Origin: Bacteroidaceae bacterium
GTDB lineage: Bacteria > Bacteroidota > Bacteroidia > Bacteroidales > Bacteroidaceae
Direction of reading: 5' to 3'
Assembly (NCBI GenBank): GCA_017507105.1
Contig: JAFWBM010000027.1
Span: forward strand, 62,001-126,000
Length of the DNA stretch: 64,000 nucleotides
Shown here: one piece after another, positions 1 through 64,000 of the stretch
Layout of the letters: every line of letters starts with the position of its first letter
Position numbering within the stretch: the first letter of the stretch is position 1
Translations under genes and position numbers: made by a program
Notes under the pieces: generated by a model
Database searches by the model: none
What the model was told of the DNA's origin: nothing
What the model saw: only the letters and a program-made list of their open reading frames with translations

Positions 1-294
1 ATCTAAAATGTTAAGTTTATTACCCTCTCCATCATATTTCGCATCAGAGACATACATACTATCTATTCTACCTAATGCTCCGGCATTAAACTTAATATTA
101 TCTTTGTAAAGAGAAATTTGAGTTTCACTGCCATTCTCCTCGAATTTCAAGCTGTCAATGCTTGATGTAAGATAGCCTTTTTGATGCTTACTACCCTTGT
201 ACATATGCAAAGTCTGGCCATTCACATGTGATATTGCCGAGTTAGCAAGCAACACAAGCACCAACAATGTTATATATCTGTTCAGTGTCTTCAT
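1..294 (-). CDS. Secreted protein of unknown function, N-terminal part
   Basis: The reading frame is open from an ATG at 294 to the window edge (98 codons), so the C-terminus is missing. The protein begins MKTLNRYITLLVLVLLANS, a clear signal peptide. The mature part starts GQTLHMYKGS and continues with a stretch ending IDSLKF, a short strand pattern that also follows the signal peptide in the next gene (321-812) and in two proteins near 56 kb. A second ATG two codons upstream (300) is possible. It lies 27 bases downstream of the 321-812 gene and is probably cotranscribed. I do not recognise the family; export across the inner membrane is the only role that can be supported. Confidence 0.6.
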   Translation of the reverse strand, partial: MKTLNRYITLLVLVLLANSAISHVNGQTLHMYKGSKHQKGYLTSSIDSLKFEENGSETQISLYKDNIKFNAGALGRIDSMYVSDAKYDGEGNKLNILD

Positions 295-320
295 ATACAT
301 AATATAAATAATTAATAGAA

Positions 321-812
321 TCAACGTTTTATAATCTTATGAGTAGTAACAACACCGGCCGATATTGCTTTCACAAGATATACACCATTAACAAGCCCTT
401 CGATTGACAGCACTGCAGTGTTTGATAAAACAGACTTATCGAGCACTAAATTACCACTAGCACTATACAGAGAAACCGATGTAATCTCTGTCACACTGCT
501 CAAACTGATTTCGTTTGCCACATTATTGTATTTGATGGTCACATCCGATTCTTCGGCCCAATTATCTTCAATACCTGTATACCCGTCAAAAGATATACCC
601 ATACAATAAGAGGGATAAGAAACCACCTCTTCGCTGTTGTTGAAAAATAGATTCACGACAGAGAGTGTGTCTTCTACACCAAAGGTTATTTTACTTATAT
701 TATCCACCGCAAATGTATAGACCTGCCCGGAAGTGTGAAATTTAATATTCTTATCGGTAGACGCCAAGGCACACACCGACAAAAACAATAAAGGAATTAA
801 CAATTTTCTCAT
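321..812 (-). CDS. Small secreted protein with type IX secretion-like C-terminal domain
   Basis: 163 aa. It has a signal peptide (MRKLLIPLLFLSVCALAS), then a short module containing IKFHTSGQVYTF and ISKITF. The C-terminus ends NGVYLVKAISAG...HKIIKR, which fits the type A sorting domain of the Por/type IX secretion system (glycine-valine-tyrosine-hydrophobic strand, then a basic end). Proteins with this tail are normally exported to the cell surface. The middle segment matches nothing I recognise. The same architecture recurs in the 162-aa protein at 56172-56660. It is the first gene of a small minus-strand unit with the partial gene at the window start. Confidence 0.6.
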   Translation of the reverse strand: MRKLLIPLLFLSVCALASTDKNIKFHTSGQVYTFAVDNISKITFGVEDTLSVVNLFFNNSEEVVSYPSYCMGISFDGYTGIEDNWAEESDVTIKYNNVANEISLSSVTEITSVSLYSASGNLVLDKSVLSNTAVLSIEGLVNGVYLVKAISAGVVTTHKIIKR

Positions 813-925
813 AATACACAGTTAATTTTTAAGGATTTTTTTGCAAAAATATTGATTCAGCAACAATTACACCCTCCTATTTAGTTAAACAATGTTAAAT
901 AAATAGCCGAATTAATATTAAAAAA

Positions 926-977
926 GTGACCCATACCGTTATATACGATTTCCATCATATATAACGGTATGGGTCAC
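926..977 (-). terminator. Hairpin terminator downstream of the glgB operon
   Basis: A 19-bp perfect inverted repeat (926-944 with 959-977) is followed on the minus strand by a T-run (complement of 921-925). It lies 36 bases after the stop codon of the gene at 1013 and fits an intrinsic terminator for that operon. Confidence 0.8.
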
Positions 978-1012
978 TCACTTAAAAGAGAGTTACTTAA
1001 ATATTTACAATA

Positions 1013-2305
1013 TCAATCGTCGTAAGCGAAATACCACCAATAGGTGTGACCGAAATGTTTTCTTATAAAGTTAGAACGTATATGCAACTGAGGATATTTT
1101 CGTTCAAGCTCGAGCATGCTTACATACATCTTACCTAATGAATCAACATCAAGCATATTACCGAACTCCTGTGAGCTCAGTGTATACTCTTTGATTGCAT
1201 CCTTATAGTGTTCAGGAATTCTCTCCCCATAATCCCAATCAAGTAACCCCATTATAAGAAGTTCAGAACGCATACTATCAGCATCAAAAGTTATCTCATA
1301 GTCACCTATTGTAGTAACATAGTAGATAATAGCCTCCTTATAATGCTGCGGCAAGCGTTTGCCACTCTTTATATCATAGAAACGAGGTAGTTCCTTTACA
1401 AACTCATTAATGCGTTTATCCAGCAATAGCGAACACAAATAGTAGTCGGCAATCATACGTGACGGTATGCTATCCTTATCTATTACTCGACGTAGATAAT
1501 CTACTGCTGTCTCATCTTCATTTCTTGCAAGCCCCAGAGTGGAATATACCGTATCAGGTGGAAATGGAGAACTCCTATCCAGAGACGGTAAAAGACCTTC
1601 TGCTCCGTAGTATTGGGGATAAAAGAAGAGTCGTTCGGCCATACTTCCCTTATTGGCGAGATAGAATGCACGTGCAGCTGTAAGGTCATGCGAAGCATTC
1701 AGTGAACGACTAGCTACATTCAATGCAGCATCAAGGTCACCACGCTTAAAATAACTATATGCCAATGCTTCGTGCTTGAAATTATCATTACCATTTGACA
1801 ATCCACCTATCGTACAAAAGAAAATAGCAAAGAGGAGAAGATTACGCCACACTATCCTATGACCTTCCATCTGCAGATTCTTGATTTTTGCAAACAAAAA
1901 ATTATGCATAATGAATGCCATAAATGTGTATATAGAGAGTCCTATAACAAGAATCCACACCCATGTCACTACAGATGTACCGACACCGGTATATATTGCC
2001 GGCTCAATATCAGTTATAAAAGCTAGTAACAGAGAGGATGGCAAATACGCCATTGCACTCCATTCTCGCTGGAACTTGGTATATCTGTTTAGCCACAAGG
2101 CAAGTAGAACAAGCAATGTGGTAGTTATTGCAGCTACCACATGCCCGTTATATTCAAGTTTACCTGTTGCAATCTTATCGTAGTATGCCTCTAACAACGG
2201 TGATTGATACACCGCAATAAAAGTATAACTAAAGATAGAAAAGACTATGGCACACAGCCAATTAATCCATCGCAACAAGCGTTTCTCTCCACGTTGTTCT
2301 CTCAT
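1013..2305 (-). CDS. Multi-spanning membrane protein with TPR-like C-terminal half (resembles DUF6057)
   Basis: 430 aa. The first ~170 residues hold about five hydrophobic membrane segments (for example LLALWL, WILVIGLSIYTFMAFI and LLLFAIFFCTIGG). The rest is soluble, alpha-helical and TPR-like, starting HEALAYSYFKRGDLDAALNVA. The protein ends in an aromatic-rich YWWYFAY tail. Overall it resembles the DUF6057 proteins of Bacteroides, which have no known function; that assignment is from memory of the family. Its ATG overlaps the stop codon of glgB (TAATG), so translation is probably coupled, but nothing in the sequence shows a role in glycogen metabolism. Confidence 0.6.
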   Translation of the reverse strand: MREQRGEKRLLRWINWLCAIVFSIFSYTFIAVYQSPLLEAYYDKIATGKLEYNGHVVAAITTTLLVLLALWLNRYTKFQREWSAMAYLPSSLLLAFITDIEPAIYTGVGTSVVTWVWILVIGLSIYTFMAFIMHNFLFAKIKNLQMEGHRIVWRNLLLFAIFFCTIGGLSNGNDNFKHEALAYSYFKRGDLDAALNVASRSLNASHDLTAARAFYLANKGSMAERLFFYPQYYGAEGLLPSLDRSSPFPPDTVYSTLGLARNEDETAVDYLRRVIDKDSIPSRMIADYYLCSLLLDKRINEFVKELPRFYDIKSGKRLPQHYKEAIIYYVTTIGDYEITFDADSMRSELLIMGLLDWDYGERIPEHYKDAIKEYTLSSQEFGNMLDVDSLGKMYVSMLELERKYPQLHIRSNFIRKHFGHTYWWYFAYDD

Positions 2306-4314
2306 TATTTCTTTCTGTTTTTCTTAAGCACCAGGGCTGTTCGTGCAGGAAGATACAGCTGCAACCATCCCTTCTTGCGACGTGCATGCAGTCTGTCGTA
2401 TTGTGTAAAGTGTACTTGCGATTCATCGACAAGACCATATCCTCCGAACTTCTCGTTGTCGCTACTCATTACAATCGAATAATCGCCTTCAGGCACCAAC
2501 AATCCATAATCTGTAAACGAACGTGTCGGATGGAAGTTGAATACGAATATCAAGTCACGGCGCGAGAAAGCAAGAACCTGATCACCATCATTATGCCATA
2601 TTTCTTTCACTGGACGGTTCTGGAAATTCTTGGCACCACCAATAATTCTTGTCATCTCCTTATCAAACTCTCCCAATACAGTATAGAAATAGTCGGGATT
2701 ATCAACAAGGCTCCACTGTCGACGTGCGTATTTATGACTCCAGCCATTACCCTCACGTGGGAAATCAATCCACTCGGGATGACCAAATTCATTACCCATA
2801 AAGTTCAAATATCCACCGTTTATGGTTGCAAGAGTAATAAGTCTTATCATCTTATGCAAAGCAATACCGCGAGTAACAGTTCCTGTCTCATCACCACGTT
2901 TGAAGTGCCAATACATATCGGCATCTATAAGACGGAATATTATGGTCTTGTCACCTACTAAAGCTTGATCATGGCTCTCGGCATAAGAAATTGTCATCTC
3001 ATCCTTACGACGATTTGTTAATTCCCAGAATATAGAAGATGGCTTCCAATCCTCGTCACGACACTCTTTTATCATCTTTATCCAATAGTCGGGAATATTC
3101 ATCGCCATACGATAATCAAATCCATATCCACCATCATCAATAGGCGCAGCCAATCCCGGCATACCGGAAACCTCCTCTGCAATTGTTATTGCCTTTGGAT
3201 TAACCTCATGTATAAGACGGTTGGCAAGTGTAAGGTAACATATCGCATCGCCATCCTGGTGCCCATTGAAATAGTCGCCATAGCTACAGAAAGCCTCGCC
3301 CAATCCATGACTATAATATATCATAGACGTAACACCATCGAAACGGAATCCATCAAACTTGAACTCCTCGAGCCAATATTTACAATTTGACAAAAGGAAA
3401 TGAAGAACCTCGTTCTTGCCATAATCGAAACATAATGAATCCCAAGCAGAATGTACACGTCTCTCACCCGCATGGAAGTATTGTGCAGGATCACCATCCA
3501 ACAGACCAATACCCTCTAGGACATTCTTAACCGCATGCGAATGTACAAGATCCATAATGACAGCAATACCCATGCTGTGAGCTGTATCAATAAGTTCCTT
3601 AAGTTCTTCAGGAGTGCCGAAACGTGACGATGCTGCGAAAAAGTTTGATACGTGATATCCGAAGCTACCATAATAAGGATGCTCTTGGATAGCCATTATC
3701 TGTATACAGTTGTATCCGTCTGCAGCAACTCGGGGCAAAACATTCTCTTTAAACTCTTTATATGTTCCTACACATTCCTCTTCCTGAGCCATACCAATAT
3801 GGCACTCATATATAAGAAGAGGTGAAGTCTTCGGAGTAAAGTTCTTTACTTTAAAAGTATACTCCTCTTCGGGTGCCCAAACTTGAGCCGAGAATATTTT
3901 TGTTGTCTCATCCTGTACGACACGACGTACCCATGCAGGGATACGTTCACCACAACCACCATTCCAATACACTTTCATCTTGTAATGCTGACCGTGAGAC
4001 AAGGCCTTACGAGGCAGTCTTCTTTCCCATACACCACCGGGAAGAGGTTTCAGTTCATACTCGGGGAGCTCTTCCCAATTGGAAAAATCTCCAATAAGCA
4101 CTATCTTGGTTGCATTTGGAGCCCACTCGCGAAAACACCAGCCTGTACCCGTCTTGTGCAAGCCAAAATATAGATAACCCGACGCAAAACTAGACAACGT
4201 CTGTCTGCCGTTTTTTGTCAATTCCTTCTCCTTTTGCAAAAAGTAGCGATACCTGCCATCAATCTCTAATGTATAAGGCTCTAGATAGCTGTCGCGTGCA
4301 ATTAGATTCAGCAT
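2305..4314 (-). CDS. glgB: 1,4-alpha-glucan (glycogen) branching enzyme, eukaryotic-type GH13
   Basis: 669 aa. The enzyme transfers alpha-1,4 glucan segments to 6-OH positions, making the alpha-1,6 branches of glycogen in the cytoplasm. An N-terminal CBM48-like domain (GWCFREWAPNATKIVLIGDF) precedes the GH13 barrel. Catalytic motifs are visible: FDGFRFDGVTSM with nucleophile Asp326, AEEVSG with Glu380/381, and ESHDQALVGDKT with Asp449. Motifs such as YECHIGMAQEE, IQIMAIQEHPYYGSFGYHV and SSRFGTPEELK are those of plant, animal and yeast branching enzymes (GH13_8), not of E. coli GlgB (GH13_9). No other glycogen gene is in the window. The following gene overlaps its stop codon. Confidence 0.95.
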   Translation of the reverse strand: MLNLIARDSYLEPYTLEIDGRYRYFLQKEKELTKNGRQTLSSFASGYLYFGLHKTGTGWCFREWAPNATKIVLIGDFSNWEELPEYELKPLPGGVWERRLPRKALSHGQHYKMKVYWNGGCGERIPAWVRRVVQDETTKIFSAQVWAPEEEYTFKVKNFTPKTSPLLIYECHIGMAQEEECVGTYKEFKENVLPRVAADGYNCIQIMAIQEHPYYGSFGYHVSNFFAASSRFGTPEELKELIDTAHSMGIAVIMDLVHSHAVKNVLEGIGLLDGDPAQYFHAGERRVHSAWDSLCFDYGKNEVLHFLLSNCKYWLEEFKFDGFRFDGVTSMIYYSHGLGEAFCSYGDYFNGHQDGDAICYLTLANRLIHEVNPKAITIAEEVSGMPGLAAPIDDGGYGFDYRMAMNIPDYWIKMIKECRDEDWKPSSIFWELTNRRKDEMTISYAESHDQALVGDKTIIFRLIDADMYWHFKRGDETGTVTRGIALHKMIRLITLATINGGYLNFMGNEFGHPEWIDFPREGNGWSHKYARRQWSLVDNPDYFYTVLGEFDKEMTRIIGGAKNFQNRPVKEIWHNDGDQVLAFSRRDLIFVFNFHPTRSFTDYGLLVPEGDYSIVMSSDNEKFGGYGLVDESQVHFTQYDRLHARRKKGWLQLYLPARTALVLKKNRKK

Positions 4315-4366
4315 AGTGGTAAGTTTTATGTTAGTAATTCTATTTTCAGATATATTGTATTTTTAT

Positions 4367-4813
4367 TTAAACAGCAACCTTAACTATTATCTTCTTAAGT
4401 TTAACAGGTGTTATTGCCGGTGCATGACCATCCTGAGGGAAGAATACTGCAAACATAGAGGTTGTTACATTCAGATAGTCTGTTGCTAACATCCCTACCG
4501 GATACAATGCCGCATCACTCTCTTCATTATAGTCACCCTCGGGTAGCTGCTCTTTAGGTATATATCCCATCACCTCATCGGCTGTGATTGGAATCTGTAT
4601 ATCGATATATTTGCGATGTATCTCTATTGGTGCCTCTTCCTTTGTTCTTGGCTGGGCCTCCATTACATTTGCAAATATCTCGTCACCACAAATCTCATTG
4701 CGTCCCAAAGGCAGTTTATCCAAATCTGTATTAAGGATAAACTCTATCGCTTTTGAAAAACGGGGATTCATTCCTGCATAAGCCTCAAGATTTTTAAGAG
4801 AATCTAAAATCAT
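4367..4813 (-). CDS. YhcH/YjgK/YiaL family protein (DUF386)
   Basis: 148 aa, the usual length for this cupin-fold family, which includes E. coli TabA, NanQ/YhcH and EbgC. Supporting motifs are the start MILDSLKNLEAYAGMNPRF, the central EIHRKYIDIQ and the C-terminal FFPQDGHAPAI with the metal-binding His. Family members are linked to sugar handling, for example sialic acid or galactoside anomer conversion, but the substrate cannot be read from the sequence. It sits 52 bases before the glgB start on the same strand and 20 bases after the MORN gene, so one transcript may cover all of them. Confidence 0.85.
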   Translation of the reverse strand: MILDSLKNLEAYAGMNPRFSKAIEFILNTDLDKLPLGRNEICGDEIFANVMEAQPRTKEEAPIEIHRKYIDIQIPITADEVMGYIPKEQLPEGDYNEESDAALYPVGMLATDYLNVTTSMFAVFFPQDGHAPAITPVKLKKIIVKVAV

Positions 4814-4833
4814 AATTCTATATTTTATCTGTT

Positions 4834-6030
4834 TTACTTTTGTTTCAACTGTCCCATGACATACTCACACTCACGTATAAGATTACCGTTTACGTCCAAA
4901 ACTCGGAACTGCCCATTACGTTGTCCCTCAAAAAAGTTCCCCTCGTAACGGAATCCCTCTTTGTCTATTGCCACGCCATAACCATGCTCATGTCCATTCT
5001 CAAAAGGGCCACTGTATATTGTACCGTTGGCAAGCTGCAATTTACCTTTACCATGCATAGCACCATTCTGCCACTCCCCCTCGTAGATATCACCATTGGC
5101 CCATGTATAGGTACCATTGCCATGATGCTCGTTATTCATCCAATCGCCATTATATATGGCACCATTTTCAAAAATCATCTCACCTTTGCCACAACGCATC
5201 CCATCTTTGAAATAGCCTTTGTATACGACCCCCGAAACACTCTTGTATACACCCATGCCGTTCCATTCACCTGCCACATATCCACCTTCATAGTAATCAC
5301 CGTTGGCAAATGTGTATATTCCATGTCCCTCGCGTACATCATTTTTCCAATCGCCTTTGTATGTATCGCCATTCACGAAATAGTATGTACCAGTACCGTT
5401 TCGCATGTTGTTATCCCACTTACCGATATATTTGCTATGGTCGCTCCAGATAAAAGTCCCCATACCGGTATGTTCATTATCTTTCCACTCTCCGACGTAT
5501 GAAGAACCGTCTGCATAGAAATAACTTCCGGCTCCGTTTCTTACATTACGACTCCACATACCCAAATATATATCGCCATTCGGGTATTTCATCTGTCCAT
5601 AACCATGCTGATAACCATCCTCCCAGTTACCGTCATATTTTCTTCCGTCATTAAACAGATATATACCTTGTCCATGCTGCTTACCATTTAGGAAAGCACC
5701 CTTATAGCTCTCGCCATTTTTATAAAGGATATGTCCGTTACCCTGCATCTTACCCTTGACAAACTCGCCATCATATACATCTCCATTGGTAAAAACAAGC
5801 TTACCCTTACCATGAGGACGTTTACCCTTGAGCTCACCAACATATGTTGAACCATCCTTCATTTTTATCGACCTGATATCTTGAGAATATACAACACGTA
5901 CAGGTGCTGCAACAATTGAATCGGAATACAAAGGGATATTGTATGCGATTTGATTACAGTCCGCCTTCACAGACGACGAACCTATAAAAAGGAATATTAC
6001 TAAAATGAGAAATTGTATACTGTTTTTCAT
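4834..6030 (-). CDS. Secreted MORN-repeat protein, 14 tandem repeats
   Basis: 398 aa from the ATG at 6030. That start begins directly with a signal peptide (MKNSIQFLILVIFLFIGSSS). An in-frame ATG at 6042 and a TTG at 6072 are alternatives. After a ~60-residue linker come 14 consecutive 23-residue MORN repeats (pattern Y-x-G-x-W/F-x4-x-x-G-x-G-x-...-x-G-x) covering roughly residues 63-384, with almost no other sequence. MORN repeats form extended beta-hairpin arrays that bind lipids or proteins in eukaryotes. In bacteria the role is unclear, and here the signal peptide places the array outside the cytoplasm. It has no enzymatic domain. Confidence 0.9.
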   Translation of the reverse strand: MKNSIQFLILVIFLFIGSSSVKADCNQIAYNIPLYSDSIVAAPVRVVYSQDIRSIKMKDGSTYVGELKGKRPHGKGKLVFTNGDVYDGEFVKGKMQGNGHILYKNGESYKGAFLNGKQHGQGIYLFNDGRKYDGNWEDGYQHGYGQMKYPNGDIYLGMWSRNVRNGAGSYFYADGSSYVGEWKDNEHTGMGTFIWSDHSKYIGKWDNNMRNGTGTYYFVNGDTYKGDWKNDVREGHGIYTFANGDYYEGGYVAGEWNGMGVYKSVSGVVYKGYFKDGMRCGKGEMIFENGAIYNGDWMNNEHHGNGTYTWANGDIYEGEWQNGAMHGKGKLQLANGTIYSGPFENGHEHGYGVAIDKEGFRYEGNFFEGQRNGQFRVLDVNGNLIRECEYVMGQLKQK

Positions 6031-6179
6031 CTGCCTTGACATTGAACCCTTATACTTGCGAAAAAGTCGCAATACACCAATATCAAAGCAAAGATAACAA
6101 GATAGTTGATAAAAGGCAAATATTAAGGAATAATTTGATTAAATAAATTCCATGAAAGATATTCTGTACAAATGCCAGA

Positions 6180-7445
6180 CTATGCACCTACTACAACCTC
6201 AACCATATTATGTTTTAATAGGTATTTTTGAGCAAGAGTTATAAGTTCCTCTGCTGTTATAGTACGTACAACATCAAGATACTCATTCACAAATGAAAAT
6301 GGTTCTCCCGACAATCTCGCATTTATAAAGACTTCGGCCTTTTGAAAAGCGCCTTCATATTCACGACATAACTCACCTAAAGTATAGTTGCGTACCAATT
6401 CCAGTTCCTCTTTTGACACCGGCTGTTCCTTCAAACGTTCCATTTCTTTGTAAACCTCGGCAACAAGAGGCTCGACATATTCATTTGCAGTTTCTGTAGA
6501 GATCATGAATGCGTTTCTACTACCATAGGCATCAAGCTCTGCCTCTATATGATATGTATATCCTTTCTCTTCACGTATATTACTCATCAATCGACTTCCA
6601 AAATATCCTCCCAACAAAACTGTCAGAAAACGAAACTTAAGGAAATCCCGATGAGAAGATTCCATCGCCATGAAACCTATTTTAACCCCACTCTGCATGA
6701 CACCCTCCAACGTTACTTTACGCTTACCGAGCAAACTATACGGGGCTTCAAGCACATTCGCAGGCAAGGCCGGAGCACCCCATGAATCACATCCAAAACG
6801 CTTATTGACTGCATCGGTAATCTTTTCATCAACAGAACCGGTGAGAAATATCTCCATTTGTGCACTTCCGTATATCTGATTATGATATTGCGAAATAGCA
6901 TCGCAGGTTATGGCATCATAATCCTCTGTAGTCACTATGTGTCCTAATGGATGTGCCTCACCCCAAATCATATTTTCGAAATGACGCTGCGACACAATAT
7001 CCACCTTATGCGAATTGATCTTATAAAAAGATTTGCCGTTATTTCTTAATGTAGAAAGATTACTCTTTCTGAATTGTGGTCTTTTTACCATCGACTCTAT
7101 CATGTCAAGTAAAGGTTCAGCATACCTGCACATTGCATACATTGTCAGATGATTATAACCTTGCGAAGAATAGATATCCATCCATGCACCGTAATAGTCG
7201 AGGTTTCTCGATATCTCAACGGCAGAGTAATCAGATGTACCTTCCCGCAACATCCTGTTTGTAAACATTGCCTGCAATGGCAATGTTTGTACTGCATACC
7301 CACCCCTGAAAAGGATGTCGATACGCAGTACATCACGTTTACCTCCTTCAATGATATGTAACAATACCCCATTGTCCAGCACTACACTTTTTGGTAGCAC
7401 CAGATTGGATAGCTCCATATTTTTTATTTGCGGAGGTTGTGGCAT
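6180..7445 (-). CDS. M16 (insulinase-type) peptidase homologue lacking the zinc motif
   Basis: 421 aa. The fold is that of M16B peptidases: it has an FRGGY strand, an LREGTSDYSA segment, and a C-terminal half with GYFGSRLMSNIREEKGYTYHIEA, the typical second-domain signature. Active M16 enzymes carry HxxEH just after the first strand. Here the corresponding stretch reads LPLQAMFTNRML, with no His or Glu, so zinc binding and proteolysis are not expected. Such inactive subunits usually pair with an active partner, like alpha-MPP or the non-catalytic half of bacterial M16 pairs, but no partner is in the window. Its ATG lies one base after the kdsB stop, so the two are cotranscribed. Confidence 0.85.
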   Translation of the reverse strand: MPQPPQIKNMELSNLVLPKSVVLDNGVLLHIIEGGKRDVLRIDILFRGGYAVQTLPLQAMFTNRMLREGTSDYSAVEISRNLDYYGAWMDIYSSQGYNHLTMYAMCRYAEPLLDMIESMVKRPQFRKSNLSTLRNNGKSFYKINSHKVDIVSQRHFENMIWGEAHPLGHIVTTEDYDAITCDAISQYHNQIYGSAQMEIFLTGSVDEKITDAVNKRFGCDSWGAPALPANVLEAPYSLLGKRKVTLEGVMQSGVKIGFMAMESSHRDFLKFRFLTVLLGGYFGSRLMSNIREEKGYTYHIEAELDAYGSRNAFMISTETANEYVEPLVAEVYKEMERLKEQPVSKEELELVRNYTLGELCREYEGAFQKAEVFINARLSGEPFSFVNEYLDVVRTITAEELITLAQKYLLKHNMVEVVVGA

Positions 7446-7446
7446 C

Positions 7447-8214
7447 CTAATCCTCCCAATCCAAACCTATAGAAGCTGCAAATTCCTTTGCGCGCTCCAA
7501 ATCTTCGGGAGTGTCAATACCTATAGTCTCAATATTTGTAACACCCACCCTTATTCTATAACCGTTCTCAAGCCAACGTAACTGCTCTAAAGACTCGGCC
7601 TTTTCCATTGGAGACTGTGGCAGGGTTGTTATATTCTTAAGAACATCAACACGATAGGCATATATACCCAAGTGCTTATAGAATGTATGCTTATCGAGCC
7701 ATTCACTCTTCTCTACCCCACGCAAGTATGGAATAACGGAACGACTAAAGTATATAGCAAATCCATCGCTATTCATAACAACCTTAGGAGAATTCGGACA
7801 CTCCAAACGCTCCAGACCATCCTCTTTCTCGAACGGTTTTACTAGCGTAGCAATATCTGTCTCTTCTGAGTCAAAACATGCCATAAGTGACTCGACCTGA
7901 TTACGCTGGATAAATGGCTCGTCACCCTGTATATTTACAATGACATCACACTCTATACCCAAGTTAGTGTATGCATCGAGACAGCGTTCTGTTCCATTAT
8001 TGCAAGCCTCGGATGTCATTACGACATTACCACCGAATCCTTTTACGCAATCGGCAATCCTTTCATCGTCTGTAGCTACATATAAATCATCAAAACATCC
8101 CTTAACCTGTTCATACACACGCTGTATAACTGTCTTGCCGCCAAGCATTGCAAGAGGCTTCCCCGGGAAACGTGTCGATGCATATCGAGCCGGTATAATT
8201 CCTACAAACTTCAT
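7447..8214 (-). CDS. kdsB: 3-deoxy-manno-octulosonate cytidylyltransferase (CMP-Kdo synthetase)
   Basis: 255 aa, the usual length. It activates Kdo with CTP to CMP-Kdo for the lipopolysaccharide inner core, in the cytoplasm. The N-terminal nucleotide-binding signature IIPARYASTRFPGKPLA is intact, as are VNIQGDEPFI and the HLGIYAYR segment. It lies between the class A penicillin-binding protein gene (29 bases upstream) and the M16-like gene (1 base downstream), which suggests a shared envelope-related transcript. Confidence 0.96.
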   Translation of the reverse strand: MKFVGIIPARYASTRFPGKPLAMLGGKTVIQRVYEQVKGCFDDLYVATDDERIADCVKGFGGNVVMTSEACNNGTERCLDAYTNLGIECDVIVNIQGDEPFIQRNQVESLMACFDSEETDIATLVKPFEKEDGLERLECPNSPKVVMNSDGFAIYFSRSVIPYLRGVEKSEWLDKHTFYKHLGIYAYRVDVLKNITTLPQSPMEKAESLEQLRWLENGYRIRVGVTNIETIGIDTPEDLERAKEFAASIGLDWED

Positions 8215-8243
8215 AGTAATATATCTTTATTAAACCTTATAAA

Positions 8244-10619
8244 CTATTGAAACAACTCATCGAAACCTTCGGCTGTGGTAACAGGCGATGTTATAACCTG
8301 ATTATCAACAATCATTGTATCGCCCTCTTCTGTTGTAGTAAACAGATATCCTTTACACGGGTCCCAGCCAATAGGTATATCAAACGTCTCTTCTTGAGAA
8401 TACGGAAGATTCTTATCGGCATACAGCTTATTCATATATAATCCCCATATTGGCAATGCCATAGATGCACCCTGTCCATCACTCATCCTATCGAAGTGAA
8501 TATCTCGTTCCTCACCACCAACCCAGCATCCTGTAACCAAAGAAGGAGTAAAGCCCATAAACCATCCATCAGAGTTATTCTGCGTAGTTCCGGTTTTACC
8601 ACCCACAGGCGCCTCTATATTATAAACTCTACGAATTCTTCCTCCTGTACCTTCGTCTATAACCGCACGCAACATCTCTATCATCTTATATGAACTCTCT
8701 TCACTTATAACCTCAGTCTTCTCTGCTGTAAACCTTGCAATAACATTTCCGGCATTATCCTCAATACGGGTAACCAAAAGAGGTGATGTACGTATACCTT
8801 TTCCAAGAAAAGCTGTATATGCACTTACCATCTCTGCAACAGATGCATCACATACGCCCAAACAGAGCGACAACGTAGGTTCAATAGCTCTATTTCTGAG
8901 ACCGAACTGATGTAATAGCTTCTTAAACGAGTATGGGTTTAGTTTGCTCATAAGATATGCCGATATCCAGTTATTTGAATTAGCTAAGCCCCAACGTAAA
9001 TCTACGACCTCGCCATATCTTGCCTTTGATGTATTCTTAGGGCTCCATATCTTTCCATCCTCTGTAAGCAGGGTCTGTTCTACATTTCTTGTTTCATCAC
9101 ATGGACTAAAACCATTCTCCATTGCCAAGGAATAGAGATATGGTTTTATGGTAGATCCTACCTGACGACGTCCAACCGAAGCCATATCATATTTGAAGTT
9201 GTAATAATTGGTACCACCAACATATGCCTTTACCTCACCTGTATGAGGATCCATTGATACAACACCTGTTCTTAAAAAATACTTGTAATATTTAATAGAA
9301 TCCAATGGAGTCATCACAGTATCAATCATCCCTTTATAGGTGAACACTCTCATATCCTCCTTGGTATTGAACGAAGCAATAATCTCTTTCTCTGTAGCGC
9401 CATTCTTCTTCATTATTCTATACCGGTCGGTCTGGCGCATAGCATGCTCCATTATTTTATTAACCTCTTCATCTGTAAGTTCTTCGGTAAATGGTGCTGT
9501 TTTCTGTCCTTTTTTTGAATCAAAGAAACGCGGTTGCAAATAATTTGCCACATGCTCCTCTACTGCCTCTTCCAGATATTTCTGCATACGAGAATCTATA
9601 GATGTGTATATCTTAAGTCCATCCGTATATACATTATAGTTCTTTCCATCAGGTTTAGTATTCTTATTACACCATCCATAAAGCGGATTTGTCTCCCAGT
9701 CGATAGAATCTTCATAAAATTCCTGCATCTGCCACCCACGATAATTCTTCTTTTCAGGTTTTTTCGCAACCATCATAAGTCTAAGGTTTTCGCGAAAATA
9801 TGGTGCAAGACCGGCATTATGATCGGCCGAGTGAAAATTTAATTTAAGTTCAGTCTGTTTCAGGCTATCAGCTTCTGCATCAGTGATATATCCGGCTTTT
9901 GCCATCTGACCAAATACCACATTGCGCCTATCTCTTGTTTTTTCGGGACGACGACGCGGATTATACAACGAAGAGTTCTTACACATACCGACAAGCATTG
10001 CCGACTCTTGCATATTGAGGTCTTTGGGCAACTTACCAAAATACACCTGCGCAGCACTGCGTATACCAACTGCATTATAACCAAAGTCATATTTGTTCAA
10101 ATACATGGTTACAATCTCTTCTTTTGTATAACGTCTCTCGAGTTGAACAGCTATCACCCATTCTATAGGTTTCTGCATCATACGCTCAACCTCATTCTCG
10201 GCAGCCACCTGGGTATACAACAATTTAGCAAGCTGTTGAGTTATGGTACTACCGCCTCCGGCACTCTCTTGACGCAATATACCACGCTTTATTATAGCAC
10301 GTAGCAATGCCCTCCCATCTATACCGGAGTGCTTTGTAAAACGTACATCCTCTGTTGCTATAAGAGCCTTAATAAGATTTGGAGATATCTCTTCATATTC
10401 TACATACGTTCTATTCTCTTTGCTATATGACCATGTTCCGAGAGTCTTTCCATCGGAAGAGATAACTTGTGATGCAAATTTATATGAAGGATTCTCCAAT
10501 TCGCTCATATTTGGCATATAGCCAATCCATCCTTGAGCTATAGCATAGAAGAGAGCTACTGCAACAAATATTAAAGAAAACAGTAAGCCCCACAATCCTA
10601 TTAAAATCTTCTTAACCAT
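8244..10619 (-). CDS. mrcA: Class A penicillin-binding protein 1A (glycosyltransferase/transpeptidase)
   Basis: 791 aa. It polymerises and cross-links peptidoglycan at the outer face of the inner membrane. One N-terminal membrane anchor (ILIGLWGLLFSLIFVAVALF) is followed by the GT51 domain with ATEDVRFTKHSGID (catalytic Glu90) and GGSTITQQLAK. The transpeptidase domain has GSTIKP (Ser489, Lys492), SNN and KTGTTQNNSDGWF (Lys675). The ATG at 10619 is chosen because the upstream in-frame codon at 10625 is TTG and lengthens the protein by only two residues. It is the first gene of the kdsB/M16-like run. The symbol is by family, not proven orthology. Confidence 0.94.
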   Translation of the reverse strand: MVKKILIGLWGLLFSLIFVAVALFYAIAQGWIGYMPNMSELENPSYKFASQVISSDGKTLGTWSYSKENRTYVEYEEISPNLIKALIATEDVRFTKHSGIDGRALLRAIIKRGILRQESAGGGSTITQQLAKLLYTQVAAENEVERMMQKPIEWVIAVQLERRYTKEEIVTMYLNKYDFGYNAVGIRSAAQVYFGKLPKDLNMQESAMLVGMCKNSSLYNPRRRPEKTRDRRNVVFGQMAKAGYITDAEADSLKQTELKLNFHSADHNAGLAPYFRENLRLMMVAKKPEKKNYRGWQMQEFYEDSIDWETNPLYGWCNKNTKPDGKNYNVYTDGLKIYTSIDSRMQKYLEEAVEEHVANYLQPRFFDSKKGQKTAPFTEELTDEEVNKIMEHAMRQTDRYRIMKKNGATEKEIIASFNTKEDMRVFTYKGMIDTVMTPLDSIKYYKYFLRTGVVSMDPHTGEVKAYVGGTNYYNFKYDMASVGRRQVGSTIKPYLYSLAMENGFSPCDETRNVEQTLLTEDGKIWSPKNTSKARYGEVVDLRWGLANSNNWISAYLMSKLNPYSFKKLLHQFGLRNRAIEPTLSLCLGVCDASVAEMVSAYTAFLGKGIRTSPLLVTRIEDNAGNVIARFTAEKTEVISEESSYKMIEMLRAVIDEGTGGRIRRVYNIEAPVGGKTGTTQNNSDGWFMGFTPSLVTGCWVGGEERDIHFDRMSDGQGASMALPIWGLYMNKLYADKNLPYSQEETFDIPIGWDPCKGYLFTTTEEGDTMIVDNQVITSPVTTAEGFDELFQ

Positions 10620-10759
10620 ATACAATAAAATATAATATTTAGGTATATTCCCAATACAAATATAGATGCAAAGTTAATAATAAAAATCCAAATACAACCC
10701 AATAATAAAAAATTAGCATAAATATCGCTGAAGAACCATTTTTATTCACAATATTTATC

Positions 10760-10767
10760 TACCTTTA
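10760..10767 (+). promoter_or_regulatory. Putative Bacteroidetes -7 box before pyrB
   Basis: TACCTTTA matches TAnnTTTG at 7 of 8 positions and lies 44 bases before the pyrB ATG. No convincing TTTG is seen at the expected -33 position, so this is a weak call. Confidence 0.4.
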
Positions 10768-10811
10768 CGGAGAAATATATCAAAAAAATCATCCTTCATA
10801 ACTCCTACGAT

Positions 10812-11726
10812 ATGGAAAAAAGAAGTTTAGTTTCAATTAATGACCTATCTCGTGAAAAAATTCTCTCGCTGTTGGAGTGCGCAAGAAAATTCGAAGAAAA
10901 GCCAAACAGGGATATTCTGTCTGAAATGGTAGTAGGCTCACTCTTCTTTGAGCCATCAACACGTACTCGTCTAAGTTTCGAGACTGCCGCCATGCGTTTG
11001 GGTGCACGTGTAATAGGTTTTAGTGATGCAGCCACAAGTTCAGCGACCAAAGGCGAAACACTTAAAGATACCATCATGATGGTATCAAGCTATGCCGACG
11101 TGATAGTTATGCGACATAGGCTTGAAGGTGCTGCACGCTATGCAAGCGAAGTTTCTCCGGTTCCCGTTATTAACGCAGGTGATGGAGCCAATCAACACCC
11201 ATCACAGACTATGCTTGATTTGTATTCAATACAAAAGACACAGGGAACATTAGAGAACCTGCACATACATTTGGTGGGCGACCTTAAATATGGACGTACT
11301 GTACACTCCCTACTGCACGCAATGCGGCACTTTAATCCGACATTCCATTTCATTGCTCCCGAAGAGCTACACATGCCCGAGGAGTACCGTATATTTTGCA
11401 GACAGAACAACATACCTTTTACTGAAACAACTGAATTCAACGAAGATGTCATCTCGAATGCGGACATCATCTATATGACACGAGTGCAACGAGAACGATT
11501 CAGCGACCTTATGGAATACGAGAAAGTAAAGAACTGTTACAGACTTACCAACTCGATGTTACAAGGTAGCAAAGAGAATTTGCGTATTTTGCACCCACTG
11601 CCACGCGTAACAGAGATTGCACACGATGTTGATAACAATCCAAAGGCCTACTATTTCCAACAGGCACAAAATGGTCTCTACGTACGTGAGGCTCTGATAT
11701 GCGATGTACTTGGTATTAATATTTAA
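10812..11726 (+). CDS. pyrB: Aspartate carbamoyltransferase catalytic subunit
   Basis: 304 aa. It condenses carbamoyl phosphate and aspartate to N-carbamoylaspartate, the committed step of pyrimidine synthesis. The carbamoyl-phosphate loop [12 protein letters not shown], the [12 protein letters not shown] segment and the [11 protein letters not shown] motif are all present. It is followed 12 bases later by pyrI, so the E. coli-type allosteric dodecamer is expected. Pyrimidine attenuation upstream is not evident: the leader before the ATG is short and shows no strong hairpin. Confidence 0.97.
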
Positions 11727-11738
11727 AACAGCTGAATT

Positions 11739-12200
11739 ATGAACAATAATAAATTAGCCCTTCAGGTTTCAGCACTGTCCAGCGGTACTGTAATAGACCA
11801 CATTCCAGCTGAAAAGCTATTCGAAGTTGTCAACCTCCTTAACATTCCTGAGATGAACACCAATGTAACAATAGGATACAACCTCGACAGCAAGAAATTG
11901 GGTAAGAAAGGACTTATAAAGGTTGCTGATAAATTCTTTACAGATGACGAAGTAAACAGAATATCGCTTGTTGCACCCAATGTAGTACTCAACATTATCA
12001 ACAACTATCAGGTTGTAGAGAAACGAGAAGTAAAAATGCCCGACGAGTTGCATAACATAGTAAAGTGTAGCAACCCTAATTGCATAACGAACAACGAGCC
12101 TATGCCCACGCTCTTCCATCTTGTCGACCGTGAAAAAAGAGTATTGAAGTGCCACTATTGCGAGAAAGAAAAGAACGTTAAGGATATTGAATTGTTATAA
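11739..12200 (+). CDS. pyrI: Aspartate carbamoyltransferase regulatory subunit
   Basis: 153 aa, full length. It binds CTP/ATP and connects the catalytic trimers of PyrB. The N-terminal allosteric domain ([17 protein letters not shown]) is followed by the zinc domain with its four cysteines, seen as KCSNPNC and later KCHYCEKE. It is directly coupled to pyrB and 23 bases ahead of the flavin reductase gene. Confidence 0.97.
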
Positions 12201-12223
12201 TAGTAGAATAAGAAGGAGAACAG

Positions 12224-12802
12224 ATGAAACTAAACTGGAAACCAGGCACAATGATATATCCGTTACCGGCCGTATTGATAAGTTGCGGTACCTCACCCGA
12301 AGATTACAATATGTTTACAGTCTCTTGGGTAGGTACAGTATGTACCAATCCTGCCATGTGCTATATATCAGTGCGTCCCGAACGACACTCCTACTCTATT
12401 ATACGCGAAAGCGGTGAGTTTGTCATAAACTTGACAACAGCAGAAATGGCACGTGCAACAGACTGGTGCGGTGTACGCTCGGGTAAAGAGTACAATAAAA
12501 GCAAAGAGACTGGTCTTACATACGGACCTTCCAAAGAGATTAAGGCACCTATAATTAACGAGTCGCCACTTAGTATTGAGTGTCGTATTGAGCAAGTAAT
12601 ACCATTGGGTACACACGATATGTTCCTTGCCCGCGTAGTAAATGTACAGGCAGACGATAGTTTAATGAACAAAGATACCGGTGAATGGGATCTCTCAGCA
12701 GCCGACCCCTTGGTATATGCACATGGCAAATATTTCCATTTGGGAGAGTTCATTGGCAAATTCGGATGGAGTGTCAAAAAAGATACAACAAAAAAAAGAT
12801 AG
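12224..12802 (+). CDS. Flavin reductase-like (FMN-binding split-barrel) protein
   Basis: 192 aa. The flavin reductase-like domain fills the protein, with the characteristic PLPAVLISCGTSP start, the FTVSWVGTVCTNPAMCYISVRPER segment broken into two strands, and FVINLTTAE. These proteins bind FMN and may reduce flavins with NAD(P)H, but the substrate is unknown. Its place right after pyrBI is, to my recollection, conserved in Bacteroides, without an obvious link to pyrimidines. The next gene begins four bases later. Confidence 0.85.
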   Translation: MKLNWKPGTMIYPLPAVLISCGTSPEDYNMFTVSWVGTVCTNPAMCYISVRPERHSYSIIRESGEFVINLTTAEMARATDWCGVRSGKEYNKSKETGLTYGPSKEIKAPIINESPLSIECRIEQVIPLGTHDMFLARVVNVQADDSLMNKDTGEWDLSAADPLVYAHGKYFHLGEFIGKFGWSVKKDTTKKR

Positions 12803-12805
12803 TAT

Positions 12806-13522
12806 ATGCACTTTAAAGGTATCATAATAGCAATAACAGCAATACTGTTGTCATTGGGTGTTGCCGCGCAAGGAAACAAAGATAACAAATCAAGAGTAAA
12901 TGCAGGATTAAAAATAGGTTTTCACGCAGCGACATACAACAATACTGACTTCTGCATTGATGGCTATGAATATGATAACAGCATAATACAAAGCAATAAG
13001 ATTGGTTACTCTATAACTCCTTTCATAAAAGTCAATTACAAGAGATTGTATATCCAAACCGAGGCTAACCTATCACTCTCTCGTCACTACTTTGAGTTCA
13101 TTGAAACAAATAGTAACGAGAACGAGACTCCTATGTATACAGAGAATTCCAAGACGCCTGAATACAAACTTACAACATATTGTATTCAGGTGCCTTTACT
13201 CCTAGGATATAACTTTGTAGAGTCTTATCCCTATACCATGAGTGTATTTACAGGACCTAAAGCCAAGTTTGTATTTACCGCACACGACAAACAAGAGTTC
13301 ATGCATTTCAAATACAATTATTTAAGAGAGCAATTAGAGCCTATATTGTATTATTGGGAAATTGGACTAGGAGTAACTATATCCAGATTCTGTTTTGATT
13401 TTGTATACGATGTTGGACTAAGCAACAACGCAAAAGGCATATTATCACCGAATGAGGGAAAGAAGTTCAAATCGAAACGTAGTGACAATCTATTAAGTTT
13501 CTCTATCGGTATAATATTTTAA
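12806..13522 (+). CDS. PorT-like outer-membrane beta-barrel protein
   Basis: 238 aa. A signal peptide (MHFKGIIIAITAILLSLG, cut after AAQ) is followed by alternating amphipathic strands typical of a small 8-strand barrel: GLKIGFHAATY, SYSITPFIKVNY-like strands, YIQTEANLSLSRHYFEF and ISRFCFDFVYDVGLS. The end is a strand finishing in Phe (LLSFSIGIIF), the usual outer-membrane insertion signal. It resembles the outer-membrane beta-barrel family that includes PorT. The specific role is unknown. It is last in the pyrB transcript, before a strong terminator. Confidence 0.75.
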   Translation: MHFKGIIIAITAILLSLGVAAQGNKDNKSRVNAGLKIGFHAATYNNTDFCIDGYEYDNSIIQSNKIGYSITPFIKVNYKRLYIQTEANLSLSRHYFEFIETNSNENETPMYTENSKTPEYKLTTYCIQVPLLLGYNFVESYPYTMSVFTGPKAKFVFTAHDKQEFMHFKYNYLREQLEPILYYWEIGLGVTISRFCFDFVYDVGLSNNAKGILSPNEGKKFKSKRSDNLLSFSIGIIF

Positions 13523-13540
13523 GGTACACAAACAATCCTT

Positions 13541-13591
13541 ATATAAATGATAAGAACACGCCCTAAAAAGGCGTGTTCTTATCATTTATAT
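13541..13591. terminator. Bidirectional terminator between convergent genes
   Basis: A 22-bp perfect stem (13541-13562 with 13570-13591) has a 7-base A-rich loop. It sits between the barrel gene (plus) and glyA (minus) and can serve both. Confidence 0.9.
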
Positions 13592-13604
13592 GAAATATAT
13601 TTAA

Positions 13605-14885
13605 TCAATATGCAAACAACGGATATTCAGCCATTACCTCATTAACCTTACGACGTACTGCAGCAATCACTTTCTCATCCTCGGGCGCATTTAGTACAGT
13701 CTCAATCATCTCCGCTACGAATGGCATAAGGTCCTCTTTAACACCACGTGTAGTTATAGCGGGAGTACCAAGACGTATTCCGGATGTCTGGAACGCGCTA
13801 CGAGAATCAAAAGGAACCATATTCTTATTTGCTGTAATATCGGCAGCAACCAATGCTTTCTCGGCAACCTTACCTGTAAGGTCGGGATACTTATTTCTCA
13901 AATCTACAAGCATCGAATGGTTGTCTGTTCCACCCGAAACAATACCGAAACCTCGAGACATAAGTTCGGCAGCAAGTGTTGACGCATTCAACTTAACCTG
14001 TCTCTGATACTCCTTGAATTCAGGTTGAAGAGCCTCTCCAAAAGCTACAGCCTTGGCTGCAATCACATGTTCAAGGGGACCTCCCTGTATACCGGGGAAG
14101 ACTGCACTGTCAAGTAATGCCGACATCATCTTTATTTCGCCCTTTGGTGTAGTCTTACCCCAGGGATTGGGAAAATCTTTACCCAAAAGAATAATACCGC
14201 CACGAGGACCACGCAAAGTTTTATGCGTAGTAGAGGTTACAATATGTGCATATTTCAAAGGATTATCAAGCAATCCGGCAGCAATAAGACCTGCAGGGTG
14301 TGCCATATCAATCATAAGAAGTGCTCCTACACTGTCAGCAATCTCGCGCATACGCTTATAATCCCACTCTCGTGAATATGCCGAACCGCCACCAACAATA
14401 AGTTTTGGACGTTCGCGATGAGCCACTTCCTCCATTTGATCGTAATCTACACGACCTGTCTCTTTATTAAGATTATACTCTACCGGAGTATATATTATTC
14501 CTGAAGTATTTACAGCCGAGCCATGAGAGAGGTGACCACCATGTGCCAAATTAAGTCCCATAAATTTGTCTCCGGGATTAAGAACTGCCAAAAATACAGC
14601 AGCATTGGCTTGTGCACCAGAATGGGGCTGTACATTTACCCACTCGGCTCCATACAATTCCTTCAAGCGTGTACGTGCAAGTTCCTCTACTACGTCTACA
14701 ACTTCACAGCCACCATAATAACGTTTGCCAGGATAACCCTCTGCATATTTATTGGTAAGTACAGAACCCATAGCCTGCATTACCTCATTACTTACGAAGT
14801 TTTCCGATGCAATAAGCTCTATACCTTTAAGCTGGCGACGATGCTCCATCTCTATAAGTTGAAAAACAGAACTATCTCTTTTCAT
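13605..14885 (-). CDS. glyA: Serine hydroxymethyltransferase
   Basis: 426 aa. This PLP enzyme interconverts serine and glycine with tetrahydrofolate, feeding one-carbon metabolism. The cofactor lysine is in [14 protein letters not shown] (Lys222). The N-terminal [18 protein letters not shown] and YPGKRYYGG motifs are complete. It is transcribed alone, convergent with the pyrB unit, and a ~160-base AT-rich leader lies upstream. Confidence 0.98.
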
Positions 14886-15048
14886 ATGAATATATAATTA
14901 TAATTAATCACTAATAAAAAATTATCAACTATTTTTTCAAAAAATGCAACATTTAAGGCTGCAAAGATAACATTTTTTTATATATATCTATCATTATAAA
15001 ACAAAAAGCTATACAATGAATGAAAATATTATAAACAACATGTTAGCA

Positions 15049-15100
15049 GATATAAAGAAAAAGAGCCATTGATTAATCAATGGCTCTTTTTCTTTATATC
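15049..15100 (-). terminator. 52-bp perfect palindrome, terminator of the acyl-CoA synthetase gene
   Basis: Positions 15049-15074 and 15075-15100 are exact reverse complements with no separate loop. It lies 15 bases after the stop codon of the synthetase gene at 15116. The arms contain the A/T run needed for an intrinsic terminator in either direction. Confidence 0.85.
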
Positions 15101-15115
15101 CTTTATGAGAGAAGA

Positions 15116-16789
15116 TTATGTATACATAAATCTGCGGATACTCTGTTTTGGTGTCTTCTCAAATGGTTCTACACGCATCTCGCAAACAGATATCTGACTG
15201 TATGCAGGAAGCTGTTTATTCAACTCCTTAACACTCTGATTTATGAGAGCGTCTGTATCCTCTCTTGTAAGTCCTGCACCTTTTGATGACTCATAATCGG
15301 CAACAATAAGTGCAACAAGAGCATTCTTACGTCCTACAACAAGAGATTCTACGATGTATGGAAGATTATTTATCTGATCCTCAATCTCCTCGGGATATAT
15401 ATTCTGTCCACTGGCAGAAAGAATCATATTCTTGCAACGACCTTTTATAAATATGTTACCCTTACGGTCTATAATACCCATATCACCGGTCTTAAGCCAG
15501 CCATCTTTTGTAAACGAGTTCTTTGTAGCCTCTTCATTCATGTAATATCCAACCATCACAGCATCTCCCTTACACTGAATCTCACCAAGAACACGATGCG
15601 GATCTTTAGAGTCAATGCGCACCTCAAGAGGCTCGGCTCTACGACCACATGAATATTTAACAAATTTAGCACGATCGCTATAAGATATAAGAGGACCACA
15701 CTCTGTCATACCATAACCTACACAATATGGGAACTTCATCTTTTGCATAAGGTCTTCAACCTCACGATTGAGGGCTGCACCACCGATTATTACTCCGGTT
15801 GTAAGTCCACCACCAAATGCCGCAACGAGTTTCTTGCGTATAGCATTAAGAATCAGATTATTTATTCCGGGAACTTTCATAAGAACCCTCATCAAAGGCT
15901 TGCGCAAAGTGGGGAATACCTTAGATTTAAATATTTTCTCAACAACCAATGGTACAGTAAGGAACATAAAGGGCTTTACAGCAGCCAATCCTGCTAGTAG
16001 ACGTGCAGGTACAGGCTTACCATTAAGAATTGTTATATGACATCCACCTGACAAAGGAAAGAGGAAGTCAAATGTCTGACCAAACATGTGAGCCATCGGT
16101 AGTACCGAGAATATAGTATTGCCTTCGCACAATGGAATCTCACGACGTGCAAACTCCAGATTTGCAGATAAACTGCGCGCAGGCAAGACTACACCTTTGG
16201 ATGTAGCACTTGTTGTACCCGATGTAAAGCTTATAACAGCTATAGCCTCCATGTCTGTTTTACAATAATTGACTGAATCAGGTGTAACTCCATTAGGATA
16301 ACGTGCCGAGAACTCTTTATCCAAATCCGACAATTTGGCATCCAGATTTTTATCGGTTATATCGAATACCGAAATATCCTTTACATTTACATTACAGATA
16401 TAATCTTTTATGTTTGCCAAACCTTCGAGTAGTTTATCTCCATTCTTTATGGCATCATATGCGACATTATCACATATCATCATACGACACTCCGAGAAAC
16501 GGCTGAGTTCCACTACTGCACTAGCCAGAAAATCGGGCAAGAATGGAACTACAACTGCATCATAGGCAACTACCGCCAGATATGCAATACCCCACTCTGC
16601 AGAGTTTCTTGCATAGAGAGCCACCTTATCACCTTTTTTCAAGCCACATGTCTCGAAAAGAATGTGATACTTCTCTATTTTTTCAGCAACGGCCCCATAT
16701 GTGTATGTTTCACCGCCAAAGTTACTGAAAGCAGGATTATTCCAATGCTTTTTGATAGAGCTATCCAAATAGGTTAAATAGTGCTGCAT
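15116..16789 (-). CDS. AMP-dependent acyl-CoA/acyl-ACP synthetase, copy 1 of 3
   Basis: 557 aa from the ATG at 16789. The frame runs up to a TTG at 16837, but that extra stretch is not conserved in the paralogues and 16789 gives the same start as copy 2. It is an ANL-superfamily enzyme that adenylates a carboxylic acid and passes it to CoA or ACP. Motifs: YGMTECGPL, KTGDMGIIDRKGN, KNMILSASGQNIYPEEIE and the C-terminal catalytic-Lys region EKTPKQSIRRFMY. The P-loop is unusual: TSGTTSATSKGV, where the usual Pro before KG is replaced and one residue is gained. It has its own upstream -7 box, and a terminator separates it from copies 2 and 3. Confidence 0.88.
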   Translation of the reverse strand: MQHYLTYLDSSIKKHWNNPAFSNFGGETYTYGAVAEKIEKYHILFETCGLKKGDKVALYARNSAEWGIAYLAVVAYDAVVVPFLPDFLASAVVELSRFSECRMMICDNVAYDAIKNGDKLLEGLANIKDYICNVNVKDISVFDITDKNLDAKLSDLDKEFSARYPNGVTPDSVNYCKTDMEAIAVISFTSGTTSATSKGVVLPARSLSANLEFARREIPLCEGNTIFSVLPMAHMFGQTFDFLFPLSGGCHITILNGKPVPARLLAGLAAVKPFMFLTVPLVVEKIFKSKVFPTLRKPLMRVLMKVPGINNLILNAIRKKLVAAFGGGLTTGVIIGGAALNREVEDLMQKMKFPYCVGYGMTECGPLISYSDRAKFVKYSCGRRAEPLEVRIDSKDPHRVLGEIQCKGDAVMVGYYMNEEATKNSFTKDGWLKTGDMGIIDRKGNIFIKGRCKNMILSASGQNIYPEEIEDQINNLPYIVESLVVGRKNALVALIVADYESSKGAGLTREDTDALINQSVKELNKQLPAYSQISVCEMRVEPFEKTPKQSIRRFMYT

Positions 16790-16871
16790 AATATAAATTT
16801 TTAAAATGTTGTCTTTAATATTGTTTCCGATCTGCAAAGCGCATAGTACCCTATGATACTATAATTTAATG

Positions 16872-16879
16872 CAAATATA
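16872..16879 (-). promoter_or_regulatory. Putative -7 box for acyl-CoA synthetase copy 1
   Basis: On the minus strand TATATTTG is a perfect TAnnTTTG, 83 bases before the chosen ATG. No TTTG stands at the expected -33 distance. Confidence 0.45.
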
Positions 16880-17014
16880 ATATTTTTTGCAAATATCTTT
16901 TATAAAATCCATTTTTCAACTAGACAAATGTTAAATTAACACTTAGCAATAAACATTATGAACAAACTGAGGTTATTTTAAATAAAATTTTAACATTCAT
17001 TTGCAAATAAAAAA

Positions 17015-17051
17015 CGATGTGATGAACAATAATAGATTGTTCATCACATCG
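17015..17051 (-). terminator. Terminator after acyl-CoA synthetase copies 3 and 2
   Basis: A 16-bp perfect stem (17015-17030 with 17036-17051), 5-base loop, followed on the minus strand by a T-rich run. It lies 26 bases after the copy 2 stop codon. Confidence 0.88.
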
Positions 17052-17076
17052 AGGTCTAACAATCTACAAAATAAAA

Positions 17077-18750
17077 TTACTTATACATGAATCTTTTAAT
17101 ACTTAGTTTGGGAGTCTTTTCAAAAGGCTCATTCATTATCTCGAACGAGGTAATCTTACTATATATCGGTAATTTTGTATTAAGTTCCTTTATCTCATTA
17201 TCAAAAGCATCTTTCACTTCCATTTCCGTAAGCCCGGCCTCGGATACAGCATCACTGTTTGGCACCAATAGAGCAACAAGACCATGTTTTCGGCCAACAA
17301 CCAATGACTCAAGCACATAAGGCATCTGGTTGACTAGTTCTTCTATCTCTTCGGGATATACATTCTGTCCGTTTGCGGTAAGAATCATATTCTTGCAACG
17401 TCCACGTATTACTATATTCTCTTTCGCATCCATTGTACCCATATCACCGGTCTTAAACCATCCATCAGCCGTATAAGATGCTTTTGTTGCCTCTTCATTC
17501 TTGTAATATCCAATAGTTACAGCCTCGCCTTTCAATTGTATCTCTCCAGGCTCTGTAGCCGGATTGTCTGAATCTATGCGCACATTTACATATGGATGAG
17601 CCACAGCTCCACAAGTACGCGGTTTAAAATCCTGCCAACGTGTATAACTTACTAAAGGAGCACATTCTGTCATACCATATCCAATTACGTAAGGAAATTT
17701 GATCTTGTGCATGGTTTCTTCAACCTCCCTATTTATGGCAGCACCACCTATAAGCAAGCCTCCTTTCTCAACGTTTCCACCAAATACTTCAATCAGTTTT
17801 CCTCGTACCTTATTAATAATTATATTACGTAATCCGGGAATTGCCAACATCAGACGCATCATAGGCTTTTCCAACATCGGCATGACTTTTAGTCGAAAAA
17901 TTTTTTCCACCAGCAATGGCACTGTTAAGAACATGAAAGGCTTAACCTCGCCCAATGCTTTAAGAAGGCGTGCCGGTACCGGCTTTTCAGTATAGATGTA
18001 TATGTGACAACCTTTCGAAAACGGGAAGATAAAATCAAATGCTTGGCCAAATATATGAGCCAAAGGCAATATTGAGAGTATTGTGTAACCCTCCTCAGCC
18101 TCCATATGTATCCGTGCATACTCCAAATTGGCAGATATTGCACGTGCCGGCAGAATCACACCTTTAGGAGAACTGCTTGTACCGGATGTATAACTTATTA
18201 CAGCTGTTGCATCAAGATTATTTTTTGTGTAGTCAACCTTCTTGCTTGTAACACCGCTAGGAAATCTTGCCTTAAAACTCTTCTCAACATCCTCTGTCAG
18301 ATTATCCAATTTACCATTGGTATCAAGTTCTACCTTTAATCCTTTGATATTAACCAATCCACAGAAGTTATCAAGTAATGGGAATTGCTGAAGAATATTG
18401 TCGCGTTTAAGCGCATCCATAATATGAGTATCCAGCAGCAATAATCTGCTATCAGACAGCCTTGTAAGGTCTGCAACATTCTGTGGAAGGAAATCAGACA
18501 GCAATGGAACTGCAACTGCATCATATGTTACTACTGCAAAATATGCAATACACCACTCTGCACTGCTTCTGGCGCACATCGCTATTTTGTCACCTTTTGC
18601 AATCCCACATTTTTCAAAGAGTATATGATATCTCTCTATATATGATGCAACGTCTCCATATGTATATGTATTTGCACCATAATTGGTGAGGGCTGGTTTA
18701 CTCCAATGTAATTTTATAGATTCATCAATGTACGACAAAAAATGTTTCAT
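17077..18750 (-). CDS. AMP-dependent acyl-CoA/acyl-ACP synthetase, copy 2 of 3
   Basis: 557 aa, starting MKHFLSYIDESIKLHW. Same family and architecture as its two neighbours: P-loop YTSGTSSSPKGV, YGMTECAPLVSY, KTGDMGTMDAKEN, KNMILTANGQNVYPEEIE and C-terminal EKTPKLSIKRFMYK. The likely substrates are long-chain fatty acids, but chain length cannot be read from the sequence. It starts 33 bases after copy 3 ends, so copies 3 and 2 form one transcript. It is more like copy 3 than copy 1 in the motif regions. Confidence 0.9.
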   Translation of the reverse strand: MKHFLSYIDESIKLHWSKPALTNYGANTYTYGDVASYIERYHILFEKCGIAKGDKIAMCARSSAEWCIAYFAVVTYDAVAVPLLSDFLPQNVADLTRLSDSRLLLLDTHIMDALKRDNILQQFPLLDNFCGLVNIKGLKVELDTNGKLDNLTEDVEKSFKARFPSGVTSKKVDYTKNNLDATAVISYTSGTSSSPKGVILPARAISANLEYARIHMEAEEGYTILSILPLAHIFGQAFDFIFPFSKGCHIYIYTEKPVPARLLKALGEVKPFMFLTVPLLVEKIFRLKVMPMLEKPMMRLMLAIPGLRNIIINKVRGKLIEVFGGNVEKGGLLIGGAAINREVEETMHKIKFPYVIGYGMTECAPLVSYTRWQDFKPRTCGAVAHPYVNVRIDSDNPATEPGEIQLKGEAVTIGYYKNEEATKASYTADGWFKTGDMGTMDAKENIVIRGRCKNMILTANGQNVYPEEIEELVNQMPYVLESLVVGRKHGLVALLVPNSDAVSEAGLTEMEVKDAFDNEIKELNTKLPIYSKITSFEIMNEPFEKTPKLSIKRFMYK

Positions 18751-18783
18751 TACAAAATCCTAATTTGAGACTTAATTAATATT

Positions 18784-20466
18784 TTATTGATACATAAAGC
18801 GTTTAATACTTAGCTTTGGAGTTTTTTCGAATGGTACATCGCGTATCTCACATTTTGCTATACGACTATATATAGGTAGTTGATTATTTAATGCGAATAC
18901 ACTATCTTCTATCGCCTTCTTAAGTTCTTCGCCACTTAATCCTGAAGCCTTGGCTGTATCTTGGTTAACTACAATAAGAGCTACTAGACCATGTTTTCTT
19001 CCAACAACAAGAGACTCCATCACATATGTTTGCTGATTTATCAGTTCCTCAATCTCCTCGGGATATATATTCTGTCCGTTAGCTGTTAGAATCATATTCT
19101 TACAACGTCCTCTAATAATTACATAGTCCTTAGAGTCCATAGTACCCATATCTCCGGTCTTGAACCATCCATCATCGGTAAAGGCTGCACTTGTTGCCTC
19201 TTCATTCTTATAGTAGCCTGATGTAACATGATTACCACGTACTTGAATCTCTCCGGGAATTGTGGCCGGATTACTTGAATCGATACGAACCTCGATATCA
19301 GGACGTATAATACCGGCATCATTTTTCAAGGCAGGATGATTCCAGCCCTTATAACTGATAAGTGGTCCACACTCTGTCATTCCATAACCGACAGCATATG
19401 GAATCTTCACGCGTCTCATAATCTTATCAACATCTTTGCTTATTGCAGCACCACCTATGAAGAAACCGGAGATATGTAAATTGCCTCCGAATGCATCAAG
19501 AACGGTTTTTCTAATTTTCTTATATATAAGTGAGCGGACTCCCGGAATAGCTGTAAGGAAACGCATAACGGGCTTGTTAAGCACCGGGATAACCTTTGCC
19601 CTAAAAATTTTCTCTATCAATAATGGAACAGTAAGGAATAGGAAAGGTTTAACCTCACCCAATGCCTTAAGTAGAAGAGCAGGTACAGGCTTAGCACTGA
19701 AAATATGTATATGACATCCTGTAGAGAACAAGAAAAGGAAATCTAACGAAAGACCAAATATATGCGCCAAAGGAAGAATAGAGAATGTATTTCCCCCGGG
19801 AAGAGTAGGCACATAATCACGTGCGAAACGTATATTGCCAGATAAAGATTTTGCATGAATCATAACACCTTTAGGAGCACTGCTTGTTCCCGATGTATAA
19901 CTTATAACAGAAAGATCATCCAGCATATCTGAACTTCTTTTATAATTTATATCATCAAGAGAAACACCGTTTGGGAATCTATTGGCAAATTCACTACTCA
20001 AGCCATTACATATTACATTTAAAGAGCCGTCGCAGTCCAACTCACATGCTTGATTAGTTAAATTAATCAAACCTTGTAAATTGCTATATGTCTTTATTTT
20101 ACCAAGCAAATCATTACGTGTAAAACCACCCATTACAGCCTTATCAACCAACAACAGACGACTATCTGATACTCTTGTAAGCTCTGCAAGATTCTGAGGT
20201 AGGAAATCTGCCAAAAGAGGAACGGCAACAGCATCATATGTAACCACTCCAAGAAATGCGATACACCATTCAGCTGAATTTTTTGCACTGATTGCAATCT
20301 TATCCCCTTTTTTGATACCACATTTCTCAAACAAAACGTGCCATTTCTCAATACCTTCAGCAATCTGTGCAAACGTATAGGTAGCACCTCCATAATTTGT
20401 TATGGCAGGCTTGTTCCAATTACTTCTGATTGCCTCATCAATGTGTGTTAAATAGTGTACTAGCAT
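18784..20466 (-). CDS. AMP-dependent acyl-CoA/acyl-ACP synthetase, copy 3 of 3
   Basis: 560 aa from the ATG at 20466 (MLVHYLTHIDEAIRSNW). The frame extends to a TTG at 20514, but a -7-like box (complement of 20510-20517, CAAATTTG) lies there, so transcription probably starts inside the extension. Motifs: YTSGTSSAPKGV, YGMTECGPLISY, KTGDMGTMDSKD, KNMILTANGQNIYPEEIE and EKTPKLSIKRFMYQ. It is first in the transcript with copy 2. An ANL-family ligase acting on fatty acids is the likely role. Confidence 0.9.
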   Translation of the reverse strand: MLVHYLTHIDEAIRSNWNKPAITNYGGATYTFAQIAEGIEKWHVLFEKCGIKKGDKIAISAKNSAEWCIAFLGVVTYDAVAVPLLADFLPQNLAELTRVSDSRLLLVDKAVMGGFTRNDLLGKIKTYSNLQGLINLTNQACELDCDGSLNVICNGLSSEFANRFPNGVSLDDINYKRSSDMLDDLSVISYTSGTSSAPKGVMIHAKSLSGNIRFARDYVPTLPGGNTFSILPLAHIFGLSLDFLFLFSTGCHIHIFSAKPVPALLLKALGEVKPFLFLTVPLLIEKIFRAKVIPVLNKPVMRFLTAIPGVRSLIYKKIRKTVLDAFGGNLHISGFFIGGAAISKDVDKIMRRVKIPYAVGYGMTECGPLISYKGWNHPALKNDAGIIRPDIEVRIDSSNPATIPGEIQVRGNHVTSGYYKNEEATSAAFTDDGWFKTGDMGTMDSKDYVIIRGRCKNMILTANGQNIYPEEIEELINQQTYVMESLVVGRKHGLVALIVVNQDTAKASGLSGEELKKAIEDSVFALNNQLPIYSRIAKCEIRDVPFEKTPKLSIKRFMYQ

Positions 20467-20936
20467 AACTTTTATTACTTTAGCTAAGGTTATATTTCGA
20501 ACATTTCTTTGCAAATTTGTAACTAACTTTTTTAACTAACGATTTTCAACGACACAAAGCCTGTTATAGTGGCAAAAATAATAAATACGTGGTAAATTTT
20601 ATTATTTAGGGGCGAAATTATAGACAGAAAATTCGATTAAAACAATCAAAATCCAACATAAACACACACCTATAGTCCAAAAAGCAAAACACAAAATAAT
20701 AACAAACAAAAGATGAATATTGAACCTGTTTTAATATTTTTCACAACGAGCAAAGCAGATATTCGCCATTAGTCAAATATAATAGGAAAGCAACACAAAG
20801 AAAAACTAACAAAAGTTGTATCAAATAAAAACGATAAAGTTTAGGATATTTAAATAAAGAGTGTAACTTTGCCTTTAGACAACATCAGAGACAATACATA
20901 AACTATATATGTATTTCTCAAAAAAAACTCAAAACT
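20467..20936. other. 470-base divergent intergenic region
   Basis: AT-rich spacer between the acyl-CoA synthetase transcript (minus) and the carboxyltransferase gene (plus). It holds promoter-like boxes at both ends (minus near 20510-20517, plus at 20840-20871). I see no ORF, RNA fold or repeat in the ~300 bases between them. Confidence 0.6.
20840..20871 (+). promoter_or_regulatory. Bacteroidetes promoter for the carboxyltransferase gene
   Basis: TTTA at 20840-20843, a 20-base spacer, then TAACTTTG at 20864-20871 (perfect TAnnTTTG). This matches the vegetative consensus (TTTG, 19-21, TAnnTTTG) except for one base in the -33 box. The ATG is 66 bases further on. Confidence 0.65.
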
Positions 20937-22712
20937 ATGGAAAGAGAGATAAAATTCAGTTTGGTTTACCGAGACATGTATCAATCATCGGGTAAATTCC
21001 AACCACTTGCCGACCAATTGGCCAAGATAGCCCCTGTAATAGTAGAGATGGGCTGTTTTGCACGCGTAGAGACAAACGGTGGAGCATTTGAACAAGTAAA
21101 CCTCATGGCAGGCGAGAACCCCAACAAGGCAGTCAGAAGCTTTACAAAGACCTTCAATGAGGCCGGAATACAGACTCATATGCTAGATCGAGCGCTTAAT
21201 GCACTGCGCATGTTTCCCGTTCCTGCGGACGTAAGACGTCTAATGTATAAGGTAAAGAAAGCCCAAGGAACAGACATAACACGCATATTCTGTGGACTCA
21301 ATGATGTAAGAAACATTATACCGTCAATAAAATACGCATTGGAAGCAGGCATGATACCTCAGGCCACCCTATGTATCACATCCTCGCCTGTGCATACCGT
21401 AGAATATTACAGCGAGATGGCTGACAAACTCATAGAAGCAGGCGCAACGGAGATATGCCTAAAAGATATGGCCGGTATAGGACGCCCCCACTTCTTAGGA
21501 CTTCTTACCAAGAGTATAAAGGAGAAACACCCTGAAATAATAATACAATATCATGGACATAGCGGTCCGGGGCTATCTATGGCATCTATACTCGAAGTAT
21601 GCAAGAACGGATGTGATATAATTGACACAGCAATAGAACCTTTATCATGGGGTAAAGTCCATCCGGATATCATAAGCGTTCAAGCAATGCTTAAAGATGC
21701 AGGATTTAAAGTTCCTGAAATCAACATGAACGCATACATGAAGGCGCGTAGCCTGACACAAGAGTTCATAGACGATTGGTTGGGTTACTTCATGGATAAG
21801 AACAATAAACTTATGAGTTCACTATTGCTTACCAGTGGTCTTCCCGGCGGAATGATGGGCTCTATGATGTCCGATCTTGCAGGTGTACACAAAGGCATAA
21901 ACGGAATACTCGCAAGCAAAGGTAAGCCCACGTATACACTTGACGAACTAATGGTTGAATTGTTCAATGAGGTCGCATACGTTTGGCCACGAGTAGGATA
22001 CCCCCCACTCGTTACCCCTTTCAGCCAATATGTAAAAAATATAGCATTAATGAATCTGCTAAGCAACGCTCAGGATGAGCCTCGTTTCAGTAGAATGGAT
22101 GACAGCATGTGGGGTATGATTCTTGGAAAGAGTGGTAAACTGCCCGGTGAATTAGCACCCGAAATCATTGAGCTGGCAAAGGAAAAAGGCTACGAGTTCA
22201 CAACAGCCGACCCACAAAGTTTCTATCCGGATGCACTTGATAAATATCGCAAAGAGATGGAAGAACTAGGATGGGACACCGGAGAAGACGACGAAGAGCT
22301 TTTTGAGTTTGCAATGCACGACCGTCAGTACCGTGATTTCAGAAGCGGTGTTGCAAAAGAGCGTTTCCTTGCAGATATAGAAAAAGCAAAAGATGCAGAG
22401 ATGGCAAGCAAAGGTATCAGCCTTGAAGAGATTAAAGCCATCAAACATGCAAAAGCCGATCCCATAGTAGCACCAGTAAAGGGACAATTATTATGGGAAG
22501 TAGCCCTGGAGGGCGAGTCATTACCACCGGCTATTGGTAAGAAGATTGAAGCCAATGAGGAGTTCTGTACAATAATAACATCTTGGGGCGAACTTCAGCC
22601 AGTAGCAACTGGGCTTGCCGGAAGAGTTGTTGAGGTATGTGCAAAACAAGGCGACCATGTAAATCGCGGTGACATAATCGCCTATGTGCAACGCGAAGAA
22701 CTTTTCGGATAA
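20937..22712 (+). CDS. Carboxyltransferase (pyruvate carboxylase B / oxaloacetate decarboxylase alpha-like) with degenerate biotinyl domain
   Basis: 591 aa. The N-terminal TIM barrel is that of the HMGL-like carboxyltransferases: Arg12-Asp13 (YRDMYQSS), Lys176 in LKDMAGIG (the carbamylated lysine position) and the metal pair His206/His208 in YHGHSGPG. The conserved carboxylase domain follows. The C-terminal ~80 residues have a biotinyl/lipoyl fold pattern ending GLAGRVVEVCAKQGDHVNRGDIIAYV, but the EAMKM biotin loop is replaced by TSWGELQP (residues 548-555), so there is no lysine to biotinylate. A separate biotin carrier, or a different reaction, is therefore required. No carboxylase or membrane decarboxylase subunit is adjacent. 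It is a single-gene transcript. Confidence 0.8.
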   Translation: MEREIKFSLVYRDMYQSSGKFQPLADQLAKIAPVIVEMGCFARVETNGGAFEQVNLMAGENPNKAVRSFTKTFNEAGIQTHMLDRALNALRMFPVPADVRRLMYKVKKAQGTDITRIFCGLNDVRNIIPSIKYALEAGMIPQATLCITSSPVHTVEYYSEMADKLIEAGATEICLKDMAGIGRPHFLGLLTKSIKEKHPEIIIQYHGHSGPGLSMASILEVCKNGCDIIDTAIEPLSWGKVHPDIISVQAMLKDAGFKVPEINMNAYMKARSLTQEFIDDWLGYFMDKNNKLMSSLLLTSGLPGGMMGSMMSDLAGVHKGINGILASKGKPTYTLDELMVELFNEVAYVWPRVGYPPLVTPFSQYVKNIALMNLLSNAQDEPRFSRMDDSMWGMILGKSGKLPGELAPEIIELAKEKGYEFTTADPQSFYPDALDKYRKEMEELGWDTGEDDEELFEFAMHDRQYRDFRSGVAKERFLADIEKAKDAEMASKGISLEEIKAIKHAKADPIVAPVKGQLLWEVALEGESLPPAIGKKIEANEEFCTIITSWGELQPVATGLAGRVVEVCAKQGDHVNRGDIIAYVQREELFG

Positions 22713-22717
22713 GAATA

Positions 22718-22782
22718 TTATTTAACCACATAAAATAGAGGCTGTGTCATTTACACAGCCTCTATTTTATGTGGTTAAATAA
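22718..22782. terminator. Long bidirectional terminator
   Basis: A 30-bp perfect stem (22718-22747 with 22753-22782) has a 5-base loop. It is placed just after the carboxyltransferase stop and ahead of the convergent 22822 gene end. Confidence 0.9.
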
Positions 22783-22821
22783 CAATGTACTACAACATCC
22801 GGTTGAAGTATCTCATAAACC

Positions 22822-23703
22822 CTAGTTTGGAGACTTGCGTGCAGTAATATGAAAACAAGCCTGTTTTACCTCATGCTTAACATAACAGCACCCCTCTTTC
22901 TTTAAATCACGCAACACCTCGCCAAGTACAAGCTTAAGCTTTGCCTGATTTTCCATAGTTTCCCCATATACAGAATAAAATCTTTTATATGTTATATCAA
23001 AAGTTGTAGCAAAACAGTGAGCCGAATTCTTTGACGAATTCAAGTTTCCCTTGCCAAGCCTCTTGACATCGCTTTGTGTACGAAGTATTGAAGTTACAAT
23101 AAGTTTATGAGGAGGCAAATGTTTCATTACAAGAGAATCCTGGAAATTCTCTCCAATACGTTTCAACAATTTTGCAGCTTCAGGCACCAAGAACGGTATA
23201 GAATGAGTTAGTTCATCAACCACGTATGCATCATAATCGTTTGTTTCTATGAGATTGCGACTTGCATTGTCAATATCTTCACGCGACTCCAAACGTTTTA
23301 TACCTATCTTCTTGGCAGCATCCAAATGAGCATCATTCATGTCGTTGAATAATTTTCGATAATTGATATTAGAAATTTTATGCGCTACTTCGGGTTTTTC
23401 CACGCGTGGCACATATAAAAACTTCTCAACCTCAATATCTTCTTCGTCACCCACCCTATCTACACCATCACTACAGTTCCTAAGCAAAAGTACTGAGCCT
23501 ATCACTAATACAAAAATAAGTATAAGAATTAATACCCATTTTACATATCCGACAATTTTTGTTCCAACGAAAGAGGGTAACTCAATACACCTTACCAGCC
23601 TATATATATTACGACCCAAACGATAAAATGCTACACCAAACAGCTTTAAATCAGTCTTTAAATCATTATAAACTTCGTGTCTCTTTTCCTTTATATCATT
23701 CAT
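22822..23703 (-). CDS. Membrane-anchored M15-like protein (DUF5715-like)
   Basis: 293 aa. A ~50-residue cytoplasmic N-terminus is followed by one membrane helix (WVLILILIFVLVIGSVLLL), so the C-terminal domain faces the periplasm. That domain has SILRTQSDVKRL and SAHCFATTFDI, a variant of the SxHxxGxAxD zinc motif of M15/VanY D,D-carboxypeptidases, and a late CFHIT that supplies a third His. The His/Asp/His arrangement suggests a zinc peptidase acting on peptidoglycan, but the conserved Gly and Ala of the motif are changed, so activity is uncertain. It resembles the DUF5715 family of Bacteroides. It is transcribed alone. Confidence 0.65.
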   Translation of the reverse strand: MNDIKEKRHEVYNDLKTDLKLFGVAFYRLGRNIYRLVRCIELPSFVGTKIVGYVKWVLILILIFVLVIGSVLLLRNCSDGVDRVGDEEDIEVEKFLYVPRVEKPEVAHKISNINYRKLFNDMNDAHLDAAKKIGIKRLESREDIDNASRNLIETNDYDAYVVDELTHSIPFLVPEAAKLLKRIGENFQDSLVMKHLPPHKLIVTSILRTQSDVKRLGKGNLNSSKNSAHCFATTFDITYKRFYSVYGETMENQAKLKLVLGEVLRDLKKEGCCYVKHEVKQACFHITARKSPN

Positions 23704-23840
23704 CTAGTTTATTTTATTTTGTGCAGTGCGAAGGTACAAAAAAAATAGAATTTGAAAGAAACTTATTTACAAATAGTTTCCCATAAAACAGCCAAAGCAG
23801 GCATATAACACTACTCATCTCTGTCATATATATAAAAATA

Positions 23841-23860
23841 CACCGACACTGATGTCGGTG
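23841..23860 (-). terminator. Terminator of the Dps-like ferritin gene
   Basis: An 8-bp GC-rich stem (23841-23848 with 23853-23860) with tetraloop CTGA is followed on the minus strand by an A/T-rich run containing TATTTTTAT, 25 bases after the stop codon. Confidence 0.8.
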
Positions 23861-23884
23861 TAAAAGTTATATCCAAATGATATT

Positions 23885-24400
23885 TCAACAACTACATTTA
23901 GCAGTGTGAAGCACCCACTCTACATCACGCAGATAATCCTGCAAATCCTGTTCATGCCTCTCCTCCTCGGCCATAATCCTCTTAACAATATCGCATGTCG
24001 TAAAATCAATATTATTAGTAAAGCTTGCTATCTCCTCGTAACGTATTACAGCACACCTCTCCGATGCAATATTCTGTTTAAGCAGACTCAATACATCATT
24101 ATTTAGAGGGACTGCATATTTGCAACGTGCGAGAACCAGCCATTGTGCCGGATCCAAGACCGGCATCCCTTCAAGTTGAATTATCCGCTCAGCCAATAAT
24201 TTGGCATGCATATACTCTTCTTGTGCATGTTCCTCGAATTCACGTTGCACATCGGCGCGCATGCTCCCTTCCACTATCAAGCTACCAATCCAATACTGGT
24301 AAAAAGCCAGCCACTCTTCACTCAGTGCAGCATTCAGTTGTGTCAATAGATCTGTGACACTCAATCGCTGCTTAAGAATCAAAATACTCTCCTTTGCCAT
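23885..24400 (-). CDS. Dps-like ferritin (thioferritin type)
   Basis: 171 aa four-helix bundle. Iron-site residues are in LSEEWLAFYQYWIGS (first helix Glu), EEHAQEEYMHAKLLAERI (ExxxH-type), SERCAVIRYEEIA and MAEEERHEQDLQDYL. Length and motifs fit the Dps-like thioferritins of Bacteroides and archaea, which store iron and use peroxide to oxidise it. The two Cys that mark thioferritins are probably those in ARCKYA and SERCAVI, plus a terminal KCSC. A role in oxidative-stress protection of an anaerobe is inferred from the family. It is monocistronic, with a ~210-base AT-rich upstream region shared with the divergent gene at 24612. Confidence 0.82.
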   Translation of the reverse strand: MAKESILILKQRLSVTDLLTQLNAALSEEWLAFYQYWIGSLIVEGSMRADVQREFEEHAQEEYMHAKLLAERIIQLEGMPVLDPAQWLVLARCKYAVPLNNDVLSLLKQNIASERCAVIRYEEIASFTNNIDFTTCDIVKRIMAEEERHEQDLQDYLRDVEWVLHTAKCSC

Positions 24401-24577
24401 AAAACAACAATTTTATAACTATTATAACCTTACAATAAAACAGCCTTATTCAAAATTTGTTCTTAATTTTAAACGATAAATCAAATAATAACAAGTCCAT
24501 ATCTCATTAAATGATTTTCCATAGATATTAATTGAAAAATTAATAGCATATTAATATAGCAATATAATAAAAAATAT

Positions 24578-24585
24578 TAAATTTG
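24578..24585 (+). promoter_or_regulatory. Putative -7 box before the ThiE-like gene
   Basis: TAAATTTG is a perfect TAnnTTTG, 27 bases before the ATG at 24612. No clear -33 TTTG. Confidence 0.45.
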
Positions 24586-24611
24586 CAGAATAAATATAAA
24601 GCACTATAATA

Positions 24612-25196
24612 ATGAAACTCGCCGTTGTAACAAAACCCACCTTCTTCATTGAGGAGGACAAAATTATAACCCGACTATTTGAAGAGGAACTTGACTATCT
24701 TTTTCTCGAAAAGTCGTTTCCTCATCCTCAATATATAGAGAGACTTTTGAATCTTATACCTAAGAAATACCACAAGCGCATTTTTACATGCAACAACAGA
24801 CTTATGCAAGATTACAAACTTGCAGGACAGTTATTCCCACCAGGCTCGCCTCACCCAACAGAAAAGCAGAGCGGAAAGTTTGTAGGTTATGCAGCTAACC
24901 TTAAAGAATTGCATGAATTCAAAGGATTTTACGAAGTAATGTGTTTCGGTCCTATGGGTCGTACATTCTATCAAAGCAATGAGCTTAATGAGTTGGGCAA
25001 GAAGGTCATTAACAAGCGTGTATGGGCGTTCGGTGATATAGACGAGAACAACATGCGTCGTTTGTCTACATATGGCTTTGGAGGTATCATTCTTGATGCA
25101 CAGGTTTGGGACAAATTCGACTCATGCCGTTCAACCGATTACAGCGAACTGATAGAGAGTTTCAAGAATATACAAAAGATAGCACGTAAATGCTAA
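24612..25196 (+). CDS. Thiamine phosphate synthase-like (ThiE/TenI) protein
   Basis: 194 aa. It has a short TIM-barrel-like sequence with MKLAVVTKPTFF at the start, FEEELDYLFLEK, and late strands RVWAFGDIDENN and LSTYGFGGIILDAQVW that correspond to the phosphate-binding end of ThiE/TenI proteins. It is somewhat short of typical ThiE and the thiazole-phosphate motif is not clearly conserved. It may be a TenI-type regulator or a diverged enzyme rather than true ThiE. No other thiamine gene and no TPP riboswitch is seen nearby. It lies 52 bases before prs. Confidence 0.6.
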   Translation: MKLAVVTKPTFFIEEDKIITRLFEEELDYLFLEKSFPHPQYIERLLNLIPKKYHKRIFTCNNRLMQDYKLAGQLFPPGSPHPTEKQSGKFVGYAANLKELHEFKGFYEVMCFGPMGRTFYQSNELNELGKKVINKRVWAFGDIDENNMRRLSTYGFGGIILDAQVWDKFDSCRSTDYSELIESFKNIQKIARKC

Positions 25197-25248
25197 AATG
25201 GATAAAGACAAATAACATAAATAAAATAACAAACTAAACATTACCTCT

Positions 25249-26184
25249 ATGAACAATACCCCTTACATGGTATTTTCGGGTACAAAATCCCGTTACCTTG
25301 CCGAAGAAATCTGCAAAGAGCTAAATTGTCCTCTAGGACAAATGAACACCACCTATTTTGCTGATGGAGAGTTTGCAGTATCATACGAAGAGTCAATTCG
25401 TGGTAAGAACGTATTTCTTGTTCAGTCTACATTCCCCAACTCAGACAATCTAATGGAGCTTCTGCTTATGGTTGACGCAGCAAAGCGTGCATCTGCCAAG
25501 AGTATTATAGCAGTAATGCCCTATTTTGGTTGGGCACGTCAAGACCGTAAGGATAAGCCCCGTGTATCTATAGGAGCCAAGTTGGTTGCCGACCTTTTGA
25601 GCGTAGCAGGTGTTAACCGTTTGATTACAATGGACCTCCATGCCGACCAAATCCAGGGATTCTTCGACATTCCTGTAGATCATCTATACGCATCAATGGT
25701 TTTCATACCATATATCAATTCACTAAAACTTGATAACCTTGTAATAGCTACACCTGATGTAGGTGGTTCTAAGCGTGCCAGTGCATACTCTAAATGTCTT
25801 GGTGTACCTCTGGTATTGTGCCACAAGACACGCGCTAAGGCAAATGTTGTTGATACAATGCAAATAATTGGTGATGTTGAGGGCAAGAATGTAATCCTTG
25901 TTGATGATATCGTTGATACAGCAGGAACTATATCTAAGGCAGCAAACCTCATGATGGAAAACGGTGCTTTGTCGGTTCGCGCAATAGCATCACACTGTAT
26001 CATGTCAGGCAATGCATCAGAGCGCGTACGTGAGTCTTCAATGACAGAGATTGTATTCACCAACAGTATCCCATACGACAAGGGATGTCCCAAGGTTAAA
26101 CAGCTCTCAATTGCCAAAGGATTTGCCGAGGCTATAAAATGCGTACTCAACAACGAGTCAATAAGCAAACAATATATCTGCTAA
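25249..26184 (+). CDS. prs: Ribose-phosphate pyrophosphokinase (PRPP synthetase)
   Basis: 311 aa. It makes PRPP from ribose 5-phosphate and ATP for purine, pyrimidine, His and Trp synthesis. Motifs seen are MPYFGWARQDRKDKPR, MDLHADQIQGFF, and the PRPP loop ILVDDIVDTAGTI. A full-length class I enzyme. It is followed 7 bases later by a lipoprotein gene on the same strand. Confidence 0.97.
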   Translation: MNNTPYMVFSGTKSRYLAEEICKELNCPLGQMNTTYFADGEFAVSYEESIRGKNVFLVQSTFPNSDNLMELLLMVDAAKRASAKSIIAVMPYFGWARQDRKDKPRVSIGAKLVADLLSVAGVNRLITMDLHADQIQGFFDIPVDHLYASMVFIPYINSLKLDNLVIATPDVGGSKRASAYSKCLGVPLVLCHKTRAKANVVDTMQIIGDVEGKNVILVDDIVDTAGTISKAANLMMENGALSVRAIASHCIMSGNASERVRESSMTEIVFTNSIPYDKGCPKVKQLSIAKGFAEAIKCVLNNESISKQYIC

Positions 26185-26191
26185 ATCGGTA

Positions 26192-26908
26192 ATGACAGGA
26201 AAAATCTCTTCCATACTTCTTGTTATGCTGTTGCTACTATCATGTAACAACAGCAAGGAGTATTCCATAACAGGAACAATAAGGGGATACTCCGATGGGG
26301 ACACAATTTCATTAGGTTATTCCGCTGATGGAAAAGATTATACGATAACCGACAAGTGTATTGTAAAAAACGAACAGTTCTATTTCTCGGGAAAGACAAA
26401 AGGATGCGACATATATTATATAGGTTACAATACAGCTGATGAAAAACCGCAGTTCTTACTCTTCTTCCTTGAGGAAGGCAATATAGAGATAGAGATAACA
26501 GACCAGACAGTAAATGTAAAAGGAACTCCGACTAATGATCTTGTAAGCATGGTAGAGACCAAACTACAAGATTATACGTCGGAACTTTATGAAACACAAT
26601 ACAGATTAGAGCTTGACTCTACAATGTCGGATACAGAAAAGTCGGAACTTGCATTGCAAGCGATGGAAGCACAACGGGACGCAGTCTTATACATTCAGGA
26701 TATAATACGTGCAAATATAGAGTCGGCTGCCGGCCTCTATTTTCTTGTTCAGTTCTCATATCTATTTGATGACAATGAACTTATCTCGTTGACAAATGAT
26801 ATTCCTCATAAGAATATCAACCGTCAGAACAACTGCATGTACGACATGCTTAAAGAAGAGATAGTAGAACGTAGTATGAGTAACGAAAAGCGAGAAATGC
26901 TATATTAA
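26192..26908 (+). CDS. DUF4369-type lipoprotein
   Basis: 238 aa. A short signal sequence ends in the lipobox LLLLSC, so it is a lipoprotein. The next ~100 residues (YSITGTIRGYSDGDTISLGY, then FYFSGKTKG and IEIEITDQTVNVKGTPTND) have the beta-sandwich pattern of DUF4369, often found at the N-terminus of thioredoxin-like lipoproteins of Bacteroidetes. Here no thioredoxin domain or CxxC follows; the C-terminus is alpha-helical. The function is unknown. It is probably cotranscribed with prs and ends before a strong terminator. Confidence 0.75.
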   Translation: MTGKISSILLVMLLLLSCNNSKEYSITGTIRGYSDGDTISLGYSADGKDYTITDKCIVKNEQFYFSGKTKGCDIYYIGYNTADEKPQFLLFFLEEGNIEIEITDQTVNVKGTPTNDLVSMVETKLQDYTSELYETQYRLELDSTMSDTEKSELALQAMEAQRDAVLYIQDIIRANIESAAGLYFLVQFSYLFDDNELISLTNDIPHKNINRQNNCMYDMLKEEIVERSMSNEKREMLY

Positions 26909-26943
26909 CACTCTTTGTTTTGCCACATTGCACATCAGATATA

Positions 26944-26997
26944 TTTAATCAAATGAAAAATAGGAATCTTGCGATTCCTATTTTTCATTTGATTAAA
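26944..26997. terminator. Bidirectional terminator between the lipoprotein gene and panB
   Basis: A 25-bp perfect stem (26944-26968 with 26973-26997) with loop TTGC ends one base from the panB stop codon, between convergent genes. Confidence 0.9.
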
Positions 26998-27819
26998 TCA
27001 ATACTGTTCTTTTTCATTTGGAAAATCAGATGCCTTGACATCCTTTATATAGTTCCCAACAGCATCACTGATAACTGTATTCAAATCGGCATAACGACGC
27101 AAGAATCGTGGGGTGAAATCGGCAGTCATACCCAACATATCCGTACACACGAGTACTTGTCCATATACTCCACCGCCAGCACCTATTCCTATAATAGGAA
27201 CCTCTAACGACTGTGCAACTTTCTCGCCAAGTGTAGCAGGGATCTTTTCAAGAACCAAGGAGAAACAACCGGCATCCTGCAACAGATGTGCATCATGGGA
27301 AAGTTTGGCAGCCTCAGCCTCATCCTTAGCACGTACGCCATATGTACCAAACTTATTTATGCTTTGAGGCGTGAGACCAAGATGCCCCATAATAGGAATT
27401 CCTGCATCCAATATTTTTCTTACAGACGGTAGAATCTCCTCGCCACCCTCGAGTTTGAGAGCATCAGCATGTGTCTCTTTCATTATACGTATAGCATTCT
27501 TGACAGCTTCGTCTGCATTTACTTGATATGTTCCGAATGGCATATCAACAACAACAAGAGCTCGTTTCACTGCCCGCACAACAGACTTAGCATGATAAAT
27601 CATCTGGTCAAGAGTTATCGGCAGGGTTGTTATATTTCCTGCCATCACATTTGAAGCCGAGTCTCCCACCAATATGATATCTACACCGGCAGCATCAATA
27701 ATAGAAGCCATCGTAAAATCATAAGCGGTGAGCATAGCAATCTTCTCACCCTTACGTTTCATCTCAATAAGACGATGAGTAGTTACCTTTCTTGTATCCT
27801 CAACAATATATTTAGACAT
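26998..27819 (-). CDS. panB: 3-methyl-2-oxobutanoate hydroxymethyltransferase
   Basis: 273 aa from the ATG at 27819; the frame extends five codons to a TTG at 27834, which is less likely. It is the first enzyme of pantothenate synthesis, adding a hydroxymethyl group from methylene-THF to ketoisovalerate. Signatures are [26 protein letters not shown] split over the first strands, [19 protein letters not shown] and [15 protein letters not shown]. It is transcribed alone; note that the panE-like gene of the same pathway at 62616 is interrupted by a stop. Confidence 0.96.
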
Positions 27820-27936
27820 TTCAGAGATATTCAATCAGTTAAACAATATGCACTTTATGCTTTATTTATAACAATGTCAAAAAGCGCTGCAAAATTATAA
27901 CAAAAATAAATCTAAAAAAAGAAATTCTATAAAAAG

Positions 27937-28680
27937 TCAGACTATATTATTGGCAATAAGAGCCATCACTTGCTGATAATAGGGGAAAGAGTTTTTTCTT
28001 AATAGTACACCTTCGTCGCCATGCATATCCCCCTTTATTGGAACACATAAGGTAAAACAAGGAATTGCATATTCATCATAATCCCAACTCTCATCGGGTT
28101 CTGCATCATGTACATATGCATATTTCCCTTCATATGGTTTTAGCATCTCCACCAAACGATGTGCAGTAAAGATATCCAATCCTAAATCGTTTTCTACTGT
28201 AAAAGTGGCTGCATTACCCCACCCCTCTTCGGTAACATCAAGGACTATTGCAAATGCTATTGTACACTGCATTATTCCCATAGCACATACTGTCTCTATA
28301 GCTCCACGAGAATCTACCTCCTCATCACCGGTAAATGCTATCACAACATTATCTGACAAATCACCATATAGCATATTCCACAAGAGAGCTGCATTTGTAT
28401 AGCTGTTGTCAAATGTACCTTTAAAGTATTCCCCTTCGTCACTACAGAAACAATGCGAGAAGAGTGAATCTATGTGAGAAGATATCAGTATAACCTTTTC
28501 ACCTTGAGCAGGCTTACGTTTCGCATATATCAAAGAGAGTTTACCCTCATATATAAGGCTATAACTGCAATCTTTAAGTATATCTTTTATTGTATCCACA
28601 CGTTTGGTAATGACAAACTCCTTACCATTATCCTTACTCTCTACCGTTACCTTATTTAATATATGTGTAAACCGTTCCAT
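27937..28680 (-). CDS. Zinc metallopeptidase-like protein (M20/M28/M42 fold)
   Basis: 247 aa from the ATG at 28680; the frame runs to a TTG at 28713. Metal-site motifs in the order of the M20/M28/M42 clan are visible: SSHIDS (His-x-Asp), GTFDNSYTN (bridging Asp), TGDEEVDSRGA (catalytic Glu-Glu), LDVTEEG (Asp) and MHGDEG near the C-terminus (last His). It is shorter than typical M20 or M42 enzymes and has no dimerisation-domain insert. A cytoplasmic aminopeptidase or deacylase is the likely role; the substrate is unknown. It has no signal peptide. It is divergent from the Crp-like regulator gene. Confidence 0.72.
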   Translation of the reverse strand: MERFTHILNKVTVESKDNGKEFVITKRVDTIKDILKDCSYSLIYEGKLSLIYAKRKPAQGEKVILISSHIDSLFSHCFCSDEGEYFKGTFDNSYTNAALLWNMLYGDLSDNVVIAFTGDEEVDSRGAIETVCAMGIMQCTIAFAIVLDVTEEGWGNAATFTVENDLGLDIFTAHRLVEMLKPYEGKYAYVHDAEPDESWDYDEYAIPCFTLCVPIKGDMHGDEGVLLRKNSFPYYQQVMALIANNIV

Positions 28681-28775
28681 ACTCCTAATAATATTATTAC
28701 CTAATGTTACCAAACATCAAAAGAATATCACTGATGGCATCGAATATAAATAACTTTTTTGAAAATATCTCAAGA

Positions 28776-28807
28776 GTTGTTCGAATATTTGTTTTTTTGT
28801 ACCTTCG
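28776..28807 (+). promoter_or_regulatory. Putative promoter of the Crp-like gene
   Basis: GTTG (28776-28779), 20 bases, then TACCTTCG (28800-28807), close to TTTG-N19/21-TAnnTTTG. The ATG follows directly at 28814, so the leader would be very short. Confidence 0.5.
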
Positions 28808-28813
28808 CGAAAT

Positions 28814-29380
28814 ATGAAGAATATCACAGATAAAATCAGAGGTTATTATAATGTATCCGACAAGGCACTACAAGCATTACAGAAAGAATTGAACGTAATG
28901 TATTGTAAAAAGAACACTATGCTTGTAAAGTCGGGAGTAACCGACTCAAACCTCTATTTTATTGAAAATGGTATCACACGTTCCATCTTTCACAAAGATG
29001 GAGTAGACACTACCACCTGGTTTAGCATGGAAGGAGATATAACATTCGGTATGTACTCCGTATACCACAACAAACCATCTGTAGAGAGTGTGGAAACACT
29101 TACCGACTGTACATTATATGCCATTCCCATAGATAAACTCAATCTATTATACGAAGAACATATTGAGATAGCCAATTGGGGACGCATTGTACATCAAGAT
29201 GTAAACCGCCTTCTAAGCCATCATTTTGTAGAGCGTATACAGATGAATCCTTATGAACGCTATCAATGTTTCCTAAGGCATTACCCGGGGCTGATAAACA
29301 GAATAAAACTCAAATATGTTGCTGAGTTTCTTGGAATCTCCATATATACATTAAGCAGGATAAGAAGAGAGATTAGATAA
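28814..29380 (+). CDS. Crp/Fnr-family transcriptional regulator
   Basis: 188 aa. The N-terminal cyclic-nucleotide-binding-like barrel (MLVKSGVTDSNLYFIENGITR, then TWFSMEGDITFG) is followed by a dimerisation helix and a short C-terminal winged helix with LKYVAEFLGISIYTLSRIRR. The barrel lacks the cysteines of Fnr and the consensus cAMP-binding Arg-Ser-Ser, so its ligand is unknown. These short Bacteroidetes members often regulate neighbouring genes; here the divergent metallopeptidase and the downstream acyltransferase are candidates. Confidence 0.82.
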   Translation: MKNITDKIRGYYNVSDKALQALQKELNVMYCKKNTMLVKSGVTDSNLYFIENGITRSIFHKDGVDTTTWFSMEGDITFGMYSVYHNKPSVESVETLTDCTLYAIPIDKLNLLYEEHIEIANWGRIVHQDVNRLLSHHFVERIQMNPYERYQCFLRHYPGLINRIKLKYVAEFLGISIYTLSRIRREIR

Positions 29381-29501
29381 GAATTCTCTATTTCTTATAT
29401 TCAAGAACAATCTGAATGTTTTTTTGCTTTAGAGCAAATTATCATACCCCTGATTTTTGTATTTTCGCAAAGAAATACAAATAACACGATAAAATAATAA
29501 A

Positions 29502-30674
29502 ATGTCACAAACAGGGAACAGAGTAACATCATCGGCAGCATTTGCCGATACAAAGCCCCACTATCAACTACTTGATGGACTACGTGGTGCAGCAGCACTT
29601 ATGGTTGTTTGGTATCACGTATTTGAGGGCTTTGCCTTTGCACAAGGTGGAACAATAGATGTATTCAATCATGGTCATTTGGGAGTAGATTTCTTTTTCA
29701 TGCTTTCGGGATTTGTTATAAGTTATGCCTATGATGACCGTTGGCAGTCTGACAATAAAGAAAAACTAACAATAGCTAATTTCTTCAAACGACGCCTCAT
29801 ACGTCTGCACCCGATGCTTATTATAGGAGCTGTCATAGGATGTATCACTTTCCTGCTTCAAGGAGGGGTGAAATGGGATGGTACAGAGACCGAATCACAA
29901 TGGATTATTACAGCCCTCATGCTTACCATGCTGTTTGTCCCGGCCCACCCCGGTGCCGGATACGATGTTCGCGGTAACGGTGAGATGTACTCATTGAATG
30001 GTCCTTCATGGTCGTTGTTCTTTGAATATATAGGTAACATCATTTACGCACTACTAATACGCCGATTAAGCAACAAGGCACTTGGTACCCTTGTAGCACT
30101 TACCGGAATTATATGGGTCTGGTTTATTGCAGCAGATGTGTCGGGATATGATATGATTGGTATCGGATGGACTCTTGACAAAACCAATTTCTTTGGTGGA
30201 TTACTAAGAATGATGTTCCCCTTCAGCCTTGGAATGCTCATGGCACGTAACTTCAAACCTATCAAGATTAAGGGTATATTCTGGATATCCATAATAGTAT
30301 TGTTCATACTCTTCTCCATGCCTTACATTCCTAAAAATGGCAATATAAGTCTGAACGGATTGTATGAACTATTCTGTATAGTGTTTGTTTTTCCCGTTAT
30401 TGTATGGTTAGCAGCATCAGGTAACACTGGCGATGCTACATCAACAAAAGTTTGCAGGTTCCTTGGCGACATATCATACCCGCTATACATAGTACATTAC
30501 CCTATAATGTACCTTTTCTATGCATGGCTAATAGAAAACAAGCTATATACTTTAGAAGAGACATGGCCCGTTGTAATTATGGTAATAGCCATAAATATCA
30601 CCCTCGCATATGCATCACTTAAGTTGTATGATGAACCGGTTAGGCGATGGCTTACAAAGAAAATCATAAAATAA
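29502..30674 (+). CDS. Membrane acyltransferase (acyltransferase 3, OafA/YrhL-like)
   Basis: 390 aa with about ten hydrophobic helices. The family signature is clear: LDGLRGAAALMVVWYHVFEG, then HLGVDFFFMLSGFVISYAY and FKRRLIRLHPM. Such proteins transfer acetyl or other acyl groups to sugars of cell-surface polysaccharides or LPS across the inner membrane. The N-terminal ~25 residues are polar and not part of the domain. It is monocistronic, ending in a strong terminator. The acceptor cannot be inferred. Confidence 0.88.
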   Translation: MSQTGNRVTSSAAFADTKPHYQLLDGLRGAAALMVVWYHVFEGFAFAQGGTIDVFNHGHLGVDFFFMLSGFVISYAYDDRWQSDNKEKLTIANFFKRRLIRLHPMLIIGAVIGCITFLLQGGVKWDGTETESQWIITALMLTMLFVPAHPGAGYDVRGNGEMYSLNGPSWSLFFEYIGNIIYALLIRRLSNKALGTLVALTGIIWVWFIAADVSGYDMIGIGWTLDKTNFFGGLLRMMFPFSLGMLMARNFKPIKIKGIFWISIIVLFILFSMPYIPKNGNISLNGLYELFCIVFVFPVIVWLAASGNTGDATSTKVCRFLGDISYPLYIVHYPIMYLFYAWLIENKLYTLEETWPVVIMVIAINITLAYASLKLYDEPVRRWLTKKIIK

Positions 30675-30679
30675 GCCCC

Positions 30680-30712
30680 AATAATACGCTGCTCAAAAAG
30701 CAGCGTATTATT
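30680..30712 (+). terminator. Terminator after the acyltransferase gene
   Basis: A 14-bp perfect stem (30680-30693 with 30699-30712), loop CAAAA, followed by a T-rich stretch on the plus strand. Confidence 0.88.
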
Positions 30713-30797
30713 CTTATATGTATATTTGATCTATACAACATACCCTATTGTCGTATTTTTTCTTTAAATTAGCAGTTTGAAGATACAAAAACTGCTA

Positions 30798-32015
30798 ATG
30801 AAGATAATACACACAGCCGATTGGCATTTAGGACATAATTTCTATGGCTACGATCGCATGCATGAGCATTACGATATGTTGCAATGGCTTGCACAGCAGA
30901 TAGCTGTGACAAAAGCCGATTTGTTACTTATTGCCGGTGATCTATTTGACAGCCCCAACCCATCGGCAGCATCACAGAAACTGCTTTTCGATTTTCTGCA
31001 TAATATAACAACAAGCAATCCCCATTTAAAAATAATTATTACAGCTGGCAACCACGATTCAGGAGCGCGATTAGAGGCCCCATCCCCCATCCTCGAAAGT
31101 TTCAATGTAACCATACGTGGCACTGTACGCCGCAGCGATGATGGAGAGATTGACTACAATCATCTTATAATACCCATAGACAGAGAGACATGTTGTCTGG
31201 CTGTCCCATATTTGCGTTTGGGTGAATATCCGCAAGCCGAGAGCCACAACGATGGAGTAAGAAAACTATATACAACCCTTCTCTACAAGGCAAAAGAGCA
31301 GTTCAACACCATTATAGCAATGGGACATATGCATGTAACTGGAGGAGAATTTTCATCGGACGGAACATCAAGACCTAATATCATCGGAGGTCTTGACAAT
31401 ATAGACCTTAGCAGTGTTACAACAGAATTTGCATATACTGCACTCGGACATCTTCACAAGGCACAAAGTATAATGCACGACAAAACCTTGCGCTATTCAG
31501 GTGCACCATTGCCTATGTCATTTTCCGAACGCGGTAACAAGCAAAGCATAACAATAGCTACCATAGAAAATGGCACTACAACAATAGAGAAGAGAGAGTA
31601 TGATGCACCTGTAAAATTGTTAAGTATACCCCAAGAACCTCAACCACTGCCACAAGTGTTGCAGGCAATAGAGGAATTGCCCAAAGGAGATATTACACGA
31701 TTCTCACCATATCTTGAAATACGTCTGTTAGTAAATGGTCCTGAACCAACTATGCGACAACAGATAGAGAAGGCTATCGAAGGATGCTCGGTACGTCTTA
31801 CACGTATAGAGGCAGTGACACAACACAACAGTAATGAGAATACAAAACCGCTAACATATGATGAGTTGCGTAATATAGACCCAATGAGATTGGCACAAGA
31901 TTACTACTGCCGCCATTATGGGCAAGAGAAGATGCCCGAAAGATTGTGCACTATGCTTATGGAGACAATAAAAGAGGTTGAAACAGAAAACATAAACAAC
32001 AAAACCCAAGACTGA
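30798..32015 (+). CDS. sbcD: Exonuclease subunit SbcD (Mre11-like)
   Basis: 405 aa from the ATG at 30798, whose product starts with the family motif MKIIHTADWHLGHNF; the open frame extends to a TTG at 30777. Phosphodiesterase motifs: ADWHLGH, AGDLFDS, AGNHDSGAR, GHMHVTGG and LGHLHKAQ. With SbcC it forms the Mre11-Rad50-type complex that opens hairpins and processes blocked DNA ends. First gene of the operon sbcD-sbcC-addA-addB; sbcC starts three bases after its stop. Confidence 0.95.
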   Translation: MKIIHTADWHLGHNFYGYDRMHEHYDMLQWLAQQIAVTKADLLLIAGDLFDSPNPSAASQKLLFDFLHNITTSNPHLKIIITAGNHDSGARLEAPSPILESFNVTIRGTVRRSDDGEIDYNHLIIPIDRETCCLAVPYLRLGEYPQAESHNDGVRKLYTTLLYKAKEQFNTIIAMGHMHVTGGEFSSDGTSRPNIIGGLDNIDLSSVTTEFAYTALGHLHKAQSIMHDKTLRYSGAPLPMSFSERGNKQSITIATIENGTTTIEKREYDAPVKLLSIPQEPQPLPQVLQAIEELPKGDITRFSPYLEIRLLVNGPEPTMRQQIEKAIEGCSVRLTRIEAVTQHNSNENTKPLTYDELRNIDPMRLAQDYYCRHYGQEKMPERLCTMLMETIKEVETENINNKTQD

Positions 32016-32018
32016 GGA

Positions 32019-35000
32019 ATGAAGATACTATCCATAAAAGGTAAAAACCTTGCATCACTCGAAGGAGAATTTGCTGTTGATTTCCGTACAGAACCACTGC
32101 GTTCAGCTGGTATATTTGCAATAACCGGCAATACCGGCTCCGGAAAGACAACACTGCTTGATGCCATGTGTATAGCACTATTTCAGATATCTCCACGTAC
32201 ATACAAGGCAAAAGGCAGCAAATCTCAGGAGAGCGAAGATGATAATATAAGAGAGAGTGACTGCCGTAACATCCTACGTCATGGAACAGGTGACGGATAT
32301 TCCGAGGTAGAGTTTCTTGCTTTGGATGGAAAAGAGTACCGAGTAAGATGGAGCGTTAGCCGCGCACGTAACAAAGCCGATGGTAATCTGCAACCATCAA
32401 AGCATACACTATTTTGCATAGATGACAATTGTTATATACAGGGTAGCAAGGCCGAAACAAAAGCAATAGTTGCAAAGTTGCTTGGACTTAACTACGAGCA
32501 ATTCACACGTGCTGTACTACTTGCACAAGGCGAGTTCGCCTCATTCCTTAAGGCAACTCCAAATGACAAGGCCGACATATTGGAGAAACTTACAGGAACA
32601 GGCATATATGCACAGATATCAGTAAAGATTTTTGACAAATACCGTCTAACAGAATCGCAATACAAAGCAAAGGAAGAGATTATCAATGGTATGAGATTAC
32701 TCTCTCCCGAAGAGGAAAACACCTTTAAAGAGGAACTCAACACCCTTGTTAAAGAGGAAGAGAAAGAGGTTAAGGCAATAGAGACCATGCAAGAGAAACT
32801 AAAATGGATAGAGCAGATGCAAAAACTGTCTTTAGAGTTTCAAAATGCAGAAAAGATTGTGGCTGAATGTAATAAAGCTGTAGAATCTATAAAGGAGACA
32901 ACCAAACGCCTCTCACATATAGAGAGTATACAACCCATTCGAGATACCTATATAGAGGCCGTTAGATTAAATAAGGAACGAGAGCAATTATCGTTACAGC
33001 TGCCACAATACAACAAACTTCTCATTCAGCATAGAGAGCAATACGAAACAATAGAAAAAGCAATTGCCCTATGCGTTGAAGAGCAGAAAAGAATAAATAA
33101 GGAGAGAGCCGAATCACGTCCTATTATACTTGAAGCAACAAAACTGGAAGCCGACATAAACAGTAAGAGTAAGCAGTTGGAAGAGTGTCTCACTATAGTA
33201 CAAGGCAAAGTGAAACAATTACAACTGTTAAACGATGAGCATAAGAGGTGCAAAACGAAAATAAAGCAGGCAGGGGAAGAACTGACCTCCATAAGCCAAT
33301 GGATTGCACAACACAATAGATATGCATCCACAATAGAGAGGAGAATAATTATTGAGAATAATCTGAATGACACATGCGAGATTGTAAGACAGATAGATAA
33401 CAAAAGTAAAATGCTTGCCAGTTCCCAGACCTTACAGAAACAGTTTGAAGAGAGTCTGGCATTTGCACAATCAGAGAATGAACGTCTAAAGGCTACACTA
33501 ACCCAAGAGATAGCTGCACTACGTAGCAGGCTTATTGAGGGAGAACCATGTCCTGTATGTGGCAGTTGCCACCATCAAATATCTGTAATCACAGGCAACG
33601 TGTTACAAGAGAAGGAACTCATTAAAGCACGTAAGACAAATGAAGAGAGCATTGCTCATCACACTCGCAGTATAGAGAACTGCAAAGCAGAGAGCATGGT
33701 CCTTAGCTCTTCGATAGAAGAGTACAAACAAGAATACAAACGACGTCTCGCCTCTCTTCTTGAGGAGTTGCGAGAGATACCCGAAACAGAAAAGTTACAT
33801 AAAAGCGACAACCCCTTAACCAAAATAAAAGAGATTGTCGACAATCTAGCTATTGTATCTGCAAAATGGAACAGCAGCAAGGAGCGTATTACAAAATTGC
33901 AACAATCACTATCGGTTGAAGGAACCACTCAAAATAATCTAATGCAACGTATTTCAGAGATTGAGATTGATATTAAAGATGGTGAGCAACAGGTAAAAAG
34001 GCTACAATCCGAGGTTGCAGATTGTAAGAAGAGAGTTAAAGAGCTTTTGGGCGAGGCAGACAGCGTTATACAAATAGAAGAGCGTTTTGAGAGTGCAATT
34101 AAAGAGTGTGACAAAAAATTCACACACTACACAGCAAAAAGAATAGAGATTATAACAGCCCTGTCACAGACAGAACAGAATATAAAGAGGTCGGAAGAGT
34201 CCATTGCACTACACACTGCAGGAATTGATACATGTAAGAAAAAGGTAGAAGAATTCCTGCAAGCAACAGGAGATAAGATTACTATCCAGCTGTTATCGGA
34301 GTTGGTCGTTACAGAGCCCGGAGAGATAGCACAAATGCGACGCCGGATTGAACATGTGAACAACAATCTGATACAAGCAACAACAAAGTTACAGGAGCGT
34401 AAACAGAGCATAGATAACCACATGCAACACCCCTCACGTCCCACAGACGACGAAGAAGAAAACCATTTGATTACAGGAGTCAAGGAAAAGTCATCCTTGT
34501 TGGCACAATACCGCAAACGCATAACCCAAATAAATGTAGAGCTATCGAGCAATACAAGAAAGAAAGAAGAGTGTAGCCGCATGCTCCTTGAGCTAAAAGC
34601 GATTGAAGAGCAAATGAACGATTGGAAGAAACTTAATGACATGTTCGGATCGGCAAAAGGACACAAATTCCGTCTTATTGCACAAGGATACACACTCGAT
34701 ATCATGCTTGCCTATGCCAACATACACCTAAAAGAACTATCCAGCCGTTACGAACTGGTACGTTCTGCTCCCGACTCATTGTCACTTATGGTAACAGACC
34801 TTGATATGTTATCGGAGCGACGTACTGTAAATACACTTTCGGGTGGCGAGACATTTCTTGTATCATTAGCTTTAGCATTGGCACTATCATCACTTTCATC
34901 AAACAATATGAGCATTGAGTCACTATTCATCGATGAAGGATTCGGTTCGCTCGATAGCGAGACATTACGCATAGCAATGGAAGCGTTGGAAAAGCTACAG

Positions 35001-35120
35001 AGCCAAGGACGCAAGATAGGTGTAATATCACATCTGCAGGATATGATTGAGCGCATCCCCACACAGATATGCATAAAGAAAGGACGTTCGGGAAAGAGTG
35101 TAATTAACATAAAAAGCTAA
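32019..35120 (+). CDS. sbcC: Exonuclease subunit SbcC (Rad50-like SMC ATPase)
   Basis: 1033 aa. Walker A (ITGNTGSGKTTLLDA) is near the N-terminus. Two long coiled-coil arms flank the zinc hook CPVCG near residue 510. The C-terminus has the ABC signature LSGGETFLVSLALALALS and Walker B with FIDEGFGSLD. It is the ATPase and tethering subunit for SbcD. Tight spacing on both sides shows a single transcript with sbcD and addA. Confidence 0.95.
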   Translation: MKILSIKGKNLASLEGEFAVDFRTEPLRSAGIFAITGNTGSGKTTLLDAMCIALFQISPRTYKAKGSKSQESEDDNIRESDCRNILRHGTGDGYSEVEFLALDGKEYRVRWSVSRARNKADGNLQPSKHTLFCIDDNCYIQGSKAETKAIVAKLLGLNYEQFTRAVLLAQGEFASFLKATPNDKADILEKLTGTGIYAQISVKIFDKYRLTESQYKAKEEIINGMRLLSPEEENTFKEELNTLVKEEEKEVKAIETMQEKLKWIEQMQKLSLEFQNAEKIVAECNKAVESIKETTKRLSHIESIQPIRDTYIEAVRLNKEREQLSLQLPQYNKLLIQHREQYETIEKAIALCVEEQKRINKERAESRPIILEATKLEADINSKSKQLEECLTIVQGKVKQLQLLNDEHKRCKTKIKQAGEELTSISQWIAQHNRYASTIERRIIIENNLNDTCEIVRQIDNKSKMLASSQTLQKQFEESLAFAQSENERLKATLTQEIAALRSRLIEGEPCPVCGSCHHQISVITGNVLQEKELIKARKTNEESIAHHTRSIENCKAESMVLSSSIEEYKQEYKRRLASLLEELREIPETEKLHKSDNPLTKIKEIVDNLAIVSAKWNSSKERITKLQQSLSVEGTTQNNLMQRISEIEIDIKDGEQQVKRLQSEVADCKKRVKELLGEADSVIQIEERFESAIKECDKKFTHYTAKRIEIITALSQTEQNIKRSEESIALHTAGIDTCKKKVEEFLQATGDKITIQLLSELVVTEPGEIAQMRRRIEHVNNNLIQATTKLQERKQSIDNHMQHPSRPTDDEEENHLITGVKEKSSLLAQYRKRITQINVELSSNTRKKEECSRMLLELKAIEEQMNDWKKLNDMFGSAKGHKFRLIAQGYTLDIMLAYANIHLKELSSRYELVRSAPDSLSLMVTDLDMLSERRTVNTLSGGETFLVSLALALALSSLSSNNMSIESLFIDEGFGSLDSETLRIAMEALEKLQSQGRKIGVISHLQDMIERIPTQICIKKGRSGKSVINIKS

Positions 35121-35123
35121 ACG

Positions 35124-38100
35124 ATGGAGAAGACATTATACATATACAGAGCATCAGCTGGTTCGGGAAAGACCTTTACCTTGGCTGTTGAATATATGAA
35201 ACTGCTGATAGCCGACCCATCGGCATACAGACATATCCTTGCCGTCACATTCACCAACAAGGCGACAGGTGAGATGAAAGAGCGCATAATGAGCCAACTC
35301 TATGGAGTAGCACACGCACTACCCTCCTCGGACAGCTATTATGAGATATTGAGAGATACATTCCCATCCCTAAACGAGGATAAGTTGCGTGAACGTGCAC
35401 GTACAGCACTGCACCTGATATTGCACGACTACGGCCACTTCAGAGTACAGACGATAGATGCCTTTTTCCAGAATATCCTTCGAGGTCTGGCCAAAGAGCT
35501 GGAGTTAAGCAATAATATGGAGATAATGATAGAAGGAGAGGAGTTACTTAAAGAGACAGTCGACAGACTGATACAACGTCTTACTCCTGCAAGCAAAGAG
35601 ATGCAATGGTTGGTAGAATATATCAAGGAGCATCTCGAAGAGGGAAAAAGCTGGAATGTGCCTATTGCTATAAAGGACTTTGCCAATAACATCCTTAAAG
35701 AGGAGTATCAGGAACGTGGAGACTCACTACGGGAGAAAATAGACACCAGCAATGGAGATATACTCATTGAATACAGAAACGCACTTCGCGCCATAGAAGA
35801 AGAGACTATAGAGAGTATTAAAAGGAGCGGAGAAAGATTCTTCAGCATTGCATCACAGTATGGTCTGGGTATGGAAGATTTTTCCGGAAAAAGTCGTGGT
35901 GTGTGGCCTCTGTTCGAAAAGTTCTCAAATGGTGACATCCCCAAGCTAGGCAGTAATACAGAGAAGTGCATGAATAACCCATCAATAGTATCGAAGAGAA
36001 TTCCCGAAACAGAATGTATCGAAATAGTAAGACTCATAGAGAGAGTATACGGCGAATACAAGAATAGACTTATAAGCTGTTCGCTATCGCTGGCACGTTT
36101 CCATCAGTTGCGTCTGCTCAACAGCATAGCAGAGAACTTGCGTATTGAGAACATACGCGAGAACCGTTTTATACTTGCACAGACAACCTATCTTTTGAGT
36201 CGAATGATAGACAACGACACATCATTCATATTCGAAAAGATAGGAACAGAGATTAACCATATATTCATTGATGAGTTTCAGGACACATCCCGTTTACAAT
36301 GGAACTGTTTTAAGGTCCTTCTCAACGAGGTAATGTCACGTGGAGGATTCAACCTTATTGTAGGCGATGTAAAACAGTCTATATACCGTTGGCGTAACAG
36401 CGATTGGAACATACTCAACAACATAGAAAACAGATTTCACGCAGGCACTATCGGAGATTATGCGACAGAACACAACAAAAATAAAAACGGAAAGAAGAAT
36501 AGCGTAAACTACAGAAGCGAACGCAACATTGTAGATTTCAACAACGCACTCTTCAGAAAAGCCACAGAGATTATAAGCACCACATATGCCACCGATCTTA
36601 AGGATCGTCTGAACGACCTCACAAAAGCCTATAGCGATGTCGAGCAATCCTCTGTTAAAAGTGAAAAAAAGGGATATGCCGAGATACGAATGCTAAAGAG
36701 TGAGACGAAGAAAAAAGAAGATATGATAGATGCTGCACGTGTAGAACTTACACATACTCTACATAGACTCATTGACGAAGAGGGGGTATTACCATCAGAT
36801 ATAACAATACTAATACGCAATAAAAAAGAGGCAAGTCCTATTGTAGAGGACTTCAACCGCGAGTTCCCACATCTGAACATCGTTTCGGAAAGTGCCTATA
36901 AGCTATCATCTTCAATTGCACTGCGTATACTTATTGCTGCACTACGAAACATATCATTGCCCGATGACACACTTAATGCAATAGAGCTTGCCACATATTA
37001 TCAACGCCATGTAAAGGGTTGCCAAATAGCATCCCAAGATTTACAAACATTTAAAGAAAACTACAAGAACCACCTTCCTTGCAGCTATATCGAGCAACGT
37101 GAAAGCCTTATCGACAAACCTATAAATGAGATAATAGAGCAACTTATCGTTCACTTTAATTTATCGAATATAGAGGGTGAAACGCCATATATATACTCAT
37201 TCATTGACTACATGGCACAATATACCGAAAAAGGGAAATGCAACATAAACGATTTCCTTGACTATTGGAATGACGAGCTTTGCGATAAAAGCATACCGAC
37301 AGGCAATAGCGATAGTGTACAGATAATGACAATTCACAAAGCTAAGGGGCTTGAGTTCCATACAGTCATCATTCCATTCTGTTTCTGGAAAATCACAAAG
37401 GAGTTTCATAGTGCCTGGAAAGAGAAACTGCTATGGTGTACTTCAGAAGAGGAGCCATACAGCATGTTACCATTAATCCCCATAGAGTATGTTAGCAGGA
37501 TGTCAGAATCGGTATATTCACAAGAGTACAACCACGAAACTCTCTTCGAGCTTGTCGATAATCTGAATCTTATATATGTAGCATGTACACGTGCATCGAA
37601 AAACCTTTTTATACTCTCGAACAGTACAAACAGCGATATGGATACGAGTAATAATCTATTAGGACACATAATAGAAGATTTACCATTACAAGGTGCATAC
37701 TACGACAGAGAAGAGGGAGTTCTTACATACGGCAGCATTGTCTCACACGAGAACAAAGCAACAAGCGAAAAAGAGATGGAGAATCCATATACCAGAAGAC
37801 CTGTCATTGTAGAACAGCCATTTATCACATATGAGAATCGTCTAACATCACGACAATCCCACAACCTGGCACGTTTCCTTGCCAATGAGATAAGTGAAAC
37901 AGAAGATACAGAATATCTCGATAGAGGTGAGCTATTGCACGAGATCATGTCCAAACTTATAACAGGAGAGGAACTCGAAAAAGAACTTGTAAAAAAAGAG
38001 ATGGAGGGCATCATTGCTACAGAGAAAGAGCGCAATAGCATAAAGAAACTTATAACAAATGCCATATCACATCCACAAGCGCAAGACTGGTTTTCGGGAC

Positions 38101-38357
38101 GCTACACAGTTCTCAACGAATGTAGTATAGTAAATGGTAACGGTCAGCAGAAGATATGCCGTCCCGACCGCGTTATGATAGATGGCGAAAAAGCCATTGT
38201 GGTTGATTTCAAGTTCGCACGCCCAAGAGAGATATACATACAACAAGTAAGTGAATACATGAATAACCTTTCACTTATGGGCTACAAAGATGTAGAGGGA
38301 TATATATGGTATATATATAATAACCGTATAGAGCCTGTAAAAAATAGCCATCTATAA
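35124..38357 (+). CDS. addA: AddA/RecB-like helicase-nuclease
   Basis: 1077 aa UvrD-family helicase with a C-terminal nuclease. Helicase motifs: I ASAGSGKT (Lys16), Ia FTNKATGEMKERI, II FIDEFQDTS, III VGDVKQSIYRWRNSDW, V MTIHKAKGLEF, VI YVACTRASKNLF. The RecB-type nuclease motif near the end has PDRV, VVDFKFA (Asp-x-Lys) and QVSEYMNNL. With AddB it resects double-strand breaks for RecA loading. It starts three bases after sbcC. Symbol assigned from the gene pair and the Bacteroidetes pattern. Confidence 0.9.
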   Translation: MEKTLYIYRASAGSGKTFTLAVEYMKLLIADPSAYRHILAVTFTNKATGEMKERIMSQLYGVAHALPSSDSYYEILRDTFPSLNEDKLRERARTALHLILHDYGHFRVQTIDAFFQNILRGLAKELELSNNMEIMIEGEELLKETVDRLIQRLTPASKEMQWLVEYIKEHLEEGKSWNVPIAIKDFANNILKEEYQERGDSLREKIDTSNGDILIEYRNALRAIEEETIESIKRSGERFFSIASQYGLGMEDFSGKSRGVWPLFEKFSNGDIPKLGSNTEKCMNNPSIVSKRIPETECIEIVRLIERVYGEYKNRLISCSLSLARFHQLRLLNSIAENLRIENIRENRFILAQTTYLLSRMIDNDTSFIFEKIGTEINHIFIDEFQDTSRLQWNCFKVLLNEVMSRGGFNLIVGDVKQSIYRWRNSDWNILNNIENRFHAGTIGDYATEHNKNKNGKKNSVNYRSERNIVDFNNALFRKATEIISTTYATDLKDRLNDLTKAYSDVEQSSVKSEKKGYAEIRMLKSETKKKEDMIDAARVELTHTLHRLIDEEGVLPSDITILIRNKKEASPIVEDFNREFPHLNIVSESAYKLSSSIALRILIAALRNISLPDDTLNAIELATYYQRHVKGCQIASQDLQTFKENYKNHLPCSYIEQRESLIDKPINEIIEQLIVHFNLSNIEGETPYIYSFIDYMAQYTEKGKCNINDFLDYWNDELCDKSIPTGNSDSVQIMTIHKAKGLEFHTVIIPFCFWKITKEFHSAWKEKLLWCTSEEEPYSMLPLIPIEYVSRMSESVYSQEYNHETLFELVDNLNLIYVACTRASKNLFILSNSTNSDMDTSNNLLGHIIEDLPLQGAYYDREEGVLTYGSIVSHENKATSEKEMENPYTRRPVIVEQPFITYENRLTSRQSHNLARFLANEISETEDTEYLDRGELLHEIMSKLITGEELEKELVKKEMEGIIATEKERNSIKKLITNAISHPQAQDWFSGRYTVLNECSIVNGNGQQKICRPDRVMIDGEKAIVVDFKFARPREIYIQQVSEYMNNLSLMGYKDVEGYIWYIYNNRIEPVKNSHL

Positions 38358-38377
38358 CAAAGAAATTAAAGAAAGCC

Positions 38378-41248
38378 ATGATACCATTCCTTAAATATGT
38401 TGCAGAGGACCTGTGCAAACGTTTCGATAACGACCTGCACAACATAGCAGTAGTATTTCCCAATAAACGTGCAGGACTATTCTTTAACGAATATCTGATG
38501 CAACTGAACGACCGCCCCATGTGGAGCCCCACATATATAACCATAAGCGAGTTGTTTCAGCAACAAAGCAGTGCTGCTATAGGTGACCCTATACTGCTTG
38601 TAAGCAAGCTCTACAAAGAGTATATACGACACACACAGAGCAATGAGAATATCGACAGTTTCTATAGCTGGGGCGAGCTTCTTATCAAAGACTTCGATGA
38701 CATAGACAAAAACATGGCCGATGCATCAAGTCTGTTTGCCAACCTTAAGGAATTACGCGACATAGGCAACACTGATGAAACACTTACAGAGGAACAGCGC
38801 AAAGCCATTGACCAATTCTTCAAAAACTTCAATCCCGAGAATGATAGTGAACTGAAACGCCGTTTTCTACGTATATGGCAAGTATTAGGCAATATATACG
38901 AGAGTTTCAAGAAAGAGCTACATAAATGCGGAATAGCATACGAAGGAATGTTATACCGCGACGTACTCGAGAAGAGTGAGCCTCTTACACTGCCCCACCG
39001 TATATATGCATTCGTTGGTTTCAATGCACTCAGCCGTGTAGAGAGTAATCTGTTCGAAAGATTAATGAAACAAGGAAGAGCTCTATTCTATTGGGACTAC
39101 GATGTAAGCTATATAAACGACCCACGTCACGAAGCAGCCCGTTTCATGCATCGTAATATTGCACTGTTCCCCAACGCCATAGATAATATCAGTTTCGACA
39201 ATATAGGAGATAAGAAATTCGATATAATATCCACCTCTACCGACAGCATCCAGATGCGTTACACCGCCCACTGGATCGATGAGCACATCGCAAAGGAGAA
39301 CGAAGAGATACGAGAAGTAGAAACAGCTGTCATACTATGCGACGAAAGTAAACTGGAATCGGTATATCACATAATACCTCCATCGGTCAAAGAGCGTAAC
39401 ATAACAATGGGATTTCCTGTATCACGTACACCTATATACAACCTTCTGCAACAACTTGTAATGCTGCAGACGCAGGGATACGACGAGGAACAACACACCT
39501 TTACACTTGAGACTGTACACAACATACTGAGCCACCCATATATAAAACGTCTGAGCGCAAAAGCCGGAGATATTGATAACCGTATAACATCGGAACGCAT
39601 CTTCTTTCCACCCCTTCATATGTTGCATGCCGACGAACTGATGAGGATGATTTTCACCCGACACACCGACAATATACTATGGATGTCATCTGTAGGAAAC
39701 ATCATACATTACATAGCAAAGAAAAGTGCCGAGGAGAATAAAGAAAAGGCTGATATATATAACGAAATCTTCCTCGAGGCACAACTGAAGGTTTTTTTAC
39801 AGACACAACGTCTTGTAAGCATACTGGGTGATGAAGATATGCCATTGAGCCAAAGCACGCTTGGTAGCCTGCTGCTACGCATTACAGCCGGCACATCCAT
39901 TCCCTTCCATGGCGAACCGGTGGTAGGCATGCAGATTATGGGACTGTTAGAGACACGCAACCTCGATTTCAAGAATATAATATTCGTATCGGCCAATGAA
40001 GGCAACCTCCCAAAGAAGAGTAGCGAAAACTCATTTATACCATATAATTTAAGGCGTGCCTTCGGACTTACATTAAGCGAACATCGCGACTCCATATACG
40101 CATACAACCTATACCGTCTGCTACATCGCGCTACAAACGTAACATTCATATACAATAGTTCGACAGAGGGTAACAACACTGGTGAGTGTTCGCGTTACAT
40201 ACTGCAACTGATAGCAAACGGCAATTGCGGCAATAAGAAATTTGTAACAACACCACAAAAAATTAGCGAATACAAGAGTATATCGGTTACAAAGACGCCT
40301 GAAATGATAGAGAAAATGATGCACCTCTACAACAGAAAGGAGAACAAAAGAGCAATAGCACTATCGCCAAGTGCAATAAATTGCTATCTCGACTGCAGCC
40401 TGCGTTTCTTCTACCGTTACATAATGGGAGTCGAAAAATATAAAGAGGTTGTAAACGAGATACAAAAGAACGATTTTGGACTGATATTCCATAAAGCATC
40501 GGAACTGTTCTACGGTTCGCTATTGCCACATGGGAAAGGAGAAGTAAAAAAAGAGATGTTGCAACCATACATAGACAGCCCCACACAACTATACACATTT
40601 ATTGACCGCGCATTCGCAATAGAGTATTTCAAACAAGAGGATAGCGAAGATAAACGACCCGAATACAATGGCGAACAGCTCATAAATCGCGAAGTATTGC
40701 AATGTATGCTTGGCTACCTTATTAGAATGGATGCACAACATGCACCATTCAACTACGTTGGAGGTGAGTTGCCACTATATTTCACACTCGGTACTACCGT
40801 AAACAAGCGAGATATAGAATTATGTATAGGAGGTCGCACCGACCGCATGGACATTAAAGATGACACACTGCACATCATAGACTACAAGACGGGCAGTAAA
40901 GAAGAGAAGCCCAAAGACTTAACACAAGTCTTTGCACACGAGGGTAAAACCATGAAATACATATTGCAGGCACTTCTCTATTCTGTAGCTGCACTCGAAA
41001 GCGGAATAGCAACAAAGGTAGCCCCATCACTTATATATATACATAAAGCACAAAATACCCTACGCGACGATTTCATAATAAAGATTGGAGGCGAGACACT
41101 ATACGATGCATCACCACTACGCGAAGAGTTCAAGGCACTACTAAAAAACACAATAGACAACATTTTCGACATTAATCAAGAATTTGTACCGACCGATGAT
41201 GAAGACAGGTGCCAATGGTGCGATTTCAAGAATATTTGTAACAGATAA
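38378..41248 (+). CDS. addB: AddB-like nuclease subunit with iron-sulfur staple
   Basis: 956 aa. The N-terminal region is helicase-like without a usable Walker A (VFPNKRAGLFFNEYL). The PD-(D/E)xK nuclease is near the C-terminus: GRTDRMDI, IIDYKTGSKEE and QALLYSVA. Cysteines for a 4Fe-4S cluster are seen as CYLDCS before the nuclease and CQWCDFKNIC at the very end, the arrangement of AddB and related nucleases. It completes the AddAB complex with the gene 20 bases upstream. Its end is directly followed by the tracrRNA of the CRISPR locus on the opposite strand. Confidence 0.88.
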   Translation: MIPFLKYVAEDLCKRFDNDLHNIAVVFPNKRAGLFFNEYLMQLNDRPMWSPTYITISELFQQQSSAAIGDPILLVSKLYKEYIRHTQSNENIDSFYSWGELLIKDFDDIDKNMADASSLFANLKELRDIGNTDETLTEEQRKAIDQFFKNFNPENDSELKRRFLRIWQVLGNIYESFKKELHKCGIAYEGMLYRDVLEKSEPLTLPHRIYAFVGFNALSRVESNLFERLMKQGRALFYWDYDVSYINDPRHEAARFMHRNIALFPNAIDNISFDNIGDKKFDIISTSTDSIQMRYTAHWIDEHIAKENEEIREVETAVILCDESKLESVYHIIPPSVKERNITMGFPVSRTPIYNLLQQLVMLQTQGYDEEQHTFTLETVHNILSHPYIKRLSAKAGDIDNRITSERIFFPPLHMLHADELMRMIFTRHTDNILWMSSVGNIIHYIAKKSAEENKEKADIYNEIFLEAQLKVFLQTQRLVSILGDEDMPLSQSTLGSLLLRITAGTSIPFHGEPVVGMQIMGLLETRNLDFKNIIFVSANEGNLPKKSSENSFIPYNLRRAFGLTLSEHRDSIYAYNLYRLLHRATNVTFIYNSSTEGNNTGECSRYILQLIANGNCGNKKFVTTPQKISEYKSISVTKTPEMIEKMMHLYNRKENKRAIALSPSAINCYLDCSLRFFYRYIMGVEKYKEVVNEIQKNDFGLIFHKASELFYGSLLPHGKGEVKKEMLQPYIDSPTQLYTFIDRAFAIEYFKQEDSEDKRPEYNGEQLINREVLQCMLGYLIRMDAQHAPFNYVGGELPLYFTLGTTVNKRDIELCIGGRTDRMDIKDDTLHIIDYKTGSKEEKPKDLTQVFAHEGKTMKYILQALLYSVAALESGIATKVAPSLIYIHKAQNTLRDDFIIKIGGETLYDASPLREEFKALLKNTIDNIFDINQEFVPTDDEDRCQWCDFKNICNR

Positions 41249-41265
41249 ATAATACCAACCAACAT

Positions 41266-41299
41266 ACCGCTCCCTGCAATCTAAGTTGCAGGGAGCGGT
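41266..41299. terminator. GC-rich hairpin between addB and the tracrRNA
   Basis: A 14-bp perfect stem (41266-41279 with 41286-41299), loop TCTAAG, 18 bases after the addB stop. There is no good T-run on the plus strand, so termination of the sbcDC-addAB transcript here is likely but not certain. Confidence 0.65.
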
Positions 41300-41304
41300 G
41301 TATA

Positions 41305-41382
41305 TAAAAAGCGAAACCGACAGGCCCCGCTTTAAGTGTTTTCACAACGGAATAATCCTTATTGTGATTTGCTCAAAATTGT
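41305..41382 (-). ncRNA. tracrRNA of the type II-C CRISPR system
   Basis: Read on the minus strand, the RNA starts with TACAATTTTGA then GCAAATCACAA (complement of 41361-41383). This is a near-perfect antirepeat: it pairs with the 5' part of the crRNA-sense repeat (TTGTGATTTGC, a two-base bulge, then TCAAAATTGTA). Next comes a nexus-like hairpin in which CACAA pairs with TTGTG around AAGGATTATTCC, then a linker, then a terminator hairpin (41308-41313 with 41328-41333) and a T-run. A promoter lies just upstream with spacing that puts the start near 41381. Expected length is about 78 nt. It guides pre-crRNA pairing and Cas9 loading. Confidence 0.88.
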
Positions 41383-41386
41383 ACTG

Positions 41387-41416
41387 CAAATATAACACTA
41401 ATATTCAATATTCAAA
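41387..41416 (-). promoter_or_regulatory. tracrRNA promoter
   Basis: On the minus strand: TTTG (complement of 41413-41416), 18 bases, TATATTTG (complement of 41387-41394). This fits the Bacteroidetes vegetative promoter and starts transcription at the first base of the antirepeat. Confidence 0.75.
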
Positions 41417-41478
41417 TAATAAATCGCTTTATTTAAGATAAACTCAATACATATTCAGCACTATCCGATAAATATTCA
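41401..41478. repeat. Four copies of ATATTCA in the tracrRNA/cas9 control region
   Basis: The heptamer ATATTCA occurs at 41401-41407, 41408-41414, 41451-41457 and 41472-41478. The first two are adjacent and overlap the tracrRNA -33 box. This could be an operator, or chance in an AT-rich region. Confidence 0.4.
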
Positions 41479-41509
41479 AAAAAACTGATATTTTTTTCCT
41501 TATTTTGTA

Positions 41510-41602
41510 TACATTTGAGGTAAACCTCGAAAATAATCTGCACTCGCTGTGAAAAATATTGAAGCAAGCTTCACATTTCTCGCTCGTTTGTGTGTATATT
41601 TG
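41510..41602 (+). promoter_or_regulatory. Putative cas9 promoter region with two -7 boxes and inverted repeats
   Basis: Perfect TAnnTTTG boxes occur at 41510-41517 (TACATTTG) and 41595-41602 (TATATTTG), the latter 29 bases before the cas9 ATG. Neither has a convincing -33 TTTG. Between them are small inverted repeats: GAGGT/ACCTC at 41517-41528 and TGAAGC/GCTTCA at 41560-41573, which may form a leader hairpin if transcription starts at the first box. Confidence 0.45.
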
Positions 41603-41630
41603 AAGATATCATATAATCAACCACAAGAAT

Positions 41631-44600
41631 ATGAAAAAGATATTAGGACTTGACTTAGGAGTAAACAGCATAGGATGGGCATTAGTTAATGAAGCAGAGA
41701 ATAAAAATGAAACTTCTTCTATAATTAAATTAGGAGTAAGAGTAAATCCACTTACAACTGATGAGCAAACCAACTTTGAAAAAGGAAAAAGCATTACAAC
41801 GAATGCTGACAGGACTCTTAAGCGTGGAATGCGCCGTAACCTTCAACGCTATAAACTAAGACGTAATAATCTTATTGAATGTTTAAAGAGCAATAATATT
41901 ATCACAAAAGATACCATTTTATGCGAAGATGGTAACAGAACAACCTTTGAAACATATCGTTTGCGTGCAAAGGCTGCAACCGAAGAGATTACGCTGGAGC
42001 AGTTTGCACGCGTATTGCTCATGATAAATAAAAAGCGTGGATATAAAAGCAACAGAAAAGCCAACAGCACTGACGAGGGAAAAGCAATAGACAGCATAAG
42101 CATAGCAAAGGAACTATACGAAAGAGGTATAACACCCGGACAATATATACACCAACGCTTGAGCCTTAATAATAATTATATTCCTGAGTTTTACACATCG
42201 GACCTTAGAGCTGAGTTTGACAGAATCTACGCCAAGCAACAAGAATATTATCCCGACATACTCAGTCAGGAACTGTACGATGAAATAAGCGGCAAAAACA
42301 GCAAGGCAACATACGCAATCATAAACAGCCACGGTATAACAACGGCCGAGAACAAAGGTGCCGATAAAAAAAGAACTACATATAGTTGGCGTAACGACGC
42401 TGTTAGCAAACAATTGCCTATTGAAATAGTGGCTTATGTTCTTGTTGAACTTAACGGAGCCATAAACAATAGCAGCAACTATCTTGGAGCAATCGGTGAC
42501 AGAAGCAAGCAACTGTACTTCGAACATATGACAGTTGGTCAGATGCTGATGAAAGAACTCGACAAAGATCCCAACACAAGCCTCAAGAACAGAGTCTACT
42601 ACCGTCAGGATTACCTCGACGAATTCGAATGCCTATGGGAGACACAGCATAAATTCCACAAAGAACTTACCCCAGAACTCAAACGCGAAATCCGCGACAT
42701 TATCATATTTTATCAACGTAACCTGAAGAGTCAGAAGGGGCTTGTTTCACTATGTCAATTCGAAAACAAAGAGATAACAATAACCACTGATGGTGTGGAG
42801 AGAAGACGCATGATAGGTCGCAGAGTATGTCCAAAATCATCACCATTATTTCAGGAATTCAGAATATGGCAGGCGCTTAACAACCTTGTAGTTGAAAACA
42901 TTGAAACAGGGGAAAAACATTACCTTGATATAGAGGAAAAAGAAATACTCTTCGAGGAACTAAACACAAAGTACAGACTGAAGAAAAACGAGATACTCAA
43001 AATTCTCAATTACAGCCACCGCAACTTTGACCTTAACTACGAACAGGTAGATGGTAACAAGACCAATGCCACCCTGCTCGAAGCTGTCAGGAAAATACTT
43101 GTTGCAATGGGCTATAGCGAACAGAATTTTGACAAACTAAAAAGCGAGGATATATATAAAACCATTGAACAGATATTTACTGTACATAATATTGATTGCA
43201 GTTTCCTTCATTTTGACTCAGAGGCTGCCAACATTGAGCAAGAGCCGCAATACCGTTTATGGCATCTGCTCTACTCATACACTGAGGATAAATCGCGTAG
43301 CGGCAACGAGAGTCTTGTTAAAAAGATATCGTCACTTACGAATTTAGACGAAGAGTGTGCCCGAATAATGGCAGGCATCACATTCGAGCCCGATTACAGC
43401 AACCTGTGCAGCAAAGCAATATCTAAAATACTTGTACACTTGAAAGAGGGTAACAAATACGATGTTGCATGCACATACGCAGGCTACAATCACTCGAATT
43501 CACAAACAAGAGAAGAGCTATTGTGCAGAACATATAAAGATATCCTTGAGCAGTTGCCACGCAACAGCCTGCGTAATCCCGTAGTTGAGAAAATTCTCAA
43601 CCAGATGATTAATGTCATCAATGCTATAATAATAGAATATGGCAAGCCCGACGAAATACGCATTGAGCTTGCACGCGAACTCAAAAGTAGTGCAAAAGAA
43701 CGTGAAGAGGCAACAAAAAACATTAATGAAACAACAAAAAAGCACGAAGGAATAAAGAAAATACTACGCGAAGAATTTGGTATAAAAAACCCGAGCCGCA
43801 ACGATATTATACGCTACAAACTATATACCGAATTGAAAACAAACGGTTATAAGACACTATACTCTGATACATATATCCCACAAGAAGAACTTTTTACCCA
43901 TAAATTCAACATAGAACATATTATTCCACAATCACGTCTGTTCGACGATTCATTCTCGAACAAGACACTTGAAGCTATGGATATAAACATTGATAAAGGC
44001 AATGAAACTGCCTATGACTACGTTATATCGAAATATGGCAAAGAGAAAGCAGAAGAGTATAAGGTAAAGATTGAGGAATTATACAGAGCAGGAGCAATAA
44101 GCAGGACAAAACGCGACAAACTGCTCATGTGTGGCTGTAACATACCCGATGATTTTATAAACCGCGACCTACGCGACACGCAATATATTGCACGCAAGGC
44201 TTGCGAGATACTTGAACAAATAGTGCCACATGTTGTGTCAACAACAGGTAAGATAACAGACCGTCTGCGCGAAGATTGGCAACTCATTGACACAATGCAA
44301 GAACTTAATTGGGATAAGTACGGCCGTCAAGGATTGATTCAAACAGTTACTAACAGAGAAGGACAAGAAATAAAAAAAATAAAAGACTGGACAAAACGTA
44401 ATGACCACCGCCACCACGCGATGGACGCACTTGTCATAGCCTTTACAAAGCGAAGCATCATACAATATCTAAACAATCTGAATGCAAGGAGTGACAAGAG
44501 TGGCAGTATATATGCTATAGAAAGAAAAGAACTGAAAAGAGACGATCATGGCAAACTGCGTTTCATTGTGCCGTTTGAGAATTTTCGCGATTCTGCGCGC

Positions 44601-45728
44601 ATGCAATTAGAAAATATTCTTGTATCAATTAAATCGAAAAACAAGGTAATAACAAAAAACACCAACAAGACAAAAGCCAATGGTGGCAAGGTTAATAAAC
44701 GTCTGCAACTGACCCCACGCGACACATTGCACAAGGAGTCTGTATATGGCAGTATACAACGCTATGTGACATTTACGGAAAAAGTGGGTGCAACATTCGA
44801 TGCCGAACGCATTGCAATGGTAAGCAATGAATGCCAACGTAATGCACTGCTTGCACGATTGGAGCAGTTTGGCGGTGATGCAAAAAAAGCCTTTACAGGC
44901 AAGAACTGCCTTGAGAAAAGACCTCTTTATATAGATGCAGATACATGTGTACCCCCTAAAGTAAAATTAGTACGTTTGGAGGCTGTGTACACAATACGCA
45001 AAAGCGTAGATAGCACGCTGAAAGTAGAAAAGGTTGCCGACAAGAAAGTAAGACAGATACTGCGCCAACGCCTGTCTGAATATGGTGACGACGCACAAAA
45101 AGCTTTCTCTAACCTCGAAGAAAATCCAATATGGCTTAACAAAGAAAAAGGAATAAGCATAAAGCGTGTAACTATAATAGAGAACATAAACGCAATACCT
45201 TTACGAGAGAAACACGACCACTACGGCAATACAATAACAGATGCAAACGGTAAGAAACATCCGTGCAACTTTGTAAACCCCGGCAACAATCACCACGTTG
45301 CAATATACAAAGATACAGACGGGAACTATCAAGAAAATATAGTAAACTTTTTTGAAGCGACAGCACGCGCCATAAACCAGCAACCGATAATAGACCGTGA
45401 GCACAACGCACACTTAGGGTGGCAATTCTGTTTCTCTATGAAGCAGAACGAATATTTTGTATTCCCCAACGAAGCAACAGGATTCTACCCCGAAGAAATA
45501 GACTTGATGAACCCCGATAACTACAATATCATAAGTCCTAATCTTTACAGAGTACAAAAACTATCATCTAAATATTATGTATTCCGCCACCATCTTGAAA
45601 CAAAAATTGAAGATTTAAAAGAGCTGCAGGGTATAACATGGAAACGAATAACTGCATTGCAAAACCTTAATGGCATTGTAAAAGTACGAGTAAACCACAT
45701 TGGTCAAATAGTACATATAGGAGAATAG
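41631..45728 (+). CDS. cas9: Cas9 endonuclease, type II-C
   Basis: 1365 aa. RNA-guided double-strand DNA nuclease. All catalytic parts are intact: RuvC-I LGLDLGVNSIGWA (Asp8), the Arg-rich bridge helix RRNLQRYKLRRNNL, RuvC-II IRIELARELK (Glu679), HNH FNIEHIIPQS (His763) with FSNKTL (Asn777), and RuvC-III DHRHHAMDALV (His929, Asp932). It is longer than Campylobacter or Neisseria II-C Cas9 (~1000-1080 aa), but this size is usual for Bacteroidetes II-C proteins. Absence of csn2 and cas4 places the locus in II-C. First gene of the cas operon; cas1 starts three bases after its stop. The PAM-recognition domain should be the C-terminal ~250 residues. Confidence 0.97.
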   Translation: MKKILGLDLGVNSIGWALVNEAENKNETSSIIKLGVRVNPLTTDEQTNFEKGKSITTNADRTLKRGMRRNLQRYKLRRNNLIECLKSNNIITKDTILCEDGNRTTFETYRLRAKAATEEITLEQFARVLLMINKKRGYKSNRKANSTDEGKAIDSISIAKELYERGITPGQYIHQRLSLNNNYIPEFYTSDLRAEFDRIYAKQQEYYPDILSQELYDEISGKNSKATYAIINSHGITTAENKGADKKRTTYSWRNDAVSKQLPIEIVAYVLVELNGAINNSSNYLGAIGDRSKQLYFEHMTVGQMLMKELDKDPNTSLKNRVYYRQDYLDEFECLWETQHKFHKELTPELKREIRDIIIFYQRNLKSQKGLVSLCQFENKEITITTDGVERRRMIGRRVCPKSSPLFQEFRIWQALNNLVVENIETGEKHYLDIEEKEILFEELNTKYRLKKNEILKILNYSHRNFDLNYEQVDGNKTNATLLEAVRKILVAMGYSEQNFDKLKSEDIYKTIEQIFTVHNIDCSFLHFDSEAANIEQEPQYRLWHLLYSYTEDKSRSGNESLVKKISSLTNLDEECARIMAGITFEPDYSNLCSKAISKILVHLKEGNKYDVACTYAGYNHSNSQTREELLCRTYKDILEQLPRNSLRNPVVEKILNQMINVINAIIIEYGKPDEIRIELARELKSSAKEREEATKNINETTKKHEGIKKILREEFGIKNPSRNDIIRYKLYTELKTNGYKTLYSDTYIPQEELFTHKFNIEHIIPQSRLFDDSFSNKTLEAMDINIDKGNETAYDYVISKYGKEKAEEYKVKIEELYRAGAISRTKRDKLLMCGCNIPDDFINRDLRDTQYIARKACEILEQIVPHVVSTTGKITDRLREDWQLIDTMQELNWDKYGRQGLIQTVTNREGQEIKKIKDWTKRNDHRHHAMDALVIAFTKRSIIQYLNNLNARSDKSGSIYAIERKELKRDDHGKLRFIVPFENFRDSARMQLENILVSIKSKNKVITKNTNKTKANGGKVNKRLQLTPRDTLHKESVYGSIQRYVTFTEKVGATFDAERIAMVSNECQRNALLARLEQFGGDAKKAFTGKNCLEKRPLYIDADTCVPPKVKLVRLEAVYTIRKSVDSTLKVEKVADKKVRQILRQRLSEYGDDAQKAFSNLEENPIWLNKEKGISIKRVTIIENINAIPLREKHDHYGNTITDANGKKHPCNFVNPGNNHHVAIYKDTDGNYQENIVNFFEATARAINQQPIIDREHNAHLGWQFCFSMKQNEYFVFPNEATGFYPEEIDLMNPDNYNIISPNLYRVQKLSSKYYVFRHHLETKIEDLKELQGITWKRITALQNLNGIVKVRVNHIGQIVHIGE

Positions 45729-45731
45729 CCT

Positions 45732-46996
<1,265 letters not shown>

Positions 46997-47000
46997 AATT

Positions 47001-47028
47001 AAAAATCCCGCATTAATGCGGGATTTTT
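47001..47028. terminator. Bidirectional terminator between cas2 and the CRISPR array
   Basis: A perfect 28-base palindrome (47001-47014 with 47015-47028) with an A-run on one side and a T-run on the other. It ends the cas transcript on the plus strand and, with equal symmetry, the pre-crRNA transcript on the minus strand. Confidence 0.9.
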
Positions 47029-47104
47029 AACCGAAAACCAAACTGTTTTTTTATTTCTAAAATCAGTCTTAATTCTTTGATATATATCATTTTGTACATA
47101 TTGT
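47029..47104. other. Leader-like sequence at the cas-proximal end of the array
   Basis: 76 AT-rich bases. They contain a 12-base palindrome (TGATATATATCA, 47078-47089) and a fragment at 47042-47061 that resembles the first 20 bases of the repeat (ACTGTTTT then TATTTC). All 17 repeats nearest this end are identical, so new spacers are probably added here. Confidence 0.5.
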
Positions 47105-48485
47105 ACTGTTTTCGATATTTCAAAGATACAATTTTGAAAGCAAATCACAACCCATTTGGCAATCCGAATTTGTTTGGATAACTGTTTTCGATATTTCAAA
47201 GATACAATTTTGAAAGCAAATCACAACATCGCATCATCTACTGATTCTGTTATATCGACTGTTTTCGATATTTCAAAGATACAATTTTGAAAGCAAATCA
47301 CAACAGGCTCTAATGCTGCAAAAGTTTCAACTTACTGTTTTCGATATTTCAAAGATACAATTTTGAAAGCAAATCACAACCACTTCACCACATCTAATTT
47401 TATGTCATTGACTGTTTTCGATATTTCAAAGATACAATTTTGAAAGCAAATCACAACGATAATCTTAATGTCTTTTTCTTTGATGATACTGTTTTCGATA
47501 TTTCAAAGATACAATTTTGAAAGCAAATCACAACCATAACCTGACCAATTATTGAACAGCTTGACTGTTTTCGATATTTCAAAGATACAATTTTGAAAGC
47601 AAATCACAACAAACTTTGATTTTTAATATCAAATTCTTTAACTGTTTTCGATATTTCAAAGATACAATTTTGAAAGCAAATCACAACATGTGCGTTAACC
47701 CTATTTTTATGCGTTCAACTGTTTTCGATATTTCAAAGATACAATTTTGAAAGCAAATCACAACCGGACAACCCTGCCTTGTATACAAGGTGGACTGTTT
47801 TCGATATTTCAAAGATACAATTTTGAAAGCAAATCACAACAGGCTTTTATAATAGCCTTTTTTTGTTGGAACTGTTTTCGATATTTCAAAGATACAATTT
47901 TGAAAGCAAATCACAACCGGTTCTAATGCCGCTAAAGTTTCTACTAACTGTTTTCGATATTTCAAAGATACAATTTTGAAAGCAAATCACAACATCACTT
48001 TTGCTATCTTCTTTCGCTTCTCGACTGTTTTCGATATTTCAAAGATACAATTTTGAAAGCAAATCACAACCACATCTCTGTATTATATTCCTGTGTCTCA
48101 CTGTTTTCGATATTTCAAAGATACAATTTTGAAAGCAAATCACAACATAAGTTTTTTAGTCGTTTAGAGCCTCTTGACTGTTTTCGATATTTCAAAGATA
48201 CAATTTTGAAAGCAAATCACAACGTGAGGGTTATCTGGATACAAATATCGGTGACTGTTTTCGATATTTCAAAGATACAATTTTGAAAGCAAATCACAAC
48301 AAATTGAGTTATGTGCGAAAGCATGTAGATACTGTTTTCGATATTTCAAAGATACAATTTTGAAAGCAAATCACAACACATAACCAAATGCCAAAAAACA
48401 AATGCAACTGTTTTCGATATTTCAAAGATACAAATTTAAAAGCAAATCACAACGACATATCGTCAATATCAAGCGGACTGTTTTC
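47105..48485 (-). CRISPR. Type II-C CRISPR array: 18 full 47-nt repeats, 17 spacers of 29-30 nt, decayed distal end
   Basis: Repeats start at 47105, 47181, 47258, 47334, 47411, 47488, 47564, 47641, 47718, 47794, 47871, 47947, 48024, 48100, 48177, 48254, 48331 and 48407. In crRNA sense (minus strand) the repeat starts GTTGTGATTTGC and ends CGAAAACAGT. Repeats 1-17 are identical; repeat 18 differs at a few bases (CAAATTTAAAAGC). After a 23-base remnant (48454-48476) a broken repeat keeps only its first nine bases (48477-48485). crRNA sense is fixed by pairing with the tracrRNA, so the array is read towards cas2. Each repeat holds TATCTTTG, a perfect -7 box, in crRNA sense. Confidence 0.98.
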
Positions 48486-48523
48486 TATATTATATGTTTT
48501 AAAGAACCACTATATTCTATCTA

Positions 48524-49768
48524 CTACTCCCGTCCTTTCTCGTCTAGGTATGAGTCTTTAAATCCCAAGAAATAGAGAACTCCATCCAAGCCAATAGTGT
48601 TTATAGACTGCTTGGCATTTGCTACTACACGTGGTTTGGCATGGAAGGCAATGCCTAGGCCGGCCTCACTGAGCATGGGAAGGTCATTGGCTCCATCACC
48701 AACGGCAATAGTCTGTGCTATATCAACTTTCTCTACTTGAGCTATAAGCTTTAATAGTTCGGCTTTGCGGCGTCCATCTACAATTTCTCCCAGATAACGT
48801 CCTGTAAGTATACCATTCTCATCTATCTCTAATTCGTTGGCATATACATAGTCTATTCCGTATCTCTTTTGCAGATACTCGCCAAAATATGTGAATCCTC
48901 CCGATAGTATTGCAATCTTATATCCGTAACGTTTCAATACATACATAAGTCTGTCGACTCCCTCGGTAATGGGAAGGTTCTCGGCAATATCGCGCATAAC
49001 AGAGGAGTCGAGACCTTTGAGCAATGCTACTCGCTCGGTGAAACTCTCTTTAAAATCAATCTCGCCACGCATTGCACGTTCGGTAATCTCTTTTACCTTG
49101 TTGCCCACTCCGGCACGCATTGCCAGTTCGTCAATGACCTCGGTCTGTATTAGTGTCGAGTCCATATCGAAACAGATGAGTCTACGCATGCGACGATACA
49201 TATTATCTATCTGGAATGAGCAATCCATACCCATCTCACTGGATAGGCGCAACAGCTCGGCCTGTATCTCGTTGCGATCTTTAGGTGTTCCACGCACCGA
49301 GAACTCAATACATGCACGAACATTCTTAGTAGGATTGGCAATTGATATTCGTCCTGACAAACGGCGTATGGAGTCAATATTCAGTCCTTGTGCTGCAATA
49401 AGTTGTGTTACGGCCTCTATCTGACTTGCCGACAGTTTACGTCCCAACAAAGTAATGATATATCTGTTTTTACCCTGACGTGCAACCCATGACTCATAAT
49501 CATCAGCATCAATCGGGAAGAACTTTATGTTAATACCAAGCTCACTTGCCTTGAAGAGTAACTCTTTCATTACATAGCCCGAGTTATCCTCTTCCACACG
49601 TATTAGAATTCCCAATGACAGTGTACTATGTATATCGGCCTGGCCTATATCGAGTACCGTAACATCATATCTTGACAAAACCGACATTATACAGGCTGTG
49701 AGTCCGGGTCGGTCCTCTCCTGTTATTCTTATGAGTATAAGTTCTTCCTTTGCCATCTCTATTTCCAT
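48524..49768 (-). CDS. serB: Phosphoserine phosphatase with N-terminal ACT domains
   Basis: 414 aa. It is the last step of serine synthesis. The N-terminal ~190 residues form ACT-like regulatory domains (LIRITGEDRPGLTACIMSVL), and the HAD phosphatase follows: CFDMDSTLIQTE (nucleophile Asp), ILSGGFTYF and VGDGANDLPMLSEAGLG. An in-frame ATG at 49756 is an alternative start. No terminator is visible between its stop and the decayed array end 38 bases away, so its transcript may read into the CRISPR array in crRNA sense. Confidence 0.95.
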   Translation of the reverse strand: MEIEMAKEELILIRITGEDRPGLTACIMSVLSRYDVTVLDIGQADIHSTLSLGILIRVEEDNSGYVMKELLFKASELGINIKFFPIDADDYESWVARQGKNRYIITLLGRKLSASQIEAVTQLIAAQGLNIDSIRRLSGRISIANPTKNVRACIEFSVRGTPKDRNEIQAELLRLSSEMGMDCSFQIDNMYRRMRRLICFDMDSTLIQTEVIDELAMRAGVGNKVKEITERAMRGEIDFKESFTERVALLKGLDSSVMRDIAENLPITEGVDRLMYVLKRYGYKIAILSGGFTYFGEYLQKRYGIDYVYANELEIDENGILTGRYLGEIVDGRRKAELLKLIAQVEKVDIAQTIAVGDGANDLPMLSEAGLGIAFHAKPRVVANAKQSINTIGLDGVLYFLGFKDSYLDEKGRE

Positions 49769-49875
49769 ATTTATATGTTATAAACCGGCTATACTTTCTA
49801 AATAAAAATTAAAACCGCACTAAAAAATGTAAACTATACACGTAATTCAAAAACAAATGCGTTACTTTGATGTTA

Positions 49876-49997
49876 TATTAATGTGTTTTTCATAGTAATA
49901 GATTCCGGTAACATCTGCTTGCGACAAGTCGATGCCCGAACGAGCAGAAGCGTCTGTTCGGAAAACTGTCCCTTCCCCTGGGACAGTTTTTTTATTT
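49876..49997 (+). ncRNA. Candidate small RNA with intrinsic terminator
   Basis: A ~120-base non-coding stretch on the plus strand. A weak -7-like box is at 49862-49869 (TTACTTTG). There is a hairpin with CCGAA/TTCGG and CAGA/TCTG arms around 49936-49962, then a strong stem AAAACTGTCCC/GGGACAGTTTT followed by seven or more Ts (ending near 49993). It matches no RNA family I recognise. The last stem could instead only terminate the minus-strand thioesterase gene, though the T-run is best on the plus strand. Confidence 0.4.
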
Positions 49998-50363
49998 TAC
50001 TTTCTGCATGAATCTCTCTTCATCAACTATATAACGCACATGTGTACCCTCGCCTATGGTACCTTTCTCGTCACATGCTGTAACATAAAAAGTGAGCTTG
50101 CGTCCCTCTACCTCTCTCAATATTGCAGAGGCATTGATAGTAGCTCCTATACCCGACGGACGTGTGTGTTGCACATCGAGACCTCCACCAACAGTTGTAC
50201 TGCCTTCCGGTAAATAAGATGCAACAGCCATCATAGCTGCATTCTCCATTAACGCAACCATTGCAGGCGAAGCGAATACCATGAGATTACCCGAGCCCAT
50301 TGTTACTGCACAATTGTCATTTGTAACTATTGTTGTACTTGTATATGTAAGACCCTCTTTCAT
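49992..50363 (-). CDS. Hotdog-fold thioesterase (fluoroacetyl-CoA thioesterase-like)
   Basis: 123 aa from the ATG at 50363 (MKEGLTYTSTTIVT). The frame extends upstream to an ATG at 50483, but the extra 40 residues are not domain-like. The hotdog pattern is clear: VFASPAMVALMENAAMMAV, then STTVGGGLDVQHTRPSGIGA and a final EGTHVRYIVD strand. The family hydrolyses small acyl-CoA thioesters; FlK is the studied member. The substrate is unknown here. It is divergent from the mechanosensitive channel gene. Confidence 0.8.
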   Translation of the reverse strand: MKEGLTYTSTTIVTNDNCAVTMGSGNLMVFASPAMVALMENAAMMAVASYLPEGSTTVGGGLDVQHTRPSGIGATINASAILREVEGRKLTFYVTACDEKGTIGEGTHVRYIVDEERFMQKVK

Positions 50364-50542
50364 TATCTTGAATATTAAGAAGCTGTTTATATTGAACTCT
50401 ATGTTCACCGTTAATGGCAAAGGTAGGAAAAATATAGAAGAAATATAAATTAACTTACACTCTTTTATACATAAAGAGTTCATTTATTTGCCTATATGGA
50501 GAACAACTGCACCATCTGTTTTTGTTTAATAAAATAAAAAAT

Positions 50543-51880
50543 ATGGATACAAACAACCTTGCAAGGTATGTGATGAATATTATAAAGGATATATTATCAC
50601 ATACAGGAATCTCAAGTACAACACTCGACAAGCTGGAGCCGCTGATATACGTTATAATAATTGTTGCTATTTCGCTCATCATTACTGAGATTGCATACAG
50701 AATCGTACATCAGACCTTAAAACGGATACTAAAAGTAAAGAAAAATACTTTCTTCACAAAGATTATAGAACACAATTCACTGCGTCGTCAGGCACAGATT
50801 GTTCCACCTCTTATTATGTCGAGCCTGTTACCATTGGCCTTCGACAAAGGAAGCGTGCTACTGCATTACATTGAGATTATTGTGTGGATATACTTTGTGG
50901 TGATGCTCACGCGCGCCTTGACAAGCATCATTGTTGTAATTGGAGAGACGGCATTCAGTAACGATAAATATCACAATCGTCCTATAAAGGGATTTGTACA
51001 GGTTGCACAGATAATAGTATATATCATTATGGCTATAATGGTAATTTCTATAATCACCAATAAATCGCCACTCTATCTCATTGGCGGTCTCGGTGCCTTT
51101 GCAGCAGTGCTCATGCTCATTACGAAAGATAGTATAATGGGGTTCGTTGGTGGTTTCCTTTTGCTCGAGAATGATATGATACGCATTGGCGACTGGATAG
51201 AGGTACCGGGTAACACAATAAACGGTATAGTATCCGATATATCACTCACTATTGTAAAGGTACGGAACTTTGATAATACAATTGCTACAATACCACCTTA
51301 CACACTCATAAACTCAAGTTTTATAAACTGGAGAGGAATAAATGAGAGTAAATCACGTCGTATAGCAAGAGGGTATACAATAAAGCTCGACAACATAAGA
51401 CCATGTAGCGATGAGTTTATCGACAGAATAAAGAAGATGGATGATAAGATAACCGAATATATCGAGATTAAAAAAACACAAAGAAATGATGGAAAAATCT
51501 GTAACACATCAAACGAGAGCAACATTCCCAATGGAACGATAGAGACAAATGCAGGTCTGTTTCGTGCCTATGCCGATATGTATCTGAGGCATCATCCACG
51601 CATACGCAAGGATATGCTTATAATGGTACGCACTCTGGAGCCATCAGGAAATGGCTTGCCAATACAATTCTACTGCTTTACCGACACAACTGTGTGGGAG
51701 GAGTACGAGAGTATACAATCGGAGATTATGGAACACTTTGCAACAATAATGCCTGTATTTGAACTATACCCCTATCAGAGCACCTCGGCACGCGATACAA
51801 TAATAAGTGGTATGCTGGAGGGTAACTACCCTATGGACAAAATAAAAGGGATGCCTTACAAGATAGAATACGATGAATAA
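50543..51880 (+). CDS. MscS-family mechanosensitive channel (YbdG-like)
   Basis: 445 aa from the ATG at 50543; an in-frame TTG at 50522 adds 7 residues. Several N-terminal membrane helices (LIYVIIIVAISLIITEIAY, IIVWIYFVVMLTRALT, IIVYIIMAIMVISII) precede the pore helix and beta domain: LGAFAAVLMLITKDSIMGFVGG, IRIGDWIEVPGNTINGIVSDI and TIPPYTLINSSFINWRGINES. The last motifs match the E. coli YbdG branch. Role: release of solutes on osmotic downshift or a related inner-membrane function. It is a single gene with no terminator hairpin noticed. Confidence 0.88.
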   Translation: MDTNNLARYVMNIIKDILSHTGISSTTLDKLEPLIYVIIIVAISLIITEIAYRIVHQTLKRILKVKKNTFFTKIIEHNSLRRQAQIVPPLIMSSLLPLAFDKGSVLLHYIEIIVWIYFVVMLTRALTSIIVVIGETAFSNDKYHNRPIKGFVQVAQIIVYIIMAIMVISIITNKSPLYLIGGLGAFAAVLMLITKDSIMGFVGGFLLLENDMIRIGDWIEVPGNTINGIVSDISLTIVKVRNFDNTIATIPPYTLINSSFINWRGINESKSRRIARGYTIKLDNIRPCSDEFIDRIKKMDDKITEYIEIKKTQRNDGKICNTSNESNIPNGTIETNAGLFRAYADMYLRHHPRIRKDMLIMVRTLEPSGNGLPIQFYCFTDTTVWEEYESIQSEIMEHFATIMPVFELYPYQSTSARDTIISGMLEGNYPMDKIKGMPYKIEYDE

Positions 51881-52037
51881 TAGAGACTCCTAAAAAACCG
51901 TTTTTGCACATATATGTTTTATTTGTGCAAAACTTATTGCAAGAATGTTCATTTTTAATTAATTTTGCAGCCGTTTATGGATATTAATCTCATAAACACA
52001 ATATTAAATGTAATAATTTACCAACAATTATAATAAA

Positions 52038-52850
52038 ATGACAAAGATTAAAGGAAGTTGCATACTTATAACCGGTGGAGCATCGGGAATAGGACGCATC
52101 ATGGGACGCATGGCACTTGAGATTGGTGCACGACAACTTATTATATGGGATATAAACGAGCATGGCATAAACGATACAATTGAAGAACTTAGAAAGATTG
52201 GAAACATTAAAGGATATAAGGTCGACATATCGGACAGCGAGGCTGTGACGGAGTGCTACAAACGCACACATTGGGAGTGTGGCAATATAGACATTCTTAT
52301 AAACAATGCAGGAATAGTAACCGGCAACAGCACTTTCGATAAACAGCAGATAAAAGAGATTGAGCGCACCATGCAGATAAATGCCACAGCACCTATGGTA
52401 ATTACGTCACAGGTTCTGCCCGAGATGATAGCACGTAATCATGGACATGTCTGTAACATTGCATCGGCAGCAGGTATGATATCAAACCCTAAAATGTCGG
52501 TATATGTAGCAAGCAAATGGGCCATCATTGGATGGAGCGACTCGGTGCGTATAGAACTAAAGCAGGCAAAGAGCAAAGTGCGTTTCACAACCATTGCACC
52601 CTACTTTATAAATACAGGAATGTTCGATGGTGTGAAATCGAGGATATTCCCCATACTTAAACCCGAACCTACTGCACGTAAGATACTTCGCGCCATTGAG
52701 AAGAACAAAAACTTCAAAGGATTGCCTTTCGGTTATCATTTTATCCGTTTTTGCCAGGCACTGTTGCCAACATCCATTTTTGATTATATCTTTGGCGAGG
52801 TTGTAGGAATATTCCATGCAATGGACCACTTTACAGGAAGAAAACAATGA
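52038..52850 (+). CDS. Short-chain dehydrogenase/reductase
   Basis: 270 aa classical SDR. The cofactor motif is TGGASGIGR, then NNAG, and the catalytic Ser/Tyr/Lys are in NIASAAGM and YVASKWA. The C-terminal extension ([14 protein letters not shown]-like) resembles membrane-associated retinol or fatty-alcohol SDRs. Its stop overlaps the ATG of the aldehyde dehydrogenase gene (ATGA), so the pair probably performs consecutive alcohol-to-aldehyde-to-acid (or reverse) steps on a lipid-like substrate. That pathway is inferred. Confidence 0.88.
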
Positions 52851-54229
52851 GCATAGAAAATACAGAAAAGCAATATATTGAGAGTATAAGAGAGAAGCAA
52901 AGCCAATTCTTTGCAACCGGAGCAACACTCGAATACCAATACCGCATATCGCAACTTAAGAAACTGCAAAAGGCACTGCAGGCATGGGAGAAACATTTGT
53001 GCGAGGCATTATGGACCGATCTTCACAAAAGTCCACAGGAGGCAATACTCACCGAACTTAGTATTGTGTCGGGTGAGATAAAAAACCATATAAGCCATCT
53101 GAAGAGATGGATGAAGGCAAAACGTGTATGCACACCTATAAAGATGATGCCATCGAGAAGCCGTATCATTAGCGAGCCTCTTGGAAATGCCCTTATAATA
53201 GCCCCTTGGAACTACCCTGTACAGCTGCTGCTAAACCCTCTTGTTGGTGCAATATCTGCCGGATGTACAGCTATACTTAAACCATCGCCATACGTACCCA
53301 ATGTATCTGTCGCCATTGAAGAGATGATAAGTAACACTTTCGAAAAGGAGTACATAGCAGTGGTACAAGGCGACAGAGAGGTAAATAAGCAACTGCTATC
53401 GCAACGATACGATGTTATATTCTTTACCGGAAGTCCACAGCTTGGCAAGAGTGTGATGCGCGCTGCAGCCGAGCATCTAACACCTGTTGTTCTGGAACTT
53501 GGTGGCAAAAGCCCATGCATTGTAGACAAAGATGCCGATATAGAGATTGCTGCACGACGCATAGCTTGGGGAAAGACACTTAATGCAGGACAGACATGTA
53601 TTGCACCCGACTATCTTCTTATACACGAAGAGTGTAAGGCTCAATTCATAAAAGCATTTGAAAAGGAGCTGCATAAGTTGCACGGAAAGAATATTAAGGA
53701 GAGCCGTCACTATGTGCGCATTGTAAACGACAAATCGTTTGAACGCATCAAACGATATATGCAGGACGGTGACATCGTAATAGGTGGCGAAACCGACACG
53801 CAGGAGCGATACATTGCACCCACCCTGCTCGATAATGTAAAGAGCAGTTCACCCGTAATGCAAGAGGAGATATTCGGCCCCATCTTGCCGATTATGACAT
53901 TCACAAACCGCGATAATGCAATTGAATTTATCCGCCAACGCGAGAAACCGCTTGCTCTCTACTACTTTGGAAAAGAGAGCGACGGGAAAGAGATTTTACG
54001 ACTCACCTCATCGGGGGGAGCCTGCATAAACGATACTATAATGCATATAGCAAATGAGAATATCCCATTCGGAGGTGTAGGTAACTCGGGCATGGGACAC
54101 TATCATGGTGAGGAGAGTTTCAAGGCCTTCTCGCATCAACGCTCTGTAGTGATAACCCCTACATGGATAGATCTTCCTTTCCGTTACATGCCCTACAAGA
54201 TGTTCGGACTTGTAAAGAAACTGTTATAA
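52847..54229 (+). CDS. Aldehyde dehydrogenase (class 3-like, fatty-aldehyde type)
   Basis: 460 aa, short as in class 3 enzymes. Motifs: [48 protein letters not shown] (general-base Glu) and [13 protein letters not shown] (catalytic Cys). Class 3 members often oxidise long-chain aldehydes. The C-terminus ([18 protein letters not shown]) fits the membrane-proximal tail of fatty-aldehyde dehydrogenases. It is coupled to the SDR gene by ATGA overlap and ends in a 27-bp terminator stem. Confidence 0.9.
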
Positions 54230-54234
54230 AACAG

Positions 54235-54292
54235 ATTTCTGATAAAAATATTTGCCTCGGATTTTTCCGAGGCAAATATTTTTATCAGAAAT
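54235..54292. terminator. Long bidirectional terminator overlapping the SusD-like stop codon
   Basis: A 27-bp perfect stem (54235-54261 with 54266-54292), loop TTTT. The right arm contains the stop codon of the minus-strand SusD-like gene (54285-54287). Confidence 0.9.
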
Positions 54293-56168
54293 TAGGAGCA
54301 TCCACATCCCACCACAAACGTGTAGCTTGCTTATCGGGGCCACCAAGCGCGGGAACACCCCTTTCATTGACAAGAATTTTGGTAACAGCGTCTGTCGGCA
54401 ACCAAGGAATACGACGAATCATATCGCCCTGCTCTATTGAGCCGTCACCATCATTGGTGTTAAGCACAGGGAACAACTTGGGATAGCCTGTACGACGCAA
54501 CTCGGTCCATGCCTCTGTAGAGAGGGGGAAGAGGGCAAGGTACTTCTGAGTGATAATCTTCTCGAGCTTGGTCTCAAGGTTATCACCCTCATTCCATTTT
54601 ACACCAATCTTGGTAACGCTGGGCCAAGGCTCGCCGGCACCCAGAGGATCAACGCTTATATAATCAACAGGCTCCTCAAGATTCAAGTAATCCTCTACAT
54701 GATCGGCATATGCAACACCATGCTGAACAAGGATAGGATCTTCGAAATATGCATTGCGGATAGCACGCTCATAGAAATCCTTGGCTGTACCACCCATGTT
54801 CCAACCACGAATAGCACCCTCGGCACGGAGAAGGTCTACCTCGGCCCACTTCAAGAAGTACATAGGAGCCAAACCACCGTCAAAACGGTTATAATCGAAG
54901 ATTGAATAAGCCTGCAAGGGGTTAACTGCTGCAACCTGACCATCACCTACAAACTGACCTGAACGGATACCGCAGATACGTGTACCTTTCGGCAACACCT
55001 CACCTGTGTAAGGATTGGTAATATCTGTATTGTTAGGCTGGATAAAGTACTTTGTATAAGGATGGTTGAGACTCACGAGCAAGCTCTCGAAAGATGCTGA
55101 CAAACGGAGGTCACCCCAGCTGCAAGCAATATCACAAAGAGGATGCCTAAAACCACAAATAATGGGGTAAAGCCCATGCTGCTCATCAACACTCTCTACA
55201 ACACCGCTTGCTACAGCCTCCTCGGCCCAACGCTTTGCTGTCTCGGGCTCTACCTTTACAATGTGCATAGCCATACGCAACTTAAGTGAGTTGGCAAGTT
55301 TGATGAATGAAGAAAGGTTAGAGCAATCACCTGTGATAGGCTCACGACCTGTCTGGTGGTATCTCATCATCAAGTCACCAATCTTCTTCTTGTACCAATC
55401 GGGGCGGTTACCCTCGGTCTGGTAATAGTTAAGACATGCAACTATTGCGTCCAAATCTTCAACTATCTCGTAATATATGGTACGAAGGTCGTTATATACA
55501 GTGCTGTTAGAAGCATTTGTCTTATCATCCATATATGTGTATGGACCTGCAAGGTCGGCATGTTCTTGTGCTGCCAAACAGTAGTAAAGCAGGTTGATTG
55601 CCTTTATCTCGGGGATAGAATTTACCGAAGGATGGTGCAACAAAGGCATAAAATTATCTTTAGCCATTGTATATGCTATAAAAGATGCACCTTTAAATTC
55701 AGATGATACATCATAAGTAGATGTTATAGTACCATACATAAAATCTTTGTGAGGTATTGTGAAATATTGCGCATATAAATCGGGACCAAAGCTGTACTGC
55801 CGCTGATAAGCGTGAGCAGCGGGAAGACCACCCTCTTTACCACCACGGAGGTTATACTGACCTGCAAGGTTCTGACCCAAATAGCCTCCTTCTTTTAAGG
55901 TGTTTATAGCATTGTCAACTTCGCTCTCCGAGGGTTCCTTTGTATAAATTTCGGGAGTTATACCGGCTTCTTCGTTAACCTGTTTCTCTATATAGGTATA
56001 CTGATTAAAGTCAACTTGTTCTAAATCTTTAACATTATAAATAATAGATTGACCATTATTCCTAACAATAGTCATTGTCGGATAATTTATTGAATCCTTA
56101 ACTATGGTCTGCGCCTGCACACCGAATGTGGTAAATAGAACCAAAAAAGTAAATGCAATCTTTTTCAT
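54285..56168 (-). CDS. RagB/SusD-family outer-membrane protein without a SusC partner
   Basis: 627 aa. The SusD helical core is recognisable: INLLYYCLAAQEHADLAGPYTYMDD, FIKLANSLKLRMAMHIVK, MYFLKWAEVDLLRAEGA and the C-terminal IITQKYLALFPLSTEAWTELRRTGYP. SusD proteins bind glycans or peptides over a TonB-dependent SusC channel. Two features are unusual: the signal peptide (MKKIAFTFLVLFTTFGVQAQ) lacks a lipobox cysteine, and no susC gene is adjacent. Residues ~25-60 carry a short module (MTIVRNNGQSIIYNV, LEQVDF) like the one in the small secreted proteins here. It starts three bases after the 162-aa gene. Confidence 0.85.
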   Translation of the reverse strand: MKKIAFTFLVLFTTFGVQAQTIVKDSINYPTMTIVRNNGQSIIYNVKDLEQVDFNQYTYIEKQVNEEAGITPEIYTKEPSESEVDNAINTLKEGGYLGQNLAGQYNLRGGKEGGLPAAHAYQRQYSFGPDLYAQYFTIPHKDFMYGTITSTYDVSSEFKGASFIAYTMAKDNFMPLLHHPSVNSIPEIKAINLLYYCLAAQEHADLAGPYTYMDDKTNASNSTVYNDLRTIYYEIVEDLDAIVACLNYYQTEGNRPDWYKKKIGDLMMRYHQTGREPITGDCSNLSSFIKLANSLKLRMAMHIVKVEPETAKRWAEEAVASGVVESVDEQHGLYPIICGFRHPLCDIACSWGDLRLSASFESLLVSLNHPYTKYFIQPNNTDITNPYTGEVLPKGTRICGIRSGQFVGDGQVAAVNPLQAYSIFDYNRFDGGLAPMYFLKWAEVDLLRAEGAIRGWNMGGTAKDFYERAIRNAYFEDPILVQHGVAYADHVEDYLNLEEPVDYISVDPLGAGEPWPSVTKIGVKWNEGDNLETKLEKIITQKYLALFPLSTEAWTELRRTGYPKLFPVLNTNDGDGSIEQGDMIRRIPWLPTDAVTKILVNERGVPALGGPDKQATRLWWDVDAPNF

Positions 56169-56171
56169 ATA

Positions 56172-56660
56172 TTATCTGTTTTTGCGTATTTTTATAGAAT
56201 GTTCACCCATCACGTTTACAATATAGGTACCCGAAGGTAATTGGAAGAGCGAGACTTTAATGCTGTTGCCATTGTTTACTACATCGACATTATAGCGACG
56301 TCCGGAAATATCATAAACACTCAAATGAGTATTATCATCAACACCTTCAACCAGCAAATTGTCATTATCGAGATATGTAAAACGTATCTCATTTTCTGCT
56401 ATCTCAATGTTTTCAACGTCGGTACTCTCTTGCTCTACAAAATAATAACGTAACACCTTGCCTATCGCATACTCGGAGGATACTTTTTCGGTATCGATAA
56501 CAAGTGATTGCTCTGTGAATGTTATAACAGGCTTTTCACTGAACGAATATGAAACGGTAGATTTATCATCCATCTCGAGCACAAGCAATATCTCCTGTGC
56601 ATAGGTTCCTATCCTGCATGTAAACAGCAGTAGTAGAAACAGAATTAATTTGTTTTTCAT
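56172..56660 (-). CDS. Small secreted protein with type IX secretion-like C-terminal domain
   Basis: 162 aa. A signal peptide (MKNKLILFLLLLFTCRIG, cut after TYAQ) is followed by LVLEMDDKSTVSYSFSEKP, VITFTEQSLVI and a strand pair ending VLRYYF. This is a module common in Prevotella/Bacteroides secreted proteins. The C-terminal domain (LSVYDISGRRYNV ... LPSGTYIVNVMG ... SIKIRKN) is a type A sorting domain. It is first in a two-gene unit with the SusD-like gene and may be its partner at the surface. The structure is parallel to the protein at 321-812. Confidence 0.7.
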   Translation of the reverse strand: MKNKLILFLLLLFTCRIGTYAQEILLVLEMDDKSTVSYSFSEKPVITFTEQSLVIDTEKVSSEYAIGKVLRYYFVEQESTDVENIEIAENEIRFTYLDNDNLLVEGVDDNTHLSVYDISGRRYNVDVVNNGNSIKVSLFQLPSGTYIVNVMGEHSIKIRKNR

Positions 56661-56932
56661 TTTAGAAATTGTTTTAATTTATATCATTGAATATATAATT
56701 GCATAATAGCTATAAAAACAGATAAATATCTGTATATAATTAATTATTGGTGTCGGGCAAAAATCATTTTGCAAAATAATAATAAATAAAATATCTGATA
56801 GTGACTCAAATAGTATATATACGTATTATCATTTTATTTAACAAAAGTATAATAAATTTTATTTTAAACAATATTAAAATTTACCCTCCCCCGGCTTTTA
56901 ACAAATTATAACATTTAAACTCCTAAAAGAAT

Positions 56933-59218
56933 TTATTTCGTATTACTAAAAGAATATGGAGCATCATCATCGGCAACACCTCGATGGGTATTGGGAATAG
57001 AATCCATATGTATATCAATGACTGCACCATTCATCAATGTTTCATGAGTAATATAGTTACGAGTATACACCGTACCATTCAGCATGAGTGTATCAATATA
57101 TTTGTTACTGTCAATATTACTATCGGCATTGATTATTACTTTATTTCCATTCTCGAGATTCAATGTGGCACGTTTGAAGAGCGGTGCTCCAAGCACATAT
57201 TGGCTGCTTGCCGGACATACCGGATAGAATCCCAATGCCGAAAATACATACCATGCCGATGTCTGTCCGTTATCCTCGTCGCCACAGTAGCCGTCGGGGG
57301 CTGCGGTATACATTCTATCCATCACCTGTCGCAACCAATACTGCGCCTTCCAAGGTTGCCCTGCATAGTTGTATAGGTATATCATGTGCTGAATGGGCTG
57401 GTTGCCATGGGCATAGTTGCCCATGTTCATCACTGTCATCTCACGAATCTCGTGTATAGGGAAACCATAATAGCTGTCGTCAAAGTGTGGCGGAACAGCA
57501 AACACCGAGTCGAGCATTGAGACAAAAGTATCTTTACCGCCCATAAGGTCGATAAGCCCCTGAACATCGTGGAACACCGACCATGTGTAGTGCCAGCTGT
57601 TGCCCTCGGTAAAGTTACCGCCCCATTTCAAAGGAGAGAAATCTGTCTCGAAAGTGCCGTCCTTCTGACGTCCGCACATCAGGTTATACTCCTTATTGAA
57701 CAGGTTACGATAGTTCAGTGCACGTTTCTCGAGCATACGAATCTCTTTCTTGGGACGTTTCAGTGCCTTGGCAACCTGCAATATACACCAGTCGTTATAG
57801 GCATACTCGAGTGTTCGTGCTGCACTCTCGTGAATTCCTACATCGCATGGAACATATCCAAGTGAATTATAATATTCGTATCCCAATCTTCCGGTTGATG
57901 ACACCTGCGGATGCACCGCCTCAGTTGCATGCAACAGTCCCTTGTACATTGTATCGGTGTCATCCACTCTTATACCTTTTATAAAAGCATCGGCAAGCAC
58001 CGAAGCCGAGTTGTTTCCAACCATGCAGCCTCTGTGTCCGGGACTTGCCCACTCGGGATAGAAACCGCTCTCTTTATAGGCATTTACAAGGCCCTCCTGA
58101 ATCTCGGCATTTACAGAGGGATACACCATATTCAACAAAGGGAACAGGCTGCGGAAGGTATCCCAGAAACCGGTATCGGTGTACATATATCCGGGAAGCA
58201 CCTCACCATTATATGGGCTGTAGTGCATTACGTTGCCATCGGAATTAATCTCGTACAGTTTTCGCGGAAAGAGCAACGAACGATAGAGACACGAGTAGAA
58301 CGTGCGTAATTGCTGCTCGCTGCCACCCTCAACAGCAATACGTCCCAAGAGGCTGTTCCAGCGGTCGCGTCCTTTTGCCACAAGAGTGTCGAAGCTGTCA
58401 TCGCCAAGCTCGCGCAGATTGACGTGCGCCTGCTCAAGGCTGATGAAAGACGATGCGACACGCGCATGTACCACCTCGCCCTTTCTTGTAGTGAAGCCTA
58501 CCACAGCACCGGTGTGAAAGTCTGTCTCTTCGAGATTATCTTCACTTAACTTTAAAGGTTTTGATACACTGTCGCATCCAAAGGTGGCAACATATTCGAA
58601 AGGTTTATCGAACTGCACCACAAAATAGTTGCGAAAATTCTGTGGAACTCCACCACTGTTCCGCGTTGTGTAACCTATTATTTTATTCTCTTCAGGGATA
58701 ATACGAATATATGAACCGCAATCGTATGCATCTACCACTACATATGACTGTGCCTGCGGAAATGTAAAACGAAACATTGCGGCACGCTCTGTAGGTGTAA
58801 TCTCAGTGGTAACATCATAATCGGAAAGATATACTTTATAATAATGTGGCAGTGCAGTCTCGCTCTTGTGCGAAAACCATGCTGCGCGTTTCTCCTCGTC
58901 AAGCAATACACTACCGGTCACTGGCATTAACGAGAACTGTCCATAATCGTTTATCCAAGGGCTTGGCTGATGTGTCTGCTCGAATCCGTATATCTTATGT
59001 GCATTATATGTATACTGCCAACCGTCGCCCATCTTGTTGGTACGTGGTGTCCAGAAATTCATACCCCAGGGCATTGCTATTGCCGGGTAGGTATTGCCCG
59101 CTGAGAGCTCAAAACTCGATTGTGTACCCATTAGCGGGTTAACATATTGTGTAAGGTTCTGCGCTCTTATCAACAAGACAGATAAGAGGAGTGCAAATAA
59201 AAATATGTTACGTTTCAT
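56933..59218 (-). CDS. GH92 alpha-mannosidase, secreted
   Basis: 761 aa from the ATG at 59218, which begins a signal peptide (MKRNIFLFALLLSVLLIRAQ). The frame continues to a GTG at 59260, but that part is cut by a hairpin region. GH92 signatures: NPLMGTQSSFELSAGNTYPA, GWQYTYNAHKIYGFEQTHQ split across strands, ASPGHRGCMVGNNSAS and the CGDEDNGQTSAWYVFSALGF calcium/catalytic block. The family removes alpha-linked mannose from N-glycans in the periplasm. The upstream sugar-kinase gene suggests a host-glycan pathway. Confidence 0.93.
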   Translation of the reverse strand: MKRNIFLFALLLSVLLIRAQNLTQYVNPLMGTQSSFELSAGNTYPAIAMPWGMNFWTPRTNKMGDGWQYTYNAHKIYGFEQTHQPSPWINDYGQFSLMPVTGSVLLDEEKRAAWFSHKSETALPHYYKVYLSDYDVTTEITPTERAAMFRFTFPQAQSYVVVDAYDCGSYIRIIPEENKIIGYTTRNSGGVPQNFRNYFVVQFDKPFEYVATFGCDSVSKPLKLSEDNLEETDFHTGAVVGFTTRKGEVVHARVASSFISLEQAHVNLRELGDDSFDTLVAKGRDRWNSLLGRIAVEGGSEQQLRTFYSCLYRSLLFPRKLYEINSDGNVMHYSPYNGEVLPGYMYTDTGFWDTFRSLFPLLNMVYPSVNAEIQEGLVNAYKESGFYPEWASPGHRGCMVGNNSASVLADAFIKGIRVDDTDTMYKGLLHATEAVHPQVSSTGRLGYEYYNSLGYVPCDVGIHESAARTLEYAYNDWCILQVAKALKRPKKEIRMLEKRALNYRNLFNKEYNLMCGRQKDGTFETDFSPLKWGGNFTEGNSWHYTWSVFHDVQGLIDLMGGKDTFVSMLDSVFAVPPHFDDSYYGFPIHEIREMTVMNMGNYAHGNQPIQHMIYLYNYAGQPWKAQYWLRQVMDRMYTAAPDGYCGDEDNGQTSAWYVFSALGFYPVCPASSQYVLGAPLFKRATLNLENGNKVIINADSNIDSNKYIDTLMLNGTVYTRNYITHETLMNGAVIDIHMDSIPNTHRGVADDDAPYSFSNTK

Positions 59219-59236
59219 ATAGTCACGTGTAATAAA

Positions 59237-59266
59237 AACGGTGTGAAAGATAGCTTCCACACCGTT
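59237..59266 (-). terminator. Hairpin between nahK-like gene and GH92 gene (terminator or attenuator)
   Basis: A 9-bp perfect stem (59237-59245 with 59258-59266) is followed on the minus strand by a T-run. It lies between the kinase stop (59288) and the GH92 ATG (59218), only 19 bases before that ATG, leaving no room for a separate promoter. Confidence 0.7.
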
Positions 59267-59287
59267 AGAAACTGATTAGTATAACAG

Positions 59288-60370
59288 TTATGCCAACTGC
59301 TGTTTAATAAACTCCTGCATCTGAGCCTGATGCTCCTCTACGCTTTGCAACAGTTTGAACTGTGCCTTTGAACGAACAAGGTTATGCTCGGGATACTGTA
59401 TTCTATAATATGTATCACCGTTGATGTAATCGGCTAGGAATCGCACTGTCTGCATATAAGGGAAGAGAGCTGCTGCATAGGGCAGGTTCTCAATCTCAAG
59501 CGGAGTGAGGAAACAACGTGCCGACTTGAGGTAACCCTCGGTAAATGCCTTGAATATTTCCATATTGAAGTTTACATTATCCAAAACCTCATCATCCTCG
59601 CGACCTGTATTCGCTGCTGAACGTAAGAAGTCACCAAAATCGGAGAATATGAAGTTGGGCATCACAGTATCCAAATCTATCACACACAACACCTTACCAT
59701 CCTTATCGAAGAGTATGTTATCGACTTTTGTATCGCAATGGCAAATGCGTTTTGCAAGCTTACCCTCGCGGTGCAACTGCTCACCTTTACACATCTCATC
59801 GGCACGTTTCTCGAGCTCATCTACAAGCCACTGTACCTGAGCCAGACGACCTGCTTTGTCCTCTTTTACAGCCTCGCGCAACTGCCATAGACGGAACTCC
59901 ATGTTGTGGAAATCCTTAATTGTCTCGCCAAGCTCAACCGGAATATCGGAAAGCATTGCCTGAAAATTACCGAAGGTCTCGCCAACGATATATGAACTTT
60001 CGGGACTTACACCGCTCATTGATGTGGTATCGGGTATAAATACCATTATACGCCAATATTTCTCGCCATCGAAATAGAAATACTTACCATCCTTAGCAGG
60101 AACAAAACGCAACACTTTACGCTCTATATCCTCAACACCGGCAGCCTCGTATTTGCTGCGTATGTGATTGGTAACTGCGTTTATGTTGTTCATAAGCATC
60201 TCTACATCGGGGAATATGGCATTGTTAACATGTTGCAATACATAGTCGGGGGCATCTCCCTCGGTAACCACACGGTAAGTGGTATTGATCAGGCCGTTAC
60301 CAAGAGGCTTTACCTCGCTTACAACACCTTGGATGTTGAATTGCTCTACTATCTGCTTTAAATTGTCCAT
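59288..60370 (-). CDS. nahK: N-acetylhexosamine 1-kinase-like phosphotransferase
   Basis: 360 aa, the same length as Bifidobacterium NahK. An APH-fold sugar kinase: the N-lobe has PLGNGLINTTYRV, and the C-lobe has the catalytic loop HCDTKVDNILFD and the metal motif VIDLDTVMPN. NahK phosphorylates GlcNAc and GalNAc at C1 for salvage into UDP-sugars. Given the neighbouring GH92 mannosidase, it may act on sugars released from host N-glycans; substrate specificity is not shown by sequence. It follows the 53-aa ORF and aspS on the same strand. Confidence 0.82.
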   Translation of the reverse strand: MDNLKQIVEQFNIQGVVSEVKPLGNGLINTTYRVVTEGDAPDYVLQHVNNAIFPDVEMLMNNINAVTNHIRSKYEAAGVEDIERKVLRFVPAKDGKYFYFDGEKYWRIMVFIPDTTSMSGVSPESSYIVGETFGNFQAMLSDIPVELGETIKDFHNMEFRLWQLREAVKEDKAGRLAQVQWLVDELEKRADEMCKGEQLHREGKLAKRICHCDTKVDNILFDKDGKVLCVIDLDTVMPNFIFSDFGDFLRSAANTGREDDEVLDNVNFNMEIFKAFTEGYLKSARCFLTPLEIENLPYAAALFPYMQTVRFLADYINGDTYYRIQYPEHNLVRSKAQFKLLQSVEEHQAQMQEFIKQQLA

Positions 60371-60412
60371 TGGGGTAATATTTTAAAAGGTTAGTTATTC
60401 GTATATGTTAAA

Positions 60413-60574
60413 TCATATTGGTTTTGGTGCCGAGAAAAGCGACACTACCATGAATGCAAGAAAAGCAATGGCAAGCACTATTACTGCTATGCGTACCGTT
60501 ATCCTGCGCAGACGTTTCTGTGCAGCCTTACGCTGTTTGGATGTACTCTTCTTTACAACGGTATTCTTTGCCAT
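60413..60574 (-). CDS. Small basic single-pass membrane protein, 53 aa
   Basis: An ATG four bases after the aspS stop opens a 53-codon frame: a Lys/Arg-rich N-terminus (MAKNTVVKKSTSKQRKAAQK, then RLRR), one hydrophobic helix (IAVIVLAIAFLAFMVVSLF) and a short SAPKPI tail, stop TGA at 60413. The positive-inside pattern and tight spacing to aspS support a real gene. Such short basic membrane proteins are common near tRNA synthetase or division genes in Bacteroidetes, but no function is known to me. Confidence 0.65.
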   Translation of the reverse strand: MAKNTVVKKSTSKQRKAAQKRLRRITVRIAVIVLAIAFLAFMVVSLFSAPKPI

Positions 60575-60578
60575 ATAG

Positions 60579-62336
60579 TTACTCTTTTATGTCAAGTGCA
60601 ATATTCAACTCATCGAGTTGTGAAGGCTCAAGCGCAGCCGGAGCATCTATCATTGTATCGCGTCCCGAGTTGTTCTTGGGGAATGCAATGCAGTCGCGGA
60701 TTGAGTCAAGACCTGCAAAGAGACTTACCCAACGATCAAGACCATATGCCAAACCACCATGAGGAGGAGCACCATACTTGAAGGCATCCAACAACCAACC
60801 AAACTGTTGCTGAGCACGCTCGGGAGTGAAACCAAGAAGTGCAAACATCTTGTTCTGCAACTCGCTGTCGAAAATACGGATTGAACCACCGCCAACCTCA
60901 ACACCGTTTATAACCATGTCGTATGCATTGGCGCGAACAGAGCCCATATCGCTATCAAGCAAAGGTATATCCTCGGGCTTGGGAGATGTGAAAGGATGGT
61001 GCATTGCCATGTAGCGTCCCTCCTCTTCGCTGTATTCGAACAAGGGGAAGTCTACAACCCACAGACACGAGAACATGTTTTTGTCGCGCAAACCGAGCTG
61101 TGATGCAACCTCAAGTCGCAACTCACATAGCTGCTTGCGTGTCTTCATTGTATCATCACCACTAAGGATAAGTATCAAATCGCCCGGCTCGGCAGCAAAA
61201 GCCTCCTTCATGCGCTGCAATACATCCTGTGAATAGAATTTATCTACACTTGACTTTACATTGCCGTCGGCCTCGACACGAGCATATACCATACCTTTTG
61301 CACCAATCTGCGGACGACGTACAAAATCGGTAAGTGCATCGAGTTGTTTGCGTGTATATACAGCTGCACCTTTAGCACATATACCACCTATATATTCTGC
61401 GCTGTCGAAGACTCCAAAGCCGTGTCCTTTCATTATATCCATGAGCTCGACAAACTTCATTTCAAAACGGGTATCGGGTTTATCGCTACCGTAGTATTTC
61501 ATAGCGTCGTGCCATGTGATACGGGGAAATGCCTCGGTAAGTTCCACACCACGAATTGTCTTGAAGAGGTGCTTTGCCATTCCCTCGAAGAGTGATATAA
61601 CATCCTCTTGTTCAACAAAACTCATTTCGCAGTCTATTTGGGTAAACTCGGGCTGTCGGTCGGCACGCAAATCCTCATCACGGAAACATTTTACAATCTG
61701 GAAATAGCGATCGAAACCTGAAACCATTAGCAACTGCTTGAAGAGCTGAGGACTCTGTGGAAGTGCATAAAACTGTCCGGGGTTCATTCTTGAAGGTACG
61801 ACAAAGTCGCGCGCACCCTCGGGAGTAGAGCCTATGAGCATCGGAGTCTCAACCTCAATGAATCCCATTGAGTCGAGATAACGGCGCACCTCCATTGTCA
61901 TTTTATGGCGCAATTCGAGATTGCTGCGTACACATTCGCGACGAAGGTCGAGATAACGATATTTCATACGCAGCTCATCACCTCCGTCAGTATTGTTCTC
62001 TATTGTAAAGGGAGGTGTCTCGGCACTATTTAATATATTCAAAGCCTCTACTATTATCTCTATATCACCGGTCGGGATATTAGGATTCTTGCTTTGACGC
62101 TCGCGCACAGTTCCGCTTGCCTGAATTACATATTCTCGTCCCAGATGCGATGCTTTCTCGCATAGTGCAGCATCTGTATCTTCACTGAACACCAACTGGG
62201 TAATACCATAACGGTCGCGCAAGTCTACAAAAGTCATTCCGCCCATTTTACGTGCACGCTGCACCCAACCGCTGAGGGTTACATTCTTCTCTACATCGGC
62301 AAGTCTCAACTCGCCACAGGTTTTTGTACGATACAT
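60579..62336 (-). CDS. aspS: Aspartyl-tRNA synthetase
   Basis: 585 aa bacterial-type class II synthetase. The anticodon-binding OB fold begins [23 protein letters not shown]; motif 2 is [18 protein letters not shown]; the GAD insert is present; motif 3 [12 protein letters not shown] closes the active site. It charges tRNA-Asp. First gene of a minus-strand unit that continues to the 53-aa ORF and the kinase gene. Confidence 0.98.
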
Positions 62337-62550
62337 TTTATATAGTCTAATTTATTATTCTGATAAAAATCCATTCGGCCACAATAATGCATGGCAAACA
62401 GATTCATTTGTGCAAAATTAAGAAAAAAAATGAGTAATCAAGATAATATGTATAAAATAAAAGAAAAAGATGGCTACAACCCAAACAGCCGAATAAAGTA
62501 TGTTTTATATTTCCTGCCTGCGATGAAAAGTTAAGTATATAGGATTTGCA

Positions 62551-62582
62551 GTTGCAAAAATGAACTATTACCACTATCTTTA
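62551..62582 (+). promoter_or_regulatory. Promoter of the panE gene
   Basis: GTTG (62551-62554), 20 bases, TATCTTTA (62575-62582), 34 bases before the ATG at 62616. The layout is the same as the promoter-like element inside the CRISPR repeats. Confidence 0.65.
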
Positions 62583-62615
62583 TCCGGATTTTATAATCAA
62601 ACAATAAAAAAGGAT

Positions 62616-63623
62616 ATGAGAGCTGCTATATATGGCGCCGGTTCATTGGGAACAATATTAGGTGCATACATTACAAAGAATGGTGGTAAGATCGAACTTA
62701 TAAACCGCAACAAAGCACATATAGAAGCACTATGCAAGAATGGTGCAACAGTGACAGGAACTGTTAATTTCAACCAGAAGGTTGTTGCATATACACCCGA
62801 TAAGATGTCGGGTAAGTATGATATAGTATTTCTTATGACCAAACAACAGCAAAACGGAGAGGTTGTAAATTACATAAAGGAGTATCTTGCCGATGACGGT
62901 GTAATTGTTACCCTGCAGAACGGGATACCGGAACTACAGATTGGCGAGATTGTTGGCGAGGAGCGTGTATTGGGCTGCACTGTCGCTTGGGGTGCTACAA
63001 TGAAAGAACCCGGTGTGTGTGAACTGACAAGTGCCCCCGACTCACTCACATTCTCTTTAGGCTCACTATCGTCGCAACCCAATGCACATCTATCCGACGT
63101 AAAGAGCCTGCTTGAAATGATGGGTGGTGTCGAGATTGACAAGAATTTTATAGGTTCAAGATGGAGCAAGTTACTTATAAATTCGGCATTCTCGGGCATG
63201 AGCGCAGTGCTTGGGTGTACATTTGGTGAAGCTGCCGGAAACAAAGAATCGCGTAAAGTGGTACAAGCATTGATTAAAGAGTGTATTGATGTTTGTGCTG
63301 CAGGAAAGATAAGAATAGAGCCGGTACAGGGCAAAGATATAGTAAAATTGCTCGACTACAATAACTGCATAAAAAAGGCATTCTCGTTCTTCATAATACC
63401 TATAGCAATACGTAAACATTCTCTATTGAAGGCAAGTATGTTACAGGACCTTTAAAAAAACAAAAAGACAGAAGTTGATGCCATTAACGGTGTTGTAAGT
63501 AGTTTCGGACGCAAAGTTGCAGTCCCTACACCGATGAATGACAAGGTTGTAGAAATAGTGCACAGAATTGAAGATGGCAAGTTGTCACCATCATTTGACA
63601 ACATAAGATTCTTCAAACAATAA
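62616..63623 (+). pseudogene. panE: 2-dehydropantoate 2-reductase (panE) interrupted by one in-frame stop
   Basis: The frame runs MRAAIYGAGSLGTILGAYIT (NADP motif GxGxxG) through 279 codons to TAA at 63453-63455, then continues in the same frame for 55 codons to a second TAA at 63621. The downstream part (KTEVDAINGVVSSFGRKV, then PTPMNDKVVEIVHRIE) is the conserved C-terminal domain of ketopantoate reductases. At the stop the family normally has Glu (LQDLE-K), so a single G-to-T change of GAA to TAA explains it; no frameshift is needed. The truncated 279-aa protein would miss substrate-binding residues. A sequencing error or readthrough cannot be excluded. The enzyme acts after PanB in pantothenate synthesis. 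Confidence 0.8.
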
Positions 63624-63658
63624 TTAATAATGGGCTCTATATGAAGCCCATTATTAAT
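63623..63658 (+). terminator. Terminator after panE
   Basis: A 14-bp perfect stem (63623-63636 with 63645-63658), starting at the last base of the second panE stop codon. Its position after the full-length frame supports the original gene end. Confidence 0.8.
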
Positions 63659-63932
63659 ATCTGCATATATGAAAATCTTGACATCTATTACATATAACCC
63701 ATATCTAACTGATAAAAATTACAGTTATTTAATAGTTTGGCATAGTTTTTGTAAGAAACCTTATGTAAAATTAATACCAAAGAGAATGATTCATTCCGTA
63801 TATTTGCAAACGCATAACAGCACAAAGCAACAGAGTTAAAAGGGTGACAAAAAACACAACTACTGCAGCCGAGTACCCTGTATCATGCATATTACGAACA
63901 TTCAAAATGGATTGATTAAAGAGGAAGGATTT
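63659..63932. other. Leader region of clpC
   Basis: 274 AT-rich bases. A sigma-54-like element is at 63738-63752 (TGGCATAG then TTTTTGT; GG, exactly ten bases, GT instead of GC), and a perfect -7 box TATATTTG at 63799-63806. A short ribosome-binding-like GAGGAAGGA precedes the ATG. No gene is seen. Confidence 0.45.
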
Positions 63933-64000
63933 ATGAACAATGAATTTTCGCAAGGAATAACTAAAATCTTACTTTTAGGTAAAGAGGAGGCCAACCGTCT
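63933..64000 (+). CDS. clpC: ATP-dependent Clp protease ATPase ClpC, first codons
   Basis: Only 22 codons are in the window. The product begins MNNEFSQGITK and contains KEEANRL, which matches the start of Bacteroides ClpC (Clp repeat N-domain). The ATG is preceded by GAGGAAGGA at a good distance. The assignment rests on this short stretch only. ClpC would unfold proteins for ClpP. Confidence 0.65.
   Translation, partial: MNNEFSQGITKILLLGKEEANR

Follow-up and report, generated by a model that had tools for sequence, protein, structure and literature searches.

Pairs of spacers explained by escape and re-acquisition are already in print for the type I-C system of Legionella pneumophila ST222. 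According to the available part of that report, LME-1 is targeted in overlapping regions by two spacers from a single array, and the older spacer carries seed or PAM mismatches, which its authors read as escape followed by primed acquisition (PMC5071653). For type II systems, the portion available of a Streptococcus mutans type II-A study gives 12% as the share of newly acquired spacers that differ from the phage (PMC8265633), and that of a Flavobacterium columnare type II-C study describes phages with altered protospacers that arise after a spacer (6 of 18 C1 spacers; PMC5524643). A description of twin pairs in type II-C was not noticed in our literature search, whose poor cover of subscription journals means that this is no proof of absence.

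We analysed a stretch of 64,000 nucleotides from a Bacteroidaceae bacterium, hereafter the window, whose CRISPR array holds a pair of related but diverged spacers. The features of the locus, in window coordinates, are as follows.

41306..41385, minus strand: predicted tracrRNA, with an anti-repeat at 41362-41383 followed by a hairpin (AAAGCG...CGCTTT) that has a T run; the start and end of the unit are predictions
41631..45728, plus strand: cas9, 1365 aa; TIGR01865 (518 bits), RuvC_III, HNH_4, PF18541, PF13395
45732..46667, plus strand: cas1; TIGR03639 (type II), 329 bits; PADLOC Cas1_II
46664..46996, plus strand: cas2; TIGR01573; PADLOC Cas2_II
47040..47104, strand not given: leader side, the probable integration end; a left-flank motif common to many relatives' arrays, recognised by eye
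47105..48453, minus strand: CRISPR array, 18 repeats of 47 nt and 17 spacers of 29-30 nt
47305..47333, minus strand: spacer 3, probably the newer of the pair; PAM side at 47305, oriented from the tracrRNA and the leader
47918..47946, minus strand: spacer 11, probably the older of the pair; 23/29 identical to spacer 3, in register
48407-48453: last repeat of the array, with 2 mismatches; the other 17 repeats are identical

Judged by its genes, the window array is a type II-C CRISPR-Cas system: the cas9 product has RuvC and HNH domains, and cas1 and cas2 are of type II. Neither csn2 (II-A) nor cas4 (II-B) is present among the plus-strand ORFs of at least 90 aa in 41249-48523, which are cas9, cas1 and cas2 only; the minus strand there has four ORFs of 91-137 aa outside this check, three of them inside cas9 and one mostly over the start of cas1. 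The upstream neighbour (38378-41248) encodes a 956-aa PD-(D/E)XK protein that Cas4 models match weakly (22 bits). The same genome carries a second type II locus (L034; G000:C42, 439-1989 and 2112-6992), with a cas9 of 1214 aa (PADLOC), a cas1 similar to that of the window, a cas2-sized ORF and an array of 36-nt repeats (n = 24) in which spacers 4 and 7 are identical.

The predicted anti-repeat consists of 22 bases on the minus strand upstream of cas9 that match the repeat save for a 2-nt gap, within a tracrRNA-like unit preceded by the promoter-like TATATTTG and trailed by a terminator-like hairpin. This makes the minus strand the one from which the crRNA is read, so that position 1 of each spacer, as written here, is the PAM-proximal end. 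Independent support comes from the protospacers of relatives' spacers, whose PAM side lies on the left and is purine-rich in the crRNA direction. Both the predicted tracrRNA and these protospacers would thus put the PAM to the left of position 1, and the crRNA direction is the one found in the available text on the F. columnare type II-C system (PMC5524643). Concerning age, a motif in the left flank of the window array recurs in many relatives' arrays and right flanks look unrelated, both judged by eye, and the last repeat is degenerate in several arrays. New spacers therefore most likely enter at the left, so that spacer 3 would be newer than spacer 11.

Two further observations concern the array itself. 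The PAM-adjacent base of the window spacers (position 1) is A in 9, C in 6, G in 2 and T in none (n = 17), which may reflect either target choice or the integration boundary. The motif TAnnTTTG, the -7 promoter motif of Bacteroidota, occurs in the crRNA direction, outside the anti-repeat match, in 37 of 41 distinct repeats of the window's repeat family, these repeats being related and not 41 independent cases. Every repeat of the family may thus hold a putative internal promoter.

The first-pass annotation had proposed that spacers 3 and 11 are diverged copies of one coding protospacer, and their relationship is evident. The two sequences match at 23 of 29 positions at zero shift and differ at positions 1, 4, 13, 16, 25 and 29; translated from the plus strand, each gives GSNAAKVST. 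In the window, the wobble pattern of this peptide occurs at these two places only, and it never occurred in 100 shuffles. The runner-up among all pairs of the 17 window spacers has 17 matches, and when all 17 spacers were shuffled 200 times and compared on both strands at offsets from -6 to 6, the best pair averaged 16.4 matches and never exceeded 20. Five of the six differences do share one codon phase, as had been pointed out, but this argument is weaker than claimed (p = 0.053, binomial over three phases; p = 0.026, position shuffling). The preference for the plus frame is unsupported: the plus frame and the minus frame opposed to it share their wobble bases, so phase cannot favour a strand and the argument comes down to one F/L change.

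No credible protospacer of spacer 3 or spacer 11 was found in viral contigs, species genomes, family genomes or by BLAST against phages and plasmids, nor, in less thorough searches, of the other 15 window spacers. The first-pass annotation had looked to matches in homologous genes with a common PAM for confirmation, and the databases searched thus offered nothing on which such a comparison could be made. In 2.9 million viral contigs the wobble pattern had one match (L005), 24/29 identical to spacer 3 and antisense to an 886-aa jumbo-phage-like structural gene. This gene is read in the minus frame (VVTLAALDP), which is again contrary to the preferred plus frame, although about one such match is expected by chance, as estimated from information content. 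The minus-frame pattern had no match in the viral contigs, and the 20-nt core had four (L008-L011), each of at most 23/29 and in unrelated contexts, which were dropped as chance; the one in L011 falls in an ORF which we take to be adenine-methyltransferase-like (KETFAALES) and might be a weak lead. In species genomes the wobble pattern occurred at seven places in scattered phyla, with 18-22 matches in the six that were scored (L029, at a stretch edge, was unscored), and these were also dropped. The 399 family genomes, searched with up to 3 mismatches, held no match beyond spacers 3 and 11 themselves. Nothing credible came from BLAST of the array against phages and plasmids, or from phage BLAST with spacer 3 and spacer 11 as separate queries. 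The best match of spacer 11 (E 0.2) lies in a Lactobacillus phage virion gene whose PHROG differs from that of the L005 gene and whose protein does not contain VETLAALEP, and the best phage matches of the array (E 0.01 upward) involve either the repeat sequence or AT-rich parts of spacer 7, in some cases together with repeat.

The window pair was therefore compared with the arrays of its relatives. The 15-mer that ends the window's repeat, AAAGCAAATCACAAC, is present in 55 of 399 family genomes, 36 of which (window included) gave a first set of 44 array segments; these contain 629 spacers, which form 7408 pairs within segments. In the order, 32 genomes matched, two of them already covered by the first set, and 18 of the 32 supplied a second set of 21 segments, 347 spacers and 3844 pairs. 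Both sets together comprise 65 segments and 976 spacers. Segments are chains of repeats, so that some loci yield two or more and some segments start with a broken repeat; spacers of 26-34 nt (first set) and 24-36 nt (second set) were kept, L066, a locus with an unreadable repeat length, was excluded, and loci L123 and L131 contain masked stretches. Besides 11 diverged clusters at offset 0, of which the window is one, the first set holds 3 pairs of adjacent exact copies and 4 overlaps that are shifted or on opposite strands, against 0, 1, 0, 0 and 1 pairs in five shuffled controls at the same threshold. The second set contains four pairs at offset 0, two diverged and two exact, and no others; its five shuffled versions contained no pair. 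Across both sets, 13 in-register diverged clusters (window included) thus stand against 4 shifted or opposite-strand overlaps. In-register twin pairs are nevertheless a minority feature, and most segments are without any. A single match of at least 21 was listed between segments of the first set: two pieces of locus L101 contain an identical spacer. In locus L100 (G109:C18), 10 of the 36 spacers belong to diverged same-site pairs.

Two classes of twin can be told apart by where their differences fall, taking positions 1-8, the PAM-proximal ones, as the seed and clusters with at most 3 differences as close. The six close clusters all belong to the first set; of their 11 differences, 9 are seed differences (expected 3.0, p 0.0003, in the same set in which this concentration was first noticed and then tested), and the majority codon phase accounts for 9 of 9. 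Leaving the window aside, the first set has four clusters with more than 3 differences, in which 6 of 23 differences are in the seed (expected 6.2) and 15 of 23 in phase (p 0.03). For the second set, predictions were fixed before it was scored; it yielded just 2 diverged pairs, each with more than 3 differences. Both are in register as predicted, with a phase bias (8/10, p 0.013) and a non-significant seed count (5/10, p 0.08). Over all 13 clusters the seed takes 22 of 50 differences (expected 13.5, p 0.004). When clusters with two or more differences are counted, the majority phase takes 37 of 48 (expected 26.2, p 0.00005); both signals persist without L100, which holds five clusters (seed p 0.007, phase p 0.00005). 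The window pair belongs to the distant class, codon-phased and without seed concentration. Its seed holds 2 of the 6 differences (expected 1.7, p 0.54), and the directed re-acquisition after viral escape that the first-pass annotation offered as an option is consequently not shown for it. For the close pairs of relatives, escape by seed mutation followed by re-acquisition at the same site would be the natural reading of their sequences.

Some of the relatives' spacers do have protospacers. For spacers of L103 the matches are to Parabacteroides phage PDS1 and related phages as well as to microviruses, and spacers of L100, namely the pair 19/36 and spacer 35, match microvirus major capsid genes. 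PDS1 is identical to L103 spacer 12, and the newer spacer 8 represents the same site changed at position 4; similarly, the microvirus bases at positions 4 and 13 are present in L100 spacer 36 and missing from the newer spacer 19. A phage match with no more than 2 mismatches exists for 14 spacers. It is perfect for 4 of these; the remaining 10 have 13 mismatches in total, of which 9 fall in positions 1-8 (p 0.002), or 8 of 13 (p 0.01) if L103 spacer 6 is set against viral contig L118. Indeed, the seed mismatch of that spacer disappears against viral contigs L117 and L118, so part of such mismatches is ordinary polymorphism. With best matches of up to 4 mismatches (18 spacers), 19 of 29 mismatches are synonymous, 8 nonsynonymous and 2 outside genes, and of the in-gene seed mismatches of the 14 closest spacers 4 of 7 are synonymous (L103 spacers 5, 7, 10 and 21, versus 6, 15 and 47), which is no strong excess. 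This mismatch pattern would fit spacers taken from escape or sister variants of the phages, and acquisition errors, which in S. mutans II-A fall at the opposite end (PMC8265633), would seem to fit it less well. The cores of four close pairs from relatives were used as patterns against viral contigs, where none of the four occurred, and phage BLAST returned no usable protospacer for L104 or L096 and weak matches only for L069. A stretch resembling the II-C repeat was also observed in phages, at 1489-1534 of L109 (Bacteroides phage BS162P1) and in the Riemerella phages CRP19 (29301-29342) and GDF21 (4678-4719); of these phages BS162P1 was inspected, and the stretch is possibly a solo repeat or a repeat mimic.

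Together, these observations suggest that spacers 3 and 11 were acquired separately at one and the same protospacer, spacer 11 before spacer 3, from two mobile elements, most likely phages, that are related but have diverged, a reading to which we assign a probability of roughly 0.83. Of the alternatives offered by the first-pass annotation, independent acquisition from diverged elements thus remains the best: 17 of 18 repeats are identical, the neighbours of spacers 3 and 11 are mutually unrelated and not duplicated, and in-register, codon-phased pairs recur in the repeat family. A PAM shared at the left edge would account for the exact register, and the phase of the differences suggests that the target is probably coding. 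Cas9 interference is generally sensitive to mismatches in the PAM-proximal seed. Because the two spacers differ at positions 1 and 4, which are PAM-proximal, and again at 13 and 16, the crRNA of spacer 11 was probably non-protective against the second element, so the second acquisition would have restored immunity.

A rival account, unlikely for this pair, is a same-site update guided by Cas9, in which the mismatched older crRNA still finds the site of an escaped phage and steers Cas1-Cas2 to the same protospacer. The near-identical clusters of the first set (at most 2 differences per pair, exact copies excluded unless shifted) are 6 in register against 2 shifted, even though shifted PAM sites should outnumber the exact one. 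If all PAM sites with at least 14 nt of overlap were equally likely, the in-register share would be 1 in 5 to 1 in 17, depending on the assumed PAM frequency, and the excess has p values of 1e-6, 4e-5 and 1e-3 at assumed frequencies of 1/4, 1/8 and 1/16. The seed bias of the close clusters (9/11) points the same way, as does the fact that in both pairs with a known protospacer (L103 12/8 and L100 36/19) it is the older spacer, not the newer, that agrees with the database phage at the differing sites. However, strongly preferred protospacers combined with selection for escape phages would look no different, identical spacers also occur at non-adjacent places (L121 3/5, L131 1/24, L034 4/7), small ssDNA phages offer few sites, and the register ratio is unreplicated, the second set having no close diverged pair. 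The register excess may thus stem either from preferred protospacers or from an old crRNA guiding capture, and the data do not separate the two. The window pair, moreover, has no seed concentration. That the type II-C systems of this order update their memory in place, the window pair being an old update whose seed signal was blurred by divergence, would accordingly be a doubtful extension.

Paralogous copies of one gene or repeat within a single element, perhaps met in one infection, would likewise yield register and codon-phased differences. We hold such an origin to be improbable: the searches gave it no supporting match, and in the one comparable case, a very small sample, both L103 variants (8 and 12) point to the same place in PDS1. 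Still less probable is that spacer 3 is an in-array duplicate of spacer 11 that later mutated; exact adjacent duplicates do occur in relatives (L068 8/9, L087 12/13, L084 3/4), but the copies in the window lie 8 units apart among identical repeats and unduplicated neighbours, and five of their six differences fall in one phase. Chance similarity can practically be discounted, since none of the 200 shuffles of the 17 spacers went above 20/29, even if one of about 400,000 random pairs of window 29-mers also reached 23 matches.

Twin spacers of one array can be regarded as a fossil record of one phage site met on two occasions. Should a larger set confirm the excess of pairs in exact register with changes in the seed, preferential Cas9 re-acquisition of an escaped site becomes testable, and escape mutations become readable from host genomes alone, without the phage sequence.

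With respect to known systems, the Legionella case, as far as its available text goes, is a type I-C system with a known element that the newer spacer matches (PMC5071653), whereas the window pair is of type II-C, its target was not found, and its changes run along the whole length instead of being concentrated in the seed as in a Legionella-type pair. By its repeat, the II-C system of B. fragilis is also close; its 47-nt repeat belongs to the same family and ends in AAAGCAAATCACAAC like that of the window (PMC9367070, Table 1); the spacer content of this system is very variable, and in the available text of that study diverged twin spacers are unmentioned and the terms 'same protospacer' and 'similar spacer' are absent. 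The F. columnare work differs in being an isolate time series, its available text does not contain 'same protospacer', and the four most specific changes in it are non-synonymous (PMC5524643). Finally, in the accessible part of the S. mutans II-A report, mismatches of new spacers lie mainly at the 5', PAM-distal side and leave the seed largely intact (PMC8265633). The close pairs described here show the opposite, with their changes in the seed, which argues against acquisition error as their origin.
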